From the NCBI GenBank assembly GCA_030041535.1, contig JASHNR010000008.1:1-32103 (forward strand): a stretch of DNA of 32,103 bases. Direction: 5' to 3'. This document shows, in pieces, positions 1 through 32,103 of this stretch. The notes beneath the pieces were generated by a model. The model made no database searches and was not told where the DNA came from. It was given only the letters and a program-made list of their open reading frames with translations. This DNA comes from Nitrosopumilaceae archaeon. GTDB lineage: Archaea; Thermoproteota; Nitrososphaeria; Nitrososphaerales; Nitrosopumilaceae. A program made the translations under genes and the position numbers. Position 1 is the first letter of the stretch. Each line of letters starts with the position of its first letter.

Positions 1-132
1 GGACACCCATTAACGCTGGCTTCACTTATCGGAGGCGGCGCAGGTGGCCATGGAAAGATGCACGGACACGCTGGAATGTGGAAGAAACCAAGCAATGGTA
101 CTACCACTGCCCCAACTGACTTTCAAGAATAG
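1..132 (+). CDS. 3' end of an unidentified Gly/His-rich protein (partial)
   Basis: Frame 1 is open from the first base to a TAG at 130-132, giving the last 43 residues of a protein that begins outside the window. The visible part has a short hydrophobic stretch (LTLASLIGGGAGG), then a Gly/His/Met segment (GGHGKMHGHAGMW) and a polar Thr-rich end. The hydrophobic piece followed by a charged tail would suit the end of a membrane or exported protein. The His/Met cluster could bind metal, as in other proteins of this window. Both are guesses from composition. I do not recognise the family. Confidence 0.5.
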   Translation, partial: GHPLTLASLIGGGAGGHGKMHGHAGMWKKPSNGTTTAPTDFQE

Positions 133-144
133 AATCTAGAAAGC

Positions 145-345
145 CTTTTTTATTTTATTTTTTTGATATATTTTGATATGTTTTCCATATCTTGATACGT
201 TTTCCATATCTTGATATGTTTTATTTTTCATATTTTGATATGTTTTATTTATTTTGAGGTATGTTTTGTTTTTTTATTTTGATATATTTTGTTTTTTCAT
301 ATTTTGATATGTTTTGTTTTTCATATTTTGAGGCATTTGATACTC
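145..345. repeat. T-rich degenerate tandem repeat tract
   Basis: This gene-free stretch lies between two convergent genes. It consists of many diverged copies of a unit of roughly 20-28 nt built around TTTTGATATGTTTT, alternating with CATATC or CATATTTTG pieces (for example near 170-186, 206-222, 230-246 and 300-318). Composition is extremely T-rich on the plus strand. It could end transcription from the left, where the RNA would be U-rich, or simply be slippage-prone filler. No ORF or RNA gene is visible. Confidence 0.6.
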
Positions 346-375
346 TTTAGAATATTTTCAGAATCTCTTATTGGA

Positions 376-1146
376 TCACTCTAATAATTTTTTTATTGTG
401 GTGGAAGCCAGAGTTAGAAAAATGACCGTAGCAACAAGTAACACGAGTATGTCAACGAGTAAATTTCCATACGCTCCAGAAAGAAGCATGGATCTGATTG
501 CGTCTACTACATAGCTGAGTGGATTTGCTATAGAGATATACTGAAGCCAGATAGGCATTACAGCAATTGGATATATGGCATTACTTGCAAAGAAAAGTGG
601 CATGGTTAATGCTTGACCAATCCCCATCATCCTGTCTCGAGTTTTCAGATACGAGGCAAGAAACATTGAAAAACTTGAAAAACACATGGCAAATAGTATC
701 ACAACAACAAAAACTCCTGCAATATCAAGTGGGTCAAATCTTATTTTGACTCCAATTATCAATGCCAAAGCAAATATCATTATGGCTTGAAAGACCCCTC
801 TTATACCTGCAGCAAGCGATTTTCCCAAAACTATTGATGAACGCGGCGATGGGGTTGACAGAAGTTTGGTAAATATTCCCACATCTTTCTCCCAGACTAC
901 AGTAATGCCATAGAAAATGGAAATAAACAAGACAGATTGTGCCAATATGCCAGGAGTGATAAATTGTATATACGAAAAATTACCAGACGGCATGGCCCTT
1001 ATTGTGTTAAGGGTTTCTCCAAAAACAAGTAGCCAAAGCGCAGGTTGAATAATTCTAGTCCAAAGCTCAGTTGAATCATGACGAATTTTTCTTGCCTCCA
1101 TCTCCGCAATTGTAATAGAACTAGAAAGAAATCTCCTGATGTTCAT
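376..1146 (-). CDS. ABC-2 type exporter permease (DrrB-like)
   Basis: This 256-residue integral membrane protein is the permease half of an ABC-2 exporter. A cytoplasmic N-terminal segment with an amphipathic stretch (about 1-28) precedes about six membrane segments. Between the second and third there is the family-typical 'VVWEKDVGIFTKLLSTPSPRS' region, where the coupling helix contacts the ATPase. The C-terminal half has the usual FFASNAIYPIAVMP loop. Length and architecture fit the daunorubicin-resistance (DrrB/NodJ) family. Its ATG lies inside the last codons of the upstream ATPase gene (4-nt overlap), so the two are translationally coupled. The substrate is unknown: a lipid, glycan or drug-like compound are all possible. 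Confidence 0.88.
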   Translation of the reverse strand: MNIRRFLSSSITIAEMEARKIRHDSTELWTRIIQPALWLLVFGETLNTIRAMPSGNFSYIQFITPGILAQSVLFISIFYGITVVWEKDVGIFTKLLSTPSPRSSIVLGKSLAAGIRGVFQAIMIFALALIIGVKIRFDPLDIAGVFVVVILFAMCFSSFSMFLASYLKTRDRMMGIGQALTMPLFFASNAIYPIAVMPIWLQYISIANPLSYVVDAIRSMLLSGAYGNLLVDILVLLVATVIFLTLASTTIKKLLE

Positions 1147-2162
1147 CTTGCACGCCTCACAAAATCACGACGGGTTATACGTGTGGCTTTGTACATATCA
1201 TCTTCAAGTCTTCGCTTGGCGTATTTCATAAAAACATCGTCCAAGTTTGCTTTGTTAATTGAGATAGATTCAACCCTAATTTCATGGCCTCTAAAGAAAT
1301 CTGCCATTAATGGTATTGCTTCTTCGCCATTAGTTGTCAAAATCTGAATGGATTTTTCATTACGGTTTATGATGCGACCTATCTCTTTTGGTAGTGACAT
1401 GATTGAAGGAACCGATGTGAGATTAACGGTGACAATATCTCCCCCTACATTTCTTTTTAATTCCTCAGGGGTTCCTAAAATTGCTATCTTACCTTCCGAC
1501 ATGATTGCTATTCTATTGCAGAGCTCATCTGCTTCATTCATGTCATGCGTAGTGATTAAAATTGTAACACCAAACTCTTGATTTAATTGCTTGATGTTCT
1601 TCCATACTTGTTTTTTTGACGAAGGATCAAGACCAATACTTGGTTCATCTAAAAGGAGAATCTTCGGCCGATTTACAAGAGCTTGTGCTATTTCTAACCT
1701 ACGCATCATCCCTCCGCTGTAACGCTTGACAATATCATGCGCCCTACTTGAAAGATCCATGTATTCTAACGCATCTTTTATTCTCTCATTGCGTTCCATT
1801 TTATCTACATACGATAATTTAGAAAATATCAGTAAATTTTCATATGCAGTAAGATCAGTATCAACAGATATGCTCTGTGGTACATACCCAAGCATTTCTC
1901 TCACAGTTTCTGGCGATTTGAAAACATCTACTCCAAGTACATGCAATGTACCAGAGGTTGCTTTGGTGAGAGTTATTATCATCTTGATTGTAGTAGTTTT
2001 GCCTGCTCCGTTTGGACCAAGCAAGCCAAATATTTCCCCTTGTTTAACTGAGAAACTTATTCCATCCACTGCCCTAATGTTATCACGATAAACTTTTGTT
2101 AGCCGGTCTGCCGTTATTGCATTTATTTCTGGCATGTTTGGATCATCAGAATCAGAATTCAT
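1143..2162 (-). CDS. ABC exporter ATP-binding protein (DrrA-like)
   Basis: This is the ATPase that powers the adjacent ABC-2 permease. In order it shows Walker A GPNGAGKTT (about residues 49-57), a Q-loop (GYVPQ), the ABC signature YSGGM, Walker B ILLLDEP followed by SIGLD, and the H-switch TTHD. A C-terminal extension of roughly 100 residues is typical of DrrA-type subunits (DUF4162-like). I chose the ATG at 2162 (339 aa). A TATA-like box at 2199-2210 predicts transcription starting near 2178, just before this ATG. An in-frame GTG at 2183 and a later ATG at 2135 are alternatives. A dyad over the predicted start site suggests repression by an unlinked regulator. Confidence 0.9.
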   Translation of the reverse strand: MNSDSDDPNMPEINAITADRLTKVYRDNIRAVDGISFSVKQGEIFGLLGPNGAGKTTTIKMIITLTKATSGTLHVLGVDVFKSPETVREMLGYVPQSISVDTDLTAYENLLIFSKLSYVDKMERNERIKDALEYMDLSSRAHDIVKRYSGGMMRRLEIAQALVNRPKILLLDEPSIGLDPSSKKQVWKNIKQLNQEFGVTILITTHDMNEADELCNRIAIMSEGKIAILGTPEELKRNVGGDIVTVNLTSVPSIMSLPKEIGRIINRNEKSIQILTTNGEEAIPLMADFFRGHEIRVESISINKANLDDVFMKYAKRRLEDDMYKATRITRRDFVRRAR

Positions 2163-2180
2163 GAAAACATCAGTTGTTAT

Positions 2181-2210
2181 CACATGTGTTGCATGTGTAA
2201 TATAATAGAA
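2181..2210 (-). promoter_or_regulatory. Promoter and candidate operator of the ABC exporter
   Basis: On the minus strand a TATA-like CTATTATATTAC (2199-2210) is followed directly by a dyad: CACATG (2181-2186), a 5-nt spacer, CATGTG (2192-2197). The dyad sits between the TATA box and the predicted start of transcription. A bound repressor there would block polymerase. The regulator is not identified. Confidence 0.5.
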
Positions 2211-2296
2211 TCACATCCAACTGCCAAACAGAGAAACTACCATTTCATTCAAATTATAATGCAATTTGAGACTGCAGTATAAAGTGAGTTTACGAA

Positions 2297-3706
2297 ATGG
2301 AATACAAGTGGATCGTGCTAACAAATACTACATTGGCAATTCTAATGGCATCACTTGATGCCAACATTGTGATAATAGCTCTGCCTAAGATCTCTTCTGA
2401 CCTTCACGCATCAATACTTGAGACAATATGGATTGTTTTATCATATGGGCTTGTCACTACTACCGTTCTTTTGAGTTTTGGCAGACTTGCTGACATGTTT
2501 GGTAGAGTCAAACTATACAATCTTGGTCTCATAGTATTCACAGTCGGCTCTGCCCTTTGCGGTTTTTCCAACTCAGGTCAAGAATTGATTCTATTTAGAA
2601 TAGTTCAAGCACTTGGAGCAGCTTTCCTTTTCTCAAACAGCGCTGCCATACTGACCGATGCATTTGACGTAAAAGAACGCGGAAAAGCGCTTGGACTAAA
2701 CCAAGTTTCCATAGTAGTAGGCTCTGTAACAGGACTTGTTCTTGGAGGTCTATTAACTGATACACTTGGCTGGAGATCTATATTTTGGGTGAATGTTCCA
2801 ATTGGAGTATTTGGAGCAATATGGTCTCATGTAAAGCTCAGAGAACTGGGAACAAAAACTGGAGGCAGGATTGACTGGATAGGCAACTGCTTTTTAGCTT
2901 CTGGATTAATCTTGCTTTTACTTGGGCTAACACTTGGACCATTACAGATTCTATCTGAGATCTTAGAATTGCTCATGATTTTTGGCGGTCTTGCATTATT
3001 GATGCTGTTTGTCTTTGCAGAATCAAAGATTGACGATCCAATGTTTGACGTAAAACTATTTAGGTTACGAATCTTTACCACGGGAAACTTTAGCGTGTTT
3101 CTCAATGCCATTGCCAGAGGTGCACTCATATTGATAATGACGTTTTACCTGCAAGGACCTACCATGAAGCTTAGTGCATTGGAAGCTGGACTATACCTCA
3201 TCCCGGTATCATTTACAATGGCAACGTTTGGCCCGATAAGTGGTTGGCTCTCTGACAAATATGGCTCTAAATTTTTTATCATAGGCGGGCTTTTGACATC
3301 TGCTGTCGGATTTCTAATGCTTACTAGATTACAGTCGCATGAAAGTTTTTCACATCTTTTGATACCGCTGGTATTGGTGGGCTCTGGCATGGGCATGTTT
3401 GCAGCCCCCAACAGGACAGCCGTGATGAATTCAGTTCCAGCGCATAGAAGAGGTACTGCTTCTGGCATGACAACTACACTTGTAACTCTTGGCAACATCT
3501 TGAGTCTTGGATTATCATTTCTGATCATTACACAGACAGTTCCAATATCTGATCTTGAGGCAATTTTTACTGGCAGAAATGCCGATTTTACAAACGCAGC
3601 AAATTTTGTCAATTCCATTCACGTGATTTTTTTCTTATCTGCTGCAGTACTTTTTGGCTCCATAATTCCCTCTATAATTGAACGCCCCTCCAAGCCACAA
3701 GATTGA
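2297..3706 (+). CDS. MFS multidrug exporter, DHA2 (EmrB/QacA-like)
   Basis: This 469-residue protein of the major facilitator superfamily is a proton-driven exporter. Near residues 25-35 it has ASLDANIVIIALP, the TM1 signature of the DHA2 branch. Motif A follows after TM2 (GRLADMFGRVK), then a motif-C-like GSVTGLVLGGLL. Enough hydrophobic segments for 14 helices are present. The last third has a second motif-A-like GWLSDKYGSK. The ATG at 2297 lies about 40 nt downstream of a TATA-like AAATTATAAT (2251-2260), so the leader is short. It is divergent from the DrrAB-like pair across 134 nt, making this a small efflux locus. The substrate cannot be read from the sequence. Confidence 0.9.
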   Translation: MEYKWIVLTNTTLAILMASLDANIVIIALPKISSDLHASILETIWIVLSYGLVTTTVLLSFGRLADMFGRVKLYNLGLIVFTVGSALCGFSNSGQELILFRIVQALGAAFLFSNSAAILTDAFDVKERGKALGLNQVSIVVGSVTGLVLGGLLTDTLGWRSIFWVNVPIGVFGAIWSHVKLRELGTKTGGRIDWIGNCFLASGLILLLLGLTLGPLQILSEILELLMIFGGLALLMLFVFAESKIDDPMFDVKLFRLRIFTTGNFSVFLNAIARGALILIMTFYLQGPTMKLSALEAGLYLIPVSFTMATFGPISGWLSDKYGSKFFIIGGLLTSAVGFLMLTRLQSHESFSHLLIPLVLVGSGMGMFAAPNRTAVMNSVPAHRRGTASGMTTTLVTLGNILSLGLSFLIITQTVPISDLEAIFTGRNADFTNAANFVNSIHVIFFLSAAVLFGSIIPSIIERPSKPQD

Positions 3707-3811
3707 GTATCTCTCAAGTTTCTAGAACAACTGGGCCATGCTACGTTGAAGAAATAAAAACACGTTCTTGTAGATTATTTTTTAATTTTGCAAGTGTGTC
3801 GTATCTTTGTT

Positions 3812-3859
3812 TTAAAAATTCTCGGACTGGTTTACACCCGGTGTGTAAATCTCAGTCCG
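3812..3859 (-). terminator. Hairpin-plus-U-tract terminator overlapping the stop codon
   Basis: A broken inverted repeat pairs CGGACTG (3823-3829) with CAGTCCG (3853-3859), and inside it TTTACAC (3831-3837) with GTGTAAA (3843-3849), leaving a 5-nt loop. Read on the minus strand it is followed by AATTTTTAAAA. The stop codon of the PEFG-tailed gene (3832-3834) lies inside the stem. This is a good intrinsic-terminator shape for that gene. The plus strand has no U-tract, so it would serve only the leftward transcript. Confidence 0.55.
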
Positions 3860-4992
3860 GTCTTGGTTGATATGACAATTATTGATATGATTGCAATTGC
3901 AAGTACCATGGCTGCAATTGGGCCAAACTCTGGAACTACGACTGTACCAATTATCTCTATTTGCGATGTTCCATCGGTGAATGGAATTTGGAGCGTTCTA
4001 GCAGTAGCAGTATTGTTAGTCTCTTGGAATTGGTCATTTTCTTGGCCATCATTGAGCACGAAGAACTGATCATCACTGCCATCAGTCTTCTTTGCATCAA
4101 TTAATGCTCTTGGCATGTTAATTGTTAGTGTACCATCACCATTTGTCTGAATTGATACAATTAGCGACTTTGAATTGGTGTCAGCCTTGATATCAAGAAC
4201 CTTTCCGTTTGTTATTGTATATGTTACTGACATGTTTGTGCCATCTACAGGAATGGTGTTTCCTGAAGAAACTTGTGAGCCTGAGAATTGGAATGTTGTT
4301 GTTGCAGACCTGTCCGGACCGCCATACTGTACGTATACCGAATATGCGCCAGCAGCCTGCCACAATGCACCGCCTGCTGTGAGATCAGTAGAAAATGTCT
4401 TATTAGATCCTATTGGAATTTGGCTAATCGTTACAATATTTCCAACCGGATTTCTTAGAATGAGTGTAAGAGGCATATCACCAAGATAATCTTTTGTTGA
4501 GCCTGAAACTACCATCTTGTCACCATCATTGTAAGATGATTGATCAGTTGTAACTGTGACTGCCGATGTAGATATGCCCGTAGACACTATTGCAGATGAA
4601 CCGCCAGATTCGTTTGTTATCATGTAAGATGGAGGTGGCAAATTATTTTGGATAGTATAATTGTAAATAGGACGTGCAGGCGAGTTGGTGCCTTGGTATA
4701 ACTTGGGACTCATATTTGTGGAAGAATTAGAACCCATATTCATCTGGGAGTTTGATGACATTGAATTAGAACTGTCAGATATTACAGAGACAGTATTGTC
4801 TAGTTTGTTTACCAAAAACAGCTCACCTGCTGCAGAGTCATATGCTATACTGGAAGAGCCATTGCCAACATTTATTGTGCTCACAATTGAATTGGGATCT
4901 GTAGAATTAGCCATCTGTGCAAATACCGGAGATATGCCAACTGCACTTAACAAAATACCAAGTAACACTAGCCCTTTAACGCTAATTTTCAC
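3832..4992 (-). CDS. Secreted surface protein with PEFG-CTERM sorting tail
   Basis: This is probably an exported cell-surface protein of 386 aa. It has a signal peptide ending near FAQ, a single YVTN beta-propeller-like repeat (about residues 30-75), a Met/Asn/Ser-rich linker, one or two Ig-like beta domains, and a C-terminal tail with PEFGP, a hydrophobic helix and a basic end. That tail is the PEFG-CTERM signal described for thaumarchaea, thought to be cut by an archaeosortase. I start at the GTG at 4992 (MKISVKG...). A TATA box (CTTATATAC, about 5012-5022) lies 20-30 nt upstream, whereas the in-frame TTG at 5025 would sit upstream of that box. Function beyond surface display is unknown. 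Confidence 0.75.
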   Translation of the reverse strand: MKISVKGLVLLGILLSAVGISPVFAQMANSTDPNSIVSTINVGNGSSSIAYDSAAGELFLVNKLDNTVSVISDSSNSMSSNSQMNMGSNSSTNMSPKLYQGTNSPARPIYNYTIQNNLPPPSYMITNESGGSSAIVSTGISTSAVTVTTDQSSYNDGDKMVVSGSTKDYLGDMPLTLILRNPVGNIVTISQIPIGSNKTFSTDLTAGGALWQAAGAYSVYVQYGGPDRSATTTFQFSGSQVSSGNTIPVDGTNMSVTYTITNGKVLDIKADTNSKSLIVSIQTNGDGTLTINMPRALIDAKKTDGSDDQFFVLNDGQENDQFQETNNTATARTLQIPFTDGTSQIEIIGTVVVPEFGPIAAMVLAIAIISIIVISTKTGLRFTHRV

Positions 4993-5102
4993 TAAGGACG
5001 AGTTTGTTTTCTCGTATATAAGCAATTACTAAAAATTAATTAATTCAGGAATGAATTGCAATTGGCAAAATTTTCTCTGTTTTAGTTTTTTATAGCCACC
5101 AC

Positions 5103-6308
5103 TCACAATGCCCCGAACTCTTTAGTCCATTTATCGTATTTATCCAGCATGACATCGCTGACACTGGGCTTTCGCCTTGCAATAATATCCTCAAAGTCTT
5201 TTGTTGATATACTTCTAGGTTGAGAACCACCGGCGATGTCCTTTTTCTGTGAATCCATTTTTTCGAAAAACTCATCAATTATTTGTAATTGGGTAGACTG
5301 ACATATGTCTTTGATGTCGCTTGCACTATATCCAGATGTGGCGGCAGAAAGCTTTTTCAGATCTATCGAGCCTTCGTTTTTTATTTTTGATATATAAAGA
5401 GAAAATAAATTCTCCCTTGCTTCAAGAGAAGGAAGTGGAATGTAGATCCTCTTTGTAAATCGTCGAAGAAAAGGCCAATCCAAATTCCATGGCTTGTTTG
5501 TGGCGGCCATCACATACATCTGAATATCTTTTCCCTTGCTGCTTATGCCATCCATCTCTGTAAGAAATTGGTTTTTTACTCTCACTTCTCCACCGTTCTC
5601 ACTTTGTGTATCTCCAAGAAGGGAGTCAACCTCATCTATAAGCATGATAACAGGATTATTCTTTGATGCATAACCCCGAGCCATAGAAAACAGCTTTGAT
5701 ACATTCTTCTCTGCTTCTCCTAACCATTTGTTCATCACAGATGCCGCATCTACATTTACAAAATCTCCTTGTATCTCGCTAGCAGATGCAGCTGCAAGGA
5801 GAGTTTTGCCACACCCGGGAGGCCCATACAAGAGAATCCCTCTTGGCCAACCAAGAGTGAACAAGTCTGGTCTTTTGGTAGGATAAACTATTGATTCGCG
5901 TAATGCTCTTTTGGCATCTTCATGACCTATTACCTCAGTCCAGCTAACATTTGGTTTTTCTTTAAGTATCATCTTGTCCATTTCGCCACCATGTGGAGAT
6001 ACGTTTGTAGTAGACCCTGATTTCGTATCAGAACTTGGCTTTGCATCAGATCTTGGAGGGGCATCAGATCTTGGAGTAGATTCATCGTATCCGCGTAGCG
6101 AGTTTATCTTAGACTGGTATACATTACAACGATCTTTGTATATAGTATTTATCGGATTCTCAGGGAAAAGTTGAATCATTTTAATGAGTGCATCGACAGC
6201 TCTTTGATAGTTTGCAATTGCCATACCGTTTGCACCTGCCTCTTCTTGCTTTATCGCTTCTGCCGCATGTTTACTAGCTATGGCTTCTAATTCTACTACA
6301 GCACTCAT
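5103..6308 (-). CDS. cdvC: CdvC, Vps4-like AAA ATPase of archaeal cell division
   Basis: CdvC is the ATPase that remodels ESCRT-III-like CdvB filaments during division. Residues 1-72 form a helical MIT domain, used by the family to bind the CdvB tail. A polar linker (75-105) contains short PRSDAPPRSDAKPSSD-type repeats. The AAA module follows, with Walker A GPPGCGKT (162-169), Walker B IMLIDE (221-226), sensor-1 Asn271 (AATN) and Arg residues at 282-283 where Vps4 has its arginine fingers. The length of 401 aa is slightly above usual, because of the linker. cdvA and cdvB are not in the window, which matches the scattered cdv genes of thaumarchaea. Confidence 0.93.
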   Translation of the reverse strand: MSAVVELEAIASKHAAEAIKQEEAGANGMAIANYQRAVDALIKMIQLFPENPINTIYKDRCNVYQSKINSLRGYDESTPRSDAPPRSDAKPSSDTKSGSTTNVSPHGGEMDKMILKEKPNVSWTEVIGHEDAKRALRESIVYPTKRPDLFTLGWPRGILLYGPPGCGKTLLAAASASEIQGDFVNVDAASVMNKWLGEAEKNVSKLFSMARGYASKNNPVIMLIDEVDSLLGDTQSENGGEVRVKNQFLTEMDGISSKGKDIQMYVMAATNKPWNLDWPFLRRFTKRIYIPLPSLEARENLFSLYISKIKNEGSIDLKKLSAATSGYSASDIKDICQSTQLQIIDEFFEKMDSQKKDIAGGSQPRSISTKDFEDIIARRKPSVSDVMLDKYDKWTKEFGAL

Positions 6309-6443
6309 ATCTACAGTAATGTGTTCATACGACTCAAAATCATAAAATGTGAAGGTATATGCAATTATTTGTTAAATTAATTACATCCAATTTGTTCGTC
6401 AAAGAACCCAAAAAGAACACGTTAGTATTGATCGTCTACTAAT

Positions 6444-8075
6444 CTAGAGTTTCTGGAAGATATTCGCTATCACAGAAATTATATTGCTAAAAATTGCTTG
6501 CGGTGCGTTTATCACTTGGTTTATCGCTGCCGCAGAACTAGTTTGCTGCGGGCTTGAGCTTGACTGGGTTGATGATGGAGCAGATGATGAAGATTGGGTT
6601 GACTGGGTTGATGACGAGGTAGTAGAGGATAATGATGATGTACCAGAGCTACCTGAATGACTAGAATCTCCAGCATAGGTAGCAGTTATTGTTATGCTGC
6701 TAGATGAGGTGGTGGGCGGAGTATATGTCAAAGCACATTGGTTGTTTGAAAGGGTACACACATTTGGACTAAAAATTCCTCCTGCGCCGTTGTCACTCCA
6801 CGATACCATACCAATCATAGAGGAAGACGGGTTTGAAGTGTCAGCAACAGTTGCAGTTACAGTCATCGCAGTGCCCGGAGTAAATGTTGTAGGATTGGGT
6901 GTAACAGTTGTGGTTGTTGAATCAAGTGTGCTCGTAGATGTTTGCGATGTAGCTGATGATGTTCCACTACTTGTGGCATGAGTGGAATCACCTCCATAGC
7001 TTGCTGTTATTGTAACTGAAGAAGAGCTGCTGGAAGGGGTGTATGATGTGGTACAGCTGCCTGATGACAATGTGCAAGAAGCTGCGTTGAATGTGCCTCC
7101 TGCACCATTGTCATTCCACAGTATAGTTCCAGTTGGAGTAGCAGATGGGTTTGTTGTATCACTTACTTGAACTGTGAGTGAAACAGTTTCGCCTGCAGAT
7201 ATCGTTGCAGGATTTGGTGTAACAGTTGTAGTTGTTGAATCAAGTGTGTTTGTAGACGTTTGCGATGTAGCTGATGATGTTCCACTACTTGTGGCATGAG
7301 TGGAATCACCTCCATAGCTTGCTGTTATTGTAACTGAAGAAGAGCTGCTGGAAGGGGTGTATGATGTGGTACAGCTGCCTGATGACAATGTGCAAGAAGA
7401 CGGATTAAATGTGCCACCGGCACCATTGTCATTCCATGAGATTGTTCCAGTAGGGGTAGCAGACGGGTTTGAAGTGTCATCAACAATTACAGTTACAGTC
7501 ATAGCAGTGCCCGAAGTAAATGTTGCAGGATTTGGTGTAACAGTTGTAGTTGTTGAATCAAGTGTGTTTGTCGATGTAACTGATGATGTTCCACTACTTG
7601 TGGCATGAGTGGAATCACCTCCATAGCTTGCTGTTATTGTAACTGAAGAAGAGCTGCTGGAAGGGGTGTATGATGTGGTACAGCTACCTGATGACAATGC
7701 ACATGCTGGAGGATTAAATGTACCTCCTGCACCATTGTCATTCCACAGTATAGTTCCAGTTGGAGTAGCAGAGGGGTTTGTTGTATCACTAACAGTTACA
7801 GTAAGTGTTACAGCTGATCCGGGATTTGTAGTAGACGAACTTGGTGATACAGTAACAGTAGTAGAATCAAGAGTACTGGAAACTGATGTACTGTTGCTGT
7901 CGGTAAATATAATGCTGCTATTATCTGCCATTGCCGGAAGAATAGTAAAGCCGTTTAAAAGCGACGAACTCAGGATACAAAATATAAGAAAAACAGGAGC
8001 TACAAAATTTCGTATATTCAGCTTACCTAACATATTCCATTTATCTGACGCTACACGCCTGTTTTTCTCGTACAT
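6444..8075 (-). CDS. Large secreted Ser/Thr-rich Ig-like repeat protein
   Basis: Probably a cell-surface adhesin or envelope protein of about 543 aa. After a signal peptide (ending about AMADN) come four Ig-like repeats of about 100 residues. Each starts with LDSTTTTVTPNPAT, carries DTSNPSATPTGTISWNDNGAGGTF, then CTLSSGSCTTSYTPSS and ASYGGDSTHATSSG. Each repeat has two Cys 7-8 residues apart (ACALSSGSC, CTLSSGSC), perhaps a disulphide. A Ser/Gln-rich linker and a short hydrophobic C-terminal segment end the protein. I chose the ATG at 8075 because AAGGA lies 5-9 nt upstream and a TATA-like CATATTATC lies about 27 nt upstream. An ATG at 8156 and a TTG at 8177 in frame would add residues before the signal peptide, and an ATG at 8033 would remove some. 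Confidence 0.75.
   Translation of the reverse strand: MYEKNRRVASDKWNMLGKLNIRNFVAPVFLIFCILSSSLLNGFTILPAMADNSSIIFTDSNSTSVSSTLDSTTVTVSPSSSTTNPGSAVTLTVTVSDTTNPSATPTGTILWNDNGAGGTFNPPACALSSGSCTTSYTPSSSSSSVTITASYGGDSTHATSSGTSSVTSTNTLDSTTTTVTPNPATFTSGTAMTVTVIVDDTSNPSATPTGTISWNDNGAGGTFNPSSCTLSSGSCTTSYTPSSSSSSVTITASYGGDSTHATSSGTSSATSQTSTNTLDSTTTTVTPNPATISAGETVSLTVQVSDTTNPSATPTGTILWNDNGAGGTFNAASCTLSSGSCTTSYTPSSSSSSVTITASYGGDSTHATSSGTSSATSQTSTSTLDSTTTTVTPNPTTFTPGTAMTVTATVADTSNPSSSMIGMVSWSDNGAGGIFSPNVCTLSNNQCALTYTPPTTSSSSITITATYAGDSSHSGSSGTSSLSSTTSSSTQSTQSSSSAPSSTQSSSSPQQTSSAAAINQVINAPQAIFSNIISVIANIFQKL
6690..7880 (-). repeat. Four near-identical ~300-nt tandem gene-internal repeats
   Basis: This part of the surface-protein gene is a tandem array of about 300-nt units. 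Long blocks are identical at the DNA level: for example the segment with GTGGAATCACCTCCATAGCT recurs near 6980, 7300 and 7608, each time followed by the same Val/Ser-rich stretch. Such high nucleotide identity implies recent duplication or gene conversion and makes the region prone to copy-number change and misassembly. The first repeat (nearest 6700) is the most diverged. Confidence 0.75.
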
Positions 8076-8199
8076 CTGTTCCTTGAAAGGATTTTTGAGA
8101 TAATATGGCCCGTTGTAGAACCTTGGTAACTCGTATGTGAAGATTTTTACAAACATATAATGAAAACTTGATTGCAATTATTGCCTCCATCCAAAATAT

Positions 8200-8474
8200 C
8201 TAAGTAACCGTGATTATTCCTCTAGATACAAGATATTGTATTCCTTTTATAAAATCAGAATCTGGCATATGTCCATTGGCCCACCAACCAGCATTACTTG
8301 CGTTTGGAAAATAGGTATTATGCATTCTAGATCCTGTCTGGTTTCCACCAAGCATTACTGGTCCCATCCCTGATTGGGTTCTTGCTCCCAAGTAGTAATT
8401 GAGCCATATTCCAAGTCTGGTAGCAAAAAAATAAACGCAAGAATTGGTGGAATTATCATATTCTTGAAAAACAT
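8200..8474 (-). pseudogene. Small secreted W-domain protein interrupted at a T7 run
   Basis: Two overlapping frames together spell one sensible protein. An ATG at 8474 opens a signal peptide (MFFKNMIIPPILAFIF) but reaches TAA at 8355-8357. A second frame, lacking its own ATG, carries the mature part and ends in NAGWWANGHMPDSDFIKGIQ...GIITVT before a stop at 8200. That second part matches the 'W..xAGWWxxGxIxxxxFxxGIxYLxxxGII' domain found elsewhere in this window. The frames join if the T7 run (plus-strand A7, 8425-8431) gains one base or the ribosome slips -1, giving a 91-aa protein. A TATA-like CTTAAACTG (about 8493-8501) suits a start at 8474. It may be a real pseudogene, a sequencing undercall or a programmed slip. 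Confidence 0.55.
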
Positions 8475-8592
8475 CAAGTTACAGTACCCCACAGTTTAAG
8501 TTTCAAATTCTTGTATTTTAAAATTGAGCAACAAAGTTTCTGAACATTGTTCTTGTTTAATTTTTTAATGCATGTCAAATTAGAATCAAGAC

Positions 8593-9501
8593 CTATAATT
8601 TTAGTTCAAGTGATTCACGAAGCTCCTTGCATCTGTTCCGTATTGTCATCTCGGTGGTAGAAGAGGAAGCCAGTACAATGGCCTTTTGAGACTTTGATTC
8701 GCCATTTATCTGACATGATATGTACAATGCAGCTGAAGCAAATCCGACAGGATCTTTTCCTGAAGAGATTCCAATTTTCTTTGCCCGTTCTAAAATATTA
8801 AGTGCCGTACGCTTTGTTCGTTCCCTCACATCTACCTTGCTTGCTATGAAGACAAGTGATTTTACAGGATCTGCAACTGGTAGCTGCAAGTCTAGCTCTT
8901 GAACGAGCTTTCTATAGCTCCTAGACAAAACTTTTCTATCAATATTGGCAAGATTGGCTATCTCCGACAAGGTATGAGGTATCTCATTTTTTCTGCACAC
9001 TGCGTAAAGCGAAGCTGCAAGTATTACAGACGTGGATCTGCCCCTGCAAAGATGATTTAGATGAGCTTTTCTGTAAACATATGCAGTCTCTTGGACCATC
9101 ATGTGGGATAATGCGAGTTTGTCTTTCAGCCTTTCAAGCTCTGAAAATGCCTGACGATAATTTCTGTCTTCAGATGGATTTACACTTGTTCTACTATCCC
9201 ACATACGAAGCCTTTCAATTTTATCTCTTGAATCAAGCGGGATTGGTTTTCCATAGGCGTCCTTGCCAGAATTGCCTATTACCGTGTTAAGCCCCATATC
9301 ATGCATGGCAAGAGATATTGGGCTTCCCACCCTTGATTGTGTTAGCGTGTCATCATAAGATCGCCATTCAGGTCCTGAATGCTCAAGGTTTTCTTCAAGC
9401 ACAAGACCGCAGTGTTGGCAGAATAATTCCCCTCTAGTTGAATCAATAATCATCTTTTGTTGTGCGCATCTTGGGCAGTTTTTTGAATACCATTCTTCCA
9501 T
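8593..9501 (-). CDS. tfb: Transcription initiation factor IIB (TFB)
   Basis: TFB recruits RNA polymerase to TBP-bound promoters. The N-terminal zinc ribbon has Cys9, Cys12, Cys28 and Cys31 (CPRC...CQHC). The B-reader/linker follows (EWRSYDDTLTQSRVG...). Two cyclin folds then begin near residues 100 and 200, including the conserved GRSTSVILAASLYAVCR and KDPVGFASAALYISC helices. Length (302 aa) is normal. It starts 1 nt after the stop of the DUF6659-like gene, so the two should be co-transcribed. Thaumarchaea often carry several tfb paralogues. Whether this is the housekeeping copy cannot be told from the window. Confidence 0.95.
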   Translation of the reverse strand: MEEWYSKNCPRCAQQKMIIDSTRGELFCQHCGLVLEENLEHSGPEWRSYDDTLTQSRVGSPISLAMHDMGLNTVIGNSGKDAYGKPIPLDSRDKIERLRMWDSRTSVNPSEDRNYRQAFSELERLKDKLALSHMMVQETAYVYRKAHLNHLCRGRSTSVILAASLYAVCRKNEIPHTLSEIANLANIDRKVLSRSYRKLVQELDLQLPVADPVKSLVFIASKVDVRERTKRTALNILERAKKIGISSGKDPVGFASAALYISCQINGESKSQKAIVLASSSTTEMTIRNRCKELRESLELKL

Positions 9502-9502
9502 T

Positions 9503-9880
9503 TTAGTTCACTTTACTTAGTATTTTTTCTCCAAGTTTGCATAGGTTAGATCCCAAGTCACAACTGACATAGAGCAGTTCTTTACCCAGAGAAAATATGA
9601 GTACTGCAATCTTTTCTCGCTTGATGATAACATAGTTTACTTTGCCTAGTTTTCCATCAAATTCACGGTGCATTCTGGTGATCAATGTGGCTTCGGTTAG
9701 CACAACTTCGCCATCATTTCTATCTATAATGGGTACAAGTCCACGCCTAGTCCTGGAAACTATTGGTTTTCCATTGTCTGTAATGACTACTACGAAACGT
9801 ATCTTTGGATCGAGTTTGATTACTCTGTCACATGTAGACTCGCAGGTTTCCATCATGAGTTGGTGATACATTTGCCCCAC
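9503..9880 (-). CDS. DUF6659-like small protein upstream of tfb
   Basis: This soluble protein of about 125 aa has no signal peptide or membrane segment. The order helix, RFVVVITDNGKPI strand pair, long helix with ITRMHREFD, GKVNYVIIKREK strand, LLYVSCD strand, C-terminal helix resembles a roadblock/longin-like alpha-beta fold. From memory it fits the archaeal DUF6659 family. The gene at 31397-31819 shows the same pattern and may be a distant paralogue. The nominal start is a GTG at 9880; an ATG at 9871 is equally possible. Tight coupling to tfb (1-nt gap) hints at a link with transcription, but no function is established. Confidence 0.6.
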   Translation of the reverse strand: MGQMYHQLMMETCESTCDRVIKLDPKIRFVVVITDNGKPIVSRTRRGLVPIIDRNDGEVVLTEATLITRMHREFDGKLGKVNYVIIKREKIAVLIFSLGKELLYVSCDLGSNLCKLGEKILSKVN

Positions 9881-10233
9881 ATTGGAAAGGTAAGAAAGGT
9901 AATGACCGATACATTGGATCTAGATATCGTGTTGTGCCTTGCCACATAATTGAGACAGTAGATAATTTATAATGATTTGCGATACTTTGTTAATGAACAT
10001 TGTTAGTTGAAAAGTTTCAAGCCAACAAGAGAAACTATCAGAAATATAGAATCTATGCCAGTTAAAAGCGGTAAAATCGATCGGTTGCCTTGGTCTACCT
10101 ACAGATGAAATGTTTCACAAGTATATGATCAAGCGTAGTTTTAATAAAATGAAGCTGTACTAACTGTAAATCCAATCTGTTGAAGATGTTATTGATCCAC
10201 AATTATTGATTTTCATACAATTACAACATTATT
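9881..10233. other. Intergenic stretch without a recognisable gene
   Basis: These 353 nt lie between the DUF6659-like/tfb unit and the end of the Met/His-repeat gene. The side near 9960-9970 is AT-rich (TAATTTATAATG) and may hold the promoter of the DUF6659-like/tfb unit, although this would leave a leader of about 80 nt. A 17-codon plus-strand ORF (about 10054-10107) has no support. I see no RNA gene or strong terminator. Confidence 0.4.
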
Positions 10234-11193
10234 TTATGGAGATAAAAGATGTCCCCAGCCTCTTGTAATAAACTTGGATATGTCACTTGAGCTTATGCAG
10301 GCCGGTCTTGAATCATATGAGTTCAAGACAAGGCCGTATCCCGAAGGACAAATGACATTATTTGGGGCAATCCCTGATCTTATTTGTTGTTCAGGTGATT
10401 GGGCGGATTGCGACATGGAGCCTGCAGTCATATTTCCATAAGAATTCATTCCATAATTACCAGTCATATTTCCATTAGAATTCATTCCGTAGCCACCGGT
10501 CATATTTCCGAATTGGCCATAATGATTATGATGCCTCGCGTAACCACCATAGCTTCCAAAAGACATGCATGGATTATGCATTCCAAAGCCACCGGTCATA
10601 TTTCCAAAGTGATGCATCATGTAGCCACCGGTCATATTTCCAAAGTGATGCATCATGTAGCCACCGGTCATATTTCCAAAGTGATGCATCATGTAGCCAC
10701 CGGTCATATTTCCAAAGTGATGCATCATGTAGCCACCGGTCATATTTCCATAAGAATTCATTCCGTAGCCACCGGTCATATTTCCGAATTGGCCATAATG
10801 ATTATGATGCCTCGCGTAACCACCATAGCTTCCAAAAGACATGCATGGATTATGCATTCCAAAGCCACCGGCCATGTTTCCATTAGAATTCATTCCATAA
10901 TTACCAGTCATATTTCCATTAGAATTCATTCCATAATTACCAGTCATATTTCCATTAGAATTCATTCCATAATTACCAGTCATATTTCCATTAGAATTCA
11001 TTCCATACGTTCCGGTATAATTTCCGGATGGTACTACTTGTCCAGCGTCACCTCCTGAAACGGTCAGATTCACACCTTGAGTGTAATTTTCTGGCATGGT
11101 CTGTGCAATGGATGGTTGCACCATGATAGCTTGTGAAGATAAAAAAACGAACAGCATAACAAATAGAATGGATCTCATTATCTCCACATCCAT
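10234..11193 (-). CDS. Exported Met/His/Asn-rich repeat protein, likely metal-binding
   Basis: A signal peptide (MRSILFVMLFVFLSSQAIMV... to about SIAQ) leads into a repeat domain made of 11-12-residue units: GNMTGNYGMNSN, GNMTGGYGMNSY, and four identical GNMTGGYMMHHF. A longer block with NPCMSFGSYGGYARHHNHYG occurs twice. Thirteen GNM[T/A] units give dozens of Met and His residues, as in copper-binding exported proteins. Nearly every unit has an N-M-T sequon, so N-glycosylation is possible. The C-terminus (CPSGYGLVL...PACIS...FITRGWG) is a two-Cys module I recall from other thaumarchaeal secreted proteins. The start is at 11193, or at ATG 11178 with GGAG just before it. It is last in the unit with the oxidase and ZIP genes (87-nt gap). 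Copper storage or delivery is my inference. Confidence 0.7.
   Translation of the reverse strand: MDVEIMRSILFVMLFVFLSSQAIMVQPSIAQTMPENYTQGVNLTVSGGDAGQVVPSGNYTGTYGMNSNGNMTGNYGMNSNGNMTGNYGMNSNGNMTGNYGMNSNGNMAGGFGMHNPCMSFGSYGGYARHHNHYGQFGNMTGGYGMNSYGNMTGGYMMHHFGNMTGGYMMHHFGNMTGGYMMHHFGNMTGGYMMHHFGNMTGGFGMHNPCMSFGSYGGYARHHNHYGQFGNMTGGYGMNSNGNMTGNYGMNSYGNMTAGSMSQSAQSPEQQIRSGIAPNNVICPSGYGLVLNSYDSRPACISSSDISKFITRGWGHLLSP
10430..11015 (-). repeat. 36-nt coding tandem repeats
   Basis: The repeat domain of the Met/His-rich protein is visible as DNA repeats. Four copies of a 36-nt unit (about 10593-10740) are identical or nearly so, each with GTGATGCATCATGTAGCCAC. Four or more copies of a second 36-nt unit built on TTCCATTAGAATTCATTCC lie at 10875-11010. 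Two copies of a longer block containing CCATAATGATTATGATGCCT occur near 10514 and 10790. The pattern fits repeat expansion plus a larger internal duplication. There are no spacers and an open frame runs through, so it is not a CRISPR array. Confidence 0.85.
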
Positions 11194-11280
11194 ATGAAAG
11201 GAAGATAAGTACAGGAATTATTTTCATTAGGTCTTTTGTGCAAAAAAGTTTAGCTTTTACAGGAAGGATGACATGAATAA

Positions 11281-12810
11281 TCATCCAACATTGATAGAAA
11301 ATTGAGCTGTATCTGAAACTGGCATGAAGTAAATTCCATCCACCTCTACCACCACATTGTAGGATCCTGCGTTTTGAAACTGGTATGGTACTGTAATAGA
11401 ACCTTCAGCAGCATGTAAAAGTGAGGTTGTAAATACTTGAGTTGTTCCTTGCATAATTGTAACTTTGTAATCAACATGCTCTTCAATTGAATTGGTTTGA
11501 TTGTCCATGAAAACAATATTGAGCTGAGTTGGTTGCCCCGTAGTTGGATTTTCAGGATTGGTTGATAATCCTATTTTTATATTTCCACTGCTTGATTGAT
11601 TGGTGCCCTGCGTTTCGTTATTCTTCTCAACAGTATACAGTGCCAGCATTCCACCTTCCATATGATCATACACATGACAATGGAAGAGCCAAGTGCCAAC
11701 ATTGTCAGGATACATATCTAGTACTTTCATACTCATAGGAAGAAGTTCTACCATGTCTGTTCTCTTATCGTCCATCAACAGCGTATTTCCATGCCAATGT
11801 GGTGAATGAATATCGCTTTCACCCCCCATGCCAGCTACATACCAACGTACATGTGTGTTCTCCTTCATAGTCAAGCCAGGAAGATTTCCATAGATGTATC
11901 CATTTATCGAATACTTCAAGTTGCTTTCCCAAAACATAGGATCAGTTGTGTTTGCCTGTGACATGTTTTCTCCCGTAAATGTCTGAAGATTATACGGAAA
12001 ATACGGGCTGTTAGTCTCATTAAATATTGTAAATAGCGTGACAAACTCTTGGTCTACTCCCTTGGGAGTTCCGTCAGGATTTGCTTCCCCGTGCCTTGTT
12101 ATTATTATTGGTCCCACAAGTCCAGCATTTGGATCTCCTATCTCATTAACATGAGAGTGATACATCCACAATATTGAACTTGGATCTTCAGGTCCTGGAC
12201 CTGCCCTCTCGGGAACATACCAAATGTATGTGAAGTTGCCTCCAGGAGGCACTGCATCGCCTGGTTTTTCAGAATCTGGAATTCCATCATTATATGGTGC
12301 GCCCTCTGAAGCTTTGTCATATAAAACTCCATGAGGATGCATGCTTACTGGAATGCGGCAATTGTTCTTGAATACTACCTGTATGGTATCACCAACTTCT
12401 GCATGAATCACGGGTCCCAATATGCCAAGATGTTCCCATTGTGCAGGCCTTGGTTGCAGTGTGGTAAAAGTACCATCAGTGTATCCCTGATAAAGACATT
12501 TTAGATATACACTGCCTATCCTGTCTTTTCCATTTTGGGTATAGAGAGCTGCATAGGGATCAGTTGCAAGAGGTTTTCCTGTGATCATGTTCATCCCTGA
12601 CGGAGCATAATTCCATTTTACTTCATTTGCAGCTATGTAATATGTACGAGTTACACCTTGAAACTGAGAAGGCGTAGCTACCTGTGTTACCATTGCAACT
12701 TGGTTAGAATTTGTACTTTGGTTTTCAGTAAAGTGATAAACAAGAACACCCGTCAACGCGGATGTCAATGCTATAATAATTCCAAACATTAGTGTGGTTC
12801 TAGATATCAT
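11281..12810 (-). CDS. Ceruloplasmin-like multicopper oxidase, likely ferroxidase or metal oxidase
   Basis: A membrane-anchored or exported oxidase of 509 aa that would couple substrate oxidation to reduction of O2 to water. One N-terminal hydrophobic helix (7-26) is followed by cupredoxin domain 1, with His158/His160 (HPHG) and His218/His220 (YHSH). Cupredoxin domain 2 has His335/338/340 (HSPHWHG) and HCHVYDHMEGGM, supplying His377, Cys378, His379, His383 and the axial Met388. All trinuclear and type-1 copper ligands are therefore present. YYIAANEVKWNYAP, NGKDRIGSVYLK and GILGPVIHAEVGD recall ceruloplasmin/hephaestin more than laccases. A C-terminal Ig-like domain of about 100 residues is extra. 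It starts 21 nt after the ZIP gene, in one unit. Substrate (Fe2+, Cu+, Mn2+ or organic) is not decided by sequence alone. Confidence 0.88.
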   Translation of the reverse strand: MISRTTLMFGIIIALTSALTGVLVYHFTENQSTNSNQVAMVTQVATPSQFQGVTRTYYIAANEVKWNYAPSGMNMITGKPLATDPYAALYTQNGKDRIGSVYLKCLYQGYTDGTFTTLQPRPAQWEHLGILGPVIHAEVGDTIQVVFKNNCRIPVSMHPHGVLYDKASEGAPYNDGIPDSEKPGDAVPPGGNFTYIWYVPERAGPGPEDPSSILWMYHSHVNEIGDPNAGLVGPIIITRHGEANPDGTPKGVDQEFVTLFTIFNETNSPYFPYNLQTFTGENMSQANTTDPMFWESNLKYSINGYIYGNLPGLTMKENTHVRWYVAGMGGESDIHSPHWHGNTLLMDDKRTDMVELLPMSMKVLDMYPDNVGTWLFHCHVYDHMEGGMLALYTVEKNNETQGTNQSSSGNIKIGLSTNPENPTTGQPTQLNIVFMDNQTNSIEEHVDYKVTIMQGTTQVFTTSLLHAAEGSITVPYQFQNAGSYNVVVEVDGIYFMPVSDTAQFSINVG

Positions 12811-12831
12811 AAAGTCAATTTCTTCCTAATT

Positions 12832-13647
12832 TCAAACTAGGTTTACAAGCCAGCCAATCACAAAGCCAACAAAGATTCCAATGTAGACAGCTCGTTGGTT
12901 TAAGATGTGTACTAGCTTATTACTTACTTCTTCAACTGTTTCTGAATCTTTAACCATAACCTCTGATACGGCATCTGGTTCTCTGAAGAGTATTCTGAAC
13001 ATTGGCAGTATGACGTACAGTATAGCACCTATCGCTATGCCATTAAATGCCACGTCAAGAACGTTTGAATTGTAAAAGTATCCCGCGCCTCCACCAACTA
13101 TTGTTGGAACTCCTCCTATTAGGAACATCAACAACAATGCACCCAATCTCTTATCCAATTTACCCGCAAGAGGTGCAGCTATTGGGAAACCCTCGGTTAA
13201 ATTCTGGATAGTGAAACCCACCAATATAACAAGCGTCGTACCTTCAAGTCCATACTGTACGCTTGCAGCGCCAAAGACTAACCCTTCAGTTAAATTCTGG
13301 AACCCCATCGCAATGGCAATTATCAGAGCCAGTTTGACAGGTGACAACCCCTTCTTTGATCTGTGCTCAAGGAAATATAATACAAGAAATCCACCAGCTA
13401 CTGCTGCGCCAAATATGCCATCAAAAAATGGCGATGTACCATATCCTGCTAATGAACCATTGGACAACATAGGAGCTACATCAGAGTATACATCTGACAT
13501 GAGAAAGACAAGAATACCAACTGCTATAGCGTTGAGAAACCTGATTTTTCGATCTCCCATTTTCTTGCGAAGAACAATTGGTAATGACAGATAGACGGAA
13601 AGGCCCATAATTGCAGAAAGCGCTAGTGTTACTATAAAGTCAACCAA
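12832..13647 (-). CDS. ZIP-family metal permease with His-to-Gln changes
   Basis: A permease of about 271 aa with around eight membrane segments that resembles ZIP (ZupT-like) divalent-metal transporters. The metal-site motifs normally read HNxPEG and HExPE. Here both read QNLTEG (GFQNLTEGLVFG and IQNLTEGFPIAAP). Glu is kept and the His replaced by Gln in both helices, so metal choice or transport may differ. I start at the TTG at 13647. GGGAG lies 9 nt upstream and the TTG is 1 nt after the TGA of the pentapeptide gene. The longer frame to 13716 would overlap that gene by 68 nt. Its place next to a ferroxidase-type oxidase fits oxidase-coupled metal uptake or export. Confidence 0.8.
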   Translation of the reverse strand: MVDFIVTLALSAIMGLSVYLSLPIVLRKKMGDRKIRFLNAIAVGILVFLMSDVYSDVAPMLSNGSLAGYGTSPFFDGIFGAAVAGGFLVLYFLEHRSKKGLSPVKLALIIAIAMGFQNLTEGLVFGAASVQYGLEGTTLVILVGFTIQNLTEGFPIAAPLAGKLDKRLGALLLMFLIGGVPTIVGGGAGYFYNSNVLDVAFNGIAIGAILYVILPMFRILFREPDAVSEVMVKDSETVEEVSNKLVHILNQRAVYIGIFVGFVIGWLVNLV

Positions 13648-13648
13648 T

Positions 13649-14524
13649 TCAATTTTCTCCCGGCACACAGACGGGGTTATTTTGGCAATTAAGGTGAGCG
13701 CCAGTAAGAATTGCACTGCCCAAGTCTACCCCCAGCAAATTATCACCATCAAAATTGGCATCAGTGAGGTTATCATAAGCAAATCCTGCATCTTCAAGAT
13801 TTGCACCTCTAAAGTCAGCGCCAGAAATATCAGAATTCATAAATATCATGTGAGTCAGATCCGCTCCTTTGAATACAAGACCGTGTGCAGTTGCATATCT
13901 TAATGAACTGTCATGAAGATTTGCATTGGTGAAATTTGCATATGTACTATTTACATAATTAAAGTCAGAAAATGGTGCATCAACGCCAACAAAGCTTGCA
14001 CCAGTAATATTTGCCTCTGGCATGTCAATGTTTGTCATTTCTGCTTTGTCAAAAACAGCATACTGAAGATGTGCCTCTGTTAAATCTCCTTTGAAGAGAT
14101 TTGTATTGGTGAAATTTGTGCCTTGAAGGTTTGCCCCTTCAAGATCGACTCGTTCTAGATCAACACCGCCATAGTTACATCCATTCCAGTCCACCAGTGG
14201 AAAGTTTTGGTCATTGCAATTTTTGGATTGCTGGACTGATTGCTCCAATAATGATTGTACTGCATTTTGAGGCTGTGAAACAGCAGTAGAGTTTTCTTGT
14301 GTTGTGATAGACGACAAAAGGCCATTTTGAACAAGTAGACGCATTCCTTGAAGATATTGATTATCGCTTATCTTTCCCTCAACCCATAGCTTTGCGTTAT
14401 CTTTTAACCACGACATGGAAATAATGCTATTGTCGTCAGCATATGCTAGATTTCTTGAAATCGATGATAATGCAATAACGGAAACTGTTGCTACAATTAA
14501 CATAACAAGTGTCGAATGTTTCAT
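13649..14524 (-). CDS. Exported pentapeptide-repeat protein with W-domain
   Basis: The protein (291 aa) has a signal peptide (to about LAYADD). A single W-domain follows (SWLKDNAKLWVEGKISDNQY...GLL), then a right-handed beta-helix of pentapeptide repeats (A[DN]LxG type: GVDLERVDLEGANLQGTNF ... ADLTHMIFMNSDISGADF). The end has two Cys (CQNNPVC). The ATG at 14524 is chosen over the upstream GTG (14533) because a shared promoter block lies exactly 21 nt upstream, the same spacing as for the gene starting at 17265. It leads the unit with ZIP, oxidase and Met/His-repeat genes. Pentapeptide helices usually act as binding scaffolds. Its role in this set is unknown. Confidence 0.82.
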   Translation of the reverse strand: MKHSTLVMLIVATVSVIALSSISRNLAYADDNSIISMSWLKDNAKLWVEGKISDNQYLQGMRLLVQNGLLSSITTQENSTAVSQPQNAVQSLLEQSVQQSKNCNDQNFPLVDWNGCNYGGVDLERVDLEGANLQGTNFTNTNLFKGDLTEAHLQYAVFDKAEMTNIDMPEANITGASFVGVDAPFSDFNYVNSTYANFTNANLHDSSLRYATAHGLVFKGADLTHMIFMNSDISGADFRGANLEDAGFAYDNLTDANFDGDNLLGVDLGSAILTGAHLNCQNNPVCVPGEN

Positions 14525-14537
14525 TAGGTGCACCTAA
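14524..14537. promoter_or_regulatory. 14-bp perfect palindrome at the start codon
   Basis: TTAGGTGCACCTAA is a perfect palindrome directly abutting the ATG of the pentapeptide gene. It lies downstream of the TATA-like region, where a repressor dimer would block transcription or initiation. The second promoter copy at 17286 lacks it, so any control through it would be private to this unit. Confidence 0.4.
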
Positions 14538-14544
14538 TTTGAAG

Positions 14545-14611
14545 AGATATTTAATTTGTCGATTAGAGACAATTTATGAAAACAAATATTGATTCCAACT
14601 ATATGGAATAT
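14545..14611 (-). promoter_or_regulatory. Shared promoter block, copy 1
   Basis: These 67 nt match 17286-17352 at 60 positions, including 25 identical bases in a row at the gene-proximal end. On the minus strand the proximal end holds an AT-rich TATA-like TTAAATAT (14547-14554) centred about 26 nt from the ATG, fitting a leaderless transcript. Just upstream, TTGTC and GACAA form an inverted repeat around GATTAGA, a candidate operator or activator site. Upstream of the gene it drives there is no other gene in 180 nt. Confidence 0.7.
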
Positions 14612-14710
14612 GTCTTGGTGTTTTAGTGTAGACAGATTTAGATCAAGATGAATATTTTATAAAATAACCAGTTACAGAATTGAGAATTAATATCTGAAAA
14701 TCAAATTATA

Positions 14711-15802
14711 TCACACGACACTATGTTTACAGAAAAATATCATGGTGAAAAAAAATGTTCCGGCCATGACAAGTAGCGGAAATGGGAATTCTGGAGTTGT
14801 TATTACAGGTGTTATGGATATATTACTGTAGCCTACAGGAAAATCCAAGCTTATGTGTTTGTATGTTTTGCCCGAAATTATTTCAGAAGAAGATACCTCT
14901 CGAAAAGGAGTAGCTCCATCTACAGTTGCACTTAAAGAATCAGATTTTAGATACGAGTCAGGTTCTGATGTTATCATCAATCCAACCCATCCACCCATTA
15001 CAAAATCTCCTCTTGCCCGAAAAGTGATGCTATGCGTAGATTGGTCATAGTTAACATCCTTTATCTTTCCATCAGATTGTATCTCAAAAGATATGTTTTG
15101 TCCATTTTCAGCCGGTAAAGAATAATTCTGGATTTCAGGTCCGCCCGGTATATAGCAGCTGTAATAGAAAACATCTTTTGAGACAGAATCAATTGGAACA
15201 AGTGTAAAGCTAGCAGAATCATTGGAGGAAATCTTCTGAATTAAGTCACTTTCAGTAACATCGAGTACCTTGGCATGCGCATCCATCGCTATGGCAAGAA
15301 CTTTGATGCCAAAGAAATCATTAGGAGAGGTGTTGTGTAAAAGACCAGTCATCGCATGTGTGGATGGATCCATATGCAATGAACTGTAATTAATTTGAAG
15401 CGAATCATACGGTTGTTGAAGCGTTGTTTGTGAAGATATCTTCATGTCAGTTAAAGTAAAATTTTCTGCTGTATCATTAGATAAATAAATCTTGAATGGC
15501 ATGGCCATGCCATGGCCTATTATTCCTACATATTGTGTATAGTAGGCTGACTGTAAATCAGACTTGCTAAAATAAATCTCTGATTCAATGTTGTCGTTAG
15601 GATCTGTATTCTGAATTTCTCCTATTATGTATTTTTTACCTTCATTATCTGTAATGACTTTGTCAAAATTAAACGAACCCAAAACCTGTTCTGCGTATAC
15701 ATGCGGAATAAGTATGAGACTAGAATAAAAAATTAAAGATAACGTCATGATACCCATAAGACCAATTTTTTCACATAAATTCCTAAATAATATACAAAAC
15801 AT
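14711..15802 (-). CDS. Secreted protein with PEF-CTERM-like tail
   Basis: A 363-aa exported protein of unknown function. An N-terminal hydrophobic segment (about residues 16-36) is followed by a beta-rich body, with phrases such as GEIQNTDPNDNIESEIYFSK and LHNTSPNDFFGIKVLA typical of repeated Ig-like domains. It ends in TPEFPFPLLVMAGTFFF...KHSVV, a PEF motif plus hydrophobic helix plus basic tail, as in archaeosortase-processed surface proteins. The ATG at 15802 lies about 28-35 nt from a TATA-like TCAAATACC, so I keep it; the ATG at 15757 would give a more standard signal peptide. It follows the NirK-like gene by 41 nt and probably shares its transcript. Confidence 0.7.
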   Translation of the reverse strand: MFCILFRNLCEKIGLMGIMTLSLIFYSSLILIPHVYAEQVLGSFNFDKVITDNEGKKYIIGEIQNTDPNDNIESEIYFSKSDLQSAYYTQYVGIIGHGMAMPFKIYLSNDTAENFTLTDMKISSQTTLQQPYDSLQINYSSLHMDPSTHAMTGLLHNTSPNDFFGIKVLAIAMDAHAKVLDVTESDLIQKISSNDSASFTLVPIDSVSKDVFYYSCYIPGGPEIQNYSLPAENGQNISFEIQSDGKIKDVNYDQSTHSITFRARGDFVMGGWVGLMITSEPDSYLKSDSLSATVDGATPFREVSSSEIISGKTYKHISLDFPVGYSNISITPVITTPEFPFPLLVMAGTFFFTMIFFCKHSVV

Positions 15803-15843
15803 GGTCTTGTAATTACAATTTGAAGAGATAGGTATTTGATCTT

Positions 15844-17265
15844 TTATTCTCCAAGATAACCTTGATCCAGAGTACCGTTAGGTTGTGGAATTTCGTTTGG
15901 ACATGATGAAGAAATGCTCCATTGTCCATGTACTTGGACAACACAATCAGGCTTGAGAGGAGTACCAAATGTTTGCGTTACTGTACTTTGCGGTATGCTT
16001 GTATCTGGCACGTCAGATAGAGGTGGAACTGCGTTTGATGGGTTTGGTCCAGGAGTATTTCCAACTACTATAACAGCAAATTGCCCCTTGGCAGCTTGAG
16101 AATAGTCGTGATTTATGAGAACATAGACCCCAGGTTGAGTAAATGTTACATCAATAATTGCGGTATTTGAGCCTCCAAGATTGAATGTTTGTGCGTTAGT
16201 TTCCACCAGTCCAGCTTGTGTAACTCTATCAAGTTGTTCTCCAACAATGTGAATATTATCCATGAAATCTCCCACATTTAGAACAAAGAATCTCACATGA
16301 TCTCCAACAGTAAAGTTGAGAGGATGAGCATTTTGTGGAGCAGGAATGGCACTGCCAGAATCAGGATTTACACTGTGGAAAAAGTTCGCGAGTGGTTGAT
16401 AACCAAATGGCTCACCGTTGATGTAACTGTATGAGTCATTGTGGTTTAACATGGCATTTATGTCATAATCTCCACTATCAGTTTTATTCGCTATCAGATA
16501 ATATTCTGAAAAGTCCAATACAATTTCTTTTGCAGCACTATCCACATGCATTTCTTGAACTTGGTTATCAGTGGTTGCATAGCTTAGGTCATATGGTTCA
16601 TATCCATGTTTTGGATCCACTATAACTCCACCTTGCATTCCTCGGAACACATGCTCGTCTATATCGTTTATGTTACCTTCGCAATGATATTCATAAAAAC
16701 CAGGATGTAATGCGACAAACAGATATGACGTGGCATTACCCATGTCTGTTTCTGGTAACCATGGAGTAAACTTTGCTGCAGACGTAATTGCAGCATGATT
16801 GTACAAGTCATGATTGTCAGTGTTAGTTATTGGATCAATTATTGTTGCGTTAATGATATCGCCTTCTGTCACCCTAAATGTAGGACCCGGAATAGTCCCA
16901 TTGAAAGTATATGCTATTACTTGGGTAGCTGTACCTGGACCAACCAAAGCATTGTCCAACGCAATGGTTTTCTCCACCGGCACAAGTGTCATGTGACGCA
17001 CTTGGGCTCCAGAATCTTCCATTGCCTGCGCTTGTTGTGGCGTAATTTGTGCTAGTCCTCCTACAAAGGAGAGACCACTGCCAGAGTTTTGAAGATCATT
17101 ATTTGAAAGTGGTTGTGCAATAGATACGATATCGTCAACCGCTGCAGATTTTGTAATATTTGAAGTGGAAATGGGATTTGTACCTGACAACAAAAATACA
17201 CTCATAATAATAATTCCAGCTATTATTGGAGAAACCGTCATGACGGTTTTTCGTTTTAAAGCCAT
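15844..17265 (-). CDS. NirK-like two-domain cupredoxin protein, atypical active site
   Basis: An exported protein of 473 aa with an N-terminal hydrophobic segment (11-27) and two cupredoxin domains arranged as in copper nitrite reductase. NGTIPGPTFRVTEGD marks domain 1. Type-1 ligands are His152, Cys195, His205 and Met210. Type-2 ligands are His157, His194 and, from domain 2, His386 (LINHD). The segment that reads H-S/N-L/V-D-F-H in NirK is HDLYNH here, so the catalytic Asp (Asp98 in Alcaligenes numbering) is Tyr. Ten residues separate Cys195 and His205 in a NINDIDEH loop. A C-terminal tail of about 70 residues with two Cys is extra. It may be an electron carrier or different oxidase instead of a nitrite reductase. 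The start is supported by the promoter copy 21 nt upstream. Confidence 0.78.
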   Translation of the reverse strand: MALKRKTVMTVSPIIAGIIIMSVFLLSGTNPISTSNITKSAAVDDIVSIAQPLSNNDLQNSGSGLSFVGGLAQITPQQAQAMEDSGAQVRHMTLVPVEKTIALDNALVGPGTATQVIAYTFNGTIPGPTFRVTEGDIINATIIDPITNTDNHDLYNHAAITSAAKFTPWLPETDMGNATSYLFVALHPGFYEYHCEGNINDIDEHVFRGMQGGVIVDPKHGYEPYDLSYATTDNQVQEMHVDSAAKEIVLDFSEYYLIANKTDSGDYDINAMLNHNDSYSYINGEPFGYQPLANFFHSVNPDSGSAIPAPQNAHPLNFTVGDHVRFFVLNVGDFMDNIHIVGEQLDRVTQAGLVETNAQTFNLGGSNTAIIDVTFTQPGVYVLINHDYSQAAKGQFAVIVVGNTPGPNPSNAVPPLSDVPDTSIPQSTVTQTFGTPLKPDCVVQVHGQWSISSSCPNEIPQPNGTLDQGYLGE

Positions 17266-17285
17266 CCATCAACAGGCTATTGCAC

Positions 17286-17352
17286 AGATATTTAATTTGT
17301 CGATTAGAGATAATTTATGAAAATAAATGTTGATTCTAACAACTTGGAATAT
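17286..17352 (-). promoter_or_regulatory. Shared promoter block, copy 2
   Basis: This is the second copy of the 67-nt block (60 of 67 identical to 14545-14611), again exactly 21 nt upstream of an ATG (17265). The TATA-like element is unchanged. The inverted repeat is slightly weakened (TTGTC...GATAA instead of GACAA). The 21 nt between the block and the start codon are unrelated in the two copies, so the conservation follows the control element and not a general duplication. Confidence 0.7.
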
Positions 17353-17446
17353 CATTGCAATAGAGATATCATCATAAAATAATTTTTTAGAATATGAAAG
17401 TATCTCAGCCATAGTGCTTAATTCGAATGGCATCGTGACTTAATCC

Positions 17447-17749
17447 ATGTCACAAGCTACAGAACAAAATAAAGTTTGGGTCTTGATGAGCCAACTCAAA
17501 GAAGACGTCAGAAAAGAAAAAGCTGAAGAAATTGCCAAATCAATAATTGAACTTGTTGACGAATGGCAGTCTCAAGGAAGATTCATGTGGTCAGGCCCAT
17601 TGAGCGACAATCACACCGGAATGGCAGTATTTGAGGCCACAGAAGAAGATGCACATAGATTTTATGACAAATACGACAAGATATGCTCTGGTGTACTAGG
17701 ACATCACATGTATCAGTGGGAGTCTATTCCGTTTCTGTCCATGCTATGA
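17447..17749 (+). CDS. Small YCII/dimeric alpha-beta barrel-like protein
   Basis: A soluble protein of 100 aa. Its order (strand VWVLMSQLK, helix KEKAEEIAKSIIELVDEW, strand GRFMWSGPLSD, strand TGMAVFEAT, helix EEDAHRFYDKYDK, strand HHMYQWESIPF) looks like a ferredoxin-like dimeric alpha-beta barrel of the YCII/EthD kind. No catalytic residue can be assigned. A TATA-like GCTTAATTC about 26 nt before the ATG suggests a leaderless transcript. The next small gene overlaps it by 4 nt. Confidence 0.7.
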   Translation: MSQATEQNKVWVLMSQLKEDVRKEKAEEIAKSIIELVDEWQSQGRFMWSGPLSDNHTGMAVFEATEEDAHRFYDKYDKICSGVLGHHMYQWESIPFLSML

Positions 17750-17967
17750 GACAGAACAATCCAAGTACGGGAACAATAATGTCAGTATTCAGGCGCGGTG
17801 AGAGAGTAAGGATAGTGGAAACAGGAAAAATATCACAGAGAACCTATACCATAAAGAAAATTTTCAAGTCTGAAGATGGAATAACATTGTATCTGTTGAA
17901 ATCAGAAAAAGACTTGACAATGCGTCTGTATTACGAAACGGAAGAGTCTGGACTTGAGAGAATATGA
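17746..17967 (+). CDS. Small basic protein, SH3-like beta barrel
   Basis: A 73-aa protein that starts at the ATG overlapping the previous stop (ATGA, 17746-17749), so it is probably translationally coupled. An alternative start lies at ATG 17779. The segment RRGERVRIVETGKISQRTYT then IKKIF, ITLYLLKS and MRLYYETEESGLERI reads as five short beta strands, a KOW/SH3-type barrel by pattern only. No catalytic or metal residues are seen. Function unknown. Confidence 0.6.
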   Translation: MRQNNPSTGTIMSVFRRGERVRIVETGKISQRTYTIKKIFKSEDGITLYLLKSEKDLTMRLYYETEESGLERI

Positions 17968-18380
17968 AAAATCACAACAATTTGTAAAAGACGGCACAGA
18001 ACTAACTAATACTATATTTTTTACATTATGAACATTGAATTCTAGTTTTCCATTGTTGCCATCACATAGTTTCTTTCCAAATTTGAATTTCAAATAATTA
18101 GAACACAGAGTTGCCGTGTGCACTATTTTTAATAATTCTTGTCTGAATACAATTATGTGCTTTACATGTCATGCAGATCTTTTTTTTCTGCAATTCGTAT
18201 GCACGTCAGTCAGAGAGAGGTTCACTGTTACAGGTTCACAACTGTGTATTCCATCATACATACACAGAAAAAATATCTATTGGCATTGGATATTCCAACT
18301 ACCAGTGACCTCTCTTTATTTTTCAATAGGCAGGTCAACAATTAACAAATTGACTCAAAATAACATTTGGAAATAGTTAG
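17968..18380. other. Intergenic stretch without a recognisable gene
   Basis: These 413 nt are AT-rich and carry stop codons in all frames. The ORFs of 68-86 codons on the plus strand (around 18116-18376) have unnatural composition (Cys/His/Phe/Ile-rich, with no conserved-looking stretch), so I do not call them. T-runs after 18010 and at 18180-18187 could end transcription of the small genes to the left. Confidence 0.4.
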
Positions 18381-18521
18381 TCATTTTTTCTGGTAGACAC
18401 CATTGTTTTCTGTCTTTTCAAATTCAACATGAGGATAAAATGCATCAGCCTCTTGTGATGGCAACAACAGAATCATGTTGACCGCAGGTTCATCATTAGG
18501 TAACACAGTTACACAATACAT
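18381..18521 (-). CDS. Small 46-aa ORF, unknown function
   Basis: The ATG at 18521 opens 46 codons ending in TGA at 18381-18383. The protein is acidic in its second half (MYCVTVLPNDEPAVNMILLL, then PSQEADAFYPHVEFEKTENN), with a natural residue mix and no low complexity. A TATA-like CATTATCTAAC lies 20-30 nt upstream, so it would be divergent from the zinc-finger gene, with promoters overlapping. I do not recognise it. Confidence 0.4.
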   Translation of the reverse strand: MYCVTVLPNDEPAVNMILLLPSQEADAFYPHVEFEKTENNGVYQKK

Positions 18522-18570
18522 TAAATTCAGATTGTGTTAGATAATGCAGAATGGCGATAAGATACGAATA

Positions 18571-18704
18571 ATGAAGAAAAAAAATTCAAGTGTAAAGAAT
18601 GCAAAATGGAGTTTGATGACCCAGTAAGGTTAGAGAGACACTTCAAGGCAGCACACCCCAAAAAGCATAGTGGCTTTAGACAAAAGTGGTATTGGGAAAG
18701 CTAA
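18571..18704 (+). pseudogene. C2H2 zinc-finger mini-protein interrupted at an A8 run
   Basis: The frame ending in TAA at 18702-18704 encodes a perfect single zinc finger: CKEC, 12 residues, H, 4 residues, H (C-x2-C-x12-H-x4-H), with basic flanks and a WYWES end. This frame has no start codon, because a stop at 18558-18560 precedes it. An ATG at 18571 lies one frame away, and one extra A in the A8 run (18577-18584), or a -1 slip there, joins them into a 44-aa protein starting MKKKKFKCKECKMEF. Tiny C2H2 proteins of this type are common in thaumarchaea. I think the gene is real and that the break is an assembly error or slippage, but a true mutation is possible. Confidence 0.6.
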
Positions 18705-18762
18705 CGTACAAAATTAACACAAAGTGCGATTCTAAATCCATTACATGAAATATCAAACGTAG

Positions 18763-20121
18763 TCAGGATTTCGTCCGTTGTATTATCTTACCAAGCGTTA
18801 CGGTATCTAAACTTGAACGAACTTTACCTTCTTTTATTTTGGTGTGCCATTCCTTTACCTTGCCAAACTTGTTGTTTTCACTGATTATCTTTACGGCAAG
18901 AAATGGATTAGAACCATACCAAGAGATTGCAGACTGGACAATGTATTGTAAATCAGAATCTGTCAGTATTGGCCAGTGCCTGCTTATTGTACTCTCAAGT
19001 GGGACATCCAAAAGTCCTAGTCGTTTCTTGATCATGGACAGGATTTCAGAAAATCTAGATGGGTCTTCAAGCGCGGAAACTGAGACCTTTATGGTGTTTC
19101 CATCTTGTGCACTCTTGTCATCGTCTGAAAAAGTAAGTTTGACAGAGCCGCGCTTTCCCAAAATAGTAACATGGTCCTCTTTATTTTCAGTCATGCCTCC
19201 CATCTCTTTTATGATGTCAAGTAAAACCTGCAATCTCTCTTTTGGAATTTTTTCAGTCAATATCATGGCGCCATGCTTGTCATCTGATGTAATATCTACA
19301 GTCTCAGACGATTTTTCCAGAGTTACCTTGATACAGCTTAGCGCAGTCCTTACAAGTTCAATGTCATCATTTTCAAAGACAAGTGTGTCAGGAACTCTTT
19401 TGTCTTTGGAGCCTAGTCTGCTTAAAAAGCTGAAAATTTCCTCAGGTATGTTACGCAATTCTTTGAGTTCAATGAAAACATGTTTCCCCAAATCATCTGA
19501 TTTCCAATGAGATACGGTTGGTTCTGCCACAGTACACATTATGTTGTATGCTGCACGTTTTTCCATTGGCACAAGTGCTGTTGAACCATTGCCATCCTCG
19601 TTTGTACGATAATAGGTTGCCCCCTCTATACTAGTACACTTTAAGATATTTCCAAGATTGACTTTGGCTGTAAATTTTTCATCATTTTTATTGCTAACTT
19701 TAACTTGAATCCAAGTTCTGGTTTTAGGATCAAATTCCTCCCATGTATCCATGGTTGAAAGTTTGACATTATCAGGATCTCCCAATTTTCTTATTTCCTG
19801 CTTGTATAGCTTGGTTAACACCTTGACATGATCATCTAATGTATGAACAGATACTCCAATTCCCCACAACGAGTCAAGAAACTCCTTTCGCACAGAATCA
19901 TCCATTGTACATGTCCAGCGTCTTTCAACCATTCTTGGTGTCACTTGCAATTTATTGAGAATTCTATCTAGTTTGGCCTGCTGCGAGAAATGTATCGAGT
20001 TTATTTTTGTAAACGTATTCTTGTATGTCTCACAAAGATTTGGCTTTCCTCTCTGAAAGCAAAGATCACAGAATTCAAGAGGATTGGCATCATTTTGGTT
20101 CTTCACTACATTTGGACTCAA
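18763..20121 (-). CDS. Unknown 452-aa soluble protein
   Basis: I do not recognise this protein. It has no signal peptide or membrane segment, and is charged. The N-terminus holds three Cys (CDLC...C) that could form half a zinc site. The middle and C-terminal regions look like repeated alpha-beta modules: segments such as KHVFIELKELRNIPEEIFSF, DIELVRTALSCIKVTLEKSS and ERLQVLLDIIKEMGGMTENK share the rhythm 'helix-strand-helix with short Ser/Asp turns'. The end (HWPILTDSDLQYIVQSAISW...FLAVKII) is helical. The nominal start is TTG 20121; GTG 20106 is possible. It is divergent from the glycosyltransferase gene with 171 nt between. Confidence 0.65.
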   Translation of the reverse strand: MSPNVVKNQNDANPLEFCDLCFQRGKPNLCETYKNTFTKINSIHFSQQAKLDRILNKLQVTPRMVERRWTCTMDDSVRKEFLDSLWGIGVSVHTLDDHVKVLTKLYKQEIRKLGDPDNVKLSTMDTWEEFDPKTRTWIQVKVSNKNDEKFTAKVNLGNILKCTSIEGATYYRTNEDGNGSTALVPMEKRAAYNIMCTVAEPTVSHWKSDDLGKHVFIELKELRNIPEEIFSFLSRLGSKDKRVPDTLVFENDDIELVRTALSCIKVTLEKSSETVDITSDDKHGAMILTEKIPKERLQVLLDIIKEMGGMTENKEDHVTILGKRGSVKLTFSDDDKSAQDGNTIKVSVSALEDPSRFSEILSMIKKRLGLLDVPLESTISRHWPILTDSDLQYIVQSAISWYGSNPFLAVKIISENNKFGKVKEWHTKIKEGKVRSSLDTVTLGKIIQRTKS

Positions 20122-20292
20122 TTAATGCTAATTTCAATTTTTACCTTTCATATTCTTACATGCCATGAGTTTCAAAGAGGTTTGCTGCTAGATCAGCTGA
20201 AGATGTCGTTACAGTGAATATTGGAATGCAAGTCATCAAACTCAAAATTTTAATAGGCATGAGGCTCGAAAGAGTGCAGAAGTAATATTACC

Positions 20293-21462
20293 ATGTCGTT
20301 AACAAAAACCGAACTTTCTGCTCGTTCAAGATCGCTTTCAGTCATAATTCCAACGTACAATGAATCCAAGAACATTACAAGAATGCTGGACATTGTCTCA
20401 TCATGCCTTCCTCCAGAAACAAATGCCGAGATTGTTGTGGTTGATGATAATTCCCCAGACGGCACGGGAAAAATAGCAGACGAATATGCAAGAAGGTCAA
20501 GAGATAACGGCGGTTGTGAAATCAGGGTAATAAATCGAAAAGATGAGAAGGGTCTTAGCTCAGCAATACTTGCAGGCATTAGGGCATCAAGCGGTGAGTC
20601 TGTTGTGGTAATGGATAGCGATTTCTCGCATCCGCCAGAGACCATAACAAAGATGATAGAAGAGATGAAAAAATCTGATTGTGATATCGTGGTAGCATCA
20701 AGATATGTAAAAGGCGGTTCCATCACAGGATGGCCATTCAAGCGCAAATTGATTAGCAAGGGGGCAACAAAAATAGCACAACAAAGCCTTGGAATAAAAA
20801 TAAAGGATCCAATGTCAGGATTCTTTGCGTTTCGTAGACACGTTGTTAGAAACATCAACTTTGATGCAATAGGATACAAGATTCTCTTGGAGATACTTGT
20901 CAAGGCAAGAGGAGCCAAGGTCAAAGAGATACCTTATAACTTTACAGATAGAAAAGAAGGCACAAGTAAACTAGATGCAGCTGTAATCTTGGATTATACA
21001 AAATCGGTGTGGAAACTATACAGGTATGGCAGGTCTGTAAGGGAGAGGAGGACCTCTGTTCACTTTTTATCAAAGGCAGGACGATTTTACACTGTTGGAG
21101 CCACCGGACTGCTTGTAAACTATCTTGTCTCATTTCTCTTTGGTGCAGTTCTGTCCAATCTTTGGTATATCTATGCGACTATGATTGGAATCATGTTTTC
21201 AATGACGTCAAACTTTATTCTAAATAAGATCTGGACGTTTGAAGACAAGGACATGAACCTAAAGCGAACCCTTTTGCAGTATGGTTCATTTGTGCTATTT
21301 AGTGGAATCGGCGCAGTATTCCAACTTGGAATGGTATACCTTATGGTAGAAACAGAACACGTGAGCTATGCGTTAGCTTTATTCATATCTGTTGCAATTG
21401 CGTCGATTGGTAACTTTATACTCAATAAGAAATGGACCTTCAAGGAAAAAATCTGGAGCTAG
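20293..21462 (+). CDS. Polyprenyl-phosphate glycosyltransferase (GT2) fused to GtrA-like domain
   Basis: The N-terminal half (about 1-245) is a dolichol-phosphate mannose/glucose synthase-type GT2 that loads a sugar from a nucleotide onto a lipid carrier: SVIIPTYNE (16-24), VVDDNSPDGTG (49-59), the DSD metal motif at 108-110 and DPMSGFFAFRR. The C-terminal half (about 255-385) has four membrane helices of the GtrA/flippase-like family, with the repeated SNFILNKIWTF and GNFILNKKWTF motifs. The fusion is common in archaea and bacteria and would anchor the enzyme at the membrane, where it could supply dolichol-linked sugar to the GT39-type enzyme encoded next to it. Confidence 0.9.
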   Translation: MSLTKTELSARSRSLSVIIPTYNESKNITRMLDIVSSCLPPETNAEIVVVDDNSPDGTGKIADEYARRSRDNGGCEIRVINRKDEKGLSSAILAGIRASSGESVVVMDSDFSHPPETITKMIEEMKKSDCDIVVASRYVKGGSITGWPFKRKLISKGATKIAQQSLGIKIKDPMSGFFAFRRHVVRNINFDAIGYKILLEILVKARGAKVKEIPYNFTDRKEGTSKLDAAVILDYTKSVWKLYRYGRSVRERRTSVHFLSKAGRFYTVGATGLLVNYLVSFLFGAVLSNLWYIYATMIGIMFSMTSNFILNKIWTFEDKDMNLKRTLLQYGSFVLFSGIGAVFQLGMVYLMVETEHVSYALALFISVAIASIGNFILNKKWTFKEKIWS

Positions 21463-21509
21463 TGCTTTTTTCCATATTTGCAGAAGATTGGTGTCTCATG
21501 TGGTAAATC

Positions 21510-22973
21510 TCACTTTTCCCTAATCATGATGGGATTTTCTTCATAGTTTACCTTGAGACTTGTATAAGGATAAAGCGAAATGTTGTATACCTGAGTGTTA
21601 CCTACAAACGTAGCAACTGTCTTTGAATCATTGTACAACTGTTCAAGTTGTTTTCCTCTGCTCATATCTACCATTACGTAATGTTGGTCTGCAACCAATA
21701 CAACTTTTTCAGTAGTTATTGGCTCAAAGAGGGCAAGAGAATAGTCAGAAAACACGTTTTGTTTGTGAAACACATAGCTGAATATCCAAGAATAGACAGG
21801 ACTTGCAAGGATTGTGGTCTTGTTGTCATTTACGTGTTGCAAGACAAACGAGGTTGCCTGAAACTCGCTTGACGTCATATTTGTTGTTATGAGTAACAGA
21901 GTACTTGCAAGACCAAATATTCCTATACCCAAAACCATTGCAATTGGAAAATTTTTATGTAGATTTTTTCTTTTGACTTGTCCAAGAACTTTAACAATAA
22001 GAATAGAGACAGATATACAAAACACAGGTAAGACTGGAATCCAATAGAAATATTGGTTATACCCCATGGCAAGAAGAGAAATTGTAAAAGGTACAAACCA
22101 CATCAAAATAAAATAATCTTTCCTGTAAATACAAAAAGCAATTCCCATAATTCCTAAAATAAATAAGACAGGATCCATCTGGAAAAATAGATAAGATATG
22201 TATGGCAAGCCATAACTGTGTTTTTCTGCTTGCCCAAGCACGTCCTTGGTCCAGAGGTCAAACTGTCCAGATTCTACACTCTGAAGAGGCCAGAGAAAAG
22301 GAATCAGAACAACCGGAACTAGCCAAAGCCACACAAGTTTTGGCCTTTTTTCGTTGAAGTATATTAGACCTGCAATCAGTGGCATCATTGCAAATGCAGG
22401 AATTTTGGTAAATATCGCCAGCCCCAGACATACACCTGAAAGCAATATCATCAGGTTTTTGTGATTGGAGTTTTTTGACTTTAGTGCAAGCAAAATGGAC
22501 AACAGGAGAAACGGCAACAGTATCGAATCAAGAAGTATTTCTCTTACAAGCCATGTGATTGGCATGACCGCAAACAGCATGGATGAAATTAACGCAACTT
22601 TTGCTCCATAACGATTTTCTGCAATCTTGTAAATTAGAAATGTATCAGCTATTGCAAGCATTCCCATGATAACTCTGGGCGCTAGATACAGCATAGATAT
22701 GGACTGCGGGCTTGATGACACATGAAGAGAGCCTGGAAATCCAATCAGGCCCAGAACTGATGCAAGAAAAATTTGGCCAAAGAAAGGATGATCATAAAAA
22801 AACGACTCTTGCGGACCAAGGCCTGCCAATACATGCATGGCTCTTCTCATGTATACGCCCTCATCGAAGAAAATTGCTGGAAATTCTGCAGCGTTCCAAA
22901 TGTGCGTAAATCCCGATAACACTAGTAATCCTAAAAGGAACCAGTTAGCTCTTCTGGAATTAATTTGGCACAC
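21510..22973 (-). CDS. GT39/ArnT-like membrane glycosyltransferase
   Basis: An integral membrane enzyme of 487 aa with about 11-12 helices. The first lumenal loop carries FFDEGVYMRRAMHVLAG, with the Asp-Glu pair of PMT/ArnT-type GT-C enzymes, followed by FYDHPFFGQIFLA. These use polyprenyl-phosphate sugars to modify proteins or lipids outside the cell. The C-terminal domain of about 100 residues is soluble. The start is a GTG at 22973, about 25 nt after a TATA-like ATTTTAACA. It converges with the GT2-GtrA gene (47 nt between stops). Acceptor unknown; glycosylated surface proteins such as those rich in Thr or N-M-T in this window are candidates. Confidence 0.85.
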   Translation of the reverse strand: MCQINSRRANWFLLGLLVLSGFTHIWNAAEFPAIFFDEGVYMRRAMHVLAGLGPQESFFYDHPFFGQIFLASVLGLIGFPGSLHVSSSPQSISMLYLAPRVIMGMLAIADTFLIYKIAENRYGAKVALISSMLFAVMPITWLVREILLDSILLPFLLLSILLALKSKNSNHKNLMILLSGVCLGLAIFTKIPAFAMMPLIAGLIYFNEKRPKLVWLWLVPVVLIPFLWPLQSVESGQFDLWTKDVLGQAEKHSYGLPYISYLFFQMDPVLFILGIMGIAFCIYRKDYFILMWFVPFTISLLAMGYNQYFYWIPVLPVFCISVSILIVKVLGQVKRKNLHKNFPIAMVLGIGIFGLASTLLLITTNMTSSEFQATSFVLQHVNDNKTTILASPVYSWIFSYVFHKQNVFSDYSLALFEPITTEKVVLVADQHYVMVDMSRGKQLEQLYNDSKTVATFVGNTQVYNISLYPYTSLKVNYEENPIMIREK

Positions 22974-23068
22974 TCTTTGAATTCAATCATACTGTTAAAA
23001 TTGCTTGCCATTTCAATGACATGGTAAACTTTGCTCCTATCTGATTACAATATACTTCCAAGTCTGAA

Positions 23069-23260
23069 TCAGACAAAACCTGCTTTGGGGGAACTATTAC
23101 AGAAATCTTGAAATCTTTTTAGCAATATGCGATAGAGATATTCTTCCAGGCCCCAAATCATTATTGTCAACAAGATGATAAATGCCAAGAGCCCAAGTTC
23201 TATTTCCGCGTTACCTGAAAATGATTTTAACTTTTTTACATAAACTATCTCCCCAAGCAT
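23069..23260 (-). CDS. Small single-helix membrane protein (tentative)
   Basis: An ORF of 63 codons with a credible transmembrane segment (ELGLLAFIILLTIMIWGLEEYLY) between charged ends, and a basic C-terminal part. No promoter or family supports it strongly. It could be a real small membrane protein or a chance ORF. Confidence 0.35.
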   Translation of the reverse strand: MLGEIVYVKKLKSFSGNAEIELGLLAFIILLTIMIWGLEEYLYRILLKRFQDFCNSSPKAGFV

Positions 23261-23301
23261 GTCAACTGCATTTGGTTTTGTTATTTACTACATTTCCATA
23301 A

Positions 23302-23344
23302 ATTGGTGAACGGTACAAAACATTTCCATGAAATGTCCACCAAT
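23302..23344. promoter_or_regulatory. Nested dyad upstream of the small DNA-binding-like gene
   Basis: ATTGGTG (23302-23308) pairs with CACCAAT (23338-23344). Inside it ACATTTC (23320-23326) pairs with GAAATGT (23330-23336) across a 3-nt centre. The dyad ends just before a TATA-like GATTTATCA (23345-23353), which is centred about 26 nt before the ATG at 23376. The layout fits autoregulation by a dimeric ribbon-helix-helix protein. Confidence 0.5.
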
Positions 23345-23375
23345 GATTTATCAACGTACCGTACTATTCACATCT

Positions 23376-23534
23376 ATGCCAAGAAAAGAATACAAAACAA
23401 TTACCGTGAAAAACGAGTCCTACGAGCAGTTTAAAAGGGCCGTCAGGGATGCAAAGAAAAAAGACAGGTCTCTTGACAACAGCACGTTTCTAAGTTCTCT
23501 CATAAGCCAGCACCAAAGATCTAGAAAGCCATGA
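23376..23534 (+). CDS. Small ribbon-helix-helix-like DNA-binding protein
   Basis: A basic protein of 52 aa. YKTITVKNESYEQFKRAVRD then KKKDRSLDNSTFLSSLISQH reads as strand, helix, turn, helix, the ribbon-helix-helix layout of antitoxins and small regulators. I start at ATG 23376 instead of the upstream ATG (23328) because a TATA-like box lies about 26 nt before it, and the upstream residues would run through the dyad. Its stop overlaps the start of the next gene (ATGA, 23531-23534). The pair has the size and arrangement of a toxin-antitoxin or regulator-partner module, but the second protein resembles no toxin I know. Confidence 0.6.
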   Translation: MPRKEYKTITVKNESYEQFKRAVRDAKKKDRSLDNSTFLSSLISQHQRSRKP

Positions 23535-23752
23535 CAGAAAAACAAAGAAAACCAACACTTGAAGAGATGTGGAAACATATTGGCAGAATCCTCATTCCAA
23601 TGGGCCAGATGCCAGACAAGGCAAGCATGGATGACAAGCAGGTACAGGAGCTTTATTCCGGTCTAATTGCAGCAGACAGGACATTCAAAGATCTTGTACA
23701 GATTGCAATTTTTAAAAAAGAGATCACCGAGATAGAAAACGAGAGTAAGTAA
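23531..23752 (+). CDS. Small helical protein coupled to the RHH-like gene
   Basis: A 73-aa, mostly helical, charged protein (LEEMWKHIGRILIPM, then DDKQVQELYSGLIAADRTFK and IFKKEITEIENES) without membrane segment or catalytic motif. Translation is coupled to the preceding gene by a 4-nt overlap. It could be the partner protein of the DNA-binding-like product. No homology assigned. Confidence 0.6.
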   Translation: MTEKQRKPTLEEMWKHIGRILIPMGQMPDKASMDDKQVQELYSGLIAADRTFKDLVQIAIFKKEITEIENESK

Positions 23753-24099
23753 ATGTAGCTTTTACGCTCTAAATTTTCTCAATACGTGACAAATTTAACA
23801 CATGATTATGAAACGTAGGTTGTCGGTAGGAAATGACATATCCTATGGAATAAAATAAAATAATTGTCTAACAAAGTTAGTGAACCGTGTTCATGAACAA
23901 GGTATCACAAATGTATTATCCAATTTTGTGATCATATATGTAATGGAAACTGTGGGAGCCAGTCACTTTGAACTAACAGTACCTTGTCTAGATTTCAATC
24001 CTACAGTTTCCATACATCATGTTGGATCTCAGATCGAATTGTGTTAAAGGTTTCCTAGTTTTGAAAAAAGAATAGTCTTTGTTAAAATATAGAACTGAT
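23753..24099. other. Structured intergenic region with several inverted repeats
   Basis: This gap of about 350 nt lies between converging genes and has no credible ORF. It holds the perfect palindrome TGTTCATGAACA (23888-23899), then ATCACAAA/TTTGTGAT (23904-23911 with 23925-23932), then a 15-bp inverted repeat (23943-23957 with 23999-24013, one G-U in RNA) around a 41-nt loop. ACAAGGTA (23897-23904) can alternatively pair with TACCTTGT (23980-23987). It could be a structured RNA, a terminator zone or the remnant of a small mobile element. Confidence 0.5.
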
Positions 24100-25338
24100 T
24101 TAATCTCTTCTGAGTGCCACCATTGGAGATAATCTTGATGCTTTCCAAGCAGGGTAGATTCCTGCCATGATACTAAGAGTCAATGATAGCATCCAAACCT
24201 TGATCAGGTCCTCTGGTAAAAATATTGGCGGTATATGTGTAGGATCTCCCCCGGTAGGAGATGGAACAGTCATGATCGTGCTAAGAAGATATCCCGCACC
24301 CATTCCTATTGTTATACCAATGCTTGCACCTATTATCCCAATCAAAGCTGCTTCAACCAAGAACAGGGAAAGAATTGTTGTGTTTTGCGCGCCTATTGCT
24401 TTCATTGTTCCAATCTCTTTTATCCTTTCATTTACAGAATTGTACAATGTGGTGACAATCCCAACAGCTCCGACCACTAGTGCAATTATGCCAACCATTA
24501 GGATAAACGCATTATTTCCACTGGCTGCCTGTTCCCGTATTGCCATCACAGCTTTTGGAGTATTGAGTCCAATAGTGGAACCATATTGATTGGTTATCTC
24601 TTGTTGTACCGTATCAACATAATCAGGTGAGTCTGCCATTATATACAATGTATCATACTTGTTTGATTTTTGTAGTAGTTGATTTGCCGCATCAGGGTTT
24701 ATGAAAATCGAAGTGTCAGTTATTGTGTCTCCTGTAGGCTTGACAATTGCTCTAACAATGAAATTCTTTACGTTGCTCTCCTGCTGTCCTGCAGAATTTG
24801 CATATGTATATGTCAGCTTTACTGTTTGTCCCAGAGTCACAAAAGGTAGAGTATCGCCTGGAGGATTTGCTACAGTGTCTCCAACAATTACTGCTGCACG
24901 ATCAGCAGGATTTACAGCAGAACCGTCAACATACTGCAAGTTTGGCACCTTAACCTGTAGTTTTGTGAGATCCATGCCAACAACTGTTACATGTTGTGTG
25001 TTTCCCTCGGTATCCATCTCTACAGTGCCCTGATATTTTGGTATGACATCTTCTACGAATGGAAGTGACTTGATTCTGTTTACTATAACATCATTTATGA
25101 TAAGTGATGCAGAGGAACTGCTTGAATGATACGAGTGCTGGCCTGAGCTGGCAAAGATAAGATTTGCTGCAAGCGTGTTGAATTGTTGTTCTAGAAATTC
25201 TGCCTGTCCTGCGCTGAGTCCATTTAATACAACTACCAGACTGCTTCCAAGAACTACCATCATTACAGTTAGAAGTGTCCTGACTTTTCTGTCAATTAGC
25301 GCATCAAAAGATAAAGAAAAGATATCGTGTATTTGCAT
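24100..25338 (-). CDS. FtsX/MacB-type ABC permease, orphan
   Basis: A 412-aa ABC permease of the MacB/LolE/FtsX class: one N-terminal helix (about 22-42), a large extracytoplasmic domain of about 230 residues, then three helices near 278-300, 325-355 and 375-397. MacB-type signature phrases are visible (NSVNERIKEIGTMKAIGAQN in the loop after helix 2, and a late WKASRLSPMVALRRD). Such proteins transmit force from an ATPase to the outside and export lipoproteins, peptides or drugs. No ATPase gene is present in the window. An AAGGAG lies 8 nt before the ATG. A possible gene remnant lies just upstream. Confidence 0.88.
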   Translation of the reverse strand: MQIHDIFSLSFDALIDRKVRTLLTVMMVVLGSSLVVVLNGLSAGQAEFLEQQFNTLAANLIFASSGQHSYHSSSSSASLIINDVIVNRIKSLPFVEDVIPKYQGTVEMDTEGNTQHVTVVGMDLTKLQVKVPNLQYVDGSAVNPADRAAVIVGDTVANPPGDTLPFVTLGQTVKLTYTYANSAGQQESNVKNFIVRAIVKPTGDTITDTSIFINPDAANQLLQKSNKYDTLYIMADSPDYVDTVQQEITNQYGSTIGLNTPKAVMAIREQAASGNNAFILMVGIIALVVGAVGIVTTLYNSVNERIKEIGTMKAIGAQNTTILSLFLVEAALIGIIGASIGITIGMGAGYLLSTIMTVPSPTGGDPTHIPPIFLPEDLIKVWMLSLTLSIMAGIYPAWKASRLSPMVALRRD

Positions 25339-25356
25339 GACTTGTTCTCCTTGCCA

Positions 25357-25589
25357 TTAGTTTTTGTTTGCTGTCAAAAAAGGGATGAGATCTAGATCTT
25401 GCACATTACATAGTGCTGATATGATTTTATCGTAATTTGGCAGATTTCCCATGACAGACTCTACCATTAAAAGCACAAGATCGCAATTAAGTGTAATAGT
25501 ACATTCGTCGAACTATACTACAGAGATTTTTGTTTTTCAGCAATAGATTGCAACCATTTTATGGATGAATCTACTACAAGACCAAGTTT
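25357..25589 (-). pseudogene. Remnant or frameshifted small gene upstream of the permease
   Basis: Two adjacent frames give coding-like sequence. The first, after a stop at 25590-25592, reads KLGLVVDSSIKWLQSIAEKQ and ends at TAG. The second contains ECTITLNCDLVLLMVESVMG and NLPNYDKIISALCNVQDLDL and ends at TAA 25357-25359. Neither has a good start; within the second, an ATG at 25467 opens a 36-aa ORF. It may be a decayed gene, or one broken by a base error. I cannot name the family. Confidence 0.3.
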
Positions 25590-25603
25590 TCATTTGTTAG
25601 ATT

Positions 25604-25849
25604 TCAGTTTAAGATTACCTTTTTTCTCCATCCAGATACAAAGAGGGCAATACCACTGACAACTGATATCATTCCAGCACATACCAGCATATGGCCTATA
25701 GTTTGCACTAGATTTTCATTGCAGTGACAGCTAAAGGACTTGCCTGATATCTGGGCAGGACAATGACAAACAACATCCGAGTATGAACCATAACCAAGTA
25801 CTGACATCAAAAGTCCCATAACAACAAGTGTTGCACCTAGAGTTTTCAT
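25604..25849 (-). CDS. Small two-helix membrane protein with Cys/His loop
   Basis: A membrane protein of 81 aa. Helix 1 (TLGATLVVMGLLMSVLGYG) and helix 2 (MLVCAGMISVVSGIALFVSG) flank a loop containing CHCP...CHCNE, that is, two CHC triplets about 15 residues apart, and a basic C-terminus. The Cys/His set could hold a metal or form disulphides. I start at ATG 25849, about 27 nt from a TATA-like TTTTTAAA (25876-25885). ATGs at 25858 and 25867 are in frame. Function unknown. Confidence 0.55.
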   Translation of the reverse strand: MKTLGATLVVMGLLMSVLGYGSYSDVVCHCPAQISGKSFSCHCNENLVQTIGHMLVCAGMISVVSGIALFVSGWRKKVILN

Positions 25850-25936
25850 CTCTATCATGTATATCATACAACCATCATTTAAAAAATTGGCTTGTCTAGA
25901 TTTTAACACTTGGTCGCAATCAAATTTCCACAGGTC

Positions 25937-26134
25937 TTAATCTAGAGGTTGATCCTGTGGTACCTGGTTGCCAGACTGGATTGTTCTGCATAGTATCATG
26001 AACAACACGTCCATCATCAGTGACAAATGCGAGTTTTCATCAGAATTACTACCTGTCTTGCGATTGTTCCTGTTTCCTACTATTACTGCATGAGACAGCA
26101 CGTCAACATCTAGAGTTTCTGGACTTGTTTCCAT
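25937..26134 (-). CDS. Small hydrophilic ORF (tentative)
   Basis: An ORF of 65 codons, polar and without known motif (METSPETLDVDVLSHAVIVG, then an Asn/Ser-rich stretch). Residue mix is plausible for a real protein, but no promoter at the right distance or family supports it. Confidence 0.35.
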   Translation of the reverse strand: METSPETLDVDVLSHAVIVGNRNNRKTGSNSDENSHLSLMMDVLFMILCRTIQSGNQVPQDQPLD

Positions 26135-26324
26135 GTATATAATACCCGATTTGAAAATAAAACGATTATTGAACTGTGTTAGTGCACATTGTTCTTGAAT
26201 GATGAGGTAGTGGCCCTTTACAGGCTAACAGGCGTAGATAGGCACGAGGTCAAACACTGAGTGGGATCATTTGAGAAAGTGTGTGTTTCTAGCAAAGGAT
26301 GCAATGCCTGATCAGATTGGAAAA

Positions 26325-26340
26325 ATGATCAATTGATCAT
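26325..26340. promoter_or_regulatory. 16-bp perfect palindrome upstream of the Met/His membrane protein gene
   Basis: ATGATCAATTGATCAT is a perfect palindrome. It sits immediately upstream of a TATA-like ATATTTTAAATG (26349-26360) that would start transcription near 26380, before the plus-strand gene. A dimeric regulator binding here would affect this promoter. The regulator is unknown. Confidence 0.45.
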
Positions 26341-26412
26341 ATCATGAAATATTTTAAATGAAGAGTAGATCTGTGTTTTTCTCGACATTTTTTTTTGACA
26401 AACGTTAGCCTA

Positions 26413-26991
26413 ATGAATTATAAGACACGTATAATGATTATTTTTTTGAAGATGAGTCAATCTATTCTATCAGACAAGAAGATGTTGCTGCTCTCTTTTG
26501 CAGCAGCTGGTCTAACAGTAGCTGCTGGAATAGTTCACTTGCGATTGGTTCCAATGTCCATATCACATGATATCGGAGAGGGAATACTCTTTCTAGTCGG
26601 TGGCGCACTGCAAGTCTTTTGGGCGGTTCCTGTCATAAAACGATGGGGCAAGATATGGCAAATTATTGGAATTGTTGGAACTGCAGTATTTTCGATAATA
26701 TGGTTTTCCACTCACATACACAATCTACTAGGTCATGGAGGACATGTACCAGGAATGATGGCAGGTAACATGTCGCAAGGATTCCATGGAAACATGTCAC
26801 AGGCATTTCATGGTAACATGACTGGAGGCAATTTCCCAAGAGGACCCATGCCTACAGGAATTAAAAGCATACAACAGGTAGAGTATGTTCAGATGGCATT
26901 CATTGTTTTGTATGCTATCCTAAGCAAGATGATCTCAAACAAAAAGAAACAGGTCGGAATACCCAGTACAGAAGACAAGGACAAAAAATAA
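26413..26991 (+). CDS. Membrane protein with Met/His-rich loop, likely metal-related
   Basis: A 192-aa membrane protein with about four helices: near residues 25-45, 55-75, 82-105 and a C-terminal one (EYVQMAFIVLYAILSKM). The third loop is rich in His, Met and Asn: HIHNLLGHGGHVPGMMAGN, then GNMSQGFH, GNMSQAFH and GNMTGGNF. These units resemble the GNMTGGYMMHHF repeats of the exported protein at 10 kb. Copper or other soft-metal binding is a fair inference. In-frame starts are TTG 26395, ATG 26413, ATG 26434 and ATG 26452; the last would give the cleanest N-terminus (MSQSILSDKKM). Confidence 0.65.
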   Translation: MNYKTRIMIIFLKMSQSILSDKKMLLLSFAAAGLTVAAGIVHLRLVPMSISHDIGEGILFLVGGALQVFWAVPVIKRWGKIWQIIGIVGTAVFSIIWFSTHIHNLLGHGGHVPGMMAGNMSQGFHGNMSQAFHGNMTGGNFPRGPMPTGIKSIQQVEYVQMAFIVLYAILSKMISNKKKQVGIPSTEDKDKK

Positions 26992-27003
26992 GACTTGCAA
27001 AGA

Positions 27004-27291
27004 CTAGATGTAATCTTTTTTTGATATCAGACTGTTAACCCGCCTTATTATTCTGCGAAATGTTGGATTTTCATCGCTGCCTTGTATCTCAAGCTTGCCG
27101 TCCTTGTAATAGTATACAGCAATTTTTCCATCAATTGATACCATCTCAAACGAGTCAAGCATAGAATCATGATATGACGGGTATTGTGAGAGTATGAAAT
27201 CTTTTGTAAGCGATCTCTTTATTGAATAAAAAAGGTCTGGCGGTACCTTGTTGTAGTTCACCACAATCATTGCCTTGTGTTCTATATTCAT
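27004..27291 (-). CDS. Small hypothetical protein
   Basis: A 95-aa soluble protein with no signal or membrane segment. Its pattern is one strand (AMIVVNYN), a helix, two or three beta strands (FEMVSIDGKIAVYYYKDGKL), then a basic C-terminal helix (FRRIIRRVNSLISKK). It ends 12 nt from the stop of the converging Met/His membrane gene. Residue mix is natural. No family assigned. Confidence 0.55.
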   Translation of the reverse strand: MNIEHKAMIVVNYNKVPPDLFYSIKRSLTKDFILSQYPSYHDSMLDSFEMVSIDGKIAVYYYKDGKLEIQGSDENPTFRRIIRRVNSLISKKDYI

Positions 27292-27348
27292 TTTTAGCGT
27301 TTTTTTACTGTAAAATTGCCTCGAATTTTCATTTCTTAATTTTTGATT

Positions 27349-27807
27349 CTACTGGTATGGTATGCATTGCTGCATATCATGCAATCTTGCAATTGCATTT
27401 AGTGCGTTATTTTTGTAATCTTCATTTCTTGCAAGCCATGAGGCAATATCTGTTGCAGTCACTATTCCTGCAAGACTGCCATCTTGGCCCACAACTACAA
27501 GACGCCTTATTTTATATATCGACATCATAAGTGCTGCTTCGGAAATTATTTCGTTGGTCTCAATAGATATTATTGGATTTGACATTATCTTGCCCACAGA
27601 TACTTTGGCGGGATTCAAATCCTGAGATACCACCTTAGTTACGATATCTCTTTCTGTAAGCATCCCTGCCGGCTGTGCCCTCTGTGTCACCACAATGGAT
27701 CCAATCCCTAACTTTGCCATTATCTGGGAAGCCTCAAAGACACTTGAGTTTGTAGGAATGGTCTGAACAAATTCAGTCATTATTTCCTTGACGGTTAATT
27801 CGCTCAT
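27349..27807 (-). CDS. Tandem CBS-domain protein
   Basis: A 152-aa protein with two CBS domains. The first (about 1-60) starts VKEIMTEFVQTIPTNSSVFE and has GMLTERDIV; the second (about 68-125) starts VGKIMSNPIISIETNEIISE and has GIVTATDIASW. Such pairs bind adenine nucleotides (AMP, ADP, ATP, SAM) and usually act as sensors. No partner domain is attached. The ATG at 27807 lies about 25 nt from a TATA-like TTAATATC, so the transcript is probably leaderless. A perfect palindrome lies just upstream of that box. Confidence 0.88.
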   Translation of the reverse strand: MSELTVKEIMTEFVQTIPTNSSVFEASQIMAKLGIGSIVVTQRAQPAGMLTERDIVTKVVSQDLNPAKVSVGKIMSNPIISIETNEIISEAALMMSIYKIRRLVVVGQDGSLAGIVTATDIASWLARNEDYKNNALNAIARLHDMQQCIPYQ

Positions 27808-27837
27808 AGAGAAACTATTTTGTATACAAGATATTAA

Positions 27838-27851
27838 TTCAGATATCTGAA
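27838..27851. promoter_or_regulatory. 14-bp perfect palindrome upstream of the CBS gene
   Basis: TTCAGATATCTGAA overlaps or abuts the upstream edge of the TATA-like element of the CBS gene (27828-27836), where TFB contacts the BRE. It is a candidate regulator site. Confidence 0.4.
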
Positions 27852-28091
27852 CAATCTGAGTCAGTGTTAAATTAATTTAAGTTGGAAAGTACTCTTACTC
27901 TTGTGATTATATCAAGTGTAATCCCTGAAAAAATGAACTGTATTTAACAATAAAAAACCATAAACCATCAACAGAAAAAACAACAAAGAAATCAATCTTA
28001 GTTCGGACTAGCAAGCATTACATGATTATGTCCTTTTTGTAACTAAAAAGAACACCAGTCCAATATTTGCTTGCAAGAAGAAAAAGAAGAT

Positions 28092-29018
28092 CTAACTAAC
28101 AGTTGGAGTTATTTTTGCAATGTCCTTTGGTAACAATATGGTAAAAGTGACAGGATTGTTTCTAACAGAAATTGTACCATGATGTTGGACAATTATATTT
28201 TTGCAACTTGTCAGGCCCAGTCCAGTCCCATGTTCTTTTGTGGTAAACAACGGTTCAAAAATCTTTGACAGCAAGTCATCAGGTATTGCAGGGCCTGAAT
28301 TTTGAATATCTATTTGGATCTCATCCTCTTTCTTGGCAAGCCTTATCAAAATTTCTCCAGGGGTTTTTTCTCCAATAGATTGAATTGCATTTGTAAACAG
28401 GTTATAAAAGACAACTTCTAACTTTGCTTTATCGCATTTTAGCGAGATATCGTTTTCTGGCATCATTATTTTTATGTTGTCTTGAACTGGAATTCCATCC
28501 AATGAACTGCGAATTATATCAGATATAGAATATTTTTCTATAATTAACGGCTGGGTTCTAGCGAAATCCAAGACACCTGTTATCAACATATTCATTCTAG
28601 CAACAGAACGATTTATTCTTGAAAATGCCTCAAGCATATCCGAATTAAGTTTGCCTTTGTATTTTATATTCATAAGGTCTACAGTATTTTGTATTATTGA
28701 AACTGGATTTCTCAGATCATGGCTCAGATCAGACGCCAGCTCGCCCAAAATTGCTAGTTTTTCTGCCTTGATATTTTTTTCTGTCTTAATTTGCTGTATC
28801 TTTGTAACAAACTCACATTTTAGACCAAGTGACTCGTGATGTTTCCAAACGGCCTCTTCATTAGGTGCCTCCAAGACGCAGTATAGCCTGTCTTCATGTT
28901 TATTGTGAAATATTTCCAGATGTGTTATTCCAAAACCATCCTTGGGTAAATTTACTACTTTTTCCAGATCTTCTAGGCTGAGATCTTTCATATTGTGACC
29001 ATCTAGGAAGATTGGCAT
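28092..29018 (-). CDS. Histidine kinase with N-terminal DUF4242-like domain
   Basis: A soluble sensor kinase of 308 aa. Residues 1-72 (MPIFLDGHNMKDL...GITHLEIFHNKHEDRLYCVLEAPNEEAVWKHHESLGL) look like a DUF4242 (SCO4226-type) small sensory fold. A coiled linker leads to the HisKA domain, with phosphoacceptor His100 (LSHDLRNP). The ATPase domain has N-box Asn206/Asn210 (NLFTNA), DIQNSGPAI and GTGLGL (264-269). No membrane segment is present, so it senses something in the cytoplasm. No response regulator is nearby. A TATA-like box about 27 nt upstream predicts a leaderless transcript. DUF4242 is unusual as an input domain. Its ligand here is not known, though related proteins bind nickel. Confidence 0.85.
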   Translation of the reverse strand: MPIFLDGHNMKDLSLEDLEKVVNLPKDGFGITHLEIFHNKHEDRLYCVLEAPNEEAVWKHHESLGLKCEFVTKIQQIKTEKNIKAEKLAILGELASDLSHDLRNPVSIIQNTVDLMNIKYKGKLNSDMLEAFSRINRSVARMNMLITGVLDFARTQPLIIEKYSISDIIRSSLDGIPVQDNIKIMMPENDISLKCDKAKLEVVFYNLFTNAIQSIGEKTPGEILIRLAKKEDEIQIDIQNSGPAIPDDLLSKIFEPLFTTKEHGTGLGLTSCKNIIVQHHGTISVRNNPVTFTILLPKDIAKITPTVS

Positions 29019-29085
29019 TAGTATTCCATAACCAATTTTCTCATAAATACCTTTTACCCATGAAGGCCTAGAAATTCTCCGTTGT

Positions 29086-29766
29086 TCAGCTTTCTGATCT
29101 TATGTTGCTATTTTGATTATTGATTAGATATTCCAAAGAGCTCTCAAACTCCTCATTTGAGATTTGTCCGTCTGCCCACCAGCCAGCAGCATTGCGCAGC
29201 CATAAAGGAAGGTATGATATTGAATCCGATGTACCATTTGTTTTTATGATTCCATAATCAATCAAGTTTTTTATGCCATAAGAATAGTCTACATTTCTAA
29301 TCTGACCGTCATGCCATAACTTTGAGGCATCTTTGAACCAGGTTGGTATTGTCTTTGATGGCACTACAGCAGTTGACGATTGATTGGACGATTTTACTAC
29401 TGATTCATAAGTCTCGCTTCTGGTGTAACCGTAGAGGTTTCCTCCGATAAATAATGCATAGAAATTAAATGGAGTGCCATCATCTTTTGGCGCTGCCTTC
29501 CAATAAGCTATGAACTTGCCATCAGAATCAGTTTTAGCAATTGCCAAAATTATATCAGGTTGTGTATACGGCATATCGTCTTCAATGAATATGGCGTGAT
29601 GAGGAAGTGGTGTTCCACCAATATTAGTCAATACACCTGAGAATGTAGCGTTGTGACCTTCTATCATTTCATCTCCGACAAGATTCAAGTGAAGTTTTGC
29701 GTAAGACGTAGCGTAGACGCTAGGCAATCCCAGCAATAGAATCGCAATTAGCAAGATTATTCGCAA
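29086..29766 (-). CDS. Secreted protein with Ig-like domain and two W-domains
   Basis: A 226-aa exported protein. After a signal peptide (to about YATSYA) comes an Ig-like domain (LHLNLVGDEMIEGHNATFSG ... FYALFIGG), then two W-domains: TWFKDASKLWHDGQIRNVDY...GII and LWLRNAAGWWADGQISNEEF...YLINN. The C-terminus is short and charged, with no sorting tail. W-domains of about 40 residues are a trademark of thaumarchaeal secreted proteins; they may be wall- or protein-binding. A TATA-like AAAATATAAG about 27 nt upstream supports the ATG at 29766. Function unknown. Confidence 0.75.
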   Translation of the reverse strand: MRIILLIAILLLGLPSVYATSYAKLHLNLVGDEMIEGHNATFSGVLTNIGGTPLPHHAIFIEDDMPYTQPDIILAIAKTDSDGKFIAYWKAAPKDDGTPFNFYALFIGGNLYGYTRSETYESVVKSSNQSSTAVVPSKTIPTWFKDASKLWHDGQIRNVDYSYGIKNLIDYGIIKTNGTSDSISYLPLWLRNAAGWWADGQISNEEFESSLEYLINNQNSNIRSES

Positions 29767-29909
29767 CTTGAATTGTAGAAAAGACGTTTGATCTTATATT
29801 TTTGTCTTTGAATACCAGTTTGATAGATTCTCAGCCTTATTTTGATCCACCTTTTCCTGTTTAGCCAAAAGGGGCAGATCAGACAAGACCCAAGTTAACC
29901 GTGTGTGTT

Positions 29910-31235
29910 CTAATATGTATCAAGATACTTTGTTATCTCCCAGGGAGTAACTTCGATCTTAAATTCCTCCCACTCTTTTGTTTTAATTGCAAGATATTTT
30001 TCAAGTAGGTTGCTGCCAAGAGTTTCTATGACAAGCTCGTCGTTTTTCATCTCAGATAATGCATCAAGTAGTGAGGATGGTAGTACATTTACATGTCTTT
30101 TTTTAAGATCTTCACTGTCAAAATGATATACATTTTCTTCTACAGCTTCTGGAGGAACAAGATTCCTCCTTATGCCATCAAGTCCTGCCTTGAGCATGAC
30201 TGCAAATGCAAGATATGGGTTGCATGTAGGATCAGGACACCGCAATTCCACTCTTGCAGACTTGTTTTGTCCAAACCATTTTGGAATTCTAATTAGCGAA
30301 GACCTGTTCATGCTTGCCCATGTTATGTAAACAGGAGCCTCAAAGCCTGAGACCAGTCTCTTGTAAGAGTTTACAGTAGGACAAAGAATTGCGCATATTG
30401 CACGTATGTGTTCCATCTGTCCGGCAATGAAGCTATAAGCTATCTTTGAAAGATTGTATTTGTCATTGTCGTCATAAAACAGGTTATTTTGGGTCTTGGC
30501 ATCAAAAAGACTTTGATGTACATGCAATCCAGAACCTGCAAGTCCCATTATGGGCTTTGCCATAAATGTTGCATGCAGTCCATTTCTTTGAGCAATTTTT
30601 TTTACAGTATACTTGAGTGTAAGCAGCCTGTCAGCTGTCTCTATTGCATGTGCATAGTTAAAACCCACTTCATATTGACCTGGCCCTACCTCGTGGTGTG
30701 AGGCCTCGGTATTAATAGAAAATACACTCAGCGAATTCATTATCTCTTTTAAGATAGAATATGTCTCCGACGATGACAAGTCAAAATAACCTCCCCCGTC
30801 TACAGACAAAGTTTTAGATGCATCATTTTTCTTGAATAGATAAAACTCTGGCTCAGGACCAGTGTTATACTCGTAGCCTAATTTTGATGCCTCCAAGACT
30901 GCCTTTTTTAAAATGAATCTTGGATCTCCTTCAAAAGAGTTTCCATCTGATTTGTAAAGATCACAGATGAATCTAGCAGTCTTACCATTTTCAGAATCCC
31001 ACGGTACTACACAGTAGGTTGTCACGTCAGGTTTTAGGAAGAGATCACTTTCCTGAATTCTTGCAAAGCCTTCAATTGAAGAGCCATCAAACCAAACTCC
31101 TCTGGTCAGGGCACCTTCCAGCTCCCTTGTTGGTATTATCACCTCTTTGACAACACCCAACAGATCACTGAACTGCAAGCTTACAAATCTGACTTCGTCA
31201 TTTTTTGCTTGCTTGAGGATTTCTTCGACTTGCAC
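29910..31235 (-). CDS. glnA: Glutamine synthetase, type I
   Basis: Converts glutamate, ammonia and ATP to glutamine, the main entry of nitrogen into biomass. Beta-grasp N-terminus followed by FDGSSIEGF, the EPEFYLF metal site, the GPGQYEVGFN metal site, GSGLHVHQSL (His for substrate), NSYKRLVSGFEAPVYITW and ELRCPDPTCNPYLAFAVML. I start at the GTG at 31235 (441 aa), the usual length. The longer frame opens with a TTG at 31280 and adds 15 basic residues not typical of the family. It is divergent from the second DUF6659-like gene. Confidence 0.95.
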   Translation of the reverse strand: MQVEEILKQAKNDEVRFVSLQFSDLLGVVKEVIIPTRELEGALTRGVWFDGSSIEGFARIQESDLFLKPDVTTYCVVPWDSENGKTARFICDLYKSDGNSFEGDPRFILKKAVLEASKLGYEYNTGPEPEFYLFKKNDASKTLSVDGGGYFDLSSSETYSILKEIMNSLSVFSINTEASHHEVGPGQYEVGFNYAHAIETADRLLTLKYTVKKIAQRNGLHATFMAKPIMGLAGSGLHVHQSLFDAKTQNNLFYDDNDKYNLSKIAYSFIAGQMEHIRAICAILCPTVNSYKRLVSGFEAPVYITWASMNRSSLIRIPKWFGQNKSARVELRCPDPTCNPYLAFAVMLKAGLDGIRRNLVPPEAVEENVYHFDSEDLKKRHVNVLPSSLLDALSEMKNDELVIETLGSNLLEKYLAIKTKEWEEFKIEVTPWEITKYLDTY

Positions 31236-31396
31236 ATCTTTTCTTCGCAAGTAATGCTTAAAGTATTTTCGATATAACAAACTAGAGATTTATCATTTCA
31301 AGTTTACTAGATTAGTTTAACATCAAGATCTTGGAAAGAGAATGACCATCTGTCTTATTAGACACGGTGACATAATGATACATGTAATGAAGTAGT

Positions 31397-31819
31397 ATGG
31401 CCCAAAGCATAGACCTCAAGTCTATTGAAAGTAACCTTTCAGTGGATGGAGTAGAGTTTGTGGGCTTTATCAGCAAGCTGGGGCGTGTCATAGATTATTC
31501 GTGTAAAAACGAGATCAATCTCACACAAGAACAAAAGGAGACGTTATTCATGTCAACTTCGCTAAATCTTTCAATGCAGAAAGATTATGACGACAATTTT
31601 GGGTCTGTTCAGTATATTGTTTCAGAAAGAGAGAACTCTAAGATTGTTTCCATACCTGCCCCTTTTGGATCTATCATTTTGGTCATGAAAAAGAAGACAA
31701 GACCTTTCTTACTTGTAAAAAAGCTTTTGAAGGCAATTAACCACGCAAGAGAACTTGAGGATAAATCATCAGTGGTGGAAAATTCAGCTGTTATCGAGGA
31801 GGTAAAAGCATGTCTTTGA
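31397..31819 (+). CDS. DUF6659-like small protein
   Basis: A 140-aa soluble protein with the same order of elements as the gene at 9503-9880: VEFVGFISKLGRVID strand pair, a helix with LSMQKDYDDNFG, then VQYIVSEREN and IPAPFGSIILVMKKK strands, and a C-terminal helix. A roadblock/longin-like fold and the DUF6659 family are my reading by pattern. Its last 10 nt overlap the start of the next gene. Divergent from glnA. Function unknown. Confidence 0.6.
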   Translation: MAQSIDLKSIESNLSVDGVEFVGFISKLGRVIDYSCKNEINLTQEQKETLFMSTSLNLSMQKDYDDNFGSVQYIVSERENSKIVSIPAPFGSIILVMKKKTRPFLLVKKLLKAINHARELEDKSSVVENSAVIEEVKACL

Positions 31820-32103
31820 GCATTTTGGAGATTAGATATTTGATTCGTGATGCGATGATTAACAGGCAACTTGTGGAATTTAGGTATGATAACCAATACG
31901 TGCTCGGAGAGCCGCATGTGTATGGGATAAAGATTAACGAGGTACATCTTTTGGTTTACCAGATAGATGGCCAGAGCAGTAACACAAGGTTGCCAAGCTG
32001 GCGAGACGTACGAGTTGAAAAGATTTCCAATCTTCGCCTGCTTTGCTATCATTTTCAAGGCAAAAGGACAAACGGAATAAATATTCAAAGAGACTTTGAC
32101 AAA
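31810..32103 (+). CDS. WYL-like small protein (partial, runs off the window)
   Basis: An ATG at 31810 with a strong GGAGGT 7 nt upstream opens a frame of 98 codons that is still open at the end. The sequence (LIRDAMINRQLVEFRYDNQY, EPHVYGIKINEVHLLVYQID, LPSWRDVRVEKISNLRLL) resembles the WYL ligand-binding fold, with its RxVEFRY and EPH parts. It overlaps the DUF6659-like gene by 10 nt and is probably translated with it. The 3' end is unseen. Confidence 0.65.
   Translation, partial: MSLSILEIRYLIRDAMINRQLVEFRYDNQYVLGEPHVYGIKINEVHLLVYQIDGQSSNTRLPSWRDVRVEKISNLRLLCYHFQGKRTNGINIQRDFDK

Follow-up and report, generated by a model that had tools for sequence, protein, structure and literature searches.

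The window (the whole stretch of DNA analysed, 32,103 nt) comes from Ca. Nitrosotalea, an ammonia-oxidizing archaeon of acid soil that belongs to a globally important group. Two gene units on its minus strand are each preceded by one copy of a 67-nt block:

10234–11193 (minus): Met/His-rich repeat protein, 36-nt units (GNMTGGYMMHHF / GNMTGNYGMNSN), last gene of the metal unit
11281–12810 (minus): multicopper oxidase (PF07731/PF07732; best PDB match 5n0k)
12832–13716 (minus): ZIP-family metal transporter (PF02535, E = 2.3e-6, below the curated cut-off)
13649–14524 (minus): secreted pentapeptide-repeat protein (Pfam PF00805), first gene of unit 1
14524–14537 (minus): putative operator A, perfect palindrome TTAGGTGCACCTAA, between TATA box and ATG of the pentapeptide unit
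14545–14611 (minus): block, copy 1, ahead of the pentapeptide unit
14548–14554 (minus): TATA box TTAAATA of the pentapeptide unit (AAATTAAATA is (nearly) invariant in 22 blocks)
14592–14609 (minus): putative operator B, copy 1, ATTCCATATAGTTGGAAT (ATTCYA-N6-TRGAAT); it begins 55 nt ahead of TTAAATA and is conserved in the 22-block alignment and across the family
14711–15802 (minus): second gene of the NirK unit, for a surface protein whose C-terminal tail is of PEF type (from reading the sequence)
15844–17265 (minus): NirK-like copper protein, second paralogue (NCBIfam TIGR02376, below cut-off)
17286–17352 (minus): block, copy 2, ahead of the NirK unit
17289–17295 (minus): TATA box TTAAATA of the NirK unit, with no operator A after it
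17333–17350 (minus): putative operator B, copy 2, ATTCCAAGTTGTTAGAAT, from an exact B search of the genome

The start of the ZIP gene overlaps the preceding gene, and the true start may be later. The oxidase is nearest in the PDB to ceruloplasmin (5n0k; E = 9e-225, summed over three ceruloplasmin repeats), which is a ferroxidase. The Met/His-rich gene contains two duplicated halves of 276 nt; its product matches no Pfam family and is likely a metal-binding surface protein. The PEF-tailed protein has no family in Pfam or NCBIfam. Just downstream of the metal unit is a transcription factor B paralogue (8593–9501, minus strand), with the gene of a DUF6659 protein (9503–9880) between them, and this pair also adjoins the metal unit in G019 (locus L066). 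Other relatives have a Dps-like gene after the oxidase (G014, L099) or a Fur-family regulator gene after the metal unit (G006, L056), both of which fit an iron context. Elsewhere, the window encodes a large, acidic-tailed protein (6444–8177, minus strand) in whose gene a unit of about 318 nt is repeated three to four times, and it has AT-rich tandem repeats of TTTTGATATGTTTT units at the contig end (149–331).

A recount confirmed that the two blocks are identical at 60 of 67 positions, as originally predicted, while the best ungapped 67-mer from 15 shuffles of both intergenic regions reached 35 matches. Each block lies exactly 21 nt before the first ATG of its own unit, again as predicted. The likeness falls away on either side, with 5 of 21 matches between block and ATG and 15 of 60 in the 60 nt further upstream, and a scan of the whole 1.83-Mb host genome revealed no third copy. 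The 21-nt segments had been described as unrelated; this holds for their low identity, but the segment of the pentapeptide copy contains the conserved palindrome A, the last A of which is also a base of the start codon. The centre of the TATA box is about 27 nt before the ATG in this unit, and the mRNA is therefore probably leaderless or nearly so.

Exact operator B palindromes occur at only three places in the host genome. The third (C31:54131–54148 of the host genome, G000) is 119 nt before a ferredoxin gene. A B site 118–119 nt ahead of the ferredoxin gene is found in G000 and G029, and not in G002, making this gene a possible B-only target, offered as a lead only.

In a DNA search of 120 relatives, many Ca. 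Nitrosotalea genomes proved to carry the block. It is also present in N. devanaterra (LN890280), N. bavarica and Nitrosotalea sp. TS. Twenty-two copies were aligned to build a sequence-only profile, which was used to search 37 genomes of Ca. Nitrosotalea and a family set of 250 genomes. In the family search, profile scores under about 22 bits were taken as the noise tail, against which 39 strong sites (full blocks) were identified in 30 genomes: 29 of the 37 from the genus, and one (G293) from a neighbouring genus. The genes behind all 39 were read, and comprised about 30 pentapeptide, four multicopper oxidase, three ZIP and two NirK-like genes, the last in the window and in G019. The profile search thus bears out the proposal that the block is a control element, as strong sites are confined to these four kinds of gene and the block recurs in the genus only before them.

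The conserved parts of the block are palindrome B (ATTCYA-N6-TRGAAT), the TTTGTTTTCA stretch and the TATA box (AAATTAAATA). The inverted repeat to which attention had first been drawn, TTGTC-N7-GACAA, does not survive this comparison. It is already imperfect in the second copy, only 2–4 of 5 arm positions match in most relatives, and it was rejected for this poor conservation; B, on the other hand, keeps 5–6 of 6 arm pairs in 19 of 22 sequences. A second palindrome, A (TTAG(G/C/T)-N4-CCTAA), lies 3′ of the TATA box, outside the 67-nt block and often running into the ATG. It has the N4 spacing at 35 of the 39 strong sites, and is spaced by N6 in G034 and degenerate in G014 (one site each); neither NirK block, in the window or in G019, has an operator A. 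As read from these alignments, the 67-nt block is the upstream part of an element with two palindromes placed around a TATA box. The divergent region between ZIP and HTH1 (a winged-helix gene considered below) in Nitrosotalea has the order A-TATA-B-TATA-A, in which one near-perfect B is common to both directions.

The same pair extends well beyond the genus. The TATA-A pattern was found in 128 of the 250 family genomes, against about eight matches of a reversed control pattern; in bacterial contigs, matches were at about the level expected by chance for 257 Gb. Outside the genus, B (up to two mismatches) was present at 49 of 50 A sites read, always starting 29 or 42 nt before TTAAATA. The first 30 of these sites all had B with no more than one mismatch, where shuffled upstream sequence gave an expectation of 0.05. 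With the distance of 55 nt in the pentapeptide and NirK blocks, the three classes (29, 42 and 55) differ by steps of 13 nt, and 34 of 38 sequences in the 42-nt class have a third half-site, TRGAAT, 13 nt further on. Promoter architecture, conservation, fixed spacing and the genes that follow are all seen directly in the genomes. Outside Nitrosotalea, the gene behind A and B encodes either the substrate-binding protein of a PhnD-like ABC importer or, in the same place, an FTR1 iron permease, and upstream of these sites are CbtA and CbtB together with HTH1 and HTH2, a pair of paralogous genes for winged-helix proteins. The complete genome G187 carries this A+B, PhnD/Cbt/HTH arrangement. In Nitrosopumilus-type loci, such as L213 and L266, the order is CbtB-CbtA-HTH1-HTH2-[B-TATA-A]-PhnD-ABC.

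The NirK unit has a history of its own. Nearly every genome of the genus has another NirK, about 40% identical to the window paralogue (42% for the host's own, at C12:55907), and the paralogue with the block is restricted to the window genome and G019. NirK relatives of 55–57% identity in G020 and G029 had no strong profile match nearby. Over 63 nt the two blocks of the window share 89% identity and are less alike to the copies of other species, except for one at 86%, while the G019 NirK block shows 71–76% identity to the four others compared. Given this difference, the block in the window was likely spread by recent copying or gene conversion. The closeness of the window copies also speaks for a simpler view, that the block is just a strong core promoter recently duplicated in this lineage, with no common regulator. 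This is very improbable and already contradicted, since A, B and their spacing are kept over genera in which the remaining sequence has diverged, and the sites are uncommon and stand before genes of only a few functional classes. Copying of the block to the NirK paralogue without A would leave the NirK unit answering to B only. The original prediction of one shared metal regulon therefore holds in part: B and the TATA box are common to both units, but without A the NirK unit can share only part of the control.

Structural work has proposed the 14-bp TTAGGNNNNCCTAA as the true (redefined) one-dimer consensus of IdeR/DtxR (PMC8464063). Operator A, as TTAGGTGCACCTAA in the window and TTAG(G/C)-N4-CCTAA in relatives, equals this consensus. 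The host genome encodes two DtxR-family proteins (PF01325, over the cut-off), one nearest to MntR and the other to SloR/ScaR/DtxR. The latter has a C-x2-E-H stretch as in the metal site of DtxR (C102/E105/H106). It is 80–97% identical in most of the family, and some match is present in 235 of 250 genomes. It is unlikely to be the sole binder of A, because G187 carries A and B and has only distant paralogues (E = 7.8e-10) in place of a clear orthologue.

For B, the winged-helix proteins were considered. HTH2 is rejected as the B binder in the host, where its gene is absent although B is kept. HTH1 is present in 231 of the 250 family genomes, and its AlphaFold2 model (mean pLDDT 84.8) has an ArsR-type winged-helix fold, the best PDB matches being Phr, NolR, PH1932, SmtB and CzrA (best 2p4w and 4omz). 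The host protein has no Cys and no His, and so no classical metal site, and it matches no sequence family above the curated cut-off. A Cys conserved in HTH2 (NVC) is missing from HTH1. HTH1 is the best candidate for the predicted binding to B, because its own promoter in Nitrosotalea carries A and a near-perfect B; it is also a rival candidate for A, since its gene adjoins both palindromes.

HTH1, or an HTH1/HTH2 pair, might then bind both palindromes, with no DtxR protein involved. The wide distribution of HTH1 would suit this, as would the position of its gene directly behind A in Nitrosotalea, the HTH1-HTH2 genes adjoining A and B in other genera, the TTAG/CTAA common to the half-sites, and the G187 case. 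We consider it rather doubtful: A is the DtxR/IdeR one-dimer consensus letter for letter, the ArsR-type fold of HTH1 comes without visible metal ligands, and HTH2 is missing from a host that has kept B.

The explanation we prefer (probability about 0.6) is that the block forms the upstream portion of a composite promoter for metal starvation, most likely of iron, with a predicted DtxR-family repressor acting on A and another regulator acting on B. Such a promoter would read, in order, operator B (ATTCYA-N6-TRGAAT), TATA box and, at the transcription start, operator A (TTAGS-N4-CCTAA). When metal (iron most likely) is sufficient, a metal-loaded DtxR-family dimer on A would cover the start site and block initiation. 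A second dimeric regulator, for which HTH1 is the best candidate, would occupy B, on the upstream side of the TATA box; as activator or co-repressor placed 29, 42 or 55 nt away, it would help or hinder TBP/TFB. As iron falls, A would be freed and the pentapeptide/ZIP/ceruloplasmin-like oxidase/Met-His unit made, or, in other genera, the FTR1 permease or PhnD-like importer. The promoter thus probably turns metal-uptake genes on at iron shortage.

Iron is favoured by FTR1, the ceruloplasmin-like oxidase and the DtxR-type box, although PhnD is annotated for phosphonate and CbtAB for cobalt. The same architecture could instead respond to copper, or else to zinc, manganese or cobalt. Each of the two window units encodes copper-related proteins, with the oxidase and the Met-His protein in one and NirK in the other; the ZIP protein could carry copper, and CbtAB suggests cobalt. 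Multicopper oxidases and permeases of ammonia-oxidizing archaea have been discussed as copper-uptake genes, and oxidases are up under copper limitation in N. viennensis (PMC7785015). A signal other than iron is nevertheless unlikely, with FTR1, of an iron permease family, behind the same A and B, an oxidase nearest to ceruloplasmin, and an A that fits the iron-type DtxR box. The copper motif of N. viennensis, TTCSGSMTTTGWACYANT, is another sequence, its consensus matching neither A nor B when compared by eye. Iron is the better guess because the A+B pair is family-wide and reaches FTR1 and an ABC importer.

Ammonia-oxidizing archaea need iron, and how they take it up is an outstanding question; N. 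maritimus was reported to have no known iron-specific transporter, with an uncharacterised one left open (PMC6776035, PMC9723733). A promoter code that precedes FTR1 in some genera and, in the same position, the PhnD-like importer in others makes candidates of this importer and its regulators, and supplies exact sequences for testing. Tentatively, and at something short of even odds, we propose a family-wide two-operator iron regulon of the Nitrosopumilaceae, in which a DtxR repressor would act with an ArsR-fold regulator lacking metal ligands. It would expose the missing iron importers (the PhnD-like ABC system and CbtAB, interchangeable with FTR1), and a NirK paralogue would have been captured through B in two Nitrosotalea species. 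If so, this would be the first two-operator metal regulon described in the group, and would link metal status to a paralogue of copper nitrite reductase.

The original prediction that no element of this kind had been described agrees with the openly accessible literature on Nitrosopumilus, Nitrosotalea and Thaumarchaeota (subscription papers being outside this scope), in which no earlier description was found. The nearest relatives are the IdeR/DtxR iron boxes of Actinobacteria (PMC8464063), which A resembles as a 14-bp TTAGGNNNNCCTAA at the transcription start of metal-uptake genes, in a genome encoding DtxR-family proteins. Here, however, a single-dimer site known from its sequence is paired at fixed spacing with B, which the DtxR system lacks, and the promoter is of the archaeal TATA type. 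We know of no second operator of type B for the Halobacterium iron regulators Idr1, Idr2 and SirR. These regulators (named in PMC5605881) are similar in that DtxR-type repressors control archaeal metal homeostasis. The copper-limitation motif of N. viennensis, TTCSGSMTTTGWACYANT (PMC7785015), is likewise an upstream motif common to metal-related genes of ammonia-oxidizing archaea, but differs in sequence and in genes and has no second operator at the start codon. HTH1 shares its modelled fold with the ArsR/SmtB-type winged-helix regulators (Pyrococcus Phr, NolR, CzrA), and differs from them in lacking Cys/His metal ligands and a sequence family above cut-off. The metal-dependent repressor regulon is already known as a kind; new, as far as the openly searchable literature goes, are the joining of a DtxR-type box to a second palindrome at locked spacing, the partner protein of ArsR fold and the range of target genes.

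Follow-up and report, generated by a model that had tools for sequence, protein, structure and literature searches.

Sequence comparisons reported here point to a small RNA gene lying between two convergent genes in the genome of a nitrifying archaeon that we take to belong to the genus Nitrosotalea. The window, by which we mean the whole stretch of DNA analysed, is the entire contig C2 (32,103 bp) of a 1.83-Mb, 66-contig genome. That the locus is an RNA gene is very probable. We further consider it likely that its product is a small non-coding RNA, one of four such RNAs in this genome, from an undescribed multi-copy family of sibling regulators acting in trans.

Organization of the locus

The element sits, as originally predicted, between convergent genes: a gene for a 73-aa protein of unassigned family on its left (positions 23531-23752, + strand) and a MacB/FtsX-like permease gene on its right (24100-25338, - strand). 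At this locus the best-matching named relatives belong to the Thaumarchaeota, among them Candidatus Nitrosotalea sp. TS, which matches at 93% across part of a neighbouring gene. We place the corrected extent of the element at approximately 23888-24015, comprising a putative operator, a predicted promoter and the RNA. The putative operator is an exact, unstranded 12-bp palindrome, TGTTCATGAACA (23888-23899), which starts 56 nt upstream of the stem. It is followed by a candidate promoter (23904-23921, +) consisting of an upstream box, ATCACAAA, and a TATA-like box, GTATTATCC, recognized by alignment with TACACAAGTATTATTTAAT of the relatives. The predicted small RNA is approximately 75 nt long (about 23942-24015, +), with ends placed from the distance to the TATA-like box and from the stem. 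Its basal stem joins the 5' arm TGGAAACTGTGGG (23944-23956, +) to the 3' arm CCTACAGTTTCCA (24000-24012, +), the latter being near-invariant across the family except for its last two bases. Between the arms, the predicted fold contains an apical hairpin, CUAACA-GUACCU-UGUcUAG (23973-23991, +), whose loop is a putative pairing site and whose position corresponds to that of the GGGAA/UUCCC hairpin of subfamily A.

All of the repeats on which the original prediction was built are present, namely the palindrome, a 15-nt inverted repeat (23943-23957/23999-24013; 14 of 15 positions complementary, with 41 nt between the arms), an 8-bp repeat (23904-23911/23925-23932) and an alternative pairing, ACAAGGTA/TACCTTGT (23897-23904/23980-23987). 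As features of a single sequence these repeats are weak and only mildly unusual. A 15-nt repeat with at most one mismatch and a loop of 20-80 nt occurs once in the window versus 0.23 times per dinucleotide-preserving shuffle (5 of 40 shuffles had at least one), and among 1000 shuffles of the 126-nt segment a 12-bp palindrome arose in 3.6%, a close 8-bp repeat in 6.9% and any 8-bp repeat in 17%. Folding of 23880-24025 gave z-scores of -2.9 (+ strand) and -3.0 (- strand); for the RNA part alone (23935-24018, +) the z-score was -4.7, and none of 200 shuffles folded as well. Compared with its relatives, the 15-bp repeat is the basal stem of the predicted small RNA.

The suggestion that competing pairings mark a switching RNA was not supported by this comparison. 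The predicted transcript includes neither the palindrome nor the 8-bp repeat, both of which are located upstream of the TATA-like box or across it. The alternative pairing is not conserved because the three closest relatives, which keep the palindrome, have GTGCCCTT in the loop in place of the partner GTACCTTG. The palindrome resembles a DNA operator and lies upstream of the TATA-like box, and is therefore probably not part of an RNA switch. The absence of any recognized family, on the other hand, was borne out by the searches: Rfam 15 gave 0 matches by gathering score across the whole window, a best match of 18.2 bits within 23700-24150 at E 10 (all under gathering scores) and 0 matches among the relatives, and tRNA and tmRNA searches returned none above threshold.

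Discovery and distribution of the family

DNA similarity searches with a 341-nt query matched only the window itself among the 37 genomes of the genus group, and those with a 163-nt query against 400 genomes of the order (E 1) returned, besides the window, only a scatter of short matches, none above 40 bits, which we attribute to chance. Phages gave five matches at E 0.3 and plasmids none. It was the near misses at the palindrome in the 163-nt search that pointed to the family. The exact palindrome occurs in 16 of the 37 genus genomes, mostly upstream of genes, and three of these sites are followed by the same kind of stem-loop at the same distance as in the window. A model built from these three stem-loops and the window (R1) matched four further strong members, including a canonical copy in the genome of the window itself (G000:C45), and three weaker ones. 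A two-arm pattern matched 12 of the 37 genus genomes, in several subfamilies, with a reversed-pattern control at 0 in all 37. Across the 400 order genomes the pattern matched 20, and of those outside the genus only the one in G334 appeared genuine on visual inspection; scattered genomes were matched by the reversed control as well.

A second model (R2, 29 members) detected 38 loci in 15 of the 37 Nitrosotalea genomes at E 0.01, a threshold to be read as rough given the 0.2-Mb calibration behind the E-values. The output had 39 rows, one of which is an opposite-strand echo (G012:C11:6097, E 0.001) left out of the locus count; two more genomes were reached at E 0.3-0.4 only, and the search of G002 gave no locus. 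In the order-wide search at E 0.01, R2 matched 17 of 400 genomes, all in two of 66 genera, with six loci in three genomes of the sister genus g25; the family totals 44 loci. Because the order search uses stricter filters, the lack of matches beyond Nitrosotalea and g25 among the 400 genomes at E 0.01 is an absence at that sensitivity. As far as searched, then, the family appears confined to Nitrosotalea and one sister genus. Counts given below for 43 members leave out G005:C74 because it resembles G006:C33.

Stem conservation and probable transcribed strand

The family stem, GAAACUGUAGG/CCUACAGUUUC, is near-constant and 11-13 bp long. In sets whose pattern-found members were chosen for matching, intact arms, the stem pairs in 90.3% of 507 cells across 39 sequences (37-50% with the arms slid) and in 93.1% of 377 cells across 29 sequences (35-50% with the arms slid). 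At the 11 inner pairs, the 39 sequences show 36 one-sided changes that preserve pairing as G.U when read on the + strand and would give A.C on the other; these comprise 28 A-to-G changes in the 5' arm together with 6 A-to-G and 2 C-to-U changes in the 3' arm. The opposite case, a change giving A.C, occurs once (in H2_G334), and the innermost pair includes six cells without pairing. Comparison with relatives thus supports the + strand as the probable transcribed strand, the orientation of near-symmetric members, Z and H above all, having been assigned by visual inspection of the TATA-like box or C-rich loop.

Compensatory changes in the stem, proposed in the original prediction as a check, are present yet modest overall. 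Two-sided changes convert UA to CG in G027 and the terminal UA to CG in G031, another appears as CCGUGGG/CCCACGG in the held-out G007, and the second stem pair is seen as GC, AU and UA. Covariation is limited because the stem hardly varies: shuffles of the 39-sequence set reached the observed pairing in 5 of 500 cases and the observed number of pair types in 83 of 500, and the full set of five shuffling controls (5, 23, 12, 83 and 4 of 500) gives a moderate signal.

The window copy as a family member

A covariance model of 39 members (R3), built without the window and without three other loci, finds the window copy at 23903-24017 on the + strand with 53.2 bits (E 4.9e-7) and gives no second match in the window at E 1 or better; the three other held-out loci score 39.9-41.1 bits. 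Searched at E 0.01 against 41 loci (246 kb), R3 matched only the nine known family loci of that set, of which at least eight are in its training set or overlap it; the row ranked next (E 0.022) comes from the opposite strand at one of the nine. All 13 pairs of the window stem form, 12 as Watson-Crick pairs and one as G.U, and the stem fits GRRACUGURGG/CCUACAGUUUC. These comparisons place the predicted window RNA within the Nitrosotalea constant-stem family and lend support to the earlier view of the locus as one that encodes a structured RNA.

Membership in the family leaves room for the window copy to be a decayed and silent pseudogene, which we judge unlikely though worth serious consideration. 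Its TATA-like box is weak, its loop is divergent, and its score compares with 73-88 bits for subfamily A, whose members are in the training set. Furthermore, G009, the nearest syntenic relative, has the same gene pair approximately 100 bp apart and lacks the RNA. Against such decay stand a stem in which every pair is intact and a palindrome that is exact.

Promoter and upstream palindromes

In 37 of 43 members a TTAWW motif precedes the stem by 20-30 nt, versus a mean of 7.9 and a maximum of 18 over 1000 rounds of shuffling; orientation by the TATA-like box favours this count, and choosing the better of two strands would at most roughly double the shuffled mean, which would still be well under 37. 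The window box, TATTATCC, aligns with the box of its relatives and is weak, being among the six members that miss the strict TTAWW. A distance of 20-30 nt matches the spacing between TATA box and start site in archaea, for a start just before the stem. A TATA-type promoter approximately 25 nt before the stem is thus supported by comparison of the members.

Further upstream, subfamily A carries TTGTTCATGAACAA, or a version altered at its centre, at -54 to -56 in 7 of 7 loci, subfamily C carries TTGCAAnnnnTTGCAA or a close form at -57 to -60 in 7 of 10 members by script (it is visible in C_G000 too), and H carries the palindrome TTGATACAGTGTATCAA at -62, while many other members have no visible upstream palindrome. 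We infer that the upstream palindrome is the binding site of a regulator, and different copies would therefore answer to different signals.

The window palindrome TGTTCATGAACA is also found in several Nitrosotalea genomes just upstream of a TATA-like box and a small gene with a secreted-like protein start (L118, L122, L128, L130 and L116), so that a regulon comprising both RNAs and proteins may share this putative operator. In four other cases, each in a different genome (L120, L121, L125 and L126), about 3.2 kb separates the palindrome from a MacB-like permease gene, the type of gene that neighbours the window RNA.

Loops and possible targets

The loops differ across the family and are often C-rich single strands, with AACCCCAUCC in subfamilies B and C, CACCCUACCC and UACCUACCC in D, and GUGCCC in A; the window loop, GUACCU, is the least C-rich among those compared. 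The genome of the window holds four copies, belonging to A (C45), C (C30) and D (C14) in addition to the window copy, and these are identical at only 24-29 of 46-57 positions in loop alignments. The window copy has its palindrome in common with A and its loop core, CAGUACCU, in common with D of G012.

Comparison of the members supports a stem that ties both ends of the RNA together and a loop region that is variable. We propose that the constant stem either protects the RNA or is held by a shared protein. The loop, often C-rich and held out of the stem, would then pair with target RNAs in trans, although base pairing as the mechanism is put forward only tentatively. The exact 10-mer GGATGGGGTT, complementary to the B/C loop, is present in 29 of the 37 genomes, with a frequency that does not clearly exceed that of the reversed control. 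We examined 56 of its sites, 42 of which came from genomes carrying B or C members; no site among these was conserved at a gene start, and in recurring orthologues the site is inside genes or on the opposite strand.

A doubtful but conceivable alternative is that the partner of the RNA is a protein or the ribosome, with the RNA sequestering the protein or mimicking 5S rRNA. A stem that is near-constant across subfamilies would suit this role, as would the subfamily-B loop CCCCAUCC-GAACUC, which we take to resemble loop C of 5S rRNA (L014, L010, L018, L020 and L006). However, the loops differ by subfamily, and those of A and D lack the 5S-like motif.

Genomic context

Subfamilies A and C each hold a fixed position. 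The A loci have the same neighbours in seven genomes, with a divergent upstream neighbour in five of seven and a convergent downstream gene in six of seven. The C loci share one convergent downstream gene in nine of ten genomes, with the remaining locus at a contig end, and most have an NHL-repeat gene upstream; the RNA starts 69-78 nt after the same-strand upstream gene in seven of the ten genomes and lies 20-101 nt before the end of the convergent gene in nine. The downstream genes of A and C show no relation to each other.

The closeness of the C loci to the ends of both flanking genes, together with the position of the window copy between convergent genes, would be in line with a bidirectional terminator or an mRNA-stability hairpin in the shared 3' region. 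We regard this as improbable: the upstream neighbour of most A loci is divergent, the G.U pattern fits one strand only, TATA-like boxes and palindromes recur at fixed distances, and neither sequence conservation of the stems nor the distinctness of the loops would be required of a plain terminator. Far less probable still is a MITE-like short mobile element with 13-bp terminal inverted repeats. Further copies, which the original prediction took as a sign of mobility, do exist at several per genome, and the window site is empty in G009, but the fixed positions of A and C and the dissimilarity of the copies within the genome of the window argue against a transposon. In addition, a DNA similarity search for near-identical copies in one genome returned only the window itself, conservation extends to the promoter upstream of the repeat, the G.U changes fit a single strand, and of 40 viral-contig matches to the stem pattern R3 recognised none as a member (one at E 0.54, the others no match). 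A cis-acting leader or switch of the downstream gene is similarly remote: a same-strand ORF begins just downstream of the RNA at G027:C21, whereas in the window, in six of seven A loci and in nine C loci the downstream gene is convergent, so that nothing follows for the RNA to control in cis.

The 73-aa protein family occurs in 31 of 61 genomes searched, all of one genus, with up to eight copies per genome, and has no match in Pfam or NCBIfam. A copy of its gene lies upstream of the window RNA and of all five subfamily-B RNAs. These five B loci, first met among loci fetched around homologues of the 73-aa gene, lie at most about 1.2 kb downstream of such a homologue when coordinates are compared by hand, and genome-wide pattern and model searches found no B locus away from these homologues. 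On the other side, the permease gene at the syntenic empty site of G009 (G009:C3:5724-6971; L063) is broken by several stops, and its 3' end is 93% identical, as if partly exchanged.

Proposed function and relation to known RNAs

A bolder reading, and one that we hold to be a long shot, is a modular form of riboregulation specific to these archaea, in which the constant stem would serve as a handle for one dedicated RNA-binding protein while, in each subfamily, the loop sets the choice of target and the palindrome the choice of signal. If true, the genome would hold a set of RNA regulators that are interchangeable and act in the manner of small guide RNAs. For an acid-soil nitrifier, the recognisable promoters, putative operators, stem and loops offer concrete loci to probe.

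The H/ACA and C/D guide RNAs of archaea are likewise small, structured and of similar size. Unlike these, the predicted RNA shows on visual inspection no K-turn, C/D boxes or ACA tail where they would be expected, and it has no Rfam match. The literature searched, including the available portions of PMC4836417 and PMC5867862, with most subscription papers and all preprints outside its scope, contained no description of the family, and we found in it no RNA regulator for Nitrosotalea or other ammonia-oxidising archaea. For N. devanaterra, whose chromosome is 1,805,304 bp, seven small RNA genes are reported, unnamed in the passage available (PMC4836417), and a 2012 review states, in its available part, that sRNAs had not by then been studied in any thaumarchaeon (PMC3432209). 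Methanosarcina sRNA162 and sRNA154 and Haloferax sRNA132 and s479 are archaeal sRNAs too, of which sRNA162 has reported mRNA targets and sRNA132 a putative one; they come from unrelated lineages and, in the excerpts available, are not described as one stem-sharing family.

Among bacteria, the excerpts available describe multicopy sRNAs in the meningococcal sibling sRNAs (PMC5362039), Listeria LhrC1-5 (PMC5880928) and the copies of CsrB, for which differential regulation is described (PMC6262261). The Nitrosotalea family resembles these in having several related small RNAs per genome, and differs in being archaeal, in keeping the stem constant while the loop varies, and in having no Rfam-recognised relation to them. 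The alpha-proteobacterial cuckoo/alpha-r14 sRNAs (NfeR1 and relatives) are, in the portion of the source available, multi-copy hairpins with unpaired anti-Shine-Dalgarno loops for mRNA pairing (PMC7143759); there the stems are hypervariable and the loop motif is constant, an arrangement that the Nitrosotalea family reverses with its constant stem and varying loops. The predicted RNAs would be an archaeal case of sibling sRNAs, one in which loop and promoter vary and the stem stays.
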